This document shows, in pieces, positions 1-64,000 of a stretch of 64,000 nt of DNA. Each line of letters opens with the position of its first letter. The first letter of the stretch is position 1. Under the pieces are notes generated by a model that saw only the letters and a list, made by a program, of their open reading frames with translations, made no database searches and was not told the origin of the DNA. The DNA lies in contig JBCCPK010000010.1 in assembly GCA_039024915.1 (NCBI GenBank), forward strand, positions 1 to 64,000. Direction: 5' to 3'. The DNA is from Pseudomonadota bacterium. GTDB lineage: Bacteria; Pseudomonadota; Alphaproteobacteria; Rhizobiales; MH13. The position numbers were made by a program, and so were the translations under genes.

Positions 1-44
1 ACCCGGCGCGCGCCTAATATACCGCGGCCGTTTAACAAGTAACC

Positions 45-75
45 GCCCCCCCCCACCCCCCCCCCCCAAAAAAAA
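45..75. repeat. Homopolymer tract, poly-C then poly-A
   Basis: Runs of C interrupted by one A are followed directly by eight As. The A run is the T tract of the terminator at 68-104. The long C run has no obvious function and may vary in length through polymerase slippage or sequencing error. Confidence 0.7.
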
Positions 76-104
76 GACCTCGCCCACTCGTCATGGGCGG
101 GGTC
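68..104 (-). terminator. Rho-independent terminator of the YqaA-like gene
   Basis: Read on the minus strand, arms 104-95 and 85-76 form a 10-bp stem (GACCCCGCCC with GGGCGAGGTC, one mismatch) around a 9-nt loop. It is followed at 75-68 by eight Ts. It lies just past the stop codon of the gene at 125-565, as expected for an intrinsic terminator of that transcript. Confidence 0.7.
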
Positions 105-124
105 GTCTCGGGACGTTTTTCCCA

Positions 125-565
125 TCAGCCAATGATCCCCAGCGTGATCGCTGCGAGGGATACATAGCGTGTCACCTTGGAAATCGTCACGAGCACCAAA
201 AATACCCAAAGCTTCTCGCGCATGACGCCCGCAACCACCGTCAGCGGGTCGCCGATCACCGGTGTCCAGGCGAGCAAAAGCGACCACCGTCCCCATTTCG
301 CGTAGAACTTTCGGCCGCGCGCCAGCGCTTTCTCGTTGCCCGGAAACCAGGGTTTGTCACGGTAGTGCTGGATGCCAAGCCCGAGATAGTAGTTCACGAC
401 CGACCCAAGCACGTTGCCGATGCTCGCGACGATCAACATGCCAGCCACCGAGTGCTGTCCGGCGGTCAGAAAACCGATGAGAACCAGTTCCGACTGAGCC
501 GGGAAGACCGTCGCCGCGAGAAACGCGGATCCAAACATCACGGCATAGGCGGCTAGATCGAGCAT
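125..565 (-). CDS. YqaA/DedA-like membrane protein
   Basis: This 146-residue integral membrane protein resembles the YqaA branch of the DedA/SNARE-associated family. DedA-type proteins are linked to lipid flipping and membrane homeostasis, but this branch has no firmly assigned reaction. Hydrophobic segments lie near residues 5-30, 35-62, 95-115 and 120-145. The region around GNVLGSVVNYYLG (about 50-62) and the later WTPVIGDPLTVVAG (about 100-113) match the re-entrant-loop motifs of the family. The start ATG overlaps the stop of an upstream reading frame (TGATG), suggesting translational coupling. A clear terminator follows. The family call is good; the molecular function is open. Confidence 0.8.
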   Translation of the reverse strand: MLDLAAYAVMFGSAFLAATVFPAQSELVLIGFLTAGQHSVAGMLIVASIGNVLGSVVNYYLGLGIQHYRDKPWFPGNEKALARGRKFYAKWGRWSLLLAWTPVIGDPLTVVAGVMREKLWVFLVLVTISKVTRYVSLAAITLGIIG

Positions 566-774
566 CAGGTCGAATAGAGGAAGAATTCAACCGACAGCAA
601 GATGGCAGCGCAAATTCCAAGTGGCACCGGAACGATGACCAATCTTAGCGTTCACCGATCCTTCTGAGCAAAAGCGTTTGCTGCATAGCTGAACACGCCG
701 ATGAGCAACGCATAAAGGCCAAGCGCCAAGCTAACACCAACCGCGGCTGTTATCCCACCACTGCGCAAGACCAT
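565..774 (-). pseudogene. Small two-helix membrane protein interrupted by an in-frame TGA
   Basis: From an ATG at 774 the frame encodes MVLRSGG and then a hydrophobic helix (GVSLALGLYALLIGVFSYAA). It reaches a TGA at 652-654 after QKDR. The same frame continues without a stop through TLRL and a second hydrophobic helix (VIVPVPLGICAAILL) to a TGA that overlaps the start of the YqaA-like gene. One TGG-to-TGA change would explain the break. The first 44 nt overlap the end of the thermonuclease gene at 731-1336. The alternative is two independent short ORFs (652-774, and a TTG-started one at 565-642). I do not recognise the family. Confidence 0.4.
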
Positions 775-1336
775 CCTCAACAAGACGCGAACCGACCCAG
801 CCATCCTCCGTCCGAAGCCGCGCCAGCGTGCGACCGTAACGGTCTTTGTCCCCGCGGACGACTTCAAACGGTGCACCGGAAAGAAGCTCGGACAATCGGT
901 AGGTCGCCAACTCCGCAAGCTGTCTTTCCGCGTGGCAGCTTGGCGAAAACAACTCTGGCGCATCAAGCGACTGTAGGCGAATGCTCTCGCCATAGAGCCG
1001 GATGGTGTCGCCATCGATCACGCAGGTCTGTGTAGACGACGAGCGGCAAACCGGCATGGCGACCGCGCTCCGGGCGGGGTCTCGGCTTACAAGCTCCGTA
1101 CCCAACCTGTCGGCTACAGCGGCGATCAGGGTAGATATGCGCTCGCGTTCGGTAACCAATCCTACGGCAAGCATCCCGACACACACGCCAAGCACAGCAA
1201 TCATAATAAGGTTCAGCCATCGCGCCCGACGAAGCGATGACAACGCGACCACGTTTGAGCCATCCGAACGAAGGGCGCGACCGCCGGAACCGGCGCGCGA
1301 TTGGCTGTGGTGCTTTGAGGCTCGAAGGTGGCGCAT
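731..1336 (-). CDS. Membrane-anchored thermonuclease (SNase-like), copy 1
   Basis: This 201-residue protein carries a staphylococcal-nuclease domain. An N-terminal hydrophobic segment (about residues 43-62) should anchor it with the nuclease domain in the periplasm. The domain runs from about residue 105. CVIDGDTIRLYG is followed by IRLQSLDAPE, giving the catalytic Arg, Asp and Glu, and DRYGRTLARL supplies the second catalytic Arg. Cysteines before the domain, in SPSCHAE and in the terminal GWC could form disulfides. I chose the ATG at 1336 over a TTG two codons upstream. The next gene is a paralogue in the same orientation, so this is a tandem duplication. DNA or RNA scavenging or degradation is the likely role. 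Confidence 0.85.
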   Translation of the reverse strand: MRHLRASKHHSQSRAGSGGRALRSDGSNVVALSSLRRARWLNLIMIAVLGVCVGMLAVGLVTERERISTLIAAVADRLGTELVSRDPARSAVAMPVCRSSSTQTCVIDGDTIRLYGESIRLQSLDAPELFSPSCHAERQLAELATYRLSELLSGAPFEVVRGDKDRYGRTLARLRTEDGWVGSRLVEDGLAQWWDNSRGWC

Positions 1337-1402
1337 GCCCAAACGCTAGATGCGAATAGCAAACAAAGCGCAAAGAAGGGCCTTCAGAAACTGATTAAGC
1401 GG

Positions 1403-1903
1403 CTAACACCAACCGCGACCGGTATCCCACCAATGCGCGAGGCCCTCGTCCACCAGAACCGAGCTGATCCAGCCATCCTCGGTCCGCAAGCGGGCCAGCG
1501 TACGCCCATACCGGTCATCTTCGTAGCGAACCACGCGGAAGGGCGTGTTGCTCAACGCAACAGAAAGCCGGTCACGGGCTTGCAGGGCGAGAATTTCCTC
1601 GTTCTCACATTGTGCATCGGCAATTTCGGGCGCGTCGATACGCTCAAGGCGCAATTGCTCGCCGCGAAACAGCACGCTATCGCCGTCGATGACGCAGGTA
1701 TCGAAATCACCGGTTCGGCAAAGGGGGACAGGCCCGGAATAGTCGAAGCCTTTCGGACCGGTGACCCGGTCGATCAGAGTGGCAAGCGCTTCGCCGCGGG
1801 CTTTGCGGTCCGCCTCCTCGCCTTGGGTCAATACCCAGGATCCACCCAAAACCAGCGCCAGGGCGGCCAGCACCAAAGAAAGAACGCCGTCGGTAGACCG
1901 CAT
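1403..1903 (-). CDS. Membrane-anchored thermonuclease (SNase-like), copy 2
   Basis: This 166-residue paralogue of the neighbouring gene has a shorter N terminus. A single hydrophobic segment (about residues 7-25) precedes the SNase domain. All key residues are present: CVIDGDSVLFRG, LRLERIDAPE and DRYGRTLARL. The cysteine pattern is the same, including the ending GRGWC. The 3' ends of the two genes are still similar at DNA level (both have CTAACACCAACCGCG). The ATG at 1903 has GGAAGG about 9 nt upstream. It is transcribed away from sdhC, sharing a divergent control region. The enzymatic assignment is firm; the substrate in vivo is unknown. Confidence 0.85.
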   Translation of the reverse strand: MRSTDGVLSLVLAALALVLGGSWVLTQGEEADRKARGEALATLIDRVTGPKGFDYSGPVPLCRTGDFDTCVIDGDSVLFRGEQLRLERIDAPEIADAQCENEEILALQARDRLSVALSNTPFRVVRYEDDRYGRTLARLRTEDGWISSVLVDEGLAHWWDTGRGWC

Positions 1904-2011
1904 GCCATTGCCCTTCCGTAGGCCTTGAACGATGCACCAGCAGATCAGTTAGGGCGGTTAGGGTTACCTTTCCATTAATAAGGCGGCAAAAGAATGAGGC
2001 CTACAGGCATC

Positions 2012-2025
2012 TTACGTAAACGTAA
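2012..2025. promoter_or_regulatory. Inverted repeat in the sdhC upstream region
   Basis: TTACGT-AA-ACGTAA is a perfect 6-bp inverted repeat with a 2-nt spacer. It lies about 155 nt before the sdhC ATG, in the divergent region shared with the thermonuclease gene. Its size and symmetry suit a dimeric regulator operator. No regulator can be named. Confidence 0.35.
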
Positions 2026-2063
2026 TGTTTGTGCGGCAATAAAGCGGCCCGGCTTTCGACCAT

Positions 2064-2085
2064 GGTCGGCTCGACCGAGCCGACC
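2064..2085 (+). promoter_or_regulatory. Strong hairpin in the sdh leader
   Basis: GGTCGGCTCG and CGAGCCGACC are perfect 10-bp arms separated by two bases, so in RNA about 9 bp close on a small loop. It sits about 95 nt upstream of the sdhC start and has no T run after it, so it is not a classical terminator. It may be an operator or an mRNA leader structure. Confidence 0.4.
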
Positions 2086-2180
2086 GGCGGCGTTACAACA
2101 CACTTGAAAGCCGTTTCGGGACATCGGGGTCCCTCGGGTTCGGCGGCATCTCACTCGGTTGAGCATTGAAGGGCGCTTCC

Positions 2181-2579
2181 ATGGCAAGCACCGCACCGGG
2201 CGACAATCGCCCGCTTTCACCGCACCTGCAGGTCTATCGGATGCTGTTCACGATGCTTATGTCCATCGTGCACCGCATCACGGGCGCAGCGCTGTATTTT
2301 GGAACCGTTCTGATGGTGATCTGGCTGCTTGCTGCTGCCTCGGGGCCACAACCCTATGATGTCGTGACCGACCTTTTCGGGTCGATCTTCGGGCAGCTTG
2401 TCCTGTTCGGCTTCACCTGGGCATTGATGCACCACATGCTTGGCGGCATTCGGCACTTTGTTTGGGATACCGGGCGTGGCCTCGACAAGTTCGGTCGAAA
2501 CTTTCTCGCCCGAGCAACCTTGATCGGCTCTGTGTCGTTGACGCTGATCTTGTGGATCATCGGTTTCGCGGTGCGATGA
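2181..2579 (+). CDS. sdhC: Succinate dehydrogenase cytochrome b556 subunit
   Basis: This is one of the two membrane anchors of complex II, helping to bind haem b and ubiquinone. The 132-residue protein starts with the family signature RPLSPHLQVYR, then SIVHRITGAAL with the Ser and Arg that line the quinone site. Three hydrophobic segments follow. The haem-ligand histidine region is HHMLGGIRHFVWDTG near residue 85. I prefer the ATG at 2181 over a TTG at 2166 because GAAGGG sits a suitable distance before it. It is the first gene of sdhCDA-(methyltransferase)-sdhB. Confidence 0.95.
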   Translation: MASTAPGDNRPLSPHLQVYRMLFTMLMSIVHRITGAALYFGTVLMVIWLLAAASGPQPYDVVTDLFGSIFGQLVLFGFTWALMHHMLGGIRHFVWDTGRGLDKFGRNFLARATLIGSVSLTLILWIIGFAVR

Positions 2580-2621
2580 GCTTTGCGGTGCGATGAAGTG
2601 TGAAATGGGAAACAGACGCTA

Positions 2622-3014
2622 ATGGCTGGAACGTCTAAAATGCGAACGCCTCTTTCCCGGGTCCGAGGCTTGGGCTCGGCCAAGGAGGGCACCGATCATT
2701 TCTGGCACCAACGCGTGACCGCTCTCGCCAACGTGCCATTAATCCTGTTCTTCATCGTGATGGTGATCGGACTTCAGGGCGCCTCTCATGCCGAATTTGT
2801 CGCGGTGATGGGTTCGCCACTTGCCGCTATCATCATGATGCTTGTGGTGATCTCGGGAACGATCCACATGCGCCTTGGGATGCAGGTGATCATTGAAGAC
2901 TATGTTCACAACGAACTGACCAAGATCCTGGCCCTTCTGGGCAACACGTTTTTCGCCATCATCGTCGCTGCCGCGTCGATTTTTGCGATCCTGAAAATGA
3001 GCTTTGGAGGCTGA
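2622..3014 (+). CDS. sdhD: Succinate dehydrogenase membrane anchor subunit
   Basis: This 130-residue second anchor of complex II has three membrane helices. It shows the family segments [15 protein letters not shown] near the N terminus and [15 protein letters not shown] near residue 85, the latter carrying the haem-ligand histidine. It follows sdhC by 42 nt. sdhA begins 6 nt after its stop, so the three are surely co-transcribed. The size is normal for alphaproteobacteria. Confidence 0.95.
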
Positions 3015-3020
3015 CGCTTC

Positions 3021-4871
3021 GTGGCACAGCAAAATGGCAATGGAGCCGCAAACGGGGCATCGGGTCCCGCGACGAACGGCCAAGCCTATCCGATTACCGA
3101 CCACACCTATGATGTTGTGGTTGTCGGTGCGGGAGGCGCGGGTCTTCGTGCGGTTGTTGGGGCATCCCAAGCGGGCCTGAAAGTGGCGTGCATCACCAAG
3201 GTGTTCCCGACACGCTCGCACACCGTCGCCGCGCAAGGCGGGATTTCCGCGTCGCTGGGCAATATGGGCCAGGATGACTGGCGCTGGCATATGTACGACA
3301 CGGTCAAGGGATCTGACTGGCTGGGCGATCAGGATGCCATTGAGTATTTGTGCAAGAACGCACCGGAAGCGGTCTACGAGCTCGAGCATTGGGGCGTTCC
3401 GTTCTCGCGCACCGAAGATGGCAAGATCTACCAGCGGCCGTTTGGCGGCATGACAACCAAATATGGCGAGGGGCCACCCGCCCAGCGCACCTGTGCCGCT
3501 GCCGACCGGACGGGTCACGCGATCCTGCACACGCTTTACGGCCAGGCGCTGCGCAATAGCTCGGAATTCTTCATCGAGTATTTTGCCATCGACCTGATCA
3601 TGGACGATAGCGGCGCCTGCCGCGGCGTTGTCGCCATGTGCATGGAAGACGGTTCGATCCACCGCTTCCGCTCACACAAGACGGTGCTGGCGACCGGCGG
3701 CTATGGCCGCGCCTATTTCTCGGCAACCTCTGCGCACACCTGTACCGGCGATGGCAACGCGATGGTGCTACGCGCGGGTCTTCCGCTGCAGGACATGGAA
3801 TTCGTGCAGTTTCACCCGACCGGCATTTACGGCGCGGGCTGCCTGATCACCGAAGGCGCACGCGGTGAAGGCGGCTACCTGGTAAACTCAGAGGGCGAGC
3901 GCTTCATGGAGCGTTATGCGCCATCCGCCAAAGACCTTGCATCGCGCGACGTGGTCTCGCGTTCCATGACCATGGAAATCCGCGACGGGCGCGGCGTCGG
4001 CAAGAATGGCGACCACATCTTCCTTCACCTCGATCACCTCGATCCCGACATCCTGCATGAGCGCCTCCCGGGGATTTCCGAAAGCGCGCGCATCTTTGCT
4101 GGTGTCGATGTCACCAAGGAACCCATTCCGGTGCTGCCGACGGTTCACTACAATATGGGCGGCATCCCAACCAACTATCACGGCGAAGTGCTCACAAAGG
4201 TCGGTGGCGACCCGGACACCGTGGTACCCGGGCTGATGGCGATTGGTGAAGCCGCTTGCGTGTCCGTTCACGGCGCAAACCGCCTCGGCTCAAACTCGCT
4301 GATCGATCTGGTCGTGTTCGGTCGGGCGGCCGGCGCGCGCTGCGGCGATACGCTGGAGCCCGGTGAGAAGCATCCGGAACTGCCCGCCGATTCTGCGGAC
4401 CTGTCGCTCTCGCGCCTTGATGCGGCTCGCTACGCCAACGGCTCGACGTCGACAGCTGATCTGCGGCTGAGGATGCAGCGGGTCATGCAGAACAATTGCG
4501 CGGTGTTCCGTACCGGCGAAGTTCTCGAGGAAGGCGCAACGCTGATCAACGATGTCTGGGCCGGTACCGACGATATCAAAACGACGGACCGGTCGATGAT
4601 CTGGAACACCGACCTGATCGAAACTCTCGAATATGAAAACCTCATCGCGCAGGCGGTGGTGACCGTTGAATCGGCGGTCAACCGCAAAGAATCGCGCGGC
4701 GCCCACGCACGTGAGGATTATTCCGAACGCGACGATGTGAACTGGATGAAGCACACATTGGCATTTGTTGATGTTGAGGAGAGATCCGTGAAGCTCGATG
4801 ACCGGCCGGTGCACACCTACACCATGTCGAACGACATCGCCTACATCAAACCGAAAGCCCGCGTGTACTAG
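3021..4871 (+). CDS. sdhA: Succinate dehydrogenase flavoprotein subunit
   Basis: This catalytic subunit oxidises succinate to fumarate and passes electrons to SdhB. It is 616 residues with a GTG start. The N-terminal [13 protein letters not shown] is the FAD-binding Rossmann motif. [16 protein letters not shown] includes the histidine that binds FAD covalently. [14 protein letters not shown] and [11 protein letters not shown] are active-site segments, and [15 protein letters not shown] and [17 protein letters not shown] are C-terminal conserved blocks. Residues 1-25 form a low-complexity Gly/Asn/Ala extension. The usual next gene, sdhB, is displaced by an intervening methyltransferase gene that starts 12 nt downstream. 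Confidence 0.97.
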
Positions 4872-4883
4872 GAGCGTACGACG

Positions 4884-5606
4884 ATGTCGTCCAACTCGCC
4901 TGATTCCGCTTCGCTGGTCGATCGCGCAAAGACCGTTGCGAAGTATGTTGTGTACCGGACACCGGCGATCAATTCGGTCACCCGCCCGAAATACCCGTAC
5001 GGCTTGGTTCCTGCGCAGCTAACCTGGCTGTGCAATGCCATCGACGCGACGCGCCAAGCCGATGGCGGCTCGGAACCTGGCTGCATTGTTGAAATTGGCG
5101 TCGCGCAAGGCAAGAGCACTGTCTTCCTGCTCGAGCATATGCGCGATATGGGCGACACACGTCCCTATTACTGTGTTGATACGTTCTCCGGCTTTGTCGA
5201 CGAGCATGTCGAGCACGAGGTGAACGCGCGCGAGAAGAAACGGGCCGCGTTCAGCGCGTTCTCGTACAACGACGAAGAAATCTTCAAGAAGAACATCGAG
5301 GCGAACGGCTTCTCCAACATGCACACGCTGGCGGGCGACGCCGTCAAAGTGGACTGGAGCAGCCTGCCACCCATCGACGTGATGCTGCTGGATGTGGATC
5401 TGTACATCCCCACCCTGCAGATCCTGAACAACTCGCGCCCCTTCTGGTCGGCCAACGCGCATATCCTGCTCGACGATGTGAAGCCCGGCGGCAACTGGGA
5501 CGGCGCTGAACAGGCGTATCGCGAGTTCACCGAGGCCAACGATCTGCCTTATGTGAAGGTTGGCTCGAAAGGCGGTTCAATTATCCAGGGAGGAAAGCAA
5601 GCCTGA
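4884..5606 (+). CDS. TylF-like class I SAM-dependent methyltransferase
   Basis: This 240-residue cytoplasmic protein has a class I methyltransferase core. Motif I is VEIGVAQGKSTVFLLEHM (about residues 69-86), followed by CVDTFSGFVDEH and then VMLLDVDLYIPTLQ and ILLDDVKPGGNWDGAEQAY. The DxDxYxPT and DDxxxxG blocks are typical of macrocin-O-methyltransferase (TylF)-type enzymes, which methylate hydroxyl groups of sugars or small molecules in a metal-assisted way. The N-terminal 65 residues are less conserved. It lies between sdhA (12 nt before) and sdhB (66 nt after), in the same orientation, so it should be expressed with complex II. The substrate is unknown, and nothing proves a role in succinate metabolism. 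Confidence 0.8.
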   Translation: MSSNSPDSASLVDRAKTVAKYVVYRTPAINSVTRPKYPYGLVPAQLTWLCNAIDATRQADGGSEPGCIVEIGVAQGKSTVFLLEHMRDMGDTRPYYCVDTFSGFVDEHVEHEVNAREKKRAAFSAFSYNDEEIFKKNIEANGFSNMHTLAGDAVKVDWSSLPPIDVMLLDVDLYIPTLQILNNSRPFWSANAHILLDDVKPGGNWDGAEQAYREFTEANDLPYVKVGSKGGSIIQGGKQA

Positions 5607-5612
5607 CAAGCG

Positions 5613-5639
5613 CCCCGACGCCGTCGGGGAACAGGGGGC
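5613..5639 (+). promoter_or_regulatory. Hairpins in the leader before sdhB
   Basis: CCCCGAC-gcc-GTCGGGG (5613-5629) is a perfect 7-bp stem. An alternative pairing uses GCCCC (5612-5616) and GGGGC (5635-5639). The 12-mer GGGGAACAGGGG at 5626-5637 recurs before mdh at 20569-20580, also after a run of Cs. It may be an intra-operon processing or regulatory structure. Confidence 0.35.
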
Positions 5640-5672
5640 ACATGCCCTCGGCAGGATCGGTTTGCAGCACAC

Positions 5673-6470
5673 ATGGTTCAACTGACGCTTCCGAAGAATT
5701 CCACCGTCTCCACCGGCAAGACCTGGCCGGCGCCCACCAAAGAGGACGGAAGTGCCGCGACCAACACGCGGCAGTTCAAGATCTACCGCTGGAGCCCGGA
5801 CGACGACGAGAACCCGCGCGTTGACACCTACACGGTGGACCTCGACGATTGCGGGCCGATGGTGCTCGACGCCCTCATCTGGATCAAGAATAGGGTCGAC
5901 CCGACGCTGACCTTCCGCCGCTCCTGCCGCGAGGGCATTTGCGGCTCCTGCGCGATGAACATCGACGGCACCAACACGCTTGCCTGCACCAAGGGCACGG
6001 ACGAGGTGCGCAAGAAGGACGTGCCGATCTACCCGCTGCCGCACATGAAGGTGGTCAAGGACCTTGTTCCGGACCTGTCGAACTTCTACGCCCAGCATGC
6101 GTCGGTTGAGCCTTGGCTGCAGACGGCGACGCCGCAGCCGCAGGGCGAGTGGAAACAGGCCCGCGAGGACCGCGAAAAGCTTGACGGGCTGTACGAATGC
6201 ATCCTGTGCGCGTGCTGCTCGACCTCGTGCCCCAGCTACTGGTGGAACGGCGACCGGTATCTTGGCCCGGCGGTGCTGCTGCAGGCCTATCGCTGGCTCA
6301 TCGACAGCCGCGACGAGGAAACCGGCAAGCGGCTCGACAATCTCGAAGACCCGTTCCGCCTCTATCGCTGCCACACGATCATGAACTGCGCCCAGGCCTG
6401 CCCCAAGGGGCTGAACCCCGCGCTGGCGATTGCTGAGATCAAGAAGATGATGGTGGAGAGAAGGGTGTAG
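5673..6470 (+). CDS. sdhB: Succinate dehydrogenase iron-sulfur subunit
   Basis: This 265-residue subunit carries electrons from FAD in SdhA to quinone at SdhCD. The [2Fe-2S] ligands are in [12 protein letters not shown] and LACT (about residues 89-110). The [4Fe-4S] cluster binds in [12 protein letters not shown] (about 175-186) and the [3Fe-4S] cluster in [17 protein letters not shown] (about 232-248). All ligands are intact and the length is normal. Its last codons lie inside the first copy of an imperfect 48-bp tandem duplication that continues past the stop. Confidence 0.97.
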
Positions 6471-6558
6471 CGGTCGGGTGGCACACCCAGAGCGAACGCA
6501 CACGAAAAATGGGTGTAGCGGTTGGGCGGCACGCCCGGAGCGGGCGCGCACCAACAGC
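6463..6558. repeat. Imperfect 48-bp tandem duplication spanning the sdhB stop
   Basis: Copies at 6463-6510 and 6511-6558 both begin GGGTGTAGCGGT and share GGC.CGCCC.GAGCG. The first copy contains the sdhB stop codon. The second is a diverged duplicate downstream, so a short 3'-end duplication is implied. Confidence 0.6.
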
Positions 6559-6582
6559 TATGGTCACGCCACTTTCACCAAA

Positions 6583-6603
6583 GCCCCGGACTTGATCCGG
6601 GGC
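6583..6603. repeat. REP-like palindrome, type A
   Basis: GCCCCGGA-CTTGA-TCCGGGGC is a perfect 8-bp stem with a 5-nt loop. The same core occurs in reverse orientation at 9450-9466. Elements of this type are dispersed between genes in many Hyphomicrobiales (established knowledge). Confidence 0.75.
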
Positions 6604-6689
6604 CTCGTCGAATAGTCGGCTCAAGGCCCCGGACACGCTGACGCGTTCCGAGGTTTTTCCATTGTGCCTCGCCCCAATCCCATGCCGTC

Positions 6690-6762
6690 ACCCCCACCCT
6701 TATGGCGGGGGTCCATGCTTGAGATTCCACCTTCCATCGGGCCGCCGGCATCGCATGGACCC
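6690..6762. repeat. Nested palindromic element
   Basis: ACCCCC (6690-6695) pairs with GGGGGT (6707-6712). GGGTCCATGC (6709-6718) pairs perfectly with GCATGGACCC (6753-6762) across 34 nt. The two stems share bases and so are alternatives. It resembles a composite intergenic repeat. Confidence 0.55.
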
Positions 6763-6875
6763 TCGGGACAGGCCGGAGGGCGACGCGCAGTGGTAAGCTG
6801 CGGCGCCAGCGTTGATCATCTGGCCAGCCCAACCTGTGCGTGCCATGTTGTCCGCTTCTACGGGCTTGGGAACAC

Positions 6876-8570
6876 ATGGCCGACATCGACGTTACGAATC
6901 GCAAGCAGCTTGAGGCGTTTTTAAGCACCGTCGCCGAACGCGAGGGCGGGCGCGAGCAAGTGATCGCGTTCGCGGCAAGAGCGGCGCTACGCGCCATGCC
7001 GGCGTTTATTTCTCTCAAGCTTGATGAACGGTCCGAACTCGCCCGAACTATCCTGCTGCCCTGTCTTCGCGCTATGGCAGCGCCATGGGCTGCGGCCACA
7101 TATCCAGCCCATGGCGCTGATCTTGCGTCTGCTGCCCGCGCTGCTGCCGATGCTGCTGCCCGCGCTGCCGATGCTGCTGCCTACGCTGCCGACGCTGCCG
7201 ACGCTGCTGCCCGCGCTGCCGATGCTGCTGCCTACGCTGCCGACGCTGCCTACGCCGCTGCCGACGCTGCTGCCCGCGCTGCCTACGCCGCTGCCTACGC
7301 TGCCGACGCTGCCTACGCCGCTGCCGACGCTGCTGATGTCGAGGCAATCGAGGCGGGGAAAACCCTCGCTCTTCAACCATTATGGCCAGACGGAGAGAGC
7401 AACTGGGCGCGCAAGAATTGGCAGACCCTCCGCCAAAGCCTTCTCGATCTTGAGGAAGATTGGGAGGTCTGGATCGACTGGTACGAAGCGCGGTTGCAAG
7501 GCAAACCAACCTTTAGGCTATCGGCAGCCGCCAACGAGCGCATCGAAGTCGCCCGCGTCCTTGAGATCGAGGAAGAGGACTGGAAGCAAGGCCCCGCCCA
7601 CGTCAACGCCAAGATCAAAGCGATCATCGAGCGGGAGACGGAACTCGACATCGTTGAGCGGGAGGCGAACGCATTTGGTGAACCTCTGGACAAGGCCGAC
7701 GAACCGCCGGCTGAGCCTGATCCGGGACCGGGTCCAGCATACTCCGCGACAAACGGCAAACTTGCGCGTACAAGGGCGCCACCAACCGAGGATGATGCGA
7801 ACGCGAGCGAGAAGCTTCTCCCCCGGCTGATTTCGACGACCGAGCGGCTGGCTGCAATGGCTATAAAGCTAGAGAATTCGCACCCGGAACTTGCTTTCGC
7901 AATCAAGGAGTATGCCGTCGAAATCAATCGCCCGTTTGAGGAGCTAGACCTTGCCGGACTCTTCGCGACCGGCGGAGCGTTGATGGAAATGCACCTTGCA
8001 TTTGAAAGTGCCGACGGGCCGACCATGACGGAAGAGCTTGAGCCCGAAGTTAACGGGCTTCTTGCCAACGTGGCCCGGCAGCACGGAGCCTTTCTGCTTG
8101 GCACGGAAGAAGGAAAGAACTTGGTCGAGCGCGCTGACCGGTTCCTTCAACAGGCACAACTGCTTCGTGAAATTGAAGCACCCGGGAACACCCTTCTCGG
8201 TATTCTCACTGATGACGCTGATCTCGTTGATGAAGAGACGAGGAGCGCGCACAGGCCGCTGCGAGACCTATTGCTTCACTTTGACTGGACCGTTGGCCGG
8301 ACGGGTTACGCAGCAATGGTTACCGTCCGAAAGGCCGTCTTCTTCTGTTTAATGTCGATTGTTGCGGCAGGTGCTGTCGGCGGTGGTCTACAGCTATTTG
8401 GAACGCTCGCAGGCGATCCTCAAATGCAGTTTTTGCACGTTGTAATTCCGTTCGTTCGCGACTACGCGGCGCAAATCCTTGCCTTTTACCAACATAGCCC
8501 GGAGATGCGCGCCTACGCTGAATATGCGATCGCATTAGCCAAGAACGCAGACAGAGACAATAAAGCCTAG
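6876..8570 (+). CDS. Alanine-rich heptad-repeat membrane protein of unknown function
   Basis: I do not recognise a characterised family for this 564-residue protein. Residues 1-80 are helical and globular. Residues 86-154 (DNA 7131-7337) consist almost only of Ala with Asp, Arg or Tyr at every third or fourth position. The mean spacing is about 3.5 over 19 intervals, giving one stripe on an Ala helix. Next come a Trp-rich block, WEVWIDWYEARLQG (196-209), an acidic segment, and a Pro-rich linker near 275-290 (PPAEPDPGPGPA). A long helical C-terminal part follows, with one membrane helix near 485-508. The ATG at 6876 is preferred to a GTG at 6840. It stands alone, flanked on both sides by palindromic repeats, which suggests an accessory gene. 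Similar Ala-repeat plus W..W..WY..RL.G proteins occur in other alphaproteobacteria from memory. A defence or immunity role has been suggested for some Ala-repeat proteins but is not shown here. Confidence 0.7.
   Translation: MADIDVTNRKQLEAFLSTVAEREGGREQVIAFAARAALRAMPAFISLKLDERSELARTILLPCLRAMAAPWAAATYPAHGADLASAARAAADAAARAADAAAYAADAADAAARAADAAAYAADAAYAAADAAARAAYAAAYAADAAYAAADAADVEAIEAGKTLALQPLWPDGESNWARKNWQTLRQSLLDLEEDWEVWIDWYEARLQGKPTFRLSAAANERIEVARVLEIEEEDWKQGPAHVNAKIKAIIERETELDIVEREANAFGEPLDKADEPPAEPDPGPGPAYSATNGKLARTRAPPTEDDANASEKLLPRLISTTERLAAMAIKLENSHPELAFAIKEYAVEINRPFEELDLAGLFATGGALMEMHLAFESADGPTMTEELEPEVNGLLANVARQHGAFLLGTEEGKNLVERADRFLQQAQLLREIEAPGNTLLGILTDDADLVDEETRSAHRPLRDLLLHFDWTVGRTGYAAMVTVRKAVFFCLMSIVAAGAVGGGLQLFGTLAGDPQMQFLHVVIPFVRDYAAQILAFYQHSPEMRAYAEYAIALAKNADRDNKA
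7131..7337 (+). repeat. Coding low-complexity repeat (GCTGCC-rich)
   Basis: About 69 codons alternate GCT/GCC alanine codons with GAT/GAC, CGC and TAC. Larger blocks repeat, for example GATGCTGCTGCCTACGCT twice. In other frames it reads as Leu-Pro or Gly-Ser repeats, which explains several spurious ORFs. The tract should be prone to length change by slippage or recombination in units that keep the frame. Confidence 0.85.
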
Positions 8571-8650
8571 CCGTTTTCCCGCCGGGCGATGCGTAGGCCG
8601 TCATCGCTTTACGGTTCAGCCAGAAGGGTTCCAGCTCCACAGACCGTCAT

Positions 8651-8669
8651 CCTCGGGCTTGGCCCGAGG
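8651..8669. repeat. REP-like palindrome, type B
   Basis: CCTCGGGC-TTG-GCCCGAGG is a perfect 8-bp stem with a 3-nt loop, preceded by GTCAT. Its design is that of the CCCGGACTTGATCCGGG elements but with a different stem sequence. It lies 80 nt after the alanine-rich gene. Confidence 0.7.
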
Positions 8670-8835
8670 ACCCATGTGGTGCTTGCCGCTATTATGACGC
8701 GGCCGGGATGGTATGGACCGTAGGCACGAGGCCTAGGGTGACACTTGGTGATGGAACCGCTCGTTCAGCACGCTCGCGGCTGCGTTACTTTCGCTGCACG
8801 ACCGACATCCTTCTTTGCTCTGTGCCTCCTTTTTT

Positions 8836-8877
8836 GCTCTGTGCCACCGACCCTACGTGTCTGCGGCACAACCGCTG
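8836..8877 (+). repeat. Diverged hairpin unit, GTGCC/GGCAC version
   Basis: GCTCTGTGCC, then 19 nt, then GGCACAACCGCTGG mirrors the units at 9101-9206, with GTGCC/GGCAC replacing GTTCC/GGAAC. Both sides of the stem have changed together, so pairing is kept. A partial copy (TTTGCTCTGTGCCTCC) lies directly upstream at 8814. Confidence 0.5.
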
Positions 8878-9100
8878 GATTTATCCCCGCCCCCTATTCC
8901 TTCCCCCATCATCCCTCCCGCCTTTCGCCGATCATCTGACGAGGCGCTCGGGGTCGTGTCCCGGGCCGGTGGAGGGGCGAAGCGCTCAGTCTTCTTTATG
9001 GGGTCACGCCCAGCAAAGGTGCTGAGGGTGAAGTCAAAGGCGTCTGATGGTTTGCATCAGGCCGACAGTGTTGGTGGGGATGACGCTCCGGTCCATTCTT

Positions 9101-9206
9101 GTGGCTCTGTTCCTCCGGAACAACCGCAGGTTGTGGCTCTGTTCCTCCGGAACAACCGCAGGATGTGGCTCTGTTCCACGGCAAAAGCCGTCGGAACAAC
9201 CGCGAA
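9101..9206 (+). repeat. Tandem hairpin-forming repeat array, three units
   Basis: Two near-identical 32-bp units start at 9101 and 9133 (GTGGCTCTGTTCC, TCC, GGAACAACCGCAGG). A third starts at 9165. In each, GTTCC and GGAAC can pair. In the third the 3-nt loop is replaced by a longer insert that itself pairs (ACGGC-aaaa-GCCGT), extending the stem. There are no CRISPR-like spacers. Confidence 0.7.
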
Positions 9207-9449
9207 TGGCCCGACCGCTTTCATCCCGAACCCATCCCTGGCGCGTTGATTCCGCTAGAGGTAGCGCCTTACGGTCCGGGTGGCTCGCCTGCCCAAGCCG
9301 CCTTTGTATAAGCCAAAGAACGCTTCGCACGGGGTGCTCGAGCCTCTGGTTCATCCGTGAGGCAGCGCCACAGACATATCAAAGACACAGGCGACGCCGC
9401 ACGGCACCCCGTCTGCCCCGCATTGCTGATAGCGCTGGTCTTGCGCTTC

Positions 9450-9466
9450 CCCGGATCAAGTCCGGG
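9450..9466. repeat. REP-like palindrome, type A, reversed
   Basis: CCCGGA-TCAAG-TCCGGG is the reverse complement of the core of the element at 6583-6603. The two therefore bracket the alanine-rich gene in inverted orientation. Confidence 0.7.
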
Positions 9467-9654
9467 CTCAACGTGCGATCAGCACGATGACACCGCGAAC
9501 CGGCAATGTCGGCTCGCGCTTCTTGTGCTGCGCCTTTTGAGCTGCAAACGGAAGACATGCCCGGTCACACGAGTGTGAAGGCGCGGGGCTGGAGCGCTGC
9601 ATCCAAAACGTGCTTGGCTGACGGGCCTCCGCCTGCCGCACCCACGGACCGTCC

Positions 9655-10584
9655 TTGCTCCTGCGCATCCTCCAGTTCGTCTTCGCCATCATCGCCGGGC
9701 TTGCGGCGGTGGTCGCGTTTCAGCACCTGCGCCTGTCGACGGCCTCCCCGCCGCCGGACAAGCCCGAAGGCGCGATCCGGATCGCCTCCTACAATGTCCA
9801 CTACATCGTGCTTTTTCAGGGGGAAGGGCGCTGGGGCCTGTCGGGCTGGGAGGAGCGCAAGGGGCCGATGGACACCGTGTTCAAGGCGCTCGACGCGGAC
9901 ATCATCGCCTTCCAGGAGATGGAGAGCTTCTGGCGCGGCAGCGATGGCAGCATCAATCTGGCGCGCGACTGGCTGCTCGAGAACAACCCCGGCTATGCCG
10001 CGGCAGCGATGGGCGACTGGCGCGCCTTCCCCGGCACCCAGCCGATCTTCTACCGCCCCGAACGCTTCGGCGTGCGCGATCAGGGCTGGTGGTTCTTCTC
10101 CGAAGAGCCGGACCGGATCTATTCGCGCGGGTTCGATGGCGCTTCACCCTCCTTCGCCTCGTGGGTGCAGTTCGAAGACAGGGACAGCGGCGCCCTGTTC
10201 CGCGTGGTCAGCGTGCATTTCGATGCGTTCAGCCGGACCAACCGCAACGGCGCCGCCGCGCTGACCGCTTCACGCGTCGCGCCGTGGATCGAAGCTGGCG
10301 AGACGGTGATCCTTGCGGGCGATCTCAATGCGCTTTCGGGCTCGCGCATCCATGCGACGCTGGAAAGGGTCGGGCTGACGTTCCCCAGGGTCCCGCACGC
10401 GAGCTTCCATCTCAATCGCGGGCTGCATCTGTTCGGAGCAATCGACCATTTCGGTCTGTCAGGCACCGCCCAGGCTGTCGCCCGGCCCTTCGTGCTGCAG
10501 ATGAGACCTGATGGTGTCTGGCCGACCGATCACCACCCGGTCGGCATCGACCTGAACATCGATCCATCGGTCCCTGATGGTTGA
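9655..10584 (+). CDS. Endonuclease/exonuclease/phosphatase-family protein, membrane-anchored
   Basis: This 309-residue protein opens with a hydrophobic segment (about residues 2-22). It then has an EEP fold: IRIASYNVHYI (start of the core, with the metal-binding Asn), FQEMESF (the metal-binding Glu), ILAGDLNAL (catalytic Asp and Asn) and the C-terminal PTDHHPVG with the catalytic His. These residues mark a Mg-dependent phosphodiesterase of the DNase I/sphingomyelinase superfamily, acting outside the inner membrane. The start is TTG, as no suitable ATG lies upstream in frame. The substrate cannot be read from the sequence. Confidence 0.85.
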   Translation: MLLRILQFVFAIIAGLAAVVAFQHLRLSTASPPPDKPEGAIRIASYNVHYIVLFQGEGRWGLSGWEERKGPMDTVFKALDADIIAFQEMESFWRGSDGSINLARDWLLENNPGYAAAAMGDWRAFPGTQPIFYRPERFGVRDQGWWFFSEEPDRIYSRGFDGASPSFASWVQFEDRDSGALFRVVSVHFDAFSRTNRNGAAALTASRVAPWIEAGETVILAGDLNALSGSRIHATLERVGLTFPRVPHASFHLNRGLHLFGAIDHFGLSGTAQAVARPFVLQMRPDGVWPTDHHPVGIDLNIDPSVPDG

Positions 10585-10656
10585 TCATCGTCCTGCGTTG
10601 CGCTTGTCGGCGCGGGCCTCTACCCTCGCGTGAGACGACGCGGAAGGCGGTGCGGC

Positions 10657-11202
10657 ATGCTCACCCAAGACACACACCCAATGGGCTGGAAGGCGGAAGC
10701 TTTTACGCTTCCCGATTGCGACGGAAACCAGCACAGCCTCGATAGCCTGATGGGCGAGAAGGGTCTCGTGCTCGTCTTCATGTGCAACCACTGCCCCTAC
10801 GTGGTGGCCGTCGCTGATCGCCTCGCCGCCGACGCTCGGACGCTCATGGATGAAGGGTTCGGCGTGGCTGGGATCAACGCCAATGATTTCATCGCCTACC
10901 CCGAGGACAGCCCCGCGAAAATGAAGCTTTACGCCGAAAAGTGGGCCTTGCCCTTCCCCTATCTGGTGGACGAGGCGCAGCACGTTGCCAAATCCTATGG
11001 AGCGGTCTGCACACCCGACCCGTTCGGCTTCTCCGCGGCGGGCGAATTGCAATATCGCGGTCGTCTGGACGACGCTCGACGCGGCGATGCCTCCGGTCGG
11101 ACGCCGGAACTTGTGAACGCGATGCGGATGATCGGCGAGACGTCTTCAGGGCCAGCCGAACAGTTTGCCAGCATGGGCTGCTCCATCAAGTGGAGCCGAT
11201 AA
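10657..11202 (+). CDS. Thioredoxin-fold redoxin (AhpC/TSA-like)
   Basis: This 181-residue protein has a thioredoxin fold. LVLVFMCNHCPYVV (about residues 39-52) holds a CxxC-type motif, CNHC, and YGAVCTPDPFGF supplies the conserved cis-Pro region and a further Cys. It matches the thioredoxin-family proteins annotated as redoxin-domain or peroxiredoxin-like, which reduce disulfides or peroxides. No signal peptide is seen, so it is probably cytoplasmic. The ATG at 10657 has GGAAGG upstream and is preferred to a GTG at 10630. The physiological substrate is unknown. Confidence 0.85.
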   Translation: MLTQDTHPMGWKAEAFTLPDCDGNQHSLDSLMGEKGLVLVFMCNHCPYVVAVADRLAADARTLMDEGFGVAGINANDFIAYPEDSPAKMKLYAEKWALPFPYLVDEAQHVAKSYGAVCTPDPFGFSAAGELQYRGRLDDARRGDASGRTPELVNAMRMIGETSSGPAEQFASMGCSIKWSR

Positions 11203-11272
11203 AGCTGCGCGCATATCCTGCAGCTAATGGTGCACTTACGCTTTTCCGGATCGGCAGCGCCGACGTCTCGCC

Positions 11273-12535
11273 GTGACCTCAACCGCTTCAACCACTCTCG
11301 AAACGCCCGGCTTTGCGCGCTTCATAGCGGCCAACGCGCGCTGGCTTGGCGCGGGCTTTCTTCTGACCGCAAGCAGCTCATTCGGGCAGACCTGGTTCAT
11401 CTCGCTGTTTGCTGGTGAGATCCAGGCCAAGCATGCACTGAGCGATGGCGCGTGGGGGAGCTTATACACGGTCGCAACGCTGGCATCGGCAACGCTGCTG
11501 TTCTGGCGCGGAGACTGGGCCGACCGTGTGCCCTTCGCCGCATTGGTCGCCGTCATCTCGATGGCCTTCGCAAGCGCACTTGTTCTGTTTGCCTTCGCGC
11601 CCACCGTTTGGCTCTTGGGCGTCGCCCTATTTGGTTTGCGTTTTTGCGGCCAAGGCATGTTTACCCATATCGCGATGACGGCCATGGGCAGGTGGTTTGC
11701 TGCGCACCGCGGGCGCGCGGTGGCGATAACCAACCTTGGCCACCCACTGTCAGAGATCATCTTGCCGCCAACGGTCGTACTGGCGATTGCCACGGTTGGC
11801 TGGCAACCAACGCTTGCGTTTTCGGCCTTCCTGCTCGCCATCCCGATTGCGCTCGCTTTGCGCCGACTTCTGTCGGGAAGCCGCACACCGAAGTCGGTCG
11901 AAGAGAACATGGATACGCCCGGCCTGTTCGGTCGCCATTGGACCCGCGCCGACGCCCGGCGTCATTGGTTGCTTCCTGCGCTGGTGCCGGTGCTCCTGAC
12001 GCCAGGCTTTATCGGGACGGTGATTTTCTTTCACCAGGTGCACATCGCCGATCAAAAGGGATGGACGCTGCTGGCCATGACACCGGGCTACGCAAGCTTT
12101 GCTGGCCTCGCCATTCTGTTCAGCATCCTAAGCGGATTGGCGAGCGACCGTTTTGGACCACATCGGCTTTTGCCCTTTCTTCTCCTGCCGATGGGCTTGG
12201 GAATAGCGCTGCTGGGCCCCGCGTCGGACATTTGGCACTGGTACGCGGCGCTGGGACTGCTGGGCATAAGTCAGGGAATTTCCAACGCATTGGCGGGTGT
12301 CCTGTACCCCTTCGTTTACGGCACGCGACATTTGGGTTCGATCCGTTCGATGGCGACCACGATCATGATCTTCTCGACAGCCATCGGGCCGGGTATCACC
12401 GGCATCCTCATTGATCGCGGTATACCGTTTGCCGCTCAAGCTCCGTTCATGGGAGCTTGGTGCTTTGTGTTCAGCTTGCTGTGCTTGTGGATCAGCGTCC
12501 GGCTCAACAAGCAAATAGGAGTTCAGGCAGCATGA
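11273..12535 (+). CDS. MFS transporter
   Basis: This 420-residue polytopic protein has about 12 hydrophobic segments and the MFS layout of two six-helix halves joined by a polar loop near residues 200-230. Motif-A-like residues are visible as [12 protein letters not shown] after helix 2 and [13 protein letters not shown] in the second half. The GTG at 11273 is the likely start. The stop overlaps the ATG of the next gene by 4 nt (ATGA), so the two are translationally coupled. The substrate is not predictable from the sequence. Confidence 0.85.
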
Positions 12536-12987
12536 CCATCTACGTCGACGCCGACGCATGTCCTGTCAAAGATGAGGTGGAAAGGGTGGCGGACCGTCTG
12601 TCGATACCGGTTGTTATGGTCTGCAACGGCGGCATTCGCCCGCCGCGCAACCCGCTGTTGAGGTTGCAAATCGTGCCAGAAGGCCCAGACGCTGCCGACC
12701 TCTGGATTGCCGAGCAATGCCGTTCCGGCGATATCGTCGTCACGGATGATATGCCCTTGGCGGATCGGTGCGTCAAAGCGGGCGCACAGGTGCTCAAGAA
12801 CAATGGTGAGGTCCTCACAGCGGCCAATATTGGTGAGCGAATTGCCACACGGGACCTGATGGCCGACATTCGCGCCGCCAATCCCTTCCATCAAGGAGGG
12901 GGTAGGCCGTTTTCCAAGGCGGACCGATCACGCTTCCTGCAAGCGCTCGACAAAGCGGCCCGCCAGGCAGCTCAGTCGGCACGCTAG
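12532..12987 (+). CDS. UPF0178 (YaiI/YqxD) family protein
   Basis: This 151-residue cytoplasmic protein matches UPF0178. It begins [16 protein letters not shown] and continues with the blocks [13 protein letters not shown] and [15 protein letters not shown]. The acidic DADACP and TDDMPLA motifs are reminiscent of PIN/NYN-type nucleases, but the activity of the family is not established. It overlaps the preceding MFS gene by 4 nt. Length is typical. Confidence 0.92.
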
Positions 12988-13202
12988 TCCCGAGAGACCT
13001 CAATCATTCTCGCGCATTCCGATGGCCTGAGGCGGCCTCAGTCGCGCGCGGCCGATGCACCCAAAAATCATCTCAGGTCACCCGATTGAAAAGGACCAAT
13101 CCACAGTCGGTTCGGCCATTTTTTGCGATCTACATTCTAGCTTGCTAACATACGGCCGGTCCCCATCCGGGACGCCCAAGAAAAATGCCGATCGGTTGAA
13201 AA

Positions 13203-13223
13203 AGGTCTGCACGCAGCAGACCT
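13203..13223 (+). promoter_or_regulatory. Leader hairpin before the BCCT transporter gene
   Basis: AGGTCTGC-ACGCA-GCAGACCT is a perfect 8-bp stem with a 5-nt loop. It ends 28 nt before the start codon and just ahead of the Shine-Dalgarno region (GAGGAAAG). It could act on translation or be a regulator site. Confidence 0.4.
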
Positions 13224-13251
13224 GCCGAAGAGCACGTGAGGAAAGATATTT

Positions 13252-14934
13252 ATGAAGCCTCCTATTACAGAACTGCCCATCAAGACTGCCGCATCAGGCT
13301 TCTACCGGGGCTTCACCAAAGACGTGACAATCACCGCCAAGATTCTGGTTGGTGCGCTCATTATTTGGGCTATCGCGTTTCCAGCGCAAGCAGCCTCCGT
13401 GCTTGGCGCACTCAACAGCATCATCCTTGCATCCTTCAGCTATTGGTACGTTTATGCTGTCGCATTCTTCCTGATCCTGTGCTTCGTCCTCGCGCTTTGG
13501 CCAGCCGCGGGAAGACTGAAGCTCGGAACGGAAGAAGACGAACCGGAATTCTCGAATTTCTCCTGGTTCTCGATGATGTTCGGTGCCGGTATCGGTATTG
13601 GCATGCTCACCTTCGCGACGGCGGAGCCCATGTATCACTGGGCATCGAACCCCGCGACCATTCAGGGGATCACCGAGGGCAGCACAGCGGGCAACGTCCG
13701 TGACGCTTATATCTGGTCGTTCACCCATTGGGGCCTTGCGGCCTGGGCCTGCTACGCGATTGTCGGGCTTGCGCTAGCCTATTTCTCCTACCGCCGCAGC
13801 CTACCGCTGACCATTCGCTCCGCGCTGACGCCGATCTTCGGCAACCGTCTGTCCGGACCTCTCGGCCACGTCGTGGACATCGTTGCGGTTGTGGCGACTG
13901 TTTTGGGCGTTTCGCAAACCCTTGGTTTCGGTGTTGAACAGTTCATTTCAGGACTGTCACGCATCGGCTTTGGTGATTGGCTGTACGCGGTCAACGATGC
14001 GGGCGAGCAATCCTCATCGACCTTGGGCATCATCTTCGCACTCACGGTGATCATGGGCCTGTCGACACTGTCCGCGCTGTCGGGTGTCGGCAAAGGCATC
14101 AAATGGTTGTCGAACCTGAATATGGGTCTGAGCTTCTTTCTGCTCGCGTTCTTCCTGATATTCGGATCGACCTTCTTCGGCGCTCAAGCGTTGGTTGTCG
14201 GCGTCTTCGATTACCTCGTGTCCATTCCGGGGAACATCATCACGGTCTGGTCCGCCGACGGGACCGAGACAGGCGATGCGCTGGCCGGCTGGCAAGGCGG
14301 CTGGACGATCTTCTATTGGGCCTGGTGGATTGCCTTCGCGCCATTTGTTGGCGTGTTCCTTGCGCGCATCTCCAAAGGGCGCACGGTCCGCGAGTATGTG
14401 CTTGGCGCCATGATCATCCCGGCGCTGATGTGCTTCGTCTGGTTTGCAATGGTCGGCGGCACAGCCATCGATCTTGAACTGTCTGGTGTCGCTGACGGAG
14501 CGATCACCGGCGCAGGCCAGGCTGACCAGCTTTTCGCGATGCTTGCGGTGATGCTCTCTGACGGGCTGGCGTTCGCGATGTCGATCATCGTCGTGATCTT
14601 GCTTCTGACCTATCTCGTCACGTCGGCCGATAGCGCTGTGCTGATCATCAACACGATCAATGCAGCCGGTGACGAAGGGCCGAAGGCGCGGCCGCACATC
14701 CTTTTCTGGGGTGCTGCACTGGCGTTCGTGGTCGGTGGCCTGATCATCGCCGGCGGGCTCGGCGCAATTCAGACCGCTATGGTGATCGGCGCACTGCCGT
14801 TCTCAGTCGTCATGGTCCTGATGGGTCTCGCTCTGATCCGCGCAATCTATCGCGATGGTCAGCGCGAGAAGCAGGGCCTGCCCACCACGTTCGTTGATGA
14901 CGAACCGGCGGGTGATCGCGTTCCCGCAGAATAA
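13252..14934 (+). CDS. BCCT family transporter (betaine/choline/carnitine type)
   Basis: This 560-residue membrane protein of the BCCT family imports quaternary amines such as glycine betaine or choline, usually with Na+ or H+. About 12 helices are visible. Family signatures are MFGAGIGIGMLTFATAEP (helix 3, substrate/Na site), WSFTHWGLAAWACYAI, and the Trp-rich TIFYWAWWIAFAPFVGVFLA (helix 8). YLVTSADSAVLIINTI marks the C-terminal part. It stands alone with its own leader hairpin and a strong hairpin after it. The C-terminal tail is short, so an osmosensing extension like that of BetP is not evident. The exact substrate is unknown. Confidence 0.92.
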   Translation: MKPPITELPIKTAASGFYRGFTKDVTITAKILVGALIIWAIAFPAQAASVLGALNSIILASFSYWYVYAVAFFLILCFVLALWPAAGRLKLGTEEDEPEFSNFSWFSMMFGAGIGIGMLTFATAEPMYHWASNPATIQGITEGSTAGNVRDAYIWSFTHWGLAAWACYAIVGLALAYFSYRRSLPLTIRSALTPIFGNRLSGPLGHVVDIVAVVATVLGVSQTLGFGVEQFISGLSRIGFGDWLYAVNDAGEQSSSTLGIIFALTVIMGLSTLSALSGVGKGIKWLSNLNMGLSFFLLAFFLIFGSTFFGAQALVVGVFDYLVSIPGNIITVWSADGTETGDALAGWQGGWTIFYWAWWIAFAPFVGVFLARISKGRTVREYVLGAMIIPALMCFVWFAMVGGTAIDLELSGVADGAITGAGQADQLFAMLAVMLSDGLAFAMSIIVVILLLTYLVTSADSAVLIINTINAAGDEGPKARPHILFWGAALAFVVGGLIIAGGLGAIQTAMVIGALPFSVVMVLMGLALIRAIYRDGQREKQGLPTTFVDDEPAGDRVPAE

Positions 14935-14943
14935 CCAAACGCT

Positions 14944-14975
14944 GTTGGCGCGGGTCTGATCAGGCCCGCGCCAAC
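14944..14975 (+). terminator. Strong hairpin downstream of the BCCT gene
   Basis: GTTGGCGCGGG and CCCGCGCCAAC are arms of a nearly perfect 32-nt palindrome, starting 9 nt after the stop codon. It is followed by GCCTT rather than a long T run. It is probably a transcription terminator or mRNA-end stabiliser. Confidence 0.6.
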
Positions 14976-15081
14976 GCCTTAGTATGGCCTTGGCTTCGTC
15001 CCAGCACCCTCGAAACGCCGCCATATTTCCAGCCTAGCGCAGACGCCCCAGCCCGTCCGGGCCTCGACCGCAGGCAAATCC

Positions 15082-16500
15082 ATGACCGATACCCTTGTTT
15101 CCGCCACCGGCCGCTTTGTGCGTTCTCCGGGCTTCAAGTTCTTCACGCTCGGCGTTCTCTCGCTTGTGTTGCTCATACCGGCATCTTTGGTCTGGTTGCT
15201 GGTGTCCGAACGCGAAGATCGCGCGCGCGATGTTGCAGATGAGATTGCAGGCATCTGGGGTGGCGCGCAGGCGCTGACCGGACCCTTTATCGTGGTCCCC
15301 TATGAGGTTGAGGTCACCACACTTGAAGACGAGCGGGAGAGCGTCAGAACGGTTCGCCGGGAGGCCGTCTTCCTGCCGGAGACGCTTGATGTCTCGGTCT
15401 CAGCGCGCAGTGAAGTACGCTCGCGCGGGATCTTCGATGTCCCCGTCTATGCCGCCGACCTGACCCTGACCGGACAGTTTGGAACGCTCTCCCCTCGGTC
15501 GGTCACGGCGGACGCAGCGCGCTTCTTGTGGGGCGAGGCGCGCTTTGCGCTTGGTATTTCGTCCGTCCGCGCGATCCGCAATGCCGTCGTGCTTGACATC
15601 AATGGCGATACCCGAGCTTTCGAACCAAGCTTGGGCACCAGCTCAGCTGGCGCGCTTGCGATTTCACAGCAAAGCTCCGGGCGACCAGGCACAGCGCTCG
15701 GTCAAGGTATCCACGTTCCGGGGCTGTTCAGTGGCGCACCCGAGCCATTCGAGTTCACGATCAATCTCGAATTGAACGGCTCACGGGCCCTTCACATAGC
15801 TCCGGCCGCACGGGACACGCGCGCAACGATCACAAGCGATTGGCCTCACCCATCATTCACAGGTTCCGCCCTGCCCTCCAGCTCCGAGATCAGCACCGAT
15901 GGCTTTGGTGCAAGCTGGCAAGTCCCCCATCTGGGCCGTTCGGTTCCACTGGCCTTCACGTTGACCGGCAATGGCTTCCTGCAGCAACTGGCGCACGATC
16001 AGTTCGGGGTGCGCTTCTTTCAACCCGTCGACTACTACGCTTCGGTTGACCGGGCGCTGAAATACGCAATCGTCTTTATTGGCGTGGTGTTCATGGCCGT
16101 GTTCGTCATGGAGGTGCGCACGGGCCGCGCTGTGCACGTCGTCCAATATGTCTTTGTCGGCCTAGCGCTTGTGCTGTTTTACATCCTTCTCCTATCCATC
16201 GCCGAGCATCTTGGGTTCGCCCCCGCCTATGTGATCGCCGCCAGCGCGACCGCAACATTGATCGGGGCCTACTGTGCCCAGTCGCTCGGCGGAGTGCGTC
16301 ATGGCCTTGTGGTGGCCGCCCTCCTGGGATCGGTGTTTGGGGTGCTCTATCTGTTCCTCCAGCTTGAAGACTTCGCGCTCCTCGCCGGCTCGGTTTTCGC
16401 CTTCGCCGTCCTTGCACTGACCATGTTCAGCACCCAATCCATCGACTGGTCGGGTGGTATCAAGAGCAAGACCGCTGACGCGAGCCACACGCGACCGTGA
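15082..16500 (+). CDS. creD: CreD family inner-membrane protein
   Basis: This 472-residue protein resembles CreD (inner membrane protein under CreBC control in enterobacteria). One N-terminal helix (about residues 20-44) is followed by SEREDRARDVADEIAGIWG and GPFIVVPYEVE, the family signature. A large periplasmic domain with beta structure runs to about residue 315, containing GFGASWQVPHLGR and FGVRFFQPVDYY. Then come five to six helices at the C terminus. No creBC-type two-component genes lie nearby. Function beyond membrane localisation is poorly known. Confidence 0.88.
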   Translation: MTDTLVSATGRFVRSPGFKFFTLGVLSLVLLIPASLVWLLVSEREDRARDVADEIAGIWGGAQALTGPFIVVPYEVEVTTLEDERESVRTVRREAVFLPETLDVSVSARSEVRSRGIFDVPVYAADLTLTGQFGTLSPRSVTADAARFLWGEARFALGISSVRAIRNAVVLDINGDTRAFEPSLGTSSAGALAISQQSSGRPGTALGQGIHVPGLFSGAPEPFEFTINLELNGSRALHIAPAARDTRATITSDWPHPSFTGSALPSSSEISTDGFGASWQVPHLGRSVPLAFTLTGNGFLQQLAHDQFGVRFFQPVDYYASVDRALKYAIVFIGVVFMAVFVMEVRTGRAVHVVQYVFVGLALVLFYILLLSIAEHLGFAPAYVIAASATATLIGAYCAQSLGGVRHGLVVAALLGSVFGVLYLFLQLEDFALLAGSVFAFAVLALTMFSTQSIDWSGGIKSKTADASHTRP

Positions 16501-16611
16501 ACAGATTTGGTTGGCAATCGCGCTCACGGGAAGCCATATCACGCTCACCAATGGTCACTGAACCATAGCGATTGACCAGAACGCCCACAGATCGATCGGA
16601 GGCAAAACCTC

Positions 16612-17271
16612 ATGACCCGTCAAAACCGCCTCAGCGCCTTTGCCGTTGCGATTGCAACAACCGCACTGGTTGGCTTCTCGCTCGCACCATCTGCGAATAG
16701 TCAAAGCAATGACGAGGCCGCGAGCTCCGCGCAGACCGAAACGGCCATATTCGCTGGAGGCTGCTTCTGGTGCGTGGAAAAGGACTTCGATCACGTCGCC
16801 GGTGTGCTGGAAACGACATCGGGTTATATTGGTGGCACGACCGACAACCCCACCTACCGCAGCCACGGACCCGATGGACACCTTGAGGCGGTTGAAGTGG
16901 TCTACGATCCAACCGTGGTGAGCTACGAAGACCTTGCTTACACCTTTTTGCGGACCGTCGACGTGACCGATGACGGCGGCCAGTTCTGCGATCGAGGAAA
17001 CTCCTATCGCACCGCGGTCTTCGCGATCGACGATGAACAACGCGCGGTGGCTGAGGCCGAAATCGCCAGAGCCGAGCAAATGCTGGGCCGGGACATCGTG
17101 ACCCGCGTGCTCGACGCGTCCACCTTCTGGGACGCCGAAGGCTTCCACCAGGACTATTATCAGAAGAACCCGCTGCGCTATCAGTTCTATCGCACATCCT
17201 GCGGTCGTGACCGGACGGTTCGGCGCGTTTGGGGCGAGGAGGCTTACGCTGGGGTCGACAAGTCGAGTTAA
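16612..17271 (+). CDS. msrA: Exported peptide-methionine (S)-S-oxide reductase
   Basis: This enzyme reduces methionine-S-sulfoxide in proteins. The 219-residue protein carries an N-terminal signal peptide (residues 1-30, ending near LAPSANS). This places it in the periplasm, unlike most MsrA proteins. The catalytic motif IFAGGCFWCVEKDFDHV has the nucleophilic Cys (about residue 51). YIGGTTDNPTY and GHLEAVEVVYDP are family blocks, and the C-terminal SCGRD provides a likely resolving Cys. No MsrB partner is adjacent. Confidence 0.92.
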   Translation: MTRQNRLSAFAVAIATTALVGFSLAPSANSQSNDEAASSAQTETAIFAGGCFWCVEKDFDHVAGVLETTSGYIGGTTDNPTYRSHGPDGHLEAVEVVYDPTVVSYEDLAYTFLRTVDVTDDGGQFCDRGNSYRTAVFAIDDEQRAVAEAEIARAEQMLGRDIVTRVLDASTFWDAEGFHQDYYQKNPLRYQFYRTSCGRDRTVRRVWGEEAYAGVDKSS

Positions 17272-17336
17272 CCGCGCCACAGCGCCATACAATCTCACGC
17301 TTGCACCATGCAGGAGCGGTGTGAGACTGTGGCGCC

Positions 17337-17579
17337 ATGCAAAAGACCCCTACAGCGTCCGGCAAAGCCATTCGTTTGGTCAGCGAGACCAAGCCTGAGG
17401 GCACCCTTGTTCCGGCCGATCAAGTCAGCGTGACAGTGGACTCCCAAGGGCAGGTGGCCATCGCCATCCCTGATGGCGACATCCCGCTGCATCCTCGAGC
17501 CGTCGCGCTTGTAGCGGCGGCTATGCAGCTGGAAGATGAGGCGGTCGTCGCGCAACTCGTAGGGACACTTCAAGGCTGA
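17337..17579 (+). CDS. Small hypothetical protein
   Basis: This 80-residue acidic cytoplasmic protein has no family that I recognise. It has no membrane segment and no cysteines. Its composition (many Val, Ala and Asp) and the pattern VSVTVDSQGQVAIAIPDGD suggest a short beta-rich N-terminal half and a helical C-terminal half (RAVALVAAAMQLEDEAVV). It follows msrA by 65 nt in the same orientation. It is probably real given its coding-like composition, but this cannot be confirmed here. Confidence 0.55.
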   Translation: MQKTPTASGKAIRLVSETKPEGTLVPADQVSVTVDSQGQVAIAIPDGDIPLHPRAVALVAAAMQLEDEAVVAQLVGTLQG

Positions 17580-17687
17580 ACCGCGAAGTCGGTACGCGTG
17601 GCGAGGCCTTGTCTTGGCCTTATCGAACCGGTATGGGCGTACGTAAATCTGTTACTCTTTGGTAGTACTTGGGCGCTAGGGATTCGG

Positions 17688-17721
17688 CAACAAAGCTTGG
17701 TACAAAGCTTTGTTGACCAAG
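17688..17721 (+). promoter_or_regulatory. Overlapping alternative hairpins upstream of the ArsC-like gene
   Basis: CAACAAAGCTT (17688-17698) pairs perfectly with AAGCTTTGTTG (17705-17715). CTTGGT (17696-17701) can instead pair with ACCAAG (17716-17721), enclosing the palindrome ACAAAGCTTTGT. The two folds exclude each other. The site is about 130 nt before the start of the next gene. Confidence 0.45.
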
Positions 17722-17847
17722 CGTGTGGGGCGATAACGCTTTGTATTAGACTACTTCCGCGACCGTTCAGTCTGGGGAGACGAGACGGCCGGTTGGCCTA
17801 CCAAAACTGTAGCGTACGTGTTGGCGGTTCTGCCGGGGAGAGAAACG

Positions 17848-18339
17848 ATGTTTGATCGCGGGGTTCTGTTTGTTGGTACCGCGGGCGTAGGCCTGGGTGT
17901 TCTGGCAGAAGTCATCGCCATCGATGAGTTGCGGCAGGTTGGCAGGGATTTGCCGCTGCGCATCTACTCGGCCACCACGCACGAAGACTCAACCATTGAT
18001 ACGGCGCTGCAACGGGCGATGGCGCGGCTGCCGCTCGATAGCGCCGGTAGCGGGCTCAAACCGCTCGGCCTGTACGCATTTGCCGGCGCTCCCCGGATCG
18101 ATCATGTCGTCATGATTGATGGAACTTTGCCCCGCTCGATCAAGCTCGCATTGGGCAGTAATCTTGATGTTCGTACATGGGATATGCAAACCGCCGAGGT
18201 CCATAAGTTGGCGCCCGGTCAGCGGGTGGTCCGTTATCTTGAGCTGGCCAGCCGTCTGCGCCCGCGCATCGCTGATCTTGTGACCGAGTTGACCGCGCTC
18301 GATGGTATCAATGGTGAAAGCATCGCGCATTCGGCGTGA
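17848..18339 (+). CDS. ArsC/LMW-phosphatase-like protein lacking the catalytic residues
   Basis: This 163-residue cytoplasmic protein starts FDRGVLFVGTAGVGLGVLAE. That string aligns without gaps to the low-molecular-weight phosphatase/arsenate reductase loop VLFVCTGNICRSPMAE. The nucleophilic Cys is replaced by Gly10, the second Cys by Gly15, the Arg by Leu16 and the Ser by Gly17. Downstream, LRIYSATT, SAGSGLKPLGLYA and RIDHVVMIDG follow the order SAGT.., ..KS.., ..D.VIT.. of the family. A Trp-containing segment and a C-terminal helix follow. The fold assignment is therefore likely, but catalysis by the usual mechanism is impossible. The ATG at 17848 has GGGGAG upstream. The role may be binding, regulatory or vestigial. 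Confidence 0.55.
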   Translation: MFDRGVLFVGTAGVGLGVLAEVIAIDELRQVGRDLPLRIYSATTHEDSTIDTALQRAMARLPLDSAGSGLKPLGLYAFAGAPRIDHVVMIDGTLPRSIKLALGSNLDVRTWDMQTAEVHKLAPGQRVVRYLELASRLRPRIADLVTELTALDGINGESIAHSA

Positions 18340-18501
18340 CAGCGGGGCAACAGCTTCAATCTTCGCATTGCCGAACGCCCGCCTTAACGCTCCGTGACAT
18401 TGTCGAGCAGCACAAGGCCACATAAAAGCGATTCGCAAGGGGCGACATGAAAGATGCACGGGCCGGCGCAACCCGCCGGCAGCATCGGAAAGATCATAAA
18501 A

Positions 18502-19125
18502 ATGGTGGACACAAGTCCCGCGACAAGTCGCGAACCAAACAAGACGTTGCGCGGCGTTGTCACGACGACATCACCCACGCGCTCATCCTTCCTCAAAGGT
18601 GCGAGCCTTGTGGGGCTGAGCTTTATGCTCGCCGGCTGCATGAGTTTCATGGACCGTCGCGGACCCGGGCCGCTGCCCGCCACGCCAACCACACCGGTGG
18701 CAAGCTCCACACTCAACCCACCTGTGCAGATGTCGGACCTATCGTCGGAATCGCTGGCGGAAGCTGCGGGGGAAGATGGGACGCCCATTGATGGCACCGT
18801 CGATACAGCACTTGCACCCCCGCTGGCAGATGGTGAGAGCGCGGAAGTAAGCGAAGATGATCTCATCGGCGTGTGGTCGGCATCCACACCATCGGCTACC
18901 TGCTCGATCAATCTCTCATTAACGACTTGGACTGGCGGCTACCGGGCCTCCACGCGCAACTGTGGCGATGTGCAGCTGGCAGCCCTCTCAGCCTGGTCCG
19001 TTGAAGGTCGGCAAGTTCTTCTGAAGGGCGAGGATGGTGCACCTCTGGCCCGGTTGTTTCGCACCGGCGGTACCCGTTATGCTGGGCAGCTGGAAAGCGG
19101 ACAGGGCCTGACGGTATTCCGCTAG
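18502..19125 (+). CDS. Omp19-like lipoprotein with protease-inhibitor Inh domain
   Basis: This 207-residue lipoprotein has a long N-terminal stretch, then a hydrophobic segment ending in the lipobox FMLAGC (Cys about residue 46). A low-complexity Pro/Thr/Ser linker leads to a C-terminal domain from about residue 125 (DLIGVWSAS). That domain contains a Cys pair (ATCSINLSL and RNCGDVQL) and ends in YAGQLESGQGLTVFR, as in Inh/AprI metalloprotease inhibitors and Brucella Omp19. It is probably outer-membrane or periplasm-facing. The start at 18502 has GGAAAG upstream. A TTG at 18547 would give a more usual 31-residue signal. Confidence 0.8.
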   Translation: MVDTSPATSREPNKTLRGVVTTTSPTRSSFLKGASLVGLSFMLAGCMSFMDRRGPGPLPATPTTPVASSTLNPPVQMSDLSSESLAEAAGEDGTPIDGTVDTALAPPLADGESAEVSEDDLIGVWSASTPSATCSINLSLTTWTGGYRASTRNCGDVQLAALSAWSVEGRQVLLKGEDGAPLARLFRTGGTRYAGQLESGQGLTVFR

Positions 19126-19185
19126 GATACACGCGCCACGTCTGTCGGGGGATTGACGCGGGTCGTAAGATAGTGAGGGCCGCGC

Positions 19186-20409
19186 ATGGCACGCCGGGGG
19201 ACATCGCCTAGACCTGTCAGCGGGCAAATGCAGCCGCCCGCCCCCTTGCTGCCTCCGCATCAACGGGTTGCGACGCGCTACGAAGCTCTCGTGCGCGCAG
19301 GCGACATAGATGACGATGCCATACAGAGGCGCGCCGCCGATCTGCTAGATCGTTTGAATGCTGAATTGTCAGAGCAACGGCTCGCCCGGAAGTCCAGCGC
19401 GCTGGGCTGGCTGTTTGCGAAACGTCGGGGCGAAGCGCCGGTAACGAAGGGTCTTTACCTCTGGGGCGGCGTCGGGCGTGGCAAGACCATGCTTATGGAC
19501 CTGTTCTTCGATGTTGCGCCGCTCAAACGTAAACGTCGTGCGCACTTCCATGCATTCATGACCGATGTCCACGACCGCATCCACGCTCATCGGCAAGCGC
19601 TCAAAGAGGGTAAAACAAAACTCGACGACCCAATCCCGCCGGTCGCAACCCAGCTCGCCAACGAAGCCCGGCTTCTATGCTTTGACGAGTTCCATGTGGT
19701 CGACATCGCTGACGCGATGATTTTGGGGCGGTTGTTCACCCAACTGTTTCAGCGCGGTGTGGTGCTCGTCGCCACGTCCAATGTCATGCCCGCCAACCTA
19801 TACAAGGACGGGTTGAACCGCGCACTGTTCATGCCGTTTGTCGAACTGTTGCATCGGCATGTTGACAGTTTCGAGCTTGATTCACACCGGGATTACAGAC
19901 TCGATAAGCTTGCGGCGGCACCCACTTGGTACAATCCTCTGGGACCGGTTTCTGACCACGCGATGGACGCCGCTTGGGAACGTCTGACCGGAGCGGCGCC
20001 CGGCCAACAGGACACCATTGCCGTGAAAGGCAGGATCGTGCCCGTTCCCAAACAGGCCCAAGGGGTCGCTCGGTTTGTGTTCGCCGATTTGTGCGAGAAG
20101 CCCCTTGGCGCGGAAGACTATCTCGCCATCGCCCACCGCTTCCACACCGTCATGATCGATGGCATCCCGATGATGCGGGCGGAAAACCGCAATGAAGCCA
20201 AGCGGTTCATTACTCTGATCGATGCCCTTTACGATGTTGGCGTCAAGCTGATCGCTTCGGCCGATGCCGAACCGCATGCGCTGTATGATGCCAACAGCGG
20301 CAATGAAGCCTTTGCCTTTGATCGGACCGCTTCACGGCTCATCGACATGCGTTCGGAAGAGTATTTGCGCGCGCCCAGACGGGCCAAAGCAAACGCTCAA
20401 GCAGCCTGA
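19186..20409 (+). CDS. zapE: Cell division protein ZapE (AFG1-like ATPase)
   Basis: This 407-residue AFG1/LACE1-type ATPase in bacteria (ZapE) influences Z-ring dynamics and membrane-protein quality control. Walker A is LYLWGGVGRGKTMLMDLFFD (about residues 90-109). Walker B is LLCFDEFHVVDIADAMIL (about 161-178), followed by GVVLVATSN (sensor 1). The family blocks RFITLIDALYDVGVKLI and FDRTASRLIDMRSEEYL close the protein. The position just upstream of mdh is common in alphaproteobacteria. The start may be the ATG at 19186 or one 14 codons later. Confidence 0.93.
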   Translation: MARRGTSPRPVSGQMQPPAPLLPPHQRVATRYEALVRAGDIDDDAIQRRAADLLDRLNAELSEQRLARKSSALGWLFAKRRGEAPVTKGLYLWGGVGRGKTMLMDLFFDVAPLKRKRRAHFHAFMTDVHDRIHAHRQALKEGKTKLDDPIPPVATQLANEARLLCFDEFHVVDIADAMILGRLFTQLFQRGVVLVATSNVMPANLYKDGLNRALFMPFVELLHRHVDSFELDSHRDYRLDKLAAAPTWYNPLGPVSDHAMDAAWERLTGAAPGQQDTIAVKGRIVPVPKQAQGVARFVFADLCEKPLGAEDYLAIAHRFHTVMIDGIPMMRAENRNEAKRFITLIDALYDVGVKLIASADAEPHALYDANSGNEAFAFDRTASRLIDMRSEEYLRAPRRAKANAQAA

Positions 20410-20489
20410 ACGCCTACTGTCGTCGGCGATCAGCTTACCTTTGCGTAAGCCTTTGTTTCGCTTCCATCTTAGGCCTTTGCCCAACTTGA

Positions 20490-21596
<1,107 letters not shown>

Positions 21597-21629
21597 TCGG
21601 GCTCGCAGACACCGCAACGGACGGCGAGC

Positions 21630-22931
21630 ATGCCCGCACCCCAGTCGGAAACGCACAACGGACTGCCGATATCATGGACACGTTCCATGGTGCTTGCCAT
21701 GGTGCTTGCGGCCGTTTTATTTGCGGCATCAGCGGGTTCGGCTTTCGCTCAGAAAGGCCCGTCCTCCCAAACGTCCGCCGCGATTGACCCCGACGCGATT
21801 AGCTTCAACGAAGGCTTGCAGCCGATGATCGACCGCTTATCGGCGCAAGGATCAACGACCGAGGAAGAAGTCTTCACTCTCGCTGGCGCACAGTTCTTGC
21901 GCGGGGTCGAGAACGCGCTGCAAACCCGCTATCGGTACGGCGCGACACAGGGCATGCTCGGACTGGCGCTGATGCAACTCGGCCTGCCCGCCAATCCCGA
22001 GCCGGAGCCGTTTTCCGGTGCTGTCCTCGAAACGCTTTTCAGCGACGTCGATGCGCAGATGGACGCCGCACGCGAGACGCTTGGTTCGCTTGGCATCGTT
22101 ACAACTTTCACAGTTCCGGTGGATGTCAGTTCGATCTGGTTCGACATTGATGCTGACGGCACGCGCTCTGATGCAGAAAGCCTGCCCGCCGTGATGGCTG
22201 GCCTGTTCGGTGGGCGAAGGGCGGGCGAAGCTCTGGAGGCCTTCGGGAGCGCTCCGGTCGTCGATTTCGATCAATCGGATGCTGCCTGGCTCACCGCCTA
22301 CACGCACGTTCTGTCAGCGACCGCCAATCTCGTGCTCGCCTTGCAGCCAGCCGACATCATCGACGAAGTCTTTGCAGAGGGTGCAGCTCTGGACGCCCGC
22401 TTTGCCGGCGAGCGCAACAGGATGTTGGGTGGAGAGACCCGCGCGATCGACACGATCGTGGCGTGGATCCTGGTCCTCGAGCAGGTGCCGCTCGCCGAAA
22501 ACACCAGCGCCGCCCGGGAGCATATGCTTGCGCTCGTTGCGGAAAACCGCGTGTTTTGGGATGCGGTCGCCACCGAAACAGACCAGCGCCGCGAGTGGAT
22601 CCCCTCACCCACGCAAACCTCCGCGCTCCCCATCACCTTTCCCGGCGAGATAGGCCCGGCCTGGCTTGCCGTGCTGGATGACCTCGAAGCGCTGCTAGAG
22701 GGACGTCTTCTCGCTCCCCACTGGCGCCTGGGTGGCGCCGGCGCGACGCACGGCATCAATATCGCGACCTTTCTTGAAGAGCCGCAATCCACCGACATTC
22801 TCGGCCTCATACAGGGACGGGGCGTGTTGTTCGCAGTCGAGGAAGGCCCGGTGATTTCCGATGACAACTGGCAGGCATTCCGCACCCTCGTCGGGCGCGG
22901 AGGCAGCTTTTTCCCCTTTCTTTTGAATTGA
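21630..22931 (+). CDS. Secreted protein of unknown function with an EF-hand-like loop
   Basis: This 433-residue protein has an N-terminal signal peptide (hydrophobic residues about 19-40, cleavage after SAFAQ). I do not recognise a named family. Residues 172-183 read DIDADGTRSDAE, which fits the Ca-binding EF-hand consensus D-x-D-x-D-G...E and is preceded by SSIWF. The rest appears mostly helical, with several Trp and acidic stretches and a Gly-rich C-terminal end. It lies 33 nt after mdh and 29 nt before sucC in the same direction, so it is very likely expressed with the TCA genes, although its product should be periplasmic. Confidence 0.75.
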   Translation: MPAPQSETHNGLPISWTRSMVLAMVLAAVLFAASAGSAFAQKGPSSQTSAAIDPDAISFNEGLQPMIDRLSAQGSTTEEEVFTLAGAQFLRGVENALQTRYRYGATQGMLGLALMQLGLPANPEPEPFSGAVLETLFSDVDAQMDAARETLGSLGIVTTFTVPVDVSSIWFDIDADGTRSDAESLPAVMAGLFGGRRAGEALEAFGSAPVVDFDQSDAAWLTAYTHVLSATANLVLALQPADIIDEVFAEGAALDARFAGERNRMLGGETRAIDTIVAWILVLEQVPLAENTSAAREHMLALVAENRVFWDAVATETDQRREWIPSPTQTSALPITFPGEIGPAWLAVLDDLEALLEGRLLAPHWRLGGAGATHGINIATFLEEPQSTDILGLIQGRGVLFAVEEGPVISDDNWQAFRTLVGRGGSFFPFLLN

Positions 22932-22960
22932 TCTGACCACATCGCAACTCAGGATTTGCC

Positions 22961-24151
22961 ATGAACATCCATGAATATCAGGCAAAAGCGCTCCTCAAGA
23001 GCTTTGGTGCACCCGTCGCCGACGGCGTGCCCATTCTCGATGCCGCCGACGCAGCCCCAGCAGCGGACACCCTTGGCGGACCGGTCTGGGTGGTGAAAAG
23101 CCAGATTCACGCCGGCGGACGTGGCAAGGGAAAATTCAAGGAACTGGGCCCGGACGCAAAAGGCGGTGTGCGGCTCGCCTTCTCCAAGGACGAGGTGCTC
23201 AGCCACGTCGGTGAGATGCTCGGCAACACGCTTGTCACCAAGCAGACGGGCCCTGCTGGAAAGCAGGTCAATCGGCTGTACCTTGAAGATGGCGCGGACA
23301 TCGACCGCGAACTCTATTGCTCACTTCTGGTGAACCGCGAAACAGGCCGCGTGTCCTTCGTCGCCTCAACCGAGGGCGGGATGGACATCGAAGCCGTCGC
23401 CGAGGAGACGCCGGACAAGATTCACACCATCGATGTGCATCCAGACGTTGGCGTCGATGCCGAGGCCGTTGCCCAGCTGAATGCGGCTTTTGAGCTCGAT
23501 GGCGCCGCCGCCGAGGATGGCAAGGGCCTCTTCCCGATCCTTTACAAGGCCTTCACCGAGAAGGACATGAGCCTTCTCGAGATCAACCCGCTGATCGTCA
23601 TGAAAGACGGCCACCTGCGGGTGCTCGATGCGAAAGTCTCCTTTGATGGGAACGCGACCTTCCGCCATCCCGACGTGATGGAGCTGCGTGACGAGACCGA
23701 GGAAGACGAGAAGGAAATCGAAGCCTCCAAACACGATCTCGCCTATGTGGCGCTCGATGGCGATATCGGCTGCATGGTGAACGGTGCGGGCCTCGCCATG
23801 GCGACGATGGACATCATCAAGCTGTACGGCAAGGAGCCGGCCAACTTTCTCGATGTCGGCGGCGGCGCATCGAAGGAAAAGGTCACCGCAGCCTTCAAGA
23901 TCATCACCGCCGATCCGAACGTCAAAGGCATCCTGGTCAACATTTTCGGCGGCATCATGCGCTGCGATGTGATCGCGGAGGGCGTTGTCGCGGCGGTCAA
24001 GGAGGTCGGACTGCAGGTGCCACTGGTTGTTCGGCTTGAAGGCACCAAAGTCGAGGAAGGCAAAGCCATCATCAACGGCTCCGATCTGAATGTGATCGCC
24101 GCCGATGATCTCGACGACGCGGCCCAGAAGATCGTGAAGGCGGTGGGGTAG
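22961..24151 (+). CDS. sucC: Succinyl-CoA synthetase beta subunit (ADP-forming)
   Basis: This 396-residue beta subunit binds nucleotide and, with SucD, interconverts succinyl-CoA and succinate with ATP formation. It begins [16 protein letters not shown]. The ATP-grasp domain includes [26 protein letters not shown] marks metal binding, and the C-terminal part has [14 protein letters not shown] and [15 protein letters not shown], the ligase domain. Length and motifs are complete. A small gene intervenes before sucD. Confidence 0.97.
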
Positions 24152-24159
24152 CGGGACCC

Positions 24160-24372
24160 ATGGACGAGCAAAGCAGCTTTGACCTCATCGCCGCTTGGCT
24201 GCCCTTTCTCGTCCTTATTGGCGTGTTCCTCCTTTTTCTCCGCACAGCCAAGAAACAGCAAGACAGCCACGTGCGAGACGTCAACGCAGTCAATCAGCTT
24301 ATCGTGGATACCAATCGGGAAATGATCGCTGAGCTCAAAGAGATCAAGCAGATCCTAAAGGACCAGAACTAA
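24160..24372 (+). CDS. Small single-pass membrane protein between sucC and sucD
   Basis: This 70-residue protein has an N-terminal hydrophobic helix ([19 protein letters not shown], about residues 9-27). A charged helical tail follows, likely coiled coil ([19 protein letters not shown], ending [12 protein letters not shown]). It starts 8 nt after the sucC stop. Its TAA shares one base with the ATG of sucD (TAATG), so its translation is coupled to that of sucD. No family is recognised. The precise fit between two essential genes supports it being a real gene. A membrane-tethering role is conceivable but unproven. Confidence 0.7.
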
Positions 24373-25292
24373 TGTCCATTATTGTCGACAAAGACACCAA
24401 GATCATCGTGCAGGGGCTGACAGGCAAGACCGGCACCTTCCACACCGAGCAGGCGCTGGCCTATCACGGCACGCAGATGGTCGGCGGCATTCACCCCAAG
24501 AAGGGCGGCGAGACCTGGATCGCCGGCGACGGCGCGGGACCGAAAGCGGGCGCGGAGCTGCCCATCTTCACGACCGTTGCCGAAGCGAAAGAGGCGACAG
24601 GTGCCAATGCATCGGTTGTCTACGTGCCGCCGGCCGGCGCTGCAGCAGCCATCATCGAGGCCATCGACGCGGAAATTCCGTTCATTACCTGCATCACCGA
24701 GGGCATTCCGGTGGGCGATATGGTGAAGGTGAAGGCGCGGCTTGAAAAATCCAATTCGCGGCTTCTGGGGCCGAATTGCCCCGGCATCATGACACCGGAT
24801 GAGTGCAAGATCGGCATCATGCCCGGCTCGATCTTCAAAAAGGGCAATGTAGGTATTGTATCGCGCTCGGGCACGCTCACCTACGAAGCGGTGTTTCAGA
24901 CCACCAATGAGGGCCTCGGGCAGACGACTGCTGTGGGGATCGGCGGCGACCCGGTGAAAGGCACCGAGTTCATCGACGTACTGGAACTCTTTCTAGGGGA
25001 CGAGGAAACCACCTCGATCATCATGATCGGTGAAATCGGTGGGTCGGCCGAGGAAGACGCGGCGCAGTTCCTCGCCGACGAAAAGAAAAAGGGGCGCTGG
25101 AAGCCGACGGTCGGCTTCATCGCTGGGCGCACGGCACCCCCGGGCCGCACCATGGGCCATGCAGGCGCCGTGATCTCCGGCGGCAAAGGCGGCGCAGAAG
25201 ACAAGATCGCAGCAATGGAAGAAGTCGGAATTGCGGTTTCTCCGTCACCTGCCCAACTTGGCAAGACTTTGGTCAAGGTCTTGAATGGATAG
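24372..25292 (+). CDS. sucD: Succinyl-CoA synthetase alpha subunit
   Basis: This 306-residue alpha subunit carries the CoA-binding domain and the phosphohistidine. [20 protein letters not shown] is the N-terminal CoA-binding block. [16 protein letters not shown] and [18 protein letters not shown] follow. [20 protein letters not shown] (about residues 245-264) contains the active-site histidine in GHAGA. Translation is coupled to the small upstream gene. Complete length. Confidence 0.97.
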
Positions 25293-25390
25293 TGCACATG
25301 CGATGTCGTGACTGAATCGCACACCGGTGTCGCTTGACGGGCAAGCGGCCGCAATAGGGAGCACGGGGAAACCCCCCGCGACAGAAGCCG

Positions 25391-28387
25391 ATGGGACGGC
25401 AGGATGCGAACGCAGCGTTTGCTGCAACGTCATTCCTTTACGGCGGTAACGCCGCATACCTTGATCAGCTATACGCCGATTATCAGAAAGACCCCTCGCA
25501 ATTCGGCTCGGAATGGGCCGAATTCTTTGCGCTTATGGGGGACAACGCATCGGATGTTGCGGAGAACGCGCGCGGCGCGTCCTGGAAGCGGCCCGATTGG
25601 CCGATTGCCGGCAATGGCGAGCTGGTGTCGGCACTCGACGCCAATTGGGGGCCTGACGAAAAGGTTGCTGCCAAGAAGGTTGAGGAAACGCTCAAAGCCG
25701 GAGCACAGGCAGCCGGCGGGCAGGTTTCCGAACAACAGGTCCAGCAAGCAACGCGCGACTCCGTTCGGGCAATCATGATGATTCGCGCCTATCGCATGCG
25801 CGGCCATCTGCACGCGGATCTTGATCCGCTTGGCCTGTCACAACAGGAAGACGCGCCTGAACTCGACCCCAAAAGCTATGGGTGGACCGAGGCGGACTAT
25901 GATCGACCGATCTTTCTCGACAATGTGCTCGGCCTTCAGTTTGCGACTATCCCGCAGATGGTCGACATCCTCAAACGGACATACTGCTCGACCTTGGGCG
26001 TCGAGTTCATGCACATCTCGGACGCCGAAGAGAAGGCATGGATCCAGCAGCGTATTGAGGGCCCGGACAAGGGCATCGCTTTCACCGAGAATGGCAAGAA
26101 GGCCATTTTGAACACGCTGATCGAAGCAGAGGGCTTCGAGAAGTTTCTCGATGTGAAATACACCGGTACCAAACGCTTCGGCCTTGATGGCGGAGAGTCG
26201 CTGGTGCCCGCACTGGAACAGATTATCAAGGTTGGCGGTCAGCAAGGCGTCGAGGATATCGTCCTTGGCATGGCGCACCGTGGTCGCCTGAACGTGCTGT
26301 CCCAGGTTCTGGCGAAACCCCACCGGGCGATCTTCCACGAGTTCAAGGGCGGCTCTTATGCGCCCGATGATGTGGAAGGGTCGGGCGATGTAAAGTACCA
26401 TTTGGGCGCATCGTCAGACCGAGAGTTCGACGGCCATACAGTCCATATGTCGCTGACGGCCAATCCATCCCACCTTGAGATCGTCAACCCTGTTGTGCTT
26501 GGCAAAGCGCGCGCCAAGCAGGACCAGATCGGCACCTGGGACGAAGAGCGGGAGGTGGTGCCGCTCGAGCAACGGTCGAAAGTGCTGCCGCTGCTTCTGC
26601 ACGGCGATGCAGCGTTTGCCGGCCAGGGTGTGGTGGCGGAATGCTTCGGCTTGTCTGGCCTTCGGGGCCATCGGACCGCCGGCTCCATCCACTTCATCAT
26701 CAACAATCAGATCGGCTTCACCACCAATCCGCGCTTTTCACGCTCCTCGCCCTATCCATCGGACGTGGCGAAGATGGTTGAAACCCCGATCTTCCATTGC
26801 AACGGGGATGACCCAGAATCGGTGGTTTACGCCGCCCGGATCGCGACCGAGTTCCGGCAGAAATTCCATAAGCCTGTTGTCATCGACATGATCTGCTATC
26901 GGCGCTTTGGCCACAATGAGGGCGATGAGCCGGCGTTCACCCAGCCAATCATGTACAAGAAGATCAAGACGCACCCAACGTCGTTGACGATCTATGCGGA
27001 GAAGCTGGTCAAGGAAGGCGTCCTGACGGTCGAGCAAATCGATGCACGCAAGGCAGAGTTCCGTAAGCACCTCGACGCCGAGTTCGAGACCGGACAAGCC
27101 TATGCGCCGAACAAAGCCGACTGGCTCGATGGCAAATGGTCCGGGCTCACTCAGGCCAGGGTCGACGACGATCCGCGCAGAGGATCCACCGGCGTCGAGA
27201 TGGAAATGCTCAAGGAGATTGGCGCCAAGCTGACCGATACTCCCGAGGATTTCGAAGCCCATCGAACGATCAAGCGCTTCCTCGCCAACCGCAAGAAAAT
27301 GTTCGACACGGGAGAAGGTATCGACTGGGCGACTGCCGAGGCGCTGGCCTTCGGGACGCTCGTGGTTGAAGGCCACCCGGTTCGGCTTTCGGGTCAGGAT
27401 TGCGAACGCGGCACCTTCTCGCAGCGCCACTCGGTCCTGTACGATCAACGAGACGAACGCCGGTTCATCCCGCTCAACAATTTGCGGAAAGGTCAGGCGC
27501 GCTACGAGGTCATCAACTCGATGCTCTCCGAGGAGGCTGTGCTCGGTTACGAATATGGCTACTCATTGGCTGAGCCGAACGCGTTGACCCTGTGGGAGGC
27601 GCAGTTTGGTGACTTCGCGAACGGCGCCCAAGTCCTGTTTGACCAGTTCATCTCATCGGGCGAGCGCAAGTGGTTGCGCATGTCTGGCCTCGTCTGCCTA
27701 CTGCCGCACGGCTATGAAGGACAAGGTCCTGAACACTCATCAGCCCGGCTTGAACGGTTCCTGCAGATGTGCGCCGAAGACAATATGCAGATTGCAAACT
27801 GCACGACGCCCGCAAACTATTTTCATATCCTGCGCCGGCAGTTGAACCGCGATTTCCGCAAACCGCTTGTCATGATGACCCCCAAGAGCCTGCTGCGGAA
27901 CAAGCGCGCAACCTCAAAGCTCGAAGAGTTCGGTCCCGACAGTACGTTCCACCGCGTGCTGTGGGACGATGCGCAATTGCTACCCGATGAGCCGATCAAG
28001 CTTGCCGACGACGAGAAAATCCGTCGCGTTGTGTTGTGTTCGGGAAAAGTCTATTTCGACCTTTACGAGGAGCGGGAAAAACGCGGCATCACCGACATTC
28101 AGTTGCTGCGTGTTGAACAGCTCTATCCGGTTCCCTTCAAGGCGCTCATCAAAGAACTGTCTCGCTTCAAGCAGGCTGAAGTGGTCTGGTGTCAGGAAGA
28201 ACCTAGAAACATGGGGTCGTGGTCGTTCATCGAGCCCAACCTGGAGTTCGTTCTTGGAAAGGTTGACGGCAAGCACAAGCGTGCGCGTTACGCTGGACGA
28301 CCCGCAGCAGCGGCAACGGCAACCGGACTTATGTCCAAGCACATGGCACAGTTAAACGCATTCCTTGAAGACGCGCTTGGCGACTGA
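25391..28387 (+). CDS. sucA: 2-Oxoglutarate dehydrogenase E1 component
   Basis: This thiamine-diphosphate-dependent E1 of the 2-oxoglutarate dehydrogenase complex has 998 residues. The N-terminal segment FLYGGNAAYLDQLYADYQKD is typical of OGDH E1 and binds the E2 core. Active-site blocks include GMAHRGRLNVLSQVL, NNQIGFTTNP and CYRRFGHNEGDEPAFTQP (metal/ThDP binding), with LLPHGYEGQGPEHSS and PKSLLRNKRA in the C-terminal half. The preceding 98-nt gap holds the palindrome ACACCGGTGT and a small GCTTG/CAAGC hairpin. Confidence 0.97.
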   Translation: MGRQDANAAFAATSFLYGGNAAYLDQLYADYQKDPSQFGSEWAEFFALMGDNASDVAENARGASWKRPDWPIAGNGELVSALDANWGPDEKVAAKKVEETLKAGAQAAGGQVSEQQVQQATRDSVRAIMMIRAYRMRGHLHADLDPLGLSQQEDAPELDPKSYGWTEADYDRPIFLDNVLGLQFATIPQMVDILKRTYCSTLGVEFMHISDAEEKAWIQQRIEGPDKGIAFTENGKKAILNTLIEAEGFEKFLDVKYTGTKRFGLDGGESLVPALEQIIKVGGQQGVEDIVLGMAHRGRLNVLSQVLAKPHRAIFHEFKGGSYAPDDVEGSGDVKYHLGASSDREFDGHTVHMSLTANPSHLEIVNPVVLGKARAKQDQIGTWDEEREVVPLEQRSKVLPLLLHGDAAFAGQGVVAECFGLSGLRGHRTAGSIHFIINNQIGFTTNPRFSRSSPYPSDVAKMVETPIFHCNGDDPESVVYAARIATEFRQKFHKPVVIDMICYRRFGHNEGDEPAFTQPIMYKKIKTHPTSLTIYAEKLVKEGVLTVEQIDARKAEFRKHLDAEFETGQAYAPNKADWLDGKWSGLTQARVDDDPRRGSTGVEMEMLKEIGAKLTDTPEDFEAHRTIKRFLANRKKMFDTGEGIDWATAEALAFGTLVVEGHPVRLSGQDCERGTFSQRHSVLYDQRDERRFIPLNNLRKGQARYEVINSMLSEEAVLGYEYGYSLAEPNALTLWEAQFGDFANGAQVLFDQFISSGERKWLRMSGLVCLLPHGYEGQGPEHSSARLERFLQMCAEDNMQIANCTTPANYFHILRRQLNRDFRKPLVMMTPKSLLRNKRATSKLEEFGPDSTFHRVLWDDAQLLPDEPIKLADDEKIRRVVLCSGKVYFDLYEEREKRGITDIQLLRVEQLYPVPFKALIKELSRFKQAEVVWCQEEPRNMGSWSFIEPNLEFVLGKVDGKHKRARYAGRPAAAATATGLMSKHMAQLNAFLEDALGD

Positions 28388-28463
28388 CGGAACGATTAAT
28401 CGGGACCGGCGGGGGCCGGATGATTGATAGGCTGGGCACGTCCTGGCGCTAGGGAGAATGGAC

Positions 28464-30002
28464 ATGGCGAATGAAATTCGCGTTCCCACACTTGGGGAAT
28501 CGGTAACCGAAGCAACGGTTGCCAGCTGGTACAAGAAGCCTGGAGATGCGGTGAACGCCGACGAACCCCTTGTGGAGTTGGAAACCGATAAGGTCACCGT
28601 CGAAGTCCCTGCACCGGCATCGGGAACGATTGCGGAGATCGTCGTCAATGAAGGCGAAACCGTCGAGGTTGGGGCGCTTCTTGGCATGATGGGCGAAGGT
28701 GCCGCTGAAAGCGGTCCCGGCAACGGAGCTACGGCCGCGGCGCCAGCGGAAAGTGCAAGCCCGCCGGCAGCCACGCCCGCCTCAAGCAGCGCACTGGTCG
28801 ACGTGATCACCCCCAGCGCGGGCGAATCCGTAACTGAGGCTGAGGTTGGTGAGATCTCCGTCAAGGTTGGCGATGCCGTGAAGGCGGACGATGTGCTGCT
28901 GGAGTTGGAAACCGACAAGGCCGCCCAGGAGATTCCTGCTCCCGTGTCCGGCACGATCGCAGAGATCGTGGTCAAGTCGGGCGATGTCGTCGAGCCGGGC
29001 AATCTGTTGTTGAAGATTGCCGAAGGAGGTGCGCCGGCCCAGGCCGAAAGCGCACCGGCACCAGCAGCGCCAGCACCGACTTCCGCACCGACACCGGCGG
29101 CCTCGTCAACGCAAATGCCCCCATCCCCCTCGGCAAGCCGTATGATGGCGGAAACCGGCGTCAGTGTTGCGGCGGGAAGCGGCAAGCGTGGCCAGGTGCT
29201 CAAGGGCGACGTGATCGCCGCCATCGAAAGTGGTGCCACCGCAGCTCCGCAAGCGTCTGCGCCAGCGGCGGTTGCGCGGCCAGCATCCGCACCGGAAGAC
29301 GAAGAGCGCGAAGATCGCGTCCGCATGACCCGTCTGCGCCAGACGATCGCCAAGCGCCTTAAGGACGCACAGAATAGCGCCGCAATGCTCACCACCTACA
29401 ATGAGGTGGACATGGGCCCAGTGATGGACCTGCGAAAGCAGTACAAGGAGTTGTTCGAGAAGAAGCACGGCGTGAAGCTCGGCTTCATGGGCTTTTTCGC
29501 CAAGGCGGTCTGCCACGCTCTCAAAGAAATTCCGGCGGTCAATGCGGAGATCGACGGCACCGACATCATCTACAAGAATTTCTGTCACATCGGCGTCGCC
29601 GTCGGCACCGACAAGGGTCTTGTGGTGCCCGTGGTTCGCGATGCCGACCAGATGTCGATCGCCGAGATCGAAAAGAAAATTGGCGAGTTCGGCAAGAAGG
29701 CGCGCGACGGCAAGCTCGGCATGGCCGAGATGCAGGGCGGTACCTTCACCATTTCGAACGGCGGCGTTTACGGTTCGCTGATGTCCTCGCCAATCCTCAA
29801 CGCGCCGCAGTCGGGCATTCTGGGTATGCACAAGATACAGGAACGCCCGATGGCTATCGGCGGTCAGGTTGTCATCCGGCCGATGATGTACCTTGCTCTG
29901 TCCTACGACCACCGGATTGTGGACGGTAAGGAAGCCGTGACCTTCCTGGTGCGTGTGAAGGAAAGCCTCGAAGACGTGCAGCGGTTGGTTCTGGATCTAT
30001 AA
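28464..30002 (+). CDS. sucB: Dihydrolipoyl succinyltransferase (E2) with two lipoyl domains
   Basis: This E2 core of the 2-oxoglutarate dehydrogenase complex transfers succinyl to CoA. The 512-residue protein has two lipoyl domains. The first is at residues 2-77, with the lipoylated Lys43 in ELETDK. The second, diverged, is at about 110-186, with Lys152 in ELETDK. Ala/Pro-rich linkers separate them. A peripheral-subunit-binding domain lies near 218-250 ([17 protein letters not shown]). The catalytic domain ends with [14 protein letters not shown]. The common SucB has one lipoyl domain. I prefer the ATG at 28464, 7 nt after AGGGAG, over the ATG at 28458. Confidence 0.95.
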
Positions 30003-30003
30003 G

Positions 30004-30426
30004 ATGTCTGCGCCCCGCTCTCTTTGTGTTCTCGCTCTAGCCGCCTGCCTTTTTGCGGGCCTTCCGGGCGCCGCATTGGCCAAAAAAGGTGGTGCGGCTG
30101 AGCCAGGCACACATGCCTATTCCGAGCTGATAGACGATCTGTTCTCGGCTTTGCCCCAAACGTTCGACGTCAGCGGCACCAACCCTGATGGAACCACCTA
30201 CAACGGCTCCGCTTACCTGTATTGGGACCCCCAGGATGGTGAGTTGCACATAGAATGGCAGGTCGGGAAAGACGCTTTCATGGGCAGCGGCCCTATGATT
30301 GGCGGGGAGTTCATCATCGATTGGGGGCAGCAGCACCCGGCCATCTACCGGCTCGGTAACGATGGGAACCTGTACGGCACCTGGGCCAACGGACGCGGAA
30401 GCGAAACGCTGACATTCGCGCCCTAG
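30004..30426 (+). CDS. Small secreted protein of unknown function
   Basis: This 140-residue protein has a signal peptide (residues 1-26, ending AALAK). The mature part carries a repeated beta-strand pattern: GTNPDGTTYNGSAYLYW, IEWQVGKDAFMGSG, FIIDWGQQHPAIYRL and LYGTWANGRGSETLTF. The run of W/G-rich strands resembles the LIC10280-type small domain found in secreted proteins; this is a resemblance, not a firm call. It starts one base after the sucB stop, so it is part of the same transcript. Its function is unknown. Confidence 0.7.
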   Translation: MSAPRSLCVLALAACLFAGLPGAALAKKGGAAEPGTHAYSELIDDLFSALPQTFDVSGTNPDGTTYNGSAYLYWDPQDGELHIEWQVGKDAFMGSGPMIGGEFIIDWGQQHPAIYRLGNDGNLYGTWANGRGSETLTFAP

Positions 30427-30442
30427 GGGGACGCCAACCCTG

Positions 30443-30838
30443 ATGACACCGGAACTTCTGGTTTTGCTACTGGCTGTCCTGTTGGCAGCGATCCAGCTGG
30501 TGCTCTACGCCGTCCCGGCCAACCTTGAGCTGGAGCCGGGGTACACCGCCGGTCCGCGCGATGGACCTCCCAAGCGGCAGCTTTCCGTGCGCACGCTTCG
30601 CCTCAAGCGCGCGTACGACAACCACATCGAGACGCTGCCCTGGTTTGCGATCGCCGTCCTCGTCGCCCACATAACGGGCGCGACGGATACAGTGACCACG
30701 GCAGCAGCTTGGATCTACCTCGCGGCGCGCCTTGTGTATGTGCCGCTGTACGTTATTGGCGTTTTCGGTCTGCGCTCCATCGTTTGGGCAATCGCCTTTT
30801 TCGCCATTTTAACCATTGTGGTGCGGACGCTGCTTTAG
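30443..30838 (+). CDS. MAPEG family membrane protein
   Basis: This 131-residue protein has four hydrophobic segments and the MAPEG (membrane-associated eicosanoid/glutathione metabolism) signature RLKRAYDNHIETLPWFA, followed by YLAARLVYVPLYVIG. Bacterial members are mostly uncharacterised; some are linked to glutathione-dependent detoxification. It lies 16 nt after the small secreted protein gene and 27 nt before lpdA. GGGGGA is a good ribosome binding site. Confidence 0.9.
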   Translation: MTPELLVLLLAVLLAAIQLVLYAVPANLELEPGYTAGPRDGPPKRQLSVRTLRLKRAYDNHIETLPWFAIAVLVAHITGATDTVTTAAAWIYLAARLVYVPLYVIGVFGLRSIVWAIAFFAILTIVVRTLL

Positions 30839-30865
30839 CGGTCCGCGGGAAGGAAACAACACCTC

Positions 30866-32281
30866 ATGGCTGACACCTACGACCTCATCGTTATTGGCAC
30901 CGGGCCTGGCGGCTATGTCTGTGCTATTCGCGCCGCCCAGTTGGGCATGAAGGTGGCCGTCGTCGAAAAACGGGCGACACACGGAGGTACGTGCCTGAAC
31001 ATCGGCTGCATCCCATCCAAAGCCCTGCTCCACGCGTCCGACGTCTTTGAGGAGGCCGGGCACACGTTCGAAACGCTGGGCATCAAGGTTGGCAAACCCA
31101 AACTCGATCTCGCCGCCATGATGACCCACAAACAGTCGGTGGTTGACGACAACGTCAACGGGATTTCCTACCTGTTCAAAAAGAACAAGATCACCGACTA
31201 CATCGGAACCGGCACCATCACCGCGCCGGGTAAAGTCAGTGTTACCGCCGAGGATGGCAAGGAAACGAAGCTCGACGCGAAGCATATCGTGATCGCCACG
31301 GGCTCGGACTCGTCAGGCATCCCTGGCGTGTCGGTCGATATTGATGAAAAGACGGTCGTCAGTTCGACCGGTGCGTTGGAGCTCGACAAGGTGCCCGGGC
31401 ATCTCGTGGTTGTCGGCGGCGGCGTCATCGGCCTTGAGCTTGGTTCGGTCTGGCGGCGGCTTGGGGCAAAGGTCACCGTAGTTGAGTTTCTCGACCATAT
31501 CCTGGGCAATATGGACCTCGACACCTCCAAGCAGTTCCTGCGCATGCTCAAGAAGCAGGGTATCGAGTTCATGCTCTCGTCAAAGGTCACGGCCATCGAG
31601 AAGAAGGGCCGCAAGCAACATGTGACCGTCGAACAGGCCGGCGGTGAGGCGACGGCCGAAACGATCGAGGCGGACGTGGTTCTCGTCTCCACAGGCCGCG
31701 TGCCCTACACAAAGGGCCTCGGATTGGAAGAGGTTGGCGTGGCCATGGATGAACGCGGTCGCGTGAAAACCGATGGTCACTTCAAGACAAGTGTTGCCGG
31801 TGTCTATGCCATCGGCGATGTGATCGACGGTCCGATGCTGGCGCACAAAGCCGAGGATGAGGGCGTCGCACTTGCTGAGATGCTCGCAGGCAAAGCCGGT
31901 CATGTGAACTACGGTGTGATCCCGTCGGTGGTGTACACCGAACCGGAAGTGGCATCGGTGGGCAAGACGGAGGAAGAGCTGAAGGCCGCTGGTGTTGAAT
32001 ACAAAGCGGGCAAGTTCCCCTTTTCGGCGAACGGACGCGCGCGTGCAATGAACGCCACAGATGGCTTTGCCAAGGTGTTGGCTGATTCAAAAACCGATCA
32101 GGTTCTGGGCGTACACATCGTCGGTAAGGGCGCGGGCGACCTGATCCATGAGGCGGCGGTCCTCATGGAGTTTGGCGGATCATCGGAAGACATGGCTCGG
32201 ACGTGCCACGCGCACCCAACGATGAGTGAAGCCGTTAAAGAGGCTGCTCTTGCCGTCGAAAAGCGGCAAATTCACATGTGA
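30866..32281 (+). CDS. lpdA: Dihydrolipoyl dehydrogenase (E3)
   Basis: This flavoprotein of 471 residues reoxidises the dihydrolipoyl groups of E2 and reduces NAD+. FAD binding: [20 protein letters not shown]. The redox-active disulfide is in [17 protein letters not shown] (about residues 39-55). The NAD site is [20 protein letters not shown], the second FAD block is [16 protein letters not shown], and the C-terminal dimer-interface HAHPTMSEA holds the catalytic His and Glu. It closes the sucCDAB block, serving the complex encoded just upstream. Confidence 0.96.
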
Positions 32282-32302
32282 CCGCTTGATAGGCTGAGCC
32301 GT

Positions 32303-32662
32303 TTATTTGCCTCGAAGCTTCTCAAGCTCGTCGGGAGGCTCGAACATGACCTTGACGCGCTCCGTGAGCCCATCGACGACCCCCAATTGTCGGTCAAGTT
32401 CGGCAATGCGCTGCGCAGCATAAAGGGCATTCGCTTCTGCCTGCGACAGCGCCTCTTCGTTTTCGGGCTCGCGAATGACGTCCGCCACGGTGTCAACGAG
32501 ATGCGCGGCTTCTCCGATTACATCGGCATACCGCCGCTCCAGGCCTCGACGTTCTTTCGCGATGCCCGCCCGGACATCGCCAATATGGCGAACCAACGCG
32601 TCAAGACGGGCCTTATCGGACCTGGCGTCGCGTTGCGGGTTGCGGGCTCGAAAACTGCGCAT
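32303..32662 (-). CDS. Hypothetical coiled-coil protein
   Basis: This 119-residue soluble protein is very rich in Arg, Ala, Glu and Leu. It is helical throughout and likely coiled coil (for example IAKERRGLERRYADVI and AAQRIAELDRQLGVVDGL). No family was recognised. It is convergent with lpdA, 21 nt apart, and divergent from the M23 peptidase gene. It ends FEPPDELEKLRGK. Its amino-acid pattern looks like that of a real protein, so I keep it at moderate confidence. Confidence 0.6.
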   Translation of the reverse strand: MRSFRARNPQRDARSDKARLDALVRHIGDVRAGIAKERRGLERRYADVIGEAAHLVDTVADVIREPENEEALSQAEANALYAAQRIAELDRQLGVVDGLTERVKVMFEPPDELEKLRGK

Positions 32663-32820
32663 CTTCGTTGATTGCCACGCGCGTTATGATTCGGGCAATC
32701 GCGGTCTACCGTGGGATGGCCGAACCACGGGCCAGCATTCACAATACCAACACATTTTGCATGCATCGCCCAAACTTAAACGCTTGAAAAGCCTTGTGCT
32801 CTCGCACCTCAGCGCGATAG

Positions 32821-34854
32821 ATGAATGTGATGGCACCCCTCCGACGAAGCAAGAAACGCATAGATATCGGGACCGACCCCGCGATGTCTGTCGAGGCGCG
32901 CAGCAGTGCGCGCGTTGAGTATCGTGGTGTCAGCCTAAAATGGCTGGTCGGGACAGTCATCACTGGTATCGCCTCAACAGGCCTGATGATCGGCGCTCTG
33001 TACGCCGCGGTCGATGGCCGCCAACAATTCGCTGTGCCTCCCAGCGTTGCGGAAACCGAGTGGCTGGCCAACCTGCGCGATGACGAGGGGCGCATCACAA
33101 AAGGCGACAGGCTGACGCGGACGTTCGAGCCTGTGTCGAACCAACGCGTTCTGGAGGTTTCGACCATCCACCGCGAAGGCGACATGGATGTTGTGCGCCT
33201 GCAGCCATTTTCCCGGGTCATTGCGACACTTGCCCTTGAGACAACGGAACTCAGCGCGGACCGCCCACCGTTCAACCCTCTGACACTGTTCGCCGGTAAT
33301 TCTGACGCCATCAGCGCCGAAAACACCGCGCTCATTTACGATGCGGATGTCGAGGGTGAAATCGCCGTTCGCCAGATACCGTTCCCCTTGGCGACCGCCA
33401 TTCTGGATCAGGACGCGATCATGAGTCCGGAACAAGTGGCTTATGAAGTCGCTGATACCGCACGCTTCACTGTAGGTGGGCCGTCAGCTGAAGACATCGC
33501 AGCCGCGCTTGCACCGGCCGCCAACCTGGACCTGATCGACAGCGCCTTGGGCTTTGCTGATCCGACAGCGACGCTGCAAGATGAGCCACAGGGAACGGCC
33601 AGCGCTGCACTTGATGCTTTGGAGAGCTTTGCATCTGTTCGGGTGATCCCTGAAAATTTCTCGGTTATTGGAAAGGTCGAGCCCGGGGGTCTGGACGAAA
33701 TAGAACAGCTCGACGAGATCATTGTTGCGCTCCGCGACGGTGATGTTCTCGGTGACGTTCTTATTGCCAATGGCGTGCGCGAAGGCGCAGTCGATCCGGT
33801 GGAGGAAGCCTTCCGCGCGTTCCTCGACACAACGGAAATGCGCGAAGGGTTCCGCCTGCGTATTGCCATGGCACCGACCAGTGAAGGCGGCGACGCTTTC
33901 GATCCTAAGCGTGTAAGCCTGTACGGGCCGGATCTGCATCTGCTGACAATCGCGCTGACCGAAGATGGTAGCTACCAGGTCGACGAAGAGCCTGTGGCCC
34001 TTGACCTGTCCAGTTTCGCCGATGCGACAACCGTTGTTCAGGGCACGGGCTCTGCACGCCTGTATTCATCGATCTACGAAACGGCGCTCGCCAACAACAT
34101 TCCCATGGATATCGCCGGCGAGTTGATCAAGATTTTCGCCTACGATCTCGATTACCAGCGCGCCGCGCGCGGTGGCGACACCCTGGAAGTGCTTTACGAG
34201 TTAGATGACGATAATGATGCCGCTGGCGATGTGGTGTTTGCATCGATAACCGTCGGCAGCACAACGCATAAGTTCTACCGCTTCACTGCGGAAGACGGCT
34301 CTATCTTGTACTTTGACCAGAATGGTGTGTCGGCCAACAAGTTCCTCCTGCGCAACCCGGTTCCCAACGGCCGTTTTCGTTCGGCCTATGGCATGCGACT
34401 ACACCCAATTTTGCGCATCAGGCGGATGCATAATGGCGTCGACTGGTCTGCCCCACGCGGCACGCCGATCATGGCGGCCGCAGACGGTACGGTGGTCGAA
34501 GCGAAATGGTCCTCCGGCTATGGCCGACTGATCCGCATCCAACATGCGAACGGCTACGAAACCGGCTACGCCCACCTCAACCGCTTCGCATCGGGCCTTA
34601 CGATAGGCTCGCGCGTCCAGCAGGGCGAAGTCATTGGGTTTGTTGGTTCAACCGGACTGTCGACCGGCCCCCACCTTCACTACGAGGTGAAGGTGAACGG
34701 AAACTATGTGGACCCGATGGCTATCCGGGTTGCACGGGAAGAGACACTCTACGGCGCTCGACTGCTGTCCTTTGAGCGGGAACGCGCACGGATCGATCAG
34801 CTCATGGAGCAGGATCGAGGCGCCAGCATTCGTATAGCGTCGGCTGAAAACTGA
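32821..34854 (+). CDS. M23 family metallopeptidase, membrane-anchored
   Basis: This is a murein endopeptidase-type protein of 677 residues. A short cytoplasmic tail and one membrane helix (about residues 42-62) are followed by a long periplasmic region. The C-terminal LytM/M23 domain starts near residue 515 (GMRLHPILRIRRMHNGVDW). The zinc ligands are visible: H in MHNGVDWSAP, D in the same block, and HxH in GPHLHYEVKVNGNYVDP. All are intact, so it is likely active in cell-wall remodelling rather than a degenerate EnvC-like activator. No division genes lie nearby. Confidence 0.9.
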   Translation: MNVMAPLRRSKKRIDIGTDPAMSVEARSSARVEYRGVSLKWLVGTVITGIASTGLMIGALYAAVDGRQQFAVPPSVAETEWLANLRDDEGRITKGDRLTRTFEPVSNQRVLEVSTIHREGDMDVVRLQPFSRVIATLALETTELSADRPPFNPLTLFAGNSDAISAENTALIYDADVEGEIAVRQIPFPLATAILDQDAIMSPEQVAYEVADTARFTVGGPSAEDIAAALAPAANLDLIDSALGFADPTATLQDEPQGTASAALDALESFASVRVIPENFSVIGKVEPGGLDEIEQLDEIIVALRDGDVLGDVLIANGVREGAVDPVEEAFRAFLDTTEMREGFRLRIAMAPTSEGGDAFDPKRVSLYGPDLHLLTIALTEDGSYQVDEEPVALDLSSFADATTVVQGTGSARLYSSIYETALANNIPMDIAGELIKIFAYDLDYQRAARGGDTLEVLYELDDDNDAAGDVVFASITVGSTTHKFYRFTAEDGSILYFDQNGVSANKFLLRNPVPNGRFRSAYGMRLHPILRIRRMHNGVDWSAPRGTPIMAAADGTVVEAKWSSGYGRLIRIQHANGYETGYAHLNRFASGLTIGSRVQQGEVIGFVGSTGLSTGPHLHYEVKVNGNYVDPMAIRVAREETLYGARLLSFERERARIDQLMEQDRGASIRIASAEN

Positions 34855-34862
34855 GCCAAACC

Positions 34863-35486
34863 TCATCGGGGAATGTACCAGTCTCGGCGATGGTTAAACG
34901 CGATCAGGCCGTTCAACACCACTGCGCCGAGCACCGAGTACATCACCACCGATAGCGGGAAAAGCACGGCGGCCACGGCAAACAGGGCCGCATCAAAACC
35001 GAGTTGGATGTAGCCCGCCCGGATACCGAACGTATCCTGAACCCAGATCGCTACGACGCCCAAACCGCCCAGCGAGCCTTTGTGCCGGAAGATTGCCAGA
35101 AGGCCAATTCCCGTTACGACGCCAAACATGATCGCGCCCAAGGCAGGGTCAAGCCGCTCGATTGCAAACCCTAGCGGCATGTATTCAGTACCCACCGACA
35201 GCGCGACCACGCACGCCATGGATTTTAACGTGAACTCCCACCCCATCGCGCGGATCGCAAAAACGTAGAACGGCAGATTGACAACGAAGAACACAAGCCC
35301 GAATGACCAGCCCGTCAGATAGGATATGACAACCGCAAGGCCGGCAGTTTGTCCGGTTATCAGCCCCAAATGGGTGAGCAGGAACACGCCCATCGTGCAC
35401 ATCACGGCGCCGGTCGCGAGCCCCTGAACATCCTCCAGAGGTGTATGGGTGATCGTCGATCGAGGAACTGGGACGGGGCTTGGCAT
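34863..35486 (-). CDS. YitT family membrane protein
   Basis: This 207-residue protein has five to six hydrophobic segments and the YitT features GLITGQTAGLAVVISYLTGW near the N terminus and KGSLGGLGVVAIWVQDTFG in the second half. The family is widespread in bacteria and uncharacterised in most; no substrate can be given. It is convergent with the M23 gene (8 nt between stops) and lies 61 nt after argG on the minus strand. Confidence 0.87.
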   Translation of the reverse strand: MPSPVPVPRSTITHTPLEDVQGLATGAVMCTMGVFLLTHLGLITGQTAGLAVVISYLTGWSFGLVFFVVNLPFYVFAIRAMGWEFTLKSMACVVALSVGTEYMPLGFAIERLDPALGAIMFGVVTGIGLLAIFRHKGSLGGLGVVAIWVQDTFGIRAGYIQLGFDAALFAVAAVLFPLSVVMYSVLGAVVLNGLIAFNHRRDWYIPR

Positions 35487-35547
35487 CTCTCACACCTAGC
35501 AAGAGATATGCCGAGCCGACATGGCGGGCATCGTTGCCAACGCTGAC

Positions 35548-36777
35548 CTAGTCCGGCATCCGCTTGTTTCGCGCCGCAAGGGTTCGCAGACGCAGCGCGT
35601 TCAACTTGATGAACCCTTGAGCATCAGCCTGATCGTACGCGCCCTGATCATCTTCGAACGTGACCAATTCCTCCGAGTACAGCGACTTATCGGACGTGCG
35701 GCCCGTGACCATCACATTGCCCTTGTACAAGGTCAGGGCGACTTCGCCCTCGACATGCTCCTGGCTTGTATCAATAGCCGCCTGCAGCATGTGCCGCTCC
35801 GGGGAAAACCAGAAGCCGTAATAGATCAGTTCTGCGTAACGCGGCATCAGTTCATCTTTCAGATGCGCAGCGCCCCGGTCGAGTGTGATGGATTCCATGG
35901 CGCGATGGGCTGTCAGGAGGATCGTTCCACCTGGCGTCTCATATATTCCGCGGGACTTCATGCCCACAAACCGGTTCTCGACCAGATCGAGGCGGCCAAT
36001 GCCGTTGTCGCGGCCAAGGTCGTTGAGTTTGGCCAGAAGGCTGGCTGGCGATAGGCGCTCACCATTGATGGAAACGGCATCGCCGCGCTCAAAGCCGATC
36101 GTGATGTCCACCGGCGCGTCTGGAGCATCCATCGGCGAGACGGTACGCATGTGAACATATTCGGGAGCGCCTGTCGCAGGGTCTTCAAGCACCTTACCTT
36201 CAGACGACGAATGCAAAAGATTGGCATCGACCGAGAAGGGCGCTTCACCCTGCTTGTCTTTCGGTACCGGTATCTGATGCTGTTCGGCAAACGCGATCAA
36301 CGCTTCGCGCGACTTGAAATCCCACTCCCGCCAAGGTGCGATGACCTTGATATCAGGATCGAGCGCGTAGGCATTCAATTCAAACCGGACCTGATCATTG
36401 CCCTTGCCCGTCGCACCATGGGCGACGGCATCGGCGCCGGTCTCACGTGCGATCTCCACAAGGCGCTTTGAGATGAGCGGGCGGGCAATCGACGTCCCCA
36501 GAAGATAGACCCCCTCATAGACCGCGTTCGCGCGGAACATGGGAAAAACGAAATCGCGAACAAACTCCTCGCGAAGATCATCAATATAGATTTCTGTGAT
36601 CCCAAGCAGTTCGGCTTTGCGGCGTGCTGGTTCGAGCTCCTCACCCTGGCCCAGGTCTGCGGTAAAGGTGACAACCTCCGCCTCGTACTCGGTCTGCAGC
36701 CACTTTAGGATGATCGATGTGTCGAGGCCTCCAGAATAGGCCAACACCACTTTCTTCACATCGCCTTTGGCGACCAT
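35548..36777 (-). CDS. argG: Argininosuccinate synthase
   Basis: This enzyme joins citrulline and aspartate using ATP, the seventh step of arginine synthesis. It is a 409-residue protein. [20 protein letters not shown] is the N-type ATP pyrophosphatase motif at the N terminus. [17 protein letters not shown] binds citrulline and aspartate, followed by [15 protein letters not shown] and [20 protein letters not shown]. The ATG at 36777 has GGAGTGAG upstream and is preferred to a GTG three codons earlier. No other arginine gene is in the window. Confidence 0.96.
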
Positions 36778-36863
36778 GACACTCACTCCGGCTATCTGCG
36801 CTTGAAAATCAGGGCCGGTGTACGCGCCACATCATCAGGCTGCAAGCGCGATCCGAACGATCA

Positions 36864-37310
36864 TCAGGTGCGGCTGAGTGCCAGGAACCAAAACACGATC
36901 AACAGCATCAACAGCTGCAACATGTTCATGCGCACCGACCAGTGATGAAGCGCAATCGCCGCATCCTTGGAAACCGTCGATCCCCGCGCGGCATCGTCGT
37001 TGAGCGCATTTATCCGAGGCATCATGATCTGCCGCGCGAAAATAAATCCGCCCGCAATGACGACCAGGACGATTGCTGCCGTAATGTTGACCCCGAAAGC
37101 GGCGACCGCCGCCAAGCCGCTGAGAATAGCCAACACGAGATAGTAGACTGGAAACATGGCGCGAGTGACGTCTCGGGCAGGCAGCTTATCGAGAACGCTG
37201 TGCACGATTGGGGCGACCCCTGCAGCAAACAGGACCATCCCGCCTGCCGCCAGCGCGATGAAAAAGAGCGAAGCGTAGAAAGCAAGGTCTGTCACGAAGG
37301 GACTGGTCAT
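36864..37310 (-). CDS. DUF4149-type membrane protein
   Basis: This 148-residue protein has four hydrophobic helices. Its layout matches DUF4149/TMEM205-like proteins: a helix with GGMVLFAAGVAPIVHSVL, a second after VFPVYY-like residues (MFPVYYLVLAILSG), a polar stretch with RINALNDDA and a His-containing segment (ALHHWSVRMNMLQLLM) before the last helix. Function unknown. It is in the same orientation as argG and the GNAT gene but separated by 77 and 33 nt. Confidence 0.8.
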   Translation of the reverse strand: MTSPFVTDLAFYASLFFIALAAGGMVLFAAGVAPIVHSVLDKLPARDVTRAMFPVYYLVLAILSGLAAVAAFGVNITAAIVLVVIAGGFIFARQIMMPRINALNDDAARGSTVSKDAAIALHHWSVRMNMLQLLMLLIVFWFLALSRT

Positions 37311-37343
37311 CCGATTGGATCCTTTTGCGCCGAGTTTCGGGCT

Positions 37344-37796
37344 CTATAACGGGCGGCGATATTGGATAAAACCGGCATTATGCCCCACCGCATCGTACAA
37401 ACGGCGCGCCGTCATGTTGCCTTCGTGCGTATGCCAATAGACGCGGGCAGCTCCCATCTCATCGGCTTGCTGGTAGACCGCCTCAATCAGCGCTCCGCCG
37501 ATGCCGCGACCGCGGGCTTCCGGGCTGGTGAATAGGTCCTCCAGGTAGATGTACCAGCCCTCGGTCCATGTCGCGCGGTGTGCGACCATATGAACCAAAC
37601 CAAGCGCCCGACCATCGCCGAACGCGCCCAATGCCTTGAGCGGTTCATCAGGGTCGTGAAACCGTTGCCAGGTGGTCGAGGTGACAGATGCCGGTATATC
37701 GGCGTCGTAGAATTCGAGATAGCCGTTCCAAAGCGGGAGCCACTGCTCATACTCGGACGATTCAAAAGGCCGAATAGCTGGCTGACTGTTGCGCAT
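37344..37796 (-). CDS. GNAT family N-acetyltransferase
   Basis: This 150-residue acetyl-CoA-dependent transferase has the N-terminal strand pattern AIRPFESSEYEQWLPLW, the central LEDLFTSPEARGRGIGGALI with the Q/RxxGxG/A acetyl-CoA motif (RGRGIGGAL), and a C-terminal MTARRLYDAVGHNAGFIQYR block. It is soluble, with an unknown acceptor. The ATG at 37796 follows GGAGA and is preferred to an upstream start at 37814. Confidence 0.9.
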   Translation of the reverse strand: MRNSQPAIRPFESSEYEQWLPLWNGYLEFYDADIPASVTSTTWQRFHDPDEPLKALGAFGDGRALGLVHMVAHRATWTEGWYIYLEDLFTSPEARGRGIGGALIEAVYQQADEMGAARVYWHTHEGNMTARRLYDAVGHNAGFIQYRRPL

Positions 37797-37895
37797 CACC
37801 GGTCTCCAAGACAACGAAGCAAATTGAGCGCTGGGTCGCTCTCAGGCGCCCGATTACGGGCTGGCTGAAACCGACATAAGCGGTTAGCGTCAGCC

Positions 37896-38549
37896 ATGTT
37901 TGAGGTTCTACCCAGTTTCTTGCCCGCATTTCCAACGTTAGCGGCGTTTTCGCTCGCGGCTATTGCATTGACCCTGACACCCGGGCCGGACATGACCCTA
38001 TTTTTGGGACAAACGGTCGCCAATGGTCGCATGGCCGGTTTCATGTCCATGGCAGGAGCGTCGTCGGGCATCATCGTACACTCGCTGGCGGCGGCCATCG
38101 GCTTATCCGCCCTGATCGCGACATCCCCGCAAGCGTTCGAAGTGCTTAAATGGGTTGGCGCAGCCTACCTCGCTTATCTGGCGTTCGACGTGCTGCGCAA
38201 CGGCTCCGGGCTGACCAGCGATCATACCGCCCAAAGCGTTTCGCTGAGACGGGCTTACCTCAAAGGGCTGACGATCAATCTTCTAAACCCCAAGATCATC
38301 CTGTTCTTCGTGACCTTCCTGCCCCAGTTCGTATCACCCGGTGATCCCTATGCCTCCCAAAAGCTGATGTTTTTGGGGCTGTTTTTTCTCGTCATCGCAA
38401 TACCGCTCACGGTACCGATGATCCTCGGCGCGGAACACATATCGCGTTTCCTAAGGGGCTCGCGGCGCGCGACACGCATCTTTGACTGGCTGTTTGCGAG
38501 CGTGATGGCCGGATTTGCGCTGAAACTGCTGGCGACCCAAGCGCGCTAG
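37896..38549 (+). CDS. LysE family translocator
   Basis: This 217-residue membrane exporter of the LysE/RhtB superfamily typically expels amino acids or related metabolites. It has about six helices. The family signature is ALTLTPGPDMTLFLGQTVAN (about residues 25-44), followed by GRMAGFMSMAGASSGIIVHSL. KGLTINLLNPKIILFFVTFL is the second conserved block. It is divergent from the GNAT gene. The substrate is not predictable. Confidence 0.92.
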   Translation: MFEVLPSFLPAFPTLAAFSLAAIALTLTPGPDMTLFLGQTVANGRMAGFMSMAGASSGIIVHSLAAAIGLSALIATSPQAFEVLKWVGAAYLAYLAFDVLRNGSGLTSDHTAQSVSLRRAYLKGLTINLLNPKIILFFVTFLPQFVSPGDPYASQKLMFLGLFFLVIAIPLTVPMILGAEHISRFLRGSRRATRIFDWLFASVMAGFALKLLATQAR

Positions 38550-38643
38550 TCCTCGTTATACAGCTCCCTGGCACTTTGCTCGCCCTAACAGGCGGCCACG
38601 ATGATCGGGCGCGCTCAGGTCTTTGTGGCCCCATGAAAGGTTC

Positions 38644-39213
38644 TCAATCTGCGTGCGTACCAGCATCCTCGTGGGAGCGCTGTTGGCTGACGTGATAGCG
38701 CCGTTCTCTAAAGTCCCCGGCTTTTCGACCCGCCAGCAGCCAGTAAACCGACCCGCCTACCGCCCCGGCCGCAGCCGCGATCATGACACGCGGATCGGCC
38801 AAAGCTGCCCCCTCGCCAAGAATGTCAGTGATCTCGTAGACGCCGATCGCCAGACCCGCGAGTGAGAAAACCAGGACGCTGCGCAGCGCGAAGCTCTCTG
38901 TAAGAATGATCAACGCGGCGAATGGAACAAGCACCTGAGCGGCGATTGCCAACGTCCCGAAGCCGAAGGCGCTGAGGAACGCCACCCCATAGGCGCTTTC
39001 CTGTTCCAGCCCTCGAAACATGGCAAATGTGCCCAGCGCACTCGCTGCAACAACAGCAACGACGAAGCTCAGCGAGCAGACGAAAAGGCGCAAAACAACA
39101 AGGGTGAACGAGACCCGACCCGACGCGTCGTTTGGGGCCTTGTCATAAGCGCCCGGGTGCCAAGCCTGCGGCGTTTTCCGGTGAGGCGTCGGCTGCTCGG
39201 GCGCGTCAGACAT
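38644..39213 (-). CDS. Four-helix membrane protein of unknown function
   Basis: This 189-residue protein has a polar, His/Pro-containing N-terminal segment (TPHRKTPQAWHPGAYDKA). Four hydrophobic helices follow (about residues 36-62, 75-105, 110-128 and 140-162), then a basic C-terminal tail with many Arg and His. I do not recognise a named family. It sits 6 nt downstream of rlmN on the same strand, so they are probably co-transcribed. Confidence 0.7.
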   Translation of the reverse strand: MSDAPEQPTPHRKTPQAWHPGAYDKAPNDASGRVSFTLVVLRLFVCSLSFVVAVVAASALGTFAMFRGLEQESAYGVAFLSAFGFGTLAIAAQVLVPFAALIILTESFALRSVLVFSLAGLAIGVYEITDILGEGAALADPRVMIAAAAGAVGGSVYWLLAGRKAGDFRERRYHVSQQRSHEDAGTHAD

Positions 39214-39219
39214 ACCGCT

Positions 39220-40494
39220 TCAAGAACGTCCGCCGAACGGCGCGCTGTCGTTGGCATCGATTGTATTGCCAGCCATTGCGGCGGCCATCGCCCGCTTTTT
39301 CCAGGCTGGCAAACGCTCGGACTCTGATTTCAATTGGCCGCAGGCAGCAAGAATATCGCGGCCACGCGGCGTCCGAACCGGCGAAGCATACCCTGCACGG
39401 TTTACGACATCGGCGAAGCGCTCGATCTGATCCCAGTCCGAACACTCGTAGAACGTTCCCGGCCAGGGGTTGAAGGGGATCAGGTTGATCTTCGCTGGGA
39501 TTCCCTTGAGCAGGCGCACCAGCTCTTTGGCGTCGGCCAGCGAATCGTTCACCCCCTTGAGCATGACGTATTCAAAGGTGATCCGCTTGGCGTTCGAAAC
39601 GCCAGGATAGTTTCGGCAAGCGTTAAGCAGCTGTTCAATCGGGTACTTCTTATTCAGCGGAACCAATTCATTGCGCAGATCATCGCGCACCGCGTGAAGC
39701 GATATGGCAAGCATCACCCCAATCTCATCACCACACCGCTCGATCATGGGCACAACCCCAGACGTCGAAAGCGTGATGCGGCGTTTTGAGAGCGAAAGCC
39801 CCTCCCCATCCGAAGCGATGAGCAAGGCCTGTTTGACGTTCTCGAAATTGTAGAGCGGCTCACCCATTCCCATCATCACTATGTTGGAAACGGCTCGGCC
39901 ACCGTGGCTTGGTGCCGTCATACCCGCTGGTGTTTCGCGCTCCGGCCAATCGCCCAAGCGGTCGCGGGCAACCACAATCTGAGCCAGGATTTCTGCCGAT
40001 GAGAGATTGCGAACCAGCTTCTGCGTGCCGGTATGACAAAAGGTGCACGTCAAGGTGCAGCCAACCTGACTCGAAACGCACAATGTCCCGCGGTCGCTTT
40101 CCGGGATATAGACCGTTTCAACGTCAACCGGCGGGTCAGTCGCATCTTTGCCGCGAAACCGCATCAGCCACTTTGCCGTGCCATCCTTCGATATCTGCTC
40201 GGCAACGATCTCGGGCCGGGCAATGGAGTACGTGTCCGCCAGCGTGGTGCGCAGGTCCTTGGCGATATTGGTCATCGACGCGAAGTCATCGACCCCACGA
40301 ACATACAACCAATTCCAAAGCTGACGAGCGCGCATCCGGCTTTGCTTGGGCGGCACCCCAAGCACCTCCATCGCGCGTGCCAGCTCAGACCGGTCAAGCC
40401 CGATCAGCGAGGGAGCAGCCGAAGCGGCAGGTACAGCATGAGCAGCGGCCGGCGAGATTGGTGTCGGCCCGGCAAGATCAAGCGTTGCGTCCAT
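39220..40494 (-). CDS. rlmN: Dual-specificity 23S rRNA/tRNA (adenine-C2) methyltransferase
   Basis: This radical-SAM enzyme methylates A2503 of 23S rRNA and A37 of certain tRNAs. It is 424 residues. The CxxxCxxC cluster motif is in [19 protein letters not shown], with a leading Cys before [19 protein letters not shown] and [19 protein letters not shown] are conserved blocks. [20 protein letters not shown] and the C-terminal [11 protein letters not shown] with the catalytic Cys are present. The N-terminal extension of about 30 Ala-rich residues is usual in alphaproteobacteria. Confidence 0.95.
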
Positions 40495-40603
40495 CAGCGC
40501 TATAAAATCCGACTATCGTTGGTAGAAGCGCGCTGCATAACGCAAAAACCGCCACCCAGCAACGCGCTGGACGGCGGCAAATTGAGAGTTCAGCACCTTC
40601 AGA

Positions 40604-41173
40604 TTAGCTGGCGCACTCTGCCGCTGTCCGGTTTGAACCAGCAGTAACGCCCGATAGCGAGAAACCGTATGTCACGGCCGTGCCGCGTGAAGACGTCCCG
40701 GTAACGCGCATCGTCGAGCCGGCGCGCATCGCGGCCAAGAGCGCGTCACCTTGAGACGGGTCATTGATAAAGGCACGCGGACCTTGGGTTAGGAAAACAA
40801 AATTGCTTGAGCCAACCGAAACATTCACCTGGCTGCCTTCTCGAAACGAATAGCCGACAAGCAACAGTGGCTCTGCGTTGACGTTCGCTGCGGGACGTCG
40901 CGTCATGTAGAAAAACACATCGCCATGCCGGCTTTCGGGCATGGGATCATACGTCTGCGCCGGCGAGACAATGAAGCACGCCTTCGCCCCCTCGATCGTT
41001 ACGTTGAACACATCCCAGTCCCGGGTTTGCTCAACAAACGTTGGACCCTGTGCTTGCGCGGGCGGTATCGCGAACGCAGCTGCGCAAAGCGCGAGAAACA
41101 AACCTCCAAACAGACGCAAGACGGTCTGGGAAAAATCGCGCTTTGTAGGTTGATCACGGAAATGCGTTGGCAT
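40604..41173 (-). CDS. Invasion-associated locus B (IalB) family protein
   Basis: This 189-residue exported protein has a signal peptide near residues 22-42 (LFGGLFLALCAAAFAIPPAQA). The mature part shows the IalB family pattern: DWDVFNVTIEGAKACFIVSP at the start, GSSNFVFLTQGPRAF in the middle and VTYGFSLSGVTAG near the end. In Bartonella IalB is associated with erythrocyte invasion, but homologues are widespread in non-pathogens with unknown function. The ATG at 41173 is preferred over a start 22 codons upstream. It is upstream of rlmN on the same strand. Confidence 0.85.
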   Translation of the reverse strand: MPTHFRDQPTKRDFSQTVLRLFGGLFLALCAAAFAIPPAQAQGPTFVEQTRDWDVFNVTIEGAKACFIVSPAQTYDPMPESRHGDVFFYMTRRPAANVNAEPLLLVGYSFREGSQVNVSVGSSNFVFLTQGPRAFINDPSQGDALLAAMRAGSTMRVTGTSSRGTAVTYGFSLSGVTAGSNRTAAECAS

Positions 41174-41672
41174 TGGGGTACTCTTTCGAACACTGTTCAC
41201 GTCTTGGTCGGCACGGCCGAAAACAGAAGATTGATGCATGGTGTGGTCGCTCCAAACGATTAACCAATCCTTGCGTGAGAGCTATAATTGTCATGCTCGA
41301 GCATTGACGATTTATCAGCCCTATTTTGCACCCAAGGTCGTTAAGTGCCGGTTAAGGAACGTAGCCAATCCCGGTTTCCGGCACAGAACCGCCCGACCGT
41401 TGTGGATAAGCGAAGTGGGGCAACAGTGTGGCCATGCGGCATTCCGACCTGTCACCAAGGCACGCCTGAGGCCTTGCTAACGGCGCCCGCGAACGGTACT
41501 TCTTGGCGTGAATATAAGAGTATTCTTGACCATTCGCGTAAAAACGGGCGAGAATGCACTTAAGTAGAATTCCATAACACCAAAGTGGACAGTGCGGGCT
41601 GGCCAGGATGGTGGCAGGGAGCGGAGAGCGCGGACCTGCCATTCATGGAACCTCGACGGGGGACGGCAGCCG
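41174..41672. other. Gene-free region between the IalB-family and sigma-factor genes
   Basis: This is a divergent control region of about 500 bases with no convincing gene. It contains a perfect 12-bp palindrome, ATGCTCGAGCAT, at 41293-41304 and an inverted repeat GAATA/TATTC at 41510-41525. Short ORFs here are Arg/Pro-rich and not credible. Confidence 0.5.
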
Positions 41673-42296
41673 GTGCACGACAATCAGAGCGTCATCAAGC
41701 AAAAAACGCCGATAACAATGCCGAACTTGGATGCCAATCAGCACGCCATGTGGTTGGAGGCGGTTGCACGCGACCGCGATCGGTCGGCTTTCACCAGCCT
41801 TTTTGATCACTACGGCCCAAGGATCAAAGCGTACCTGATACGGCTGGGTGCTGATTCGGCGATGGCCGAAGAGGTCACGCAGGACGTGATGGTTACGCTG
41901 TGGCGCAAGGCAGCCCTGTTCGACCGAAGCAAGAGTTCCGTCGCCACGTGGCTCTTTCGGATCGCACGCAACAGGCGCATCGATATGCTGCGCAGGCGGC
42001 GGGCCATCAACGTCGATGCCGAAAGCTTGATAATCGAAGATGAAAATCTACCCGACCCGAACGAGACCCTCGACGCGGAAACACGCCAGGAACGCATCCG
42101 CGTAGCTTTGAAAGAACTACCGCCGGAGCAGCTCAATCTGGTTCAGCTGGCTTTCTTTACCGAATTGTCGCACAGCCAAATTGCTGAGCAGACCGGACTG
42201 CCCCTAGGGACAGTAAAGTCGCGTATCCGCCTTGCTTTCGGCCGGTTGCGGCGAATTCTGGATGCCGACAACGCGGTCGATACCGCGCCTCATTAA
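41673..42296 (+). CDS. ECF-type RNA polymerase sigma factor, no adjacent anti-sigma gene
   Basis: This 207-residue sigma-70-family regulator has region 2 at about residues 40-105 (FTSLFDHYGPRIKAYLIRLG, EEVTQDVMVTLWRKA, TWLFRIARNRRIDMLRRRR). Region 4 is at about 140-190 (RVALKELPPEQLNLVQLAFF, LSHSQIAEQTGLPLGTVKSR). It resembles the RpoE-type factors that work with zinc-binding ChrR anti-sigma proteins (oxidative/singlet-oxygen stress). A ChrR gene usually follows, but here only a 170-nt gap and a minus-strand gene do. The GTG at 41673 has a GGGGGA site. An ATG at 41718 is the alternative. Confidence 0.9.
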   Translation: MHDNQSVIKQKTPITMPNLDANQHAMWLEAVARDRDRSAFTSLFDHYGPRIKAYLIRLGADSAMAEEVTQDVMVTLWRKAALFDRSKSSVATWLFRIARNRRIDMLRRRRAINVDAESLIIEDENLPDPNETLDAETRQERIRVALKELPPEQLNLVQLAFFTELSHSQIAEQTGLPLGTVKSRIRLAFGRLRRILDADNAVDTAPH

Positions 42297-42298
42297 CA

Positions 42299-42325
42299 GC
42301 CTTCGGCTGGTGCACAGCTGAAGGC
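42299..42325 (+). terminator. Hairpin after the sigma-factor gene
   Basis: GCCTTCGGCTG and CAGCTGAAGGC form an 11-bp stem with one mismatch around GTGCA. It begins 2 nt after the stop codon. A T run is lacking, so factor-independent termination is uncertain. Confidence 0.45.
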
Positions 42326-42468
42326 CGCAGCTCTTGGGCGTATCAATGCGGGTCCTGTAGACCCCGCCAACGCTGTCATCAGGCTTTCGCCATTAAGCGA
42401 CTTGATAGAGTTTATCACGGAGCGATGGGAATAGTCTTGTGAAGCCGGAAGCTGACCGCGGCACGAGA

Positions 42469-42678
42469 TCAGAAGTCGGCGGTTAAGCCTTTGATTTCCC
42501 AATCATCGTAGCGGACGGGATCAAGGCCGCCGCGACCGTCTATCTCTCTCGCAGCATCCGACCGCTTGGCATCGATAGCCTTGCGCCGCGCCTCGGCTTC
42601 TTGCTTGGCTCGTGCCGCAGCGCGTTTGCGTCGCTCGTCCGGAGATAGTTGGGTTTCGATCACGCTGTCTTTGCTCAT
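42469..42678 (-). CDS. DUF1674 protein (SdhAF4-like)
   Basis: This 69-residue protein has a basic helical N-terminal half (RRKRAAARAKQEAEARRKAI) and the DUF1674 signature at the C terminus, GRGGLDPVRYDDWEIKGL. DUF1674 includes the mitochondrial SDH assembly factor SdhAF4, which helps mature the flavoprotein subunit. A link to the sdhCDAB operon of this same window is plausible but not shown. The gene is divergent from htpX. I chose the ATG at 42678. Confidence 0.85.
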   Translation of the reverse strand: MSKDSVIETQLSPDERRKRAAARAKQEAEARRKAIDAKRSDAAREIDGRGGLDPVRYDDWEIKGLTADF

Positions 42679-42822
42679 CAGCACCAAGCAACCTTGTTGG
42701 CTGTCAATTCCTCAAACGGGAGGTAAGGCGTGCCCTTGGCAACGTCAAACTCTTGAGTGTTTTTGACGTCATCCCCATACATAGGCAATGCGCGCCACAC
42801 TGGTGAAGGGACACAGAACACG

Positions 42823-43740
42823 ATGAGCACGATGCGTACGGCGATGTTGCTGGCTGCGATGACCGCGCTTTTTATGGGCGTGGGCTTTATGCTGGGCGGA
42901 ATGGGCGGCGCGCTGATAGCGTTGGTTATTGCCGCGGCGATGAACCTGTTCAGCTTCTGGAACGCGGACAAGATGGTCCTGCGGATGCACAATGCCCAAC
43001 AGGTCGATGAACGAACCGCACCGCAATTGGTCGCGATGGTCCGACAGCTGGCCGATCACGCGCAGATGCCGATGCCAAAGGTGTACATTGTCAACACGCC
43101 ACAACCCAACGCATTTGCTACCGGCCGAAACCCTGAAAACGCTGCGGTGGCTGCGACCACGGGGCTGCTCGAAAACTTGACGCAGGAAGAGGTCGTCGGC
43201 GTGATGGCGCACGAATTGGCCCATATCAAGCACCGCGACACGCTGACAATGACGGTCACAGCCACCTTAGCTGGGGCAATCTCCATGCTCGGCAACTTCG
43301 CTTTGTTTTTTGGCAATAATCGCAACAACCCACTCGGGATTGTGGGCGTTCTCGTGGCGATGCTCGTCGCGCCCTTTGCGGCCATGCTTGTGCAGATGGC
43401 GATCAGCCGTACGCGCGAATATGAAGCCGATCGCCTTGCGGCAGAGATGTGTGGGCGTCCGGACTGGCTGGCCTCTGCCCTTGCCCGGATCGGCGGTTTG
43501 GGAGCTGTGCGCTATGAGACCGCAGAACGAAACCCTGGGACGGCACACCTGTTCATCTCAAATCCACTGAGTGGTCAACGCATGGCGGGGCTGTTCTCAA
43601 CCCATCCGCCGATGAATGAACGCATTCGCCGCCTGAACGAACTTGGCCAGAGCTGGGGTGATGATCCATTCGTCATCCAAGGCCAGGAAACAGGCCGTGG
43701 GCGCCAAACGAGGACGCAAAGCGACGGGCCTTGGGGCTGA
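42823..43740 (+). CDS. htpX: Zinc metalloprotease HtpX
   Basis: This membrane-embedded stress protease degrades damaged membrane proteins. It is 305 residues with two N-terminal helices (about residues 5-40). The zinc motif is [14 protein letters not shown] (about residues 125-138). Two more helices follow, then [17 protein letters not shown] with the third zinc ligand Glu. A C-terminal block [14 protein letters not shown] completes the family pattern. The ATG at 42823 gives the normal length. The stop overlaps the TTG start of rsmB. Confidence 0.94.
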
Positions 43741-45125
43741 GTCCGACGGCGCGCCAACAAAACAAAGAGCGCGGGCCCCTCGCTTCGGGTTGGCCGACGC
43801 GACATGCCGCTGGTGCACTGATCTACACCGCGACGGTGGAGAAGTCGTCGCTTGAAGGGCACAGTGCCTTGCAGGGACTGTCAGAAGCGGATGCAGCCTT
43901 CGCAAGCGCCATTGCGCTTTCAGCTTTCCGCCGATTACCGACCATCGACCGAGCGATCCAGGCTTGCCTGGCCAAGCCGCTGCCGCCGGGTGCAGGTCGG
44001 CTCATGGCAATCTTGCGTACGATGGCAGCGCAGCTTCTGCTGCTCGACACCGAGCCCTACGCAGCGGTCAACTGCGCCGTGGATGATGCCAGAAGCTACC
44101 GCGAAACCTTGCCCTTTGCTGCGCTCGTCAACGCCGTCGGACGGCGCATGGCCAAAGACACACAGAGCCTGTTGGCGGACGCTCCGGACCATGATCTTCC
44201 GGCCTGGCTCGCCAAGCGATGGGTGCGCGCCTACGGAGCCGATGCATTTGGCGCAATCGCTGAGCAAGCGCGGCAACGGCCGGGACTGGACCTCACAGTC
44301 GCCGAGCCCGCCGAACGACCGCAGCTTGAAGCAGCACTTGCCGCATCCAAACCGCTCGCCATTGGGCCTTCGACTATCCGCCTTGAGACCGCACATTCGG
44401 CGATCAATCAGCTGCCGGGCTACGCTGATGGACAATGGTGGGTACAAGATCTGGCAGCTAGCCTACCAGCTCTGTTGCTTCTTGACGCCACCAACAAGGC
44501 CAAAGCACAGACACAAGCGTCGCCACAGCTGCGCCTTGTTGATGCCTGCGCCGCCCCGGGCGGAAAGACAGCGCAGCTGGCGATAAGCGGAGCCTCAGTA
44601 ACCGCTATCGATAGCAGCGATCAACGCATGCAGCGGCTGAACGGTAACATGCAGCGCCTTGGCCTCAACGTGGACTGTGTGATCTCGGACGCTCGCGCGT
44701 TTTCCCCGAAAGAGCTTTTCGACGGCGCGCTTATCGATGCGCCCTGCACTGCTACCGGCACAATTCGGCGACACCCGGAGATAGGGCCAAGCCGCTCAAC
44801 AAAGGATATTCGACGCTTGGCCGCCCTCCAGTCCGAATTGCTTGCGAACGCAAGACACTGGCTGAAACCGGGTGGCGTCCTTACCTATGCGACATGTTCG
44901 TTGGAGCCCGAAGAGGGAGAGCACCAGATCGCGGCGTTCTTGCAGGACAATGATGGCTGGGAGCTGATCGACTTGCCCCAATGGGCACGAGAGTTTTCCT
45001 CAAGCTCCAACCCCGCCTACCTAAGAACACTACCTGGCCAAGCGGGAGTGACCGAAGATGGACGTCAATGGCGCGGCTTGGACGGTTTTTTCTGCGCTTG
45101 TCTTCACAAACCGGTGGATTACTAA
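43731..45125 (+). CDS. rsmB: 16S rRNA (cytosine-C5)-methyltransferase RsmB
   Basis: This SAM-dependent enzyme methylates C967 of 16S rRNA. It is 464 residues. The N-terminal NusB-like helical domain (about residues 45-175) is followed by the catalytic domain: [16 protein letters not shown] (SAM binding), [17 protein letters not shown] (catalytic Cys in PC) and [20 protein letters not shown] (second Cys in TC). All are intact. The start is a TTG inside the last codons of htpX, so the genes are coupled. Confidence 0.92.
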
Positions 45126-45316
45126 GACGGATAACACAAAAGGCGGAGCGCGCTGGATGCATTGAAAAGCTCAACACGGTTAACCTTGCGGCAATAATGT
45201 CTAACGCTGCCGAGGAGAATTCGATATTAATCGTGTTAGTTTGTGCTTAACGACGCGTACGTCATGTGCCGCAGTCCCAAGCATTTAGTTGTGTGATGTC
45301 ACCCTTGGGAAGTCAA

Positions 45317-47161
45317 ATGGCTCCGCTTAACGCCTCAACGGCAATTGGCGCCTACCCAGCCACCCATATGCGCCGCTTTGCAGCGGGGCTGTCCTCTATG
45401 CTGACCAACACCTGGTCAGCAAACCGTGCCATGTTCGAGATGGTGCCGCGGGACATGCGCACCGCCGACCCAACGCGCGGCGCCGAACTTGCCGAGGGGT
45501 ACGTCGCGCTTGGCGATGCGTCTATCGAGCTTGATGGACGGAACCTGTTCGACGTTGCACCGCCGACCGAAAAGTTTGCTGAGCTGCTTCATGGTTTTGC
45601 ATGGCTCCGCCATATGCGCGCCCATGGGCACCCCAGCACGAAGCTGTTGGCCCGAACGTTTGTCCTGCAATGGGTGGCCAAACGCGCCGATCATCCACGG
45701 ATTGCCTTTGAACCAACGGTTTGCGCTCGCCGCGCTCTGAGCATGACCAATCAGGCCGCCTATTTGCTCGATGACGCGGATACCAACGACTACCGCGCAA
45801 TCATGGAATCCATTCTCGCGGACATCCGGTTAGCGTTCATCAATCGGGGGCTGATCGCTGATCCGACCGAAAGGTGCATGATCGCGCTTGCATGCACAGC
45901 CGTGGCGCATGCTCTGTCCGGCCACAAGCCCCTGCAACGCAAAACAATCGGTGTCCTCGACCGCGCGCTGCGCGAGGCCTTCAATTCAGACGGTGGACCT
46001 GTCAGCCGTAGGCCGACCGATCTTGCGCAACTGCTGGCCGAAATGTTGTCCCTGCGCGCGCTGTTGGAAGCAAGGGCGTTTGCAACTCCAAAACGTCTGG
46101 AAGATGCAATCGCCGACGCCATGCGGACCATGCGCATGCTTCGTCACCCCAATGGGAGCCTTGCACGCTTTCAAGGTGCGAGCGACTTGACCCACCTCGC
46201 TCGCGGACTGGTAGCATCGATCACGACCTACGACACCGAACGCGGCGAATTGCCGACCCTCATCAAGGATACCGGCTACTGCCGGCTCGAAGCGGGACCA
46301 TCGGTGCTTCTTTTTGATTGTGGATCGCCCCCGCCTGTCAACGCTGGCGCACGCGCGCACGCATCTTGCCTGGCTTTGGAATGGAGTGTCGGACCGGAGA
46401 AAATCCTGACCAACAGTCCGCCACCTTGGTACGGCCGCTTTCTCAGCCCGCTCGACCATCGCCGCACGGTGGCCCACAGCACCGTTTCGGTCGACGGTCG
46501 TTCATCTGCGCAGTTCGCGACGCCTGAGATCGACAGTCCGCTTCTGCCCGCAGGCCTCACGGTTTCCTATGAGCTCACAGATGCTGATGACGGAAAGACA
46601 ATCCTTGCAAAGCATACGGGCTACAGGAAACGCTACAATCTCGATCACGAACGTAAGCTGATCCTAGCCCGGGAAGGCCGGCAACTCAGGGGGGTCGATC
46701 GGCTCCTGCTCAAAACAGGCACGCCGGCAAAGACATCGCGAACGCCCTACACCCTGCATTTTCATTTCGAACCCGGCCTGCGCATCAAGATGATCGACGA
46801 TCAGACGTGCCGAATTCGGACGGCCATGCGGATGATCGAGTTTACCGTCGACCAGGGACTGTTACGTCTGGATGACGTCAATGAAGATCGCGCCTACCGG
46901 GGACCGGCCCGTTCCATCGAACTGTCCGTGACGTCGACGCCAGCGGAGATTGCCGAAATAAGATGGTCGTTCACGGTGCTTGATGAGCACGATGACACGT
47001 TGATTTCGCAGACCGAGACTGAGCCGACGGACTCATCGGACCAGGAACCAGCGCCCGGGGCTGCTCCAGATGACGATGGATCGCCAGACGAAGCCCTCGA
47101 CGATGACTTGGAGGCTCGCGAAGATGGTGATCCACAAGATGAAGGGCTGAAAGACAAATAG
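45317..47161 (+). CDS. Heparinase II/III family protein
   Basis: This 614-residue protein combines a helical N-terminal toroid-like domain (about residues 1-290) and a beta-sandwich C-terminal domain typical of heparinase II/III-like lyases, which cleave uronic-acid-containing polysaccharides. Recognisable blocks are HGFAWLRHMRAHG, MLRHPNGSLARFQG and RTVAHSTVSVDGRSSAQF. No signal peptide is evident. The last 50 residues are very acidic (Asp/Glu/Pro) and likely disordered. Heparinase-family proteins near rsmB and purH are a recurrent arrangement in this order; the substrate there is unknown. The ATG at 45317 has GGGAAG upstream. Starts at 45266 and 45296 are possible. Confidence 0.8.
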   Translation: MAPLNASTAIGAYPATHMRRFAAGLSSMLTNTWSANRAMFEMVPRDMRTADPTRGAELAEGYVALGDASIELDGRNLFDVAPPTEKFAELLHGFAWLRHMRAHGHPSTKLLARTFVLQWVAKRADHPRIAFEPTVCARRALSMTNQAAYLLDDADTNDYRAIMESILADIRLAFINRGLIADPTERCMIALACTAVAHALSGHKPLQRKTIGVLDRALREAFNSDGGPVSRRPTDLAQLLAEMLSLRALLEARAFATPKRLEDAIADAMRTMRMLRHPNGSLARFQGASDLTHLARGLVASITTYDTERGELPTLIKDTGYCRLEAGPSVLLFDCGSPPPVNAGARAHASCLALEWSVGPEKILTNSPPPWYGRFLSPLDHRRTVAHSTVSVDGRSSAQFATPEIDSPLLPAGLTVSYELTDADDGKTILAKHTGYRKRYNLDHERKLILAREGRQLRGVDRLLLKTGTPAKTSRTPYTLHFHFEPGLRIKMIDDQTCRIRTAMRMIEFTVDQGLLRLDDVNEDRAYRGPARSIELSVTSTPAEIAEIRWSFTVLDEHDDTLISQTETEPTDSSDQEPAPGAAPDDDGSPDEALDDDLEAREDGDPQDEGLKDK

Positions 47162-47239
47162 CCCGTTCGCCTCACTGGAAAAACCCGCAAGGAGCGTGTT
47201 AGCGCCTGTCGCAGACCCACCCCTTGCACAGTGATCGAG

Positions 47240-48838
47240 ATGTCTGACGCTTCCGAACTCCGACCCGTCCGACGCGCGCTTTTGTCGGTATTCGATAAAC
47301 AGGGCATCGTCTCTTTTGCCCGCACCCTTGCAGCCCTCAACATCGAAATTCTGTCAACCGGTGGGACGGCCAGTCTACTGATGGAGAACGGCGTTCCGGT
47401 TCTCGATGTGTCCGAGGTCACAGGCTTTCCTGAAATCATGGGCGGGCGCGTCAAAACCTTGCACCCGAAGGTCCATGGCGGATTGCTCGGGGTACGGGGC
47501 GATGCCGACCACCAGAAGGCGATGGATGAGCATCTGATCGGTCCGATCGATCTGCTTGCGGTCAACCTTTACCCATTTGAGCAGACCGTTGCTTCGGGCG
47601 CGTCGGCAAGCGACGTCATCGAGAACATCGATATTGGCGGCCCTGCTATGATCCGGGCAGCGGCGAAAAATCACCGCGACGTTGTGGTGGTCACCGACCC
47701 ATCTGACTACGCGACCATCGTGGATCAATTGACCGGCCCTGATAAGGCGACGTCTCTGTCGTTTCGAGAAAACCTGGCCCGTAAGGCGTTCGGGCGGACA
47801 GCGCAGTATGATGCTGCTGTCGCCTCATGGTTTGGCAGAGATGAGCCGGACAATCTTGAAGAAAGGTTCGCGGCTGGCGGCGAAAAAGCGCTCGACATGC
47901 GCTATGGGGAAAATCCGCACCAAAAGGCTGCCCTGTACCTGAACGGAGAGACCCGCCCCGGCGTGGCACGGGCTGATCAAGTCCAGGGCAAAGCGTTGTC
48001 TTTCAACAACATCAACGATGCCGATGCCGCCTTCGAATTAGTCAGCTCGTTCGACGCCGGTGAGACAGCGGCGGTTGCGATCATCAAACACGCCAACCCA
48101 TGCGGCGTGGCAAGGGCTCGGGACCTGAAAACCGCCTATGAACGGGCTTTGCTTTGCGACCCGGTTTCTGCCTTCGGTGGGATCGTTGCACTTAATCGGG
48201 ATCTCGATGCCGAGACCGCCGAGGCTCTGACCGCAATCTTCACCGAAGTCATCATCGCGCCGGGCGCAAGCGAAGCAGCGCGGTCCATCATCGCAAAAAA
48301 GAAGAATCTGCGCCTCCTCCTGACCGATGCACTAGCGGATCCCCGATCAGCTGGTCTTCTTATCCGCAGCGTCGCCGGCGGTTATCTGGTCCAGTCGCGC
48401 GACGGGCTGGAGGTTGCTGATCTCGACTTGAAGGTTGTCACCGAACGGGCACCCACCGATACCGAACTTGCCGATCTGCGGTTTGCCTTCACCGTCGCCA
48501 AGCACGTTAAGTCCAACGCGATCGTTTATGCCAGGGACGGCGCAACCGTTGGGATTGGGGCCGGGCAGATGAACCGGCGCGATTCATCGCGTATCGCCGC
48601 AGCAAAAGCTAGTGAAGCCGCTGAGCTTGCGGGGCTAGATCGGTCGCTGGCGGACGGATCAGTCGTCGCGTCAGATGCCTTCTTCCCGTTCGCAGATGGC
48701 CTGCTGGCGGCCGCCGAAGCAGGCGCGACCGCGGTTATCCAACCTGGCGGGTCCATTCGCGATGACGAGGTGATCGCGGCTGCCAATGAAGCGGGCCTTG
48801 CGATGGTCTTTACCCGGGCGCGCCACTTCAGGCACTGA
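47240..48838 (+). CDS. purH: Bifunctional AICAR formyltransferase/IMP cyclohydrolase
   Basis: This enzyme carries out the last two steps of IMP synthesis and is 532 residues. The N-terminal MGS-like cyclohydrolase domain begins [18 protein letters not shown] and includes [10 protein letters not shown] and [16 protein letters not shown]. The C-terminal formyltransferase domain includes [26 protein letters not shown] and [23 protein letters not shown] three codons upstream (47231) is an alternative start. Confidence 0.96.
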
Positions 48839-48857
48839 ATTGCATCGCGGTCGGATG

Positions 48858-49571
48858 CTACCGCTCCTTCGGCGCGTTCGCCTGCAGCGGCAGCGGGTCG
48901 TCCGAATTCACGACTTCCAGTTCACGAAGTTCTGCATGGGTCATGTACAACATATCCGCAGGCGGCACTTCGAGCGACATATCGATGAACCCAGCGCTCA
49001 CGCCCATATCCAACGCGTAGACCTTGATCAGGGCGCTGACGGCTTCATCCCCCGGCCTTTCAACGACCCGCTCATCTGGCTCGAGGTGACCGGGGAAGAA
49101 GCGGTGGATCCCGAGCACATCGTCTTCCGCAAACCGCTTGAGCCCGCCAAGAAAGGCGTAGCTGCAAGCGGAGGCACAATCACCAAGCCGCAGACTGTAG
49201 CCGCCGCGCGGCATGCGTTGGGCGCGCGCAACTTGTGTGTTGAACCCAAACCGGCGAAACTCGCGCCCTAGCCTAACACCGGCAAGCACATCACCGCCTG
49301 GAGAATGCAGCATGACCGTCAGGTTGCCGGCATCCAGATGATGGCTGCGAACGAACTGGCGGAATTGAGCTGCAGTGTAAGGTTCGATGTCACCACTCGC
49401 ACGGATGTAAACGCATTCATCACATTCGCGATCGTTTGTGATCAGAGCGAAGCGCATCGGCTGGCCGTCAAGTTGGGCAAGCGCTGATGGCGCGCCCAAT
49501 AGCCCCGTCGCGACAAGCAGCATGCACCCGGCGACAAGCAATCGACCTGACTGGTACAGAGCATTCAGCAA
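48858..49571 (-). CDS. Periplasmic ClpP-fold protein (COG3904-like)
   Basis: This 237-residue exported protein has a signal peptide (about residues 8-32, ending ALAQ). The mature domain resembles a ClpP/crotonase-like fold: [19 protein letters not shown] holds the oxyanion Gly-Gly motif, and [16 protein letters not shown] contains a Ser in the position of the ClpP nucleophile. Gene family COG3904 is described as predicted periplasmic proteins of this fold, without a known substrate. The start is TTG. It is convergent with purH. Confidence 0.75.
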
Positions 49572-49645
49572 GCGAGCCCTCCCATTCTGAGTGAAATGTC
49601 AATCAATCGGCTGAAAAGCGCAAGCCCGTGCCGACTGCACCTCGC

Positions 49646-51031
49646 TCACCGTGGCGACGAGGGGGCCCGAACGGTCGCAAGCACCAACCCGCCAACGATG
49701 AAGAACAAGACAAGGATCGACACCCCTGCGCGTTGATCGAGCGTGAGTGCGGTGATTGTCGCCACGGCCCAAGGACCGATAAAGCTGGTGACTTTTCCCG
49801 AAAGGGCAAACAAGCCAAACGTCCGCGCTCTCGCGTCCGGCGGCGCAAGGCGCGCGAGCAGAGCGCGGGACGATGCCTGCAGCGGCCCTGCAGCTGCACC
49901 CATCAAGCCGCCAAGAAGCAAGTAAACCTGCTCGGGAGGCGTCGCGAACAGACCGTCCGCAGGGGCTACAGGAAAGACAAAAAACAAGCGATCCGCGCTT
50001 AACGAGACCACCGCAATGCTTGCGAACGTCAGAACGGCGAGCGCGGTCAGAATGATGGGCTTGGCTCCGAGGCGATCTTCAAGCGACCCGCCGATCAGAG
50101 CGCCCGCTGTCCCAGTTATTGTCAACAGGATGCCGAATAAACCGACCTCGGTTGTCGACCATCCGAAGACGCCGGTCCCATAGATGCCACCGAAAGCAAA
50201 CAGTGCGATGAGCCCATCAGCATAAATCATATGGGCGATCAGAAAACGCAGCAGCGGCTGGTCGCCGCGCAGCTCTTTCAGCCCTCGTCTCAGATCAGCC
50301 AGACCGTGCGCCACGGCTTCCGAGGCAGAGCGCAAGGATCGCGCCTGATCTGGCGTGAAAAGCAACAGCGGCAGCACAAGCACAGCAAACCAGAGCGCCG
50401 TGAATGGTCCTACCGCCCGGTCCCCTTCACGCTCCGCTGGATCGAGCCCAAACAGAGGCTCCAGACCGAACAAGGTTCGGCCGGTCTCTGCAGAGGCCAC
50501 CATGAAGCCGATTGCGATGACGATCGTGACGATCGCAGCGGCGTAGCCTGCCGCCCAGCCATGAGCGGACAAGCGCCCAAGCCGGTCTGGCGGAACGAGG
50601 CGCGGCATCATCGCGTTGTTGAACACCCCGGCCATTTCAGCGGCGATGGTGCCGATGGCAAACAGCGCAAGGGCCAAAGGCAGAGCGTAGCTGGCACCCG
50701 GCTGGGCGAACCATAGGCTGCACGCGCACACCATCATGATGACGCCCAGCATCACGATCCATGGTTTGCGGGGTCCGGCAGCGTCGGCGATTGAGCCCAA
50801 AACGGGCGACAGGAAAGCGATGGCGAGCCCTGCGGCGCCGGTCGCAAAACCCCACGCCGCCTGTCCTTGGGCAGGTGTCGCGGCGAGAGCAGACACGACA
50901 TAAGGTCCGAACACGAACGTGGTGACGAGCGTGAACCACGGCTGCATCGCCGCGTCATACAAAATCCAACCCGCCAAACCCTTGCGATCGGCGTAGAACG
51001 CCGCAGAACCGGAAAGGTCAGACGAGGTCAT
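49646..51031 (-). CDS. UMF1-type MFS transporter
   Basis: This 461-residue polytopic protein has about 12 helices. Its beginning, GLAGWILYDAAMQPWFTLVT, is characteristic of the UMF1/Atg22-like branch of MFS, in which vacuolar members export amino acids and bacterial members are uncharacterised. LSPVLGSIADAAGPRKPWI resembles MFS motif A. The start codon lies inside the end of the glutamate dehydrogenase gene, a 14-nt overlap. Amino-acid or related export would fit this neighbour but is inference. Confidence 0.85.
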   Translation of the reverse strand: MTSSDLSGSAAFYADRKGLAGWILYDAAMQPWFTLVTTFVFGPYVVSALAATPAQGQAAWGFATGAAGLAIAFLSPVLGSIADAAGPRKPWIVMLGVIMMVCACSLWFAQPGASYALPLALALFAIGTIAAEMAGVFNNAMMPRLVPPDRLGRLSAHGWAAGYAAAIVTIVIAIGFMVASAETGRTLFGLEPLFGLDPAEREGDRAVGPFTALWFAVLVLPLLLFTPDQARSLRSASEAVAHGLADLRRGLKELRGDQPLLRFLIAHMIYADGLIALFAFGGIYGTGVFGWSTTEVGLFGILLTITGTAGALIGGSLEDRLGAKPIILTALAVLTFASIAVVSLSADRLFFVFPVAPADGLFATPPEQVYLLLGGLMGAAAGPLQASSRALLARLAPPDARARTFGLFALSGKVTSFIGPWAVATITALTLDQRAGVSILVLFFIVGGLVLATVRAPSSPR

Positions 51032-54000
51032 CCAGCAGACCGCCAGCGACTGCGAGCATCGACACCGTCAACTCATCGCTGTCGACAATTGCCCAGATCG
51101 CTTTCGCTGCCCTTTTGACCTTTGCTTCCCGCGCCGAACGCCATGCATCAATCCCACCTTCCTGGGTCAGCACATCAATCGTCAGTCGCCGCCGTGCCGA
51201 GGCCAGCGACTGCCGCGCCTGGTCGAGGGCAAGTGCGTCGTAATAATCGCTGACCTGAAGTTCGCGCGCTGCCGCATCGAGCTTGCCCAGGCCAAAGATC
51301 GCGCCCAGCTCAAAGTAGGCGGCCGCGACCGTCTGCGGATCGAGATCGCACGCATCGCGCACCAAAATCATATCGGGAAGAACCGCATAAACCGACATGG
51401 CCGCCAAACGATCAGCCAGAGTATCGGGAACGCCCTGCTCGATCAGCCTCTGGGTATCGCTGGCGATACGCTCAGCGACCGGCTGCGCCATCGTCGCGGG
51501 CAATACGGGGGCAAAGGCGTCAATGCCTTGGCGATAGTGGGCGACGACATCCGCAAGGCCTTGCTTGAAGTCCACGTTTGTCAAAAACCAGCCAATCCGG
51601 TCGATGACCAACCGCTGCGCAGTGGCGTAAAGCTCCAATTGCAAAGCGCCCTCGATTTTTGCGTCAAGCGCGTCAATCTCTTCGTTCAGATCGGTCAATT
51701 GGTACGCGTCTCGAACGATCGCAAACGCACACGCTATGTCGGCCTTCGACGCACCGGTCGTATCCGAGATGATCTGGATGAGCGTCGCTCCACCCCGGTT
51801 GATCATCGAGTTGGCCAACTGCGTGGCGATGATTTCGCGCCGCAACCGATGGCCCTCAATTTCCGCCTCATACGGCTCATGCATTGGCTTAGGGAAATAC
51901 CGGTAAAGCTCGCGGCCGAGATAGGCGTCATCGGGCACGTCGCTTTCAAGCAGCGACGAGAACAGGTCGATTTTTGCGTAAGCCAACAACACCGCCAGTT
52001 CCGACCGTCTAAGCGCCTGACCTTTGTCCTTTCGTTCTTGCAGTGCGACCGCGTCAGGCAAGAACTCAACTTGCCGATCGAGCAAGCCGTTGCCTTCGAA
52101 CGTTTCCATCAGGCGAACCTGATAACCGAAGTCCGTGTCGGCCTTGGCCTCGGTCAGGGAGATGGACAGGGTCTGCAGGTAGTTGTTGCGCAAGACAAGC
52201 GCTGCGACTTCATCCGTCATCTCGACGAGCAACGTATTTCGCGCTTCACGCGTTAGCTTGCCGGCGGCCTCCGCCCCGCCAAGAGCGATCTTGATGTTCA
52301 CCTCGAGGTCCGACGAATTGACCCCTGCCGAGTTATCTATAGCGTCAGTGTTCAGCCGAACACCGTGCAGACCCGCTTCGATACGCGCCTTTTGGGTGAT
52401 GCCTAGGTTGGCGCCCTCCCCGATCGCCTTGACGCGGAGCTGCGGCGCGTTGATCCGGATAGCATCGTTGGCACGATCACCGGCATCCAAATCGCTTTCG
52501 TCACTTGCCTTGATGTAGGTGCCGATACCCCCGAACCACAAAAGATCTGCCTGTGCCTTCATGATTGCGGTCATCAGCTCATTGGGCGTGACGGACGCGT
52601 GATCGATATCGAGCACCGCCCTTGCTTGGCTGGATAGCGCGATCGATTTTGACGAACGCGGGTAGATGCCACCGCCCTGGGACAGCAGATTGGTGTCGTA
52701 GTCTTGCCAGCTTGAGCGCCCAAGATCGAAGAGCCGTTGCCGTTCCTTGAAGCTGGTTTTCGGATCGGGTTCAGGATCGAGGAAGATATCCCTGTGGTCG
52801 AAGGCTGCGATCAGTTTGATCGCGGGCGACAGCAGCATACCATTGCCGAACACGTCGCCCGACATGTCGCCGACGCCAACAACCGTGAACGGCTCACTTT
52901 GAATATCGACATCCATCTCACGGAAGTGCCGCTTAACCGCTTCCCAGCCGCCCCGGGCGGTGATGCCCATCTTTTTGTGGTCATAGCCTTGCGAGCCGCC
53001 TGAGGCGAAGGCGTCGCCCATCCAGAAGCCGCGAGCTTCTGAGATCGCGTTCGCGGTGTCCGAGAACGTCGCCGTGCCCTTGTCGGCCGCGACCACTAGG
53101 TAAGGATCATCACCATCGATGCGCACAACCGTGTCAGGTGGCTCGATACCTTCCAATGTCAGATTATCGGTCACGTCGAGAAGCGACGAGATAAAGATCT
53201 TGTAGGCTTCGGTGCCTTCCTTGAACCACGCATCCCGATCCTCGCGGGGAGGCAGTTGTTTTGGAACAAAGCCGCCCTTGGCGCCAAACGGTACGATGAC
53301 CGCGTTCTTGACCTGCTGCGCTTTTGCCAAGCCCAGTACCTCAGTGCGGAAATCTTGCGGGCGATCGGACCAGCGCAGCCCGCCGCGCGCGATCATACCG
53401 CCGCGCAGATGGACCCCTTCAACGCGTGGGCTGTATACTGAAATTTCGCGCACTGGCCGGGGTTCCGGCAAGCCATCGACATTCCTCGAATCGATCTTGA
53501 AGGCGAACGTCGGTTTGTCCTTGCCATCTGGCCCAGGCTGGAAAAAGTTCGTGCGCAAGATCGATTGGATGAGGTTAAGAAACCGGCGCAGAATCGTGTC
53601 TTCATCGAGGCTCGAGACCTCGTCGAGGGCCATGCGGATAACGGCACTGATCTTTTCAGACTGTTGGTCTCGCTCGGTCTCTGTCCGGTTTGGGTCAAGC
53701 CGCGCATGAAACAGGTCAACCAGTCCGACAGTGATCGCCTCGTGCTTGATAAGCGTGGTCCAGACGTAATCAGCTGAGAAAGCGAGACGGGCTTGCCGCA
53801 AGTAGCGCGCAAGCGCACGCATCATCGCGACATCGCGCCAGCCCAGGTTCGCCGAGGCAATCAGCGTGTTGAACCCGTCATTTTCGGCGTGTCCCTGCCA
53901 GACGGCAAGGAACCCCGCCTTGAGCGGTTCAGACAATGTCTCCAGATCGATCGCTTCGCCATTGGCGCGCTCGAGCAGGATATCGTGGATCCACACCGGC

Positions 54001-55847
54001 TCAGCGTCCCGGCGCTCCACCCTGTAGGTGCGCTCGTTGATGGCCCGGAAACCCATCGCTTCAATGATCGGCATGCGATCCGACAAGGCGATCGGTTTGC
54101 CGACATGATACAGCTTCAGATCAAGTTGTTTGCCGTTCGATTCGGCCCGCGATCGGAAGGCAAGCTCAAGGCCTCGTCCCTCACCCAAGCTTTCCATCGC
54201 CAGCGCATCATCAAGCGCCGCTTCGCCGGTAAACGCCTCCCGGTAGGCACCCGTGAACGCGTCCGCATAACGCGTCAGCAGGAGCCCCGCGCGGACTGTA
54301 TCCTGGCTCGAGCGCACTGCGGAGCGGAAGGTGTCCGCCCACGTCCGCACGATATCGGAAACCCCGCTTTCGAGGGCTGACTGCTCCAGCTGCGGTGTAT
54401 CGCCCACCGAACGCCCTAAAATAAAGTGGACGCGGGCCAGAGGTCCTTCAGGATAGGCGACATACCAGGCGGAAACCCTTGCATCGTACTGTTCGGCCAG
54501 CCAGTCGCCGATGCGAATGCGCATGGAGGTCGAGTAGCGTTCGCGGGGGACGAACACGAGGACCGACACGAACCGGTGGAACTTATCGGTCCTCGATAAC
54601 ACCCGGATGCGCGGCCGTTCACCCAACTGAAGGATCGCAGACGCAAATCTGTGAAGCGTCTCGATATCGAGCTGAAAGAGCTCATCGCGTGGATAGCTTT
54701 CAAGAACGTTGGCAAGCGCGCGGCCGGAATGGCTGTCGGGATCGTAGCCCGACCGTTCCATGACCTGCTCGGTCTTCCGGCGGAGATAGGGGATGTTTCT
54801 CGTTGAACGGGTGTAGGCGGTCGCTGAAAACAGACCGACGATCCGCAGCTCACCGAACAAGCGGCCATCGTCGGTATAGGTCTTCAGCCCGATATAATCC
54901 ATGTGGGTACGCCGATGAACGCGGCTGCGCACATTCGCCTTGGTAACCAGCAAGGGCTCCGGCCGGCGCAGAAAATCAAGAAGCTCTGGCGTGTGGGTCA
55001 CAAACTGTTCGCCCTTGCGCAGAACCATTAAATCTGGATTGGACAGCAGACCCAGCCCGATATCTTCGGTGCGCTCGAGCGCACCGCCCTCGCCATCATC
55101 TATGAACTTGTAGTCCCGCATCCCAAGGAACGTGAAGTTATCGTCGAGCACCCAATCGATGAATTGGATACCCTCGGCGAGCTCATCGACAGGCAGCGCG
55201 GGGGGGTCGTTCTTGTACCCCATGACGACCTGCTCGATCCGAGCGCGCATTGGCTTCCAATCGCGCACGGCAACCCGCACATCGGACAGCACCGCCTCAA
55301 TGCCAGCTTCGAGTGTGTCACGATCAGACACCGAGTCCATTTGATTGACATGGAACAGGATGACGCTTTCGCGGATTGCGCCGTCATCATTGTGCGGTCG
55401 CTTGTGCCCAAACACATCGGTCAGGTGGCCACGCTCATCGCGCGCAACCCAAAGCACCGGATGCAGAACCAGGCGCAAATCCACGCTCACCGACTGCAAC
55501 TCAGCCATAACGGAATCGACAAGGAACGGCATGTTGTCGTTGACAATTTCAACGACCGAAACCTCCGCCAAGGCGCCGTCCGCGCTCATCGCCTGCGGAT
55601 TGTACACACGAACGAACGCTTCACCGGCCCGTCGCGTCGCGATCCGTTCGTACGCCTGCTCCGCGATCCGCGCCAGCTCTGGCGCCGCATAGCCGACCAG
55701 ATCCTCGGCCGCACCGTCTTTGAATAGGGCAATGGCGAAGCGGCACAAGGCGTCCGATTGCTCAACTGTCCCCGCCAACAGCTTGACGGCTGCTTCAATC
55801 AGCTTGCGCTTTTGCACCTCAAGTGAGGTACCTGAATCGTGACCCAT
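51018..55847 (-). CDS. gdhB: NAD-dependent glutamate dehydrogenase, large (180-kDa) type
   Basis: This enzyme oxidatively deaminates glutamate to 2-oxoglutarate and is about 1610 residues, the L_180 class. The N-terminal half holds ACT-like regulatory modules (NDNMPFLVDSVMAEL and IRIGDWLAEQYDARV). The catalytic region includes GMIARGGLRWSDRPQDFRTE and KNAVIVPFGAKGGFVPKQLP, with the substrate-binding lysines, then VVAADKGTATFSDTAN. The C-terminal half has NDAIRINAPQLRVKAIGEGA. I favour the ATG at 55847; a TTG at 55907 would add 20 residues. It feeds 2-oxoglutarate to the TCA enzymes encoded earlier. Confidence 0.95.
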   Translation of the reverse strand: MGHDSGTSLEVQKRKLIEAAVKLLAGTVEQSDALCRFAIALFKDGAAEDLVGYAAPELARIAEQAYERIATRRAGEAFVRVYNPQAMSADGALAEVSVVEIVNDNMPFLVDSVMAELQSVSVDLRLVLHPVLWVARDERGHLTDVFGHKRPHNDDGAIRESVILFHVNQMDSVSDRDTLEAGIEAVLSDVRVAVRDWKPMRARIEQVVMGYKNDPPALPVDELAEGIQFIDWVLDDNFTFLGMRDYKFIDDGEGGALERTEDIGLGLLSNPDLMVLRKGEQFVTHTPELLDFLRRPEPLLVTKANVRSRVHRRTHMDYIGLKTYTDDGRLFGELRIVGLFSATAYTRSTRNIPYLRRKTEQVMERSGYDPDSHSGRALANVLESYPRDELFQLDIETLHRFASAILQLGERPRIRVLSRTDKFHRFVSVLVFVPRERYSTSMRIRIGDWLAEQYDARVSAWYVAYPEGPLARVHFILGRSVGDTPQLEQSALESGVSDIVRTWADTFRSAVRSSQDTVRAGLLLTRYADAFTGAYREAFTGEAALDDALAMESLGEGRGLELAFRSRAESNGKQLDLKLYHVGKPIALSDRMPIIEAMGFRAINERTYRVERRDAEPVWIHDILLERANGEAIDLETLSEPLKAGFLAVWQGHAENDGFNTLIASANLGWRDVAMMRALARYLRQARLAFSADYVWTTLIKHEAITVGLVDLFHARLDPNRTETERDQQSEKISAVIRMALDEVSSLDEDTILRRFLNLIQSILRTNFFQPGPDGKDKPTFAFKIDSRNVDGLPEPRPVREISVYSPRVEGVHLRGGMIARGGLRWSDRPQDFRTEVLGLAKAQQVKNAVIVPFGAKGGFVPKQLPPREDRDAWFKEGTEAYKIFISSLLDVTDNLTLEGIEPPDTVVRIDGDDPYLVVAADKGTATFSDTANAISEARGFWMGDAFASGGSQGYDHKKMGITARGGWEAVKRHFREMDVDIQSEPFTVVGVGDMSGDVFGNGMLLSPAIKLIAAFDHRDIFLDPEPDPKTSFKERQRLFDLGRSSWQDYDTNLLSQGGGIYPRSSKSIALSSQARAVLDIDHASVTPNELMTAIMKAQADLLWFGGIGTYIKASDESDLDAGDRANDAIRINAPQLRVKAIGEGANLGITQKARIEAGLHGVRLNTDAIDNSAGVNSSDLEVNIKIALGGAEAAGKLTREARNTLLVEMTDEVAALVLRNNYLQTLSISLTEAKADTDFGYQVRLMETFEGNGLLDRQVEFLPDAVALQERKDKGQALRRSELAVLLAYAKIDLFSSLLESDVPDDAYLGRELYRYFPKPMHEPYEAEIEGHRLRREIIATQLANSMINRGGATLIQIISDTTGASKADIACAFAIVRDAYQLTDLNEEIDALDAKIEGALQLELYATAQRLVIDRIGWFLTNVDFKQGLADVVAHYRQGIDAFAPVLPATMAQPVAERIASDTQRLIEQGVPDTLADRLAAMSVYAVLPDMILVRDACDLDPQTVAAAYFELGAIFGLGKLDAAARELQVSDYYDALALDQARQSLASARRRLTIDVLTQEGGIDAWRSAREAKVKRAAKAIWAIVDSDELTVSMLAVAGGLLDDLV

Positions 55848-56059
55848 GCCTTTTGCCCCCGCCGCGAGCCCACTTGGTTTGTGGGTCTGAATTTGTTTGT
55901 CAGCCAACTATTGACGATTGGCTGGGACATGTCGAGGAAGCGTTAATCTTGCGCAGCGTATGCCAGACCCTTAGAACGCTAAGGCCAAAGGCTGGGTACT
56001 TTGTATGGAGCGGCAGTCGGGAGTTTTGAGGCGGGCTCCCAGTTGTGAAAGCGTAGCGC

Positions 56060-56491
56060 ATGGGCCAGAAAATCCCTGACTTTCCCACAACGCGGTGGGC
56101 CGACGCCCTGGCACCGTCGCTCGACGACATGGAGCTCATGGCAATCGACGCGCTCAAAGGGCTGCCAGAACCGTTTGGAAGCCTTGCGGAGCGCGTGACC
56201 ATTCGGATGGCGGACTTCCCCGAGCCAGAGGTGTTGGCTGAACTTGAGCTGGAATCCCCTTTTGAAATCCTGGGGTTGTTTTACGGCGAAGGGCTGTCCG
56301 ACGGCGGCGGCACGTTGGAGACCGGCCGGATGGACAACGCAATCTGGCTCTACAGGCGGCCGATCCTCGATTATTGGGCCGAGCATGAAGAAACGCTCGG
56401 TGCGGTTGTCCGCCATGTGTTTATTCACGAGCTGGGCCACCATTTCGGGTTGTCCGATGACGACATGGACCGGATCGAGGCCAGCGCGTAG
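56060..56491 (+). CDS. Zincin-like metallopeptidase family protein
   Basis: This 143-residue soluble protein of the small zincin family (DUF1025-like) has the motif RHVFIHELGHHFGLSDDDMD near the C terminus, an HExxHxxxxxD zinc site. Before it are FEILGLFYGEGL and the strand MDNAIWLYRRPIL, as in the family. The biological substrate is unknown. It is divergent from the glutamate dehydrogenase gene and convergent with azlD. Confidence 0.88.
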   Translation: MGQKIPDFPTTRWADALAPSLDDMELMAIDALKGLPEPFGSLAERVTIRMADFPEPEVLAELELESPFEILGLFYGEGLSDGGGTLETGRMDNAIWLYRRPILDYWAEHEETLGAVVRHVFIHELGHHFGLSDDDMDRIEASA

Positions 56492-56500
56492 AAGCCGAGC

Positions 56501-56809
56501 TCAGGCGGCAAGATAGGTCCAGCCAGCGGCCAATAGCATAGCGCAAACCATCGCAACGACAGGCTTGCGCGTCACGAGCATGGCAATCACGGCCACCCCG
56601 ACTGCAACCAGCTCACGGCCACCTTCTCGCGCAAGGAAACTCACGACGATTGCCGCCAAAACGGACGACGACATAGCCTCAAGGAAGCGGGTCAGTCTTG
56701 GTGAGATAGCGACGATCCGCATGACTGCAGCCCCGCCAACCCGCGTTGCCAAGGTCACAGCCGCCAATAGGAAAATAGCCGCGTAGGCGGAGATCGGATC
56801 GACGCTCAC
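56501..56809 (-). CDS. azlD: AzlD family branched-chain amino acid exporter subunit
   Basis: This 102-residue small membrane protein has three to four helices (YAAIFLLAAVTLATRVGGAA, SSSVLAAIVVSFLA and VAVIAMLVTRKPVVAMVCAM), typical of AzlD. AzlC and AzlD form an exporter for branched-chain amino acids and related compounds. The GTG at 56809 overlaps the azlC stop (GTGA), showing coupling; a longer frame to 56932 would overlap azlC heavily and is unlikely. Confidence 0.88.
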   Translation of the reverse strand: MSVDPISAYAAIFLLAAVTLATRVGGAAVMRIVAISPRLTRFLEAMSSSVLAAIVVSFLAREGGRELVAVGVAVIAMLVTRKPVVAMVCAMLLAAGWTYLAA

Positions 56810-57531
56810 GACGCTGGGGAACCTTTGGCATCCGAAGGGCCAAAGGCCCCCACAAGCCCGCCCACAATTGCCGCTGCGATAACGTTCCAGCCCGTGGGCA
56901 ATATGGGCATCGTGACAGCCGCCACGATGCACGCTGCGGCGACAGGGATAGCTGCACGAAAACTTCCGACAGTATTGACCGTCAAAGCCGCGAAAAACGC
57001 CGCCATCACAACGTCAACACCAAACCGATCAAGGTTGCCGAGTATGGAACCGGCGAACACCCCAAAAGCGGTTGCGACGGCCCACACAGCCCACAAGATG
57101 AAGCCTCCGCCCAACAGTTGCCCCGCGTCGCGCTCGCCATCTTTGATTGCCTGGTAGCAATCGGCGAAGTTTGCGTCGGACAACCAAACCAAGGCGCCGA
57201 ACCAGTGTTTGCCCCGCAGTGTGTTGACGTATGGGCCCATGGCAGCACCAAGAATGATGTGTCGGGCGTTCACGGCAAGCACAACCAGAACCAGCGAGAG
57301 CCATGGTAGCGGCACGCCCCAAAGATCGAGTGCGGCGAACTGTGCAGCACCGGAAAACATCAGAACGCTCATCACAATCGCCTGGTCGGGGGTGAGACCA
57401 AACTCCACCGCCGCAACGCCGAATGCGACCCCAAACGGGATGATGAAGATGCTCAGCGGCATCAGACTGAACACGCCACGGCGAAATCCGACCTGCGTAA
57501 ACGTCATTTGAAAGCGATCATTGGCTGCCAT
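56806..57531 (-). CDS. azlC: AzlC family branched-chain amino acid permease
   Basis: This 241-residue large subunit of the AzlCD exporter starts at MAANDRFQMTFTQVGFRRGV, after a GAGGG site. The helix-rich body includes IPFGVAFGVAAVEFGLTPDQ and MSVLMFSGAAQFAALDLWG, both family signatures, and NARHIILGAAMGPYVNTLRG. The open frame extends further upstream to 57771, but that part lacks coding character. It is divergent from leuD, a leucine-synthesis gene, so export and synthesis of branched-chain compounds sit side by side. Confidence 0.9.
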   Translation of the reverse strand: MAANDRFQMTFTQVGFRRGVFSLMPLSIFIIPFGVAFGVAAVEFGLTPDQAIVMSVLMFSGAAQFAALDLWGVPLPWLSLVLVVLAVNARHIILGAAMGPYVNTLRGKHWFGALVWLSDANFADCYQAIKDGERDAGQLLGGGFILWAVWAVATAFGVFAGSILGNLDRFGVDVVMAAFFAALTVNTVGSFRAAIPVAAACIVAAVTMPILPTGWNVIAAAIVGGLVGAFGPSDAKGSPAS

Positions 57532-57670
57532 GGTCGCGCCCTCGCAGAGACGAGCCGAACCGTCAAGGTACCAACGTCGAGCCGGCGCCACGCCCCTGCT
57601 TGTCGGGCTAGAGAGGAGTTGATAGATCACCAGCCACGCCCTTGCACAGCTGATCCCAAACGGACGTTTT

Positions 57671-58276
57671 ATGGATAAGTTCACAACACTGACTTCTGTC
57701 GCGGCACCGATGCCAGTGATCAATGTCGATACCGATATGATCATTCCCAAGCAGTTCCTGAAAACGATCAAACGGACGGGCCTTGGTAAGAGCCTGTTCT
57801 ACGAAATGCGCTTCAACGAGGACGGTTCGGAAAACCCGGAATTCGTGCTCAACAAGCCAGCCTACCGCAACGCCAACATCCTTGTCGCGGGCGACAATTT
57901 CGGCTGCGGGTCTTCGCGCGAGCATGCGCCATGGGCGCTTCTCGATTTCGGTATCCGCTGTGTGATCTCAACAAGCTTCGCGGACATCTTTTATAACAAC
58001 TGCTTCAAGAACGGTATTTTGCCAGTCGTCGTCAGTCCGTCTGAGCTCGATGCGCTAATGGACGACGCCCAGCGCGGGCAGAATGCGACCCTGACCGTTG
58101 ATCTGGAAAGTCAGACAATCACAGGCCCGGATGGCGGAACGATCGCATTTGAAATCGATCCTTTCCGCAAGCATTGCCTGATGAACGGTTTGGACGATAT
58201 CGGACTGACACTTGAGAAAGGCCAGCACATCGATACGTTCGAGACCGGTATGCAATCAGCGCGTCCGTGGGTCTGA
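57671..58276 (+). CDS. leuD: 3-Isopropylmalate dehydratase small subunit
   Basis: With LeuC it isomerises 2-isopropylmalate to 3-isopropylmalate in leucine synthesis. It is 201 residues. Key blocks are [40 protein letters not shown] (substrate recognition loop), [20 protein letters not shown] and [20 protein letters not shown]. Full length. leuC is not in the window. It is convergent with tamB, with a 6-nt gap. Confidence 0.96.
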
Positions 58277-58282
58277 TACCGG

Positions 58283-61200
58283 TCAGTAATCGCGCTCGAA
58301 GAAAACCCCTAATGTGGACTGTCCGTCAGTCCCAACACCGCCACGCACGGTAAGGTCATCGGTCACGTCTAGATTGATGGTGGTGCGCGCACTCCCTGCC
58401 GTGCTGGCTTCGACACCGATATAGACATTTTCCTGAACATACTGCCCGGCACGCACGGCAGGATTGCCAGCGTCATCGGTGCCAACGTCGATGTCGGACA
58501 GACCCAGGCCATCGCGCAAATCGCCTAATGCGGAGCCTTCGGTTTCACCGGCAAGCTGCGCCGCAGCGAGCGCCAGCTGTGCGAGCTGCACCGGCGAAAG
58601 TTCATTGAGACCACGATCATAGATCAGTCGTGACAGCACCTCGTCCTGTGGCAGCTCGGGCTGCGAGGACAAGGTGATCTGTGGATCGGAAACACGCCCC
58701 GAAACGGTGATCAGGACGTCAATGGAATCGCTATCGGTCCGTGCGCGCACATTCAGGAAAGGATCAAGGTCACCGATCAAGGTGATCGAACCCTCATCGA
58801 GTGCAATCCGCTGCTGCAGGATATCGATCCGGCCTCGAATAAGCTCGAACGCACCCACTGGTACGACTTGGTTGGCCGAACCAGTGACCCGGACGGAACC
58901 ACCCAGTTCAGCGTCAACACCGCGCCCGCGAACAAAAATACGCCTCGGCGCGTTGACTGTGAGGTCAAGCCGTATGGCCGGACCACTTGCAGTGTTACTT
59001 CGTCCCGTTTCCTGCGCGCGCTCAAAGGTCCGTCGCACGCGCTCTGGTGCGTTGCGGTGCGCGACTTCGACAAAGCCGGAAGCGGACGCAAAACTAGAAG
59101 GGATTTGGATGTCCGCCTGGGCAATTGAGATCGTCCCAGAAAGCAATGGCGAGCTTTGCAGTGGGCCGGTAAGCGCCAAGTCGCCACTCGCCGTTGCAAC
59201 AATGAACGAACCATTCGTGTGCCGAAAATCCCGCATCGCCAGGCGCAGATCGGCAGGCAGGCCGTTGCTCAAACCAATCTGGCCATTCAGTGCGAGCGAC
59301 CCTCCGCTGGGGACATCGGCGCCGGCGTCCTCAATGACAACCGTATCGCCGGCAAGCCGCGCGACGAAACGCACGCCGCGCAAGCGAACTCCAGTCAAAC
59401 CATCGGCGATCGACGCTCCCTGTGCCGCCACACGACCGGTGACCGACGGCGCCGAAAGGCTACCTCGAACCGTTGCGTCCAAAGCTGCGGTTCCATCAAT
59501 CTGGAGCCCCGGACGGTCGAGGAACCGCCGAGCAAATGCTAATGGGGCACTCCCTGTGACATCAACATTGAGCCCAGATCCCGCAAAAGGGACACGCCCG
59601 GATGCGTCGATTGCAATTCCCTGATCTGCGCGAAGCTGCACGCTTGAAAGCTCAACACCACCGTCAAACATACGTCCACGCGCATTGACTTGAGCGCCGC
59701 TCAAACCGGCGGCCGTCAGCTGAGGTGCCGAAATGCCGTCGGCGCGGGCCACAAACGCGCCGCCAGCCTGCGCATCCGCAGAAAGGCTTGCAACAGTTGC
59801 GCCGCTCGCCGCCAATGATCGCGCATCCAAAGTTCCGGTGACTTCAGGCGAACCAAAGGCGTCCAGGACAACAACATCAAAGCTCGCCGATCCAAGCCGC
59901 GTGGCGTCAAGGACAACATTTCGCGCAGAACCTGAAGCCGTGATGCGCTGCGAACCGGTATCCGGTGCAAAACTCGCCCGGGCATTCATCGCGCCCCTGC
60001 CGTCAATCAGCGCCAGCGCGGCAAGGGTCTGAATGTCAGTCGCGTTGAGCGCGATCTCGCCTGTAAGCAGGCTACTTGAAATGATCTGCTGCAACTCGCC
60101 CGTTATCTGTGCGCCATCGGCATCCACCAGCAAGTTGCTCAGCGCACGGACATCCTCATCGACCCGCAGATCGCCGCTGCCGGACAGGCGCGCGTCATCC
60201 AGTCTTGCCTCAGCCTCAAACTGTCCGTCGAACGTCCCCTCGTTCTGATCGCCGGACAAGACAAGCCGCGCGTTTTCCAGGTTCCGGCCGGCAAGACGTC
60301 CGGAAGGAACCGCAAGGCTTGCCAACACACTGAGGGGTTCACCTTCTGAACGCGAAAGATGCGCATCAACCGACGCTCGCCCCGACACGTCTGGGGACAA
60401 CGCCCGAAGGTTTGCGATGCTTCCTTCAAGGGTCAGATCGGACGCCTCGACACCAATCGAACCGTCAACGAGCATGGCGAGCTGATTGTTGGCAACTGAC
60501 AACTGCCGCGCGTCGATCCCTTGTGATGTACGCGCCACCGCGCCCGTCATGCGGGTTGTCCCTGTCAGAAGGGCGTCAACGGAGTCGATCCCTATGCCAA
60601 GCCGGTCTCCGGTTCCGTCAATGGTGAGGTCAAAGCCTCCGGTTAACGCATCAAGGGTTCCATCGGCCTTCAAGGCCAAGGACCCAACGATATGCTGATC
60701 AATAAGCGCACCCAGCGCTGCAAGACGGTTGGCGTCGAGCTCCAGGGAGCCTTCGAACTGCGTCCCCGATATTTGCCCGCGCGCCAGCGCGTCAAACGCG
60801 GCACCATCGAGCCGAAGCCCATCGATAAGAACTGGTTCGCCTGCCCGCCAGGAACCATCGAGGGCAACAACAAGGGCTTGCCCAAGAATGTCCGAAAGCC
60901 CCGGATCAGCAGCCTGCAGGCCGCGCGCAATTGCGTTGCCCGCAAAGCTCAACGACCGAGCCTCAGGGTCAGCAAGCGCAGCGGTGTCGCCACCAAATTC
61001 CAGATCAAGTTGCTCAGCCGACAGGGTACCCGAGCGAAACGACCGGAAAGCGCCGTTGGCTGACCATGCTCCAGGTCGACCAAGATTTCCAGCGAGGCTG
61101 CCGTAACGCACTTCCAGCGCGCCGCCACCGATTCTGGTCTCCGCGCCTGCAACCGGAAGCAGGACAGTATTGCCCGCCTCCGGTTCAAGGTTGGCATCGA

Positions 61201-62221
61201 GATAGAGACCCTCAAGGAAACCATCGGCGGTCGTGCGGGCGCCAGCAAGCAAGGTCAACGCTCCGCTGTCGAGGTCCAGACGGTCAAGACGAAGGCCACC
61301 GCCATCAAGCACCTCACCATGAGCAGAAAGCCGGACCTCATCACCGAAAAACACGCGGTAGGCTGGCGCGATCAGTTGCGCAATCGGTCCATCAATCTCA
61401 GCGCCGAACGCGCGGCCATCATCGGTCGCTTCAATGACCAGATCGCCATCAAGGATACGGTTTTCGTCCGCGTCCAAGGCCAGTGAGCCGACGAGTGCAT
61501 CGAGCGTCCCCTCGCCTTGAACGGAAAGGGACAGAGGCGGGCGTCGATCAATGTTGAGGATATTGGCGATGACGCCGTCTTCCGGCTCTTGGATGAGCAT
61601 CGAGAGGGCGAGTTCCCCTCCGTTGGCGTATTGCGCCTCAAGCGCCAGAGTACCGCCGGGTCCATCAAGCCGAACAATGTCGAGGACCGTTTGCAACGAC
61701 CCATCGGCAAGCGCAAACGATCCTTGCGCCTGCAACACCGCTTCGAGGCCGAAAAGCGGTTCGCCAAGCTCGAACTGCTCAACAACGACTTCGTCGATCG
61801 CGATCTCAACAGGCAGATCGGGTATCTCGATGCTTCGAGCTTCAACAGACGGCGCTTCGTCCTGTGCCGCAGGCATCCGCGACCACGCAATTCTTGCTGC
61901 CTGGAGGCTTTCAATATCCAACTCACCACGAAACAGCGCGCTTCGGTTCCATTGTATCGCGGCATCTTCGATGACGAACCACGCGCCCTCATCGTCCGCG
62001 ATACTGATCCGACGAATACGTGCGTCCGACGACAGCGCCCCTTCGATGCCGCTGATCCGGATGATACGCCCCGGTCCGGAAAGCTGTTCCTCGACGAAAG
62101 CAAGAAAGCGCGAGCGCTCCTCATCGGGGTTAAGCTGTCCGAGTGCCGGCATGGACAAGAACACCCCAATGGCTGCGAAGCCGCCGAGAACGAGAGCGAG
62201 GATTGCGAAACGACGTACCAT
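58283..62221 (-). CDS. tamB: Translocation and assembly module protein TamB
   Basis: This 1312-residue protein is anchored in the inner membrane by an N-terminal helix (about residues 5-25) and spans the periplasm with a long beta-rich AsmA/DUF490 structure. It partners TamA and takes part in lipid transport and outer-membrane assembly. The C-terminal domain is clear: SDPQITLSSQPELPQDEVLS, NELSPVQLAQLALAAAQLAG and the final strand GVGTDGQSTLGVFFERDY. The start overlaps the tamA stop (ATGA). Confidence 0.94.
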   Translation of the reverse strand: MVRRFAILALVLGGFAAIGVFLSMPALGQLNPDEERSRFLAFVEEQLSGPGRIIRISGIEGALSSDARIRRISIADDEGAWFVIEDAAIQWNRSALFRGELDIESLQAARIAWSRMPAAQDEAPSVEARSIEIPDLPVEIAIDEVVVEQFELGEPLFGLEAVLQAQGSFALADGSLQTVLDIVRLDGPGGTLALEAQYANGGELALSMLIQEPEDGVIANILNIDRRPPLSLSVQGEGTLDALVGSLALDADENRILDGDLVIEATDDGRAFGAEIDGPIAQLIAPAYRVFFGDEVRLSAHGEVLDGGGLRLDRLDLDSGALTLLAGARTTADGFLEGLYLDANLEPEAGNTVLLPVAGAETRIGGGALEVRYGSLAGNLGRPGAWSANGAFRSFRSGTLSAEQLDLEFGGDTAALADPEARSLSFAGNAIARGLQAADPGLSDILGQALVVALDGSWRAGEPVLIDGLRLDGAAFDALARGQISGTQFEGSLELDANRLAALGALIDQHIVGSLALKADGTLDALTGGFDLTIDGTGDRLGIGIDSVDALLTGTTRMTGAVARTSQGIDARQLSVANNQLAMLVDGSIGVEASDLTLEGSIANLRALSPDVSGRASVDAHLSRSEGEPLSVLASLAVPSGRLAGRNLENARLVLSGDQNEGTFDGQFEAEARLDDARLSGSGDLRVDEDVRALSNLLVDADGAQITGELQQIISSSLLTGEIALNATDIQTLAALALIDGRGAMNARASFAPDTGSQRITASGSARNVVLDATRLGSASFDVVVLDAFGSPEVTGTLDARSLAASGATVASLSADAQAGGAFVARADGISAPQLTAAGLSGAQVNARGRMFDGGVELSSVQLRADQGIAIDASGRVPFAGSGLNVDVTGSAPLAFARRFLDRPGLQIDGTAALDATVRGSLSAPSVTGRVAAQGASIADGLTGVRLRGVRFVARLAGDTVVIEDAGADVPSGGSLALNGQIGLSNGLPADLRLAMRDFRHTNGSFIVATASGDLALTGPLQSSPLLSGTISIAQADIQIPSSFASASGFVEVAHRNAPERVRRTFERAQETGRSNTASGPAIRLDLTVNAPRRIFVRGRGVDAELGGSVRVTGSANQVVPVGAFELIRGRIDILQQRIALDEGSITLIGDLDPFLNVRARTDSDSIDVLITVSGRVSDPQITLSSQPELPQDEVLSRLIYDRGLNELSPVQLAQLALAAAQLAGETEGSALGDLRDGLGLSDIDVGTDDAGNPAVRAGQYVQENVYIGVEASTAGSARTTINLDVTDDLTVRGGVGTDGQSTLGVFFERDY

Positions 62222-64000
62222 CAGAACGACTGCCCGATTCCAAGGTAGACAGCGAAGTCCGGGTCATTTGGCCCCGGATCGAGCGGGAAACCAACGTCCA
62301 AACGGACAGGACCGATGGGTGTACGGTACCTCAGGCCCGCTCCCACACCGATCTTCAGATCTTCGTTGAAGCTCCCAAAACTGTCGGCATCGACGATTCC
62401 GGCATCAGCAAACACCACACCGCCGATCGTATCGGTGAAACGGGCGCGCAGTTCGAGTGACCCTTCCAGAAGCGAGCGCCCACCGGTCAGATTACCGCCG
62501 GGCTGTTCTACCCCGATATTTCGATAAGCGTACCCGCGCACCGAGCCCCCGCCGCCGGCAAGAAACAGCCGGTCAGGGGCCGTGTCGGCAATGGATGACC
62601 CAACAAGGCTTCCCGCGCGCACCCGACCCGCCAGCACAAGCCTATCGCCAAACCCTAGACGCTGATAGGCACGCGCTTCGGCTTGCAGCACGACCCCCGC
62701 TGCACTGCGCGAAAACTCGTAAAACGGGTTGGCAGATGCCTCCAGATAGATGCCGGACGTGGCATCCGTTGGAACGTCGCGCCCATCGAAAACGAGGGCC
62801 CCGGTGAATCCAGCACTTTGGAATTCACGTCTGCCAAATACTGGATCATCGAACTCTGCAAAGCGTCCGGCCAGCTCAATTCGACCGGTCAGGCGGGGCG
62901 TAAAGGGATGCTCCAGACCCACTGCCCCGCGTATACCTGTGAGGGTATAAGCATCGAGAACCTCGCGTTCGGCCGTCGCCGTGGCGGTCCCGACGGTATC
63001 GCGCGTGATGACCCCAGGTACACGCAGGGCTGCGTTGAAGCGGTGGGTGAAAACCTCGGGGTCCGTCCCATCGATACCTGAGATTCGCCCGTCAATGCGC
63101 AGGCGTTCCGCGCCGCCAAACAGGTTACGGTGCAACCAATAGGCTTCAACGCCCGCGCCATCGACGGTTGAGAAATTACCGCCAACCCCGATGCGTCGCA
63201 GCGGCCGCTCCTGAACAAACACAGTGACCGGCAAGCTGCCGTCCGCTAGCGTTTGTTCACCAACCTCCACGCGTACCGACTGAAACACTTCAAGAGCGGC
63301 TAAGCGGTTTTGAGCGGCTTCAATATCGTCAGGGTCATAGACGACGCCTTCCTCAACACCGGTCATCCAAGCAATGAAGTCGGCATCCATACGGTCGGCG
63401 CCCTCTACGCTGACCGATCCGAACCGATTGAGTGGCCCCGGTTCAGCGCCGATGGTCACATCAATGGTGCGGCTTGAATGGTCTGCCTCGATGCTCCGAG
63501 GTAGTCGCTCGGCAAGCGCATGCCCTTGCTCTCGCCAACCATCAACGGTCGTGGATTCTGCGCGTCGGATAACGCCGGACCGGGCGACGCTGCCCGGCGT
63601 AAATCCAAGGTCAAAAAAGCCATCGACCTCATCGCCTTCCTCGATCGGAACGGGTGCGGGATTGCGGACATCAAGGCGCCCGAATGTATATATCGGGCCG
63701 GGGTCGACGCTGATATCGAAGACAATCGGCGTGGCAAGCTGAGCATCCGGCGGCAAAGCGGAAACCTCTTGGCCGTTGGCACGGATCGAGATCACTCCGC
63801 CGTAGCGACCGTCTGCGTACAGCGCCCCCAAAATACGCCGATAATCCGCCCGCGCCTCCGCTAGCAGGCCAGCAACGCCTGTACCCGGCTCATCCTGTCC
63901 ACGGATCAGGGCCGAGGCACTTTCAATGTCTGACGCCCCGAAAACGTCTTCATCTTCGACTTGGGGCGCGGCACTTACCGATAGCTCAACGGTATAATCA
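62221..64000 (-). CDS. tamA: Omp85-family TamA, truncated by the window edge
   Basis: This is an outer-membrane partner of TamB. The frame is open to the right edge, so the N terminus lies outside; about 592 residues are visible. The first visible part (DYTVELSVSAAPQVEDEDVF) continues through POTRA-like repeats (GPIYTFGRLDVRN and NRFGSVSVEGADRMDADFI) to a C-terminal 16-strand barrel. The barrel has GGSVRGYAYRNIGVEQ (the RGY/lid-lock type motif) and ends DPDFAVYLGIGQSF with the terminal Phe. A TTG at 63831 is not the real start because coding sequence continues upstream of it. Confidence 0.93.
   Translation of the reverse strand, partial: DYTVELSVSAAPQVEDEDVFGASDIESASALIRGQDEPGTGVAGLLAEARADYRRILGALYADGRYGGVISIRANGQEVSALPPDAQLATPIVFDISVDPGPIYTFGRLDVRNPAPVPIEEGDEVDGFFDLGFTPGSVARSGVIRRAESTTVDGWREQGHALAERLPRSIEADHSSRTIDVTIGAEPGPLNRFGSVSVEGADRMDADFIAWMTGVEEGVVYDPDDIEAAQNRLAALEVFQSVRVEVGEQTLADGSLPVTVFVQERPLRRIGVGGNFSTVDGAGVEAYWLHRNLFGGAERLRIDGRISGIDGTDPEVFTHRFNAALRVPGVITRDTVGTATATAEREVLDAYTLTGIRGAVGLEHPFTPRLTGRIELAGRFAEFDDPVFGRREFQSAGFTGALVFDGRDVPTDATSGIYLEASANPFYEFSRSAAGVVLQAEARAYQRLGFGDRLVLAGRVRAGSLVGSSIADTAPDRLFLAGGGGSVRGYAYRNIGVEQPGGNLTGGRSLLEGSLELRARFTDTIGGVVFADAGIVDADSFGSFNEDLKIGVGAGLRYRTPIGPVRLDVGFPLDPGPNDPDFAVYLGIGQSF

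Follow-up and report, generated by a model that had tools for sequence, protein, structure and literature searches.

The gene at positions 6876–8570 of the window, by which we mean the whole analysed stretch of 64,000 nucleotides of alphaproteobacterial DNA, is interpreted here with moderate confidence as an allele coding for an intracellular conflict (immune-like) protein that is made from a single gene in Alphaproteobacteria and swaps modules. Comparison with related genes shows a conserved N-terminal domain, designated AW, with an internal slot that has repeatedly acquired Ala-rich tandem repeats. The part C-terminal to AW is exchanged for unrelated modules, TIR and KAP NTPase among them, and between close species such exchange can be followed at one chromosomal site where the adjacent genes are unchanged. 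The swaps and slot expansions are documented at the level of sequence, from which we infer the function.

Organization of the gene and its protein

The open reading frame lies on the forward strand, begins with ATG and contains 564 codons. Both halves of its product are matched by relatives, which rules out a non-coding frame. According to whole-genome searches of relatives, the N-terminal half is shared with a KAP NTPase protein (L003/L056) and the C-terminal half with a leucine-rich-repeat protein (L002/L088; 39% over 306 aa). Since some relatives match one half only, the protein has two modules, AW and A2, arranged as follows (residues in the numbering of the window protein).

6876..8570, + strand: whole gene, 564 aa (AW domain, linker and A2 module); open reading frame, relatives match the two halves separately
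6876..7130, + strand: N-terminal helices of AW (aa 1–85), from alignment A4; A33, R35 and R39 invariant in 26 members
7131..7337, + strand: Ala-rich slot with the 3–4 stripe (aa 86–154); DNA tandem array at 7131–7335; part of one helix, 77–160/165, in low-confidence single-sequence models
7368..7637, + strand: Trp block (aa 165–254), from profiles A1/A3; best-conserved part of AW; W170, W202, Y203, W236 and N244 invariant in 26 members
7638..7703, + strand: linker from AW to the A2 match; lies between the two profile matches, low pLDDT
7704..8567, + strand: A2 module (aa 277–564), common to LRR-A2 and TIR-A2-LRR proteins
8334..8390, + strand: hydrophobic 19-mer AVFFCLMSIVAAGAVGGGL, possible membrane helix, not conserved

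The Trp-rich block WEVWIDWYEARLQG and the Pro-rich linker named in the original prediction are both present. The protein had no match in Pfam or PADLOC even at E 10, and no phage-defence model matched; searches of NCBIfam, PHROGs and PDB gave weak matches or none. Matches of the alanine helix to GltG (E 2.1) and to phage tail families (E 0.08 to 9.7) were set aside as composition.

The AW domain and its distribution

AW is an N-terminal domain made up of helices with an A.R..(A/S)LR-like motif, the Ala-rich slot and the Trp block. The Trp block defines a family. Pfam searches with 26 members gave hits to five families, none in more than one member and none better than E 0.0095, and no match for the family; the A4 profile had three matches in PDB (E 0.031 to 0.43), which were likewise attributed to composition. 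AW is absent from the family databases searched, and no description of it was found in the literature searched, where most papers were represented at listing level.

In the window's order, the Trp-block profile matched 37 of 397 genomes, belonging to 24 of 141 genera. Seven of 337 genomes were matched in a sample of the class, the window's own included, and five of 200 in a sample of the phylum that includes members of the class, all five within the class. AW occupies one place in 36 of the 37 genomes, and G083 has two places inside one ORF. The 43 AW ORFs that were read comprise 36 from the order, six from the class sample and one from a plasmid; the 36 correspond to 38 places minus a 46-aa fragment in G317 and the second match in the ORF of G083.

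The window's genus is represented by three further genomes: a relative is present in G001 and missing from G002 (78% complete) and G003 (98%). The window and G001 genes occupy a similar place: the G001 relative adjoins an orthologue of the transporter sited 2.7 kb downstream in the window. Their Trp blocks are 57% identical over 104 aa, the G001 protein has no Ala stripe, and its C-terminus is module X, not A2. The genes after sdhB differ among G001, G002 and G003. The neighbours of AW genes that were named by eye are mostly housekeeping genes and do not form a defence island; the longest-ORF lists used for this include antisense frames.

A position between repeat clusters had been suggested for the window gene. 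The downstream side (8571–9654) does hold small tandem repeats of 32 and 19 nt, but no direct repeats of at least 18 nt were found upstream, at 6471–6875. The 32-nt copies at 9099–9194 are two exact and one diverged, and their 29-nt core occurs nowhere else in the window. Elsewhere in the window, a methyltransferase-like gene (by eye; 4884–5606, + strand) lies between sdhA and sdhB and had no hit in the sdh regions of the congeners G001, G002 and G003. Two adjacent ORFs on the minus strand (731–1342 and 1403–1903) encode, by eye, related thermonuclease-like proteins.

Origin of the alanine stripe

Residues 86–154 consist of 49 Ala, 10 Asp, 6 Tyr and 4 Arg. The 3–4 spacing holds throughout: each of the 19 intervals between the 20 non-Ala residues is 3 (ten cases) or 4 (nine cases), with a mean of 3.47. 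When the residues were placed at random, 3s and 4s alone arose in none of 200,000 trials, which rules out a chance origin. The best helical angle of the stripe is 104 degrees, or ~3.46 residues per turn. The underlying DNA is a tandem array that can be read as 63 nt x 3.4, as 51 nt x 3.7 (from 7143) or as 21 nt x 9.8. All 49 Ala codons of the array are GCT or GCC; in the rest of the gene, GCG or GCA account for 43 of 78. The regularity of the stripe is real and was produced by duplication of a short unit, and the strictness of its spacing traces to this DNA duplication.

As a defining feature of the protein the stripe fails, since relatives do not keep the 3–4 spacing. Among 33 of them, the next-highest fraction of 3/4 intervals was 0.50, against 1.00 in the window. 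Over 43 slots, the longest run of such intervals between non-Ala residues was 20 in the window (a count that includes a preceding Ser), 14 in L094 and at most 5 in the other 41. When Gly, Ser and Thr were also treated as small, runs of 10, 7 and 6 were found in L115, L072 and L079, respectively. The 3–4 pattern can reappear, always on a repeat, yet it is not kept.

What recurs in the slot is tandem expansion. Slot repeats exceeded all 200 shuffles of the slot's own codons in 13 of 43 genes, compared with 3 of 40 control stretches of equal length taken after the Trp block; the excess was narrow in two of the 13 (L067, 60 vs 57; L120, 38 vs 36). A tandem-repeat score above 150 was reached by six slots and by no control. 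Among the strong slots the units are 63/51 nt (window), 45/15 (L061), 60/24 (L118), 48/39 (L094), 75/15 (L114) and 54/42 (L115). Because the units differ, the comparison suggests that the Ala-rich expansions were separate events in different genes. Three slots (L076, L114 and L120) are cut by a contig end. Slippage alone was ruled out as the whole explanation, as the domain around the slot is conserved and differing units recur in the slot. The AW protein at L083:2693–5170 carries, in addition, a second tandem repeat with a 117-nt unit (TRF score 339) in its long middle part, outside the slot.

AlphaFold modelling of the window protein, performed without an alignment, gave helices throughout, with a mean pLDDT of 53 for the whole protein and 65 for AW, and one long helix spanning residues 77–160 or 77–165. 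These low-confidence models fit a helix; they do not establish the fold, the oligomer or the membrane position. As for the predicted C-terminal membrane helix, the hydrophobic 19-mer (KD 2.08) is a possible candidate, but the A2 relatives L088 (maximum 0.99) and L075 (maximum 1.27) have no segment as strong. A membrane-anchored stalk or coiled assembly defined by the Asp/Arg/Tyr stripe on an alanine helix would suit the period of 3.46, the long predicted helix and the 19-mer. Relatives, however, keep neither the spacing nor the hydrophobic segment, the stripe derives from DNA duplication, and A2 lies between TIR and LRR in other proteins. A membrane stalk is thus not supported, and we consider this explanation of the protein improbable.

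C-terminal partners of AW and the A2 module

The C-termini of the 43 AW genes carry TIR, KAP NTPase, DUF6161, DUF1963, unnamed helical modules, or nothing. Four proteins combine AW with TIR_2 and module X (L062, L063, L068 and L074; TIR_2 E 1.7e-24 to 1e-29), and the congener L055 has module X without TIR. All four fused TIRs keep a Glu before Trp, which we take to be the catalytic Glu. Another four combine AW with KAP_NTPase (L056, L073, L087 and the Rhizobium leguminosarum protein L094; E 5.7e-32 to 1.2e-16); PADLOC reported QatA/PifA-like matches for the first three, L094 being outside that scan. A Walker B-like DD[LV]DR motif is kept in all four KAP proteins; the strict Walker A pattern is found in one, and the others have PWGGGK(S/T)T or similar. 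L056 additionally shows a sub-threshold nSTAND_NTPase5 match (E 0.0015) and an NPHP3_N match just over the cut-off (25.5 vs 24.8 bits), KAP_NTPase being far stronger. The stretch before KAP_NTPase in L087 and L094 looks EVE-like by eye, and Pfam made no call there. The C-terminus of L067 is DUF6161 with two hydrophobic segments, and that of L121 is DUF1963. No output follows AW in L057, L070, L078 and L086, which stop just past the Trp block, nor in L081, which has two AW matches.

A2 was also found in L075, in LRR-A2 proteins (L088 and L122) and in TIR-A2-LRR proteins (L089–L093, family f27). The latter unite a TIR with leucine-rich repeats in a single polypeptide, with a helical module between them; Pfam calls TIR and LRR in L089 and L090, and similarity supports the assignment in the others. 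Weaker A2-like C-termini occur with Mrr_N in L124 (5693–6895; E 2.1e-5, small set) and in L123 (5491–6981), whose N-terminal HEPN/RES match is weak and below the cut-off. A match in G030 (L125, E 6.5e-4) was dropped as probably due to chance, the frame reading by eye as an unrelated protein. No recognised enzyme matched the A2 of the window protein. Pairwise hhalign comparison of C-termini (66 pairs) gave the best values for A2/TIR-A2 (99.7), c7177/c6072 (96.0), A2/c5859 (91.7) and c6482/c61 group (71.1), with the rest at or below 50.4; a single superfamily for all C-termini was not borne out.

Module exchange at chromosomal sites

AW is present in five of eight genomes of genus g34 and lies between the same neighbours in three species, carrying module C60 in G036, another module in G077 and TIR-X in G191. 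Eleven neighbouring proteins compared between G036 and G077 are 94–99% identical, whereas the AW proteins are 43% identical, over their N-terminal part only. Upstream DNA identity is 95–100% at ~0.5–1 kb from the gene and 65–85% over the last 450 bp before it; within the gene it is 44–83% over the AW part and 36–62% from gene position 900 to 1800, returning to 90–100% from ~40 nt past the stop codon. The G077 and G191 proteins show 85% identity over the first 286–294 aa and are unrelated beyond; their DNA match breaks at gene position 824 and resumes just past the stop. G111 has no AW at the shared site, and an AW-only gene lies past the neighbouring cluster. Similarly, in genus g64, G072 (TIR-X) and G107 (C65) share long flanks on both sides, and a good match inside the gene is limited to 169 bp of the Trp block (86%).

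These replacements bear on the possibility that the protein is a weakly constrained, rapidly evolving scaffold or regulator in the cytoplasm, in which variation reflects drift and repeat slippage with no conflict involved. The sporadic presence of AW, its housekeeping neighbours, the AW-only versions and the slippage-prone Ala codons all agree with such a role. It does not readily account for gene halves having been replaced between G036 and G077 while their neighbouring proteins stay nearly identical, or for partners that are long open modules and belong to known immune types in eight genes, and we regard it as rather unlikely.

Polymorphic toxins have a constant N-terminus and an exchanged C-terminus, a layout that AW proteins share. 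On this alternative, a constant delivery or N-terminal part would carry swapped toxic C-termini, each with a matching immunity gene. The swaps in g34 (G036/G077/G191) and g64 (G072/G107), however, keep the genes on both sides, so no adjacent immunity gene co-varies, and such unchanged neighbours argue against a toxin–immunity pair. No orphan or silent cassettes were seen in the stretches fetched, where hits outside annotated genes were other copies of known places, and no trafficking domain was matched. A toxin is accordingly very unlikely.

An rpoD gene lies 0.9–3.3 kb upstream of AW in 7 of 33 loci, across families and with five C-terminal classes (the 33 are loci with at least 3.5 kb of upstream sequence; 10 of the 43 had less). 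At L066, rpoD is 7.6 kb away on the other side. Shared descent at the site and repeated insertion explain this linkage equally well, and the modules differ either way. A Trp-block tree was built from 43 sequences over 89 columns, and 8 of its 40 inner branches are starred. Placing the 18 partner classes on this tree takes 31 changes, against a possible minimum of 17 and a shuffled mean of 33.9; as few changes occurred in 7 of 200 shuffles. Partner classes thus barely follow the tree, with slight clustering.

Preferred sites and sporadic presence would also be expected of a cargo gene that has no defence role and is carried by an unseen mobile element with favoured sites such as downstream of rpoD. 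Searched with the window protein, plasmid records gave no match; the N-domain of a relative matched one of 72,556, a copy on a conjugative plasmid of Rhizobium leguminosarum Vaf-108, which is in line with such carriage. Against it, AW had no match in phage records, none of nine pattern-fitting stretches in viral contigs was confirmed, and the same-site pairs differ in the gene alone, with part of the gene kept. Cargo status is therefore judged quite unlikely.

A separate observation concerns L069 and L074, whose AW coding DNA is 78–97% identical per 90-bp bin (most bins above 90%), with much of the flanking DNA at 65–95%. An exchange of the AW part itself between the two species would account for AW DNA that is more alike than much of its flanks.

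Comparison with known systems

Effector-associated domains (EADs), which belong to NTP-dependent conflict systems, are described as small, non-enzymatic and mostly all-alpha. A genome carries multiple copies, with a core component bearing one and effectors bearing others, often in adjacent positions (PMC7159879). AW resembles EADs in being fused to varied effector domains, and may likewise be non-enzymatic and helical: it measures ~250 aa, and the low-confidence single-sequence models predict helices throughout. Unlike the multi-copy EADs, AW has a single place in 36 of the 37 genomes that have it, which argues against EAD-type coupling.

Immune receptors of the NLR/STAND type combine a variable repeat element with swappable effector modules and have TIR and LRR partners. 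The AW family shares these traits; in contrast, STAND/NACHT NTPases were unmatched at the family cut-off in the window protein and most relatives, and the KAP P-loop belongs to a different NTPase family. The TIR_2 and KAP_NTPase modules of single-gene TIR/KAP (QatA/PifA-like) defence proteins also occur in AW proteins, but the window protein has neither, and the AW part lies outside those models. Membership of the window gene among EAD, STAND or polymorphic-toxin proteins was rejected on copy number, on the absence of a STAND/NACHT match and on the unchanged neighbouring genes, respectively.

Possible function and significance

The accessory or conflict-related role originally guessed for the gene gained strength from the TIR, KAP and LRR partners and from the swapping at fixed loci. 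Taken together, the data fit a protein engaged in an arms race: AW is joined to TIR and KAP, A2 occurs in TIR-LRR proteins, presence is sporadic, repeats expand, and half a gene is replaced while its surroundings stay unchanged. Points that weigh against a conflict role are the mostly housekeeping neighbours, the window protein's lack of a phage-defence match and of a recognised enzyme in A2, the few starred branches of the tree with its slightly clustered partners, the low confidence of the structure models, and the AW genes that carry no output. AW might sense an invader, or self-assemble on sensing, with the long Ala helix serving as a length-variable recognition or packing rod. Sensing or assembly would then release or cluster the C-terminal output: NAD+ cleavage in the case of TIR, an ATP-driven action in the case of KAP and, in the window protein, A2, perhaps acting at the membrane. 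Counter-adaptation by phages or other invaders would drive the swapping.

A bolder proposal, which we put forward tentatively as possible rather than probable, is that these genes are a bacterial counterpart of hypervariable immune-receptor loci. In a single gene that favours housekeeping sites, particularly the one downstream of rpoD, minisatellite expansion would rewrite the recognition helix of the AW receptor, and recombination sparing the Trp block would exchange the output (TIR, KAP, A2, DUF6161 and others). A2 would then be a new output or hub domain, present also in LRR and TIR-LRR proteins.

If the conflict interpretation is right, AW and A2 would add two domains for proteins unnamed in the family libraries searched. 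Receptor variation through repeat expansion and effector variation through module exchange would be observable at one bacterial locus in close species, and the manner in which single-gene bacterial immune proteins alter both sensing and action would become testable.
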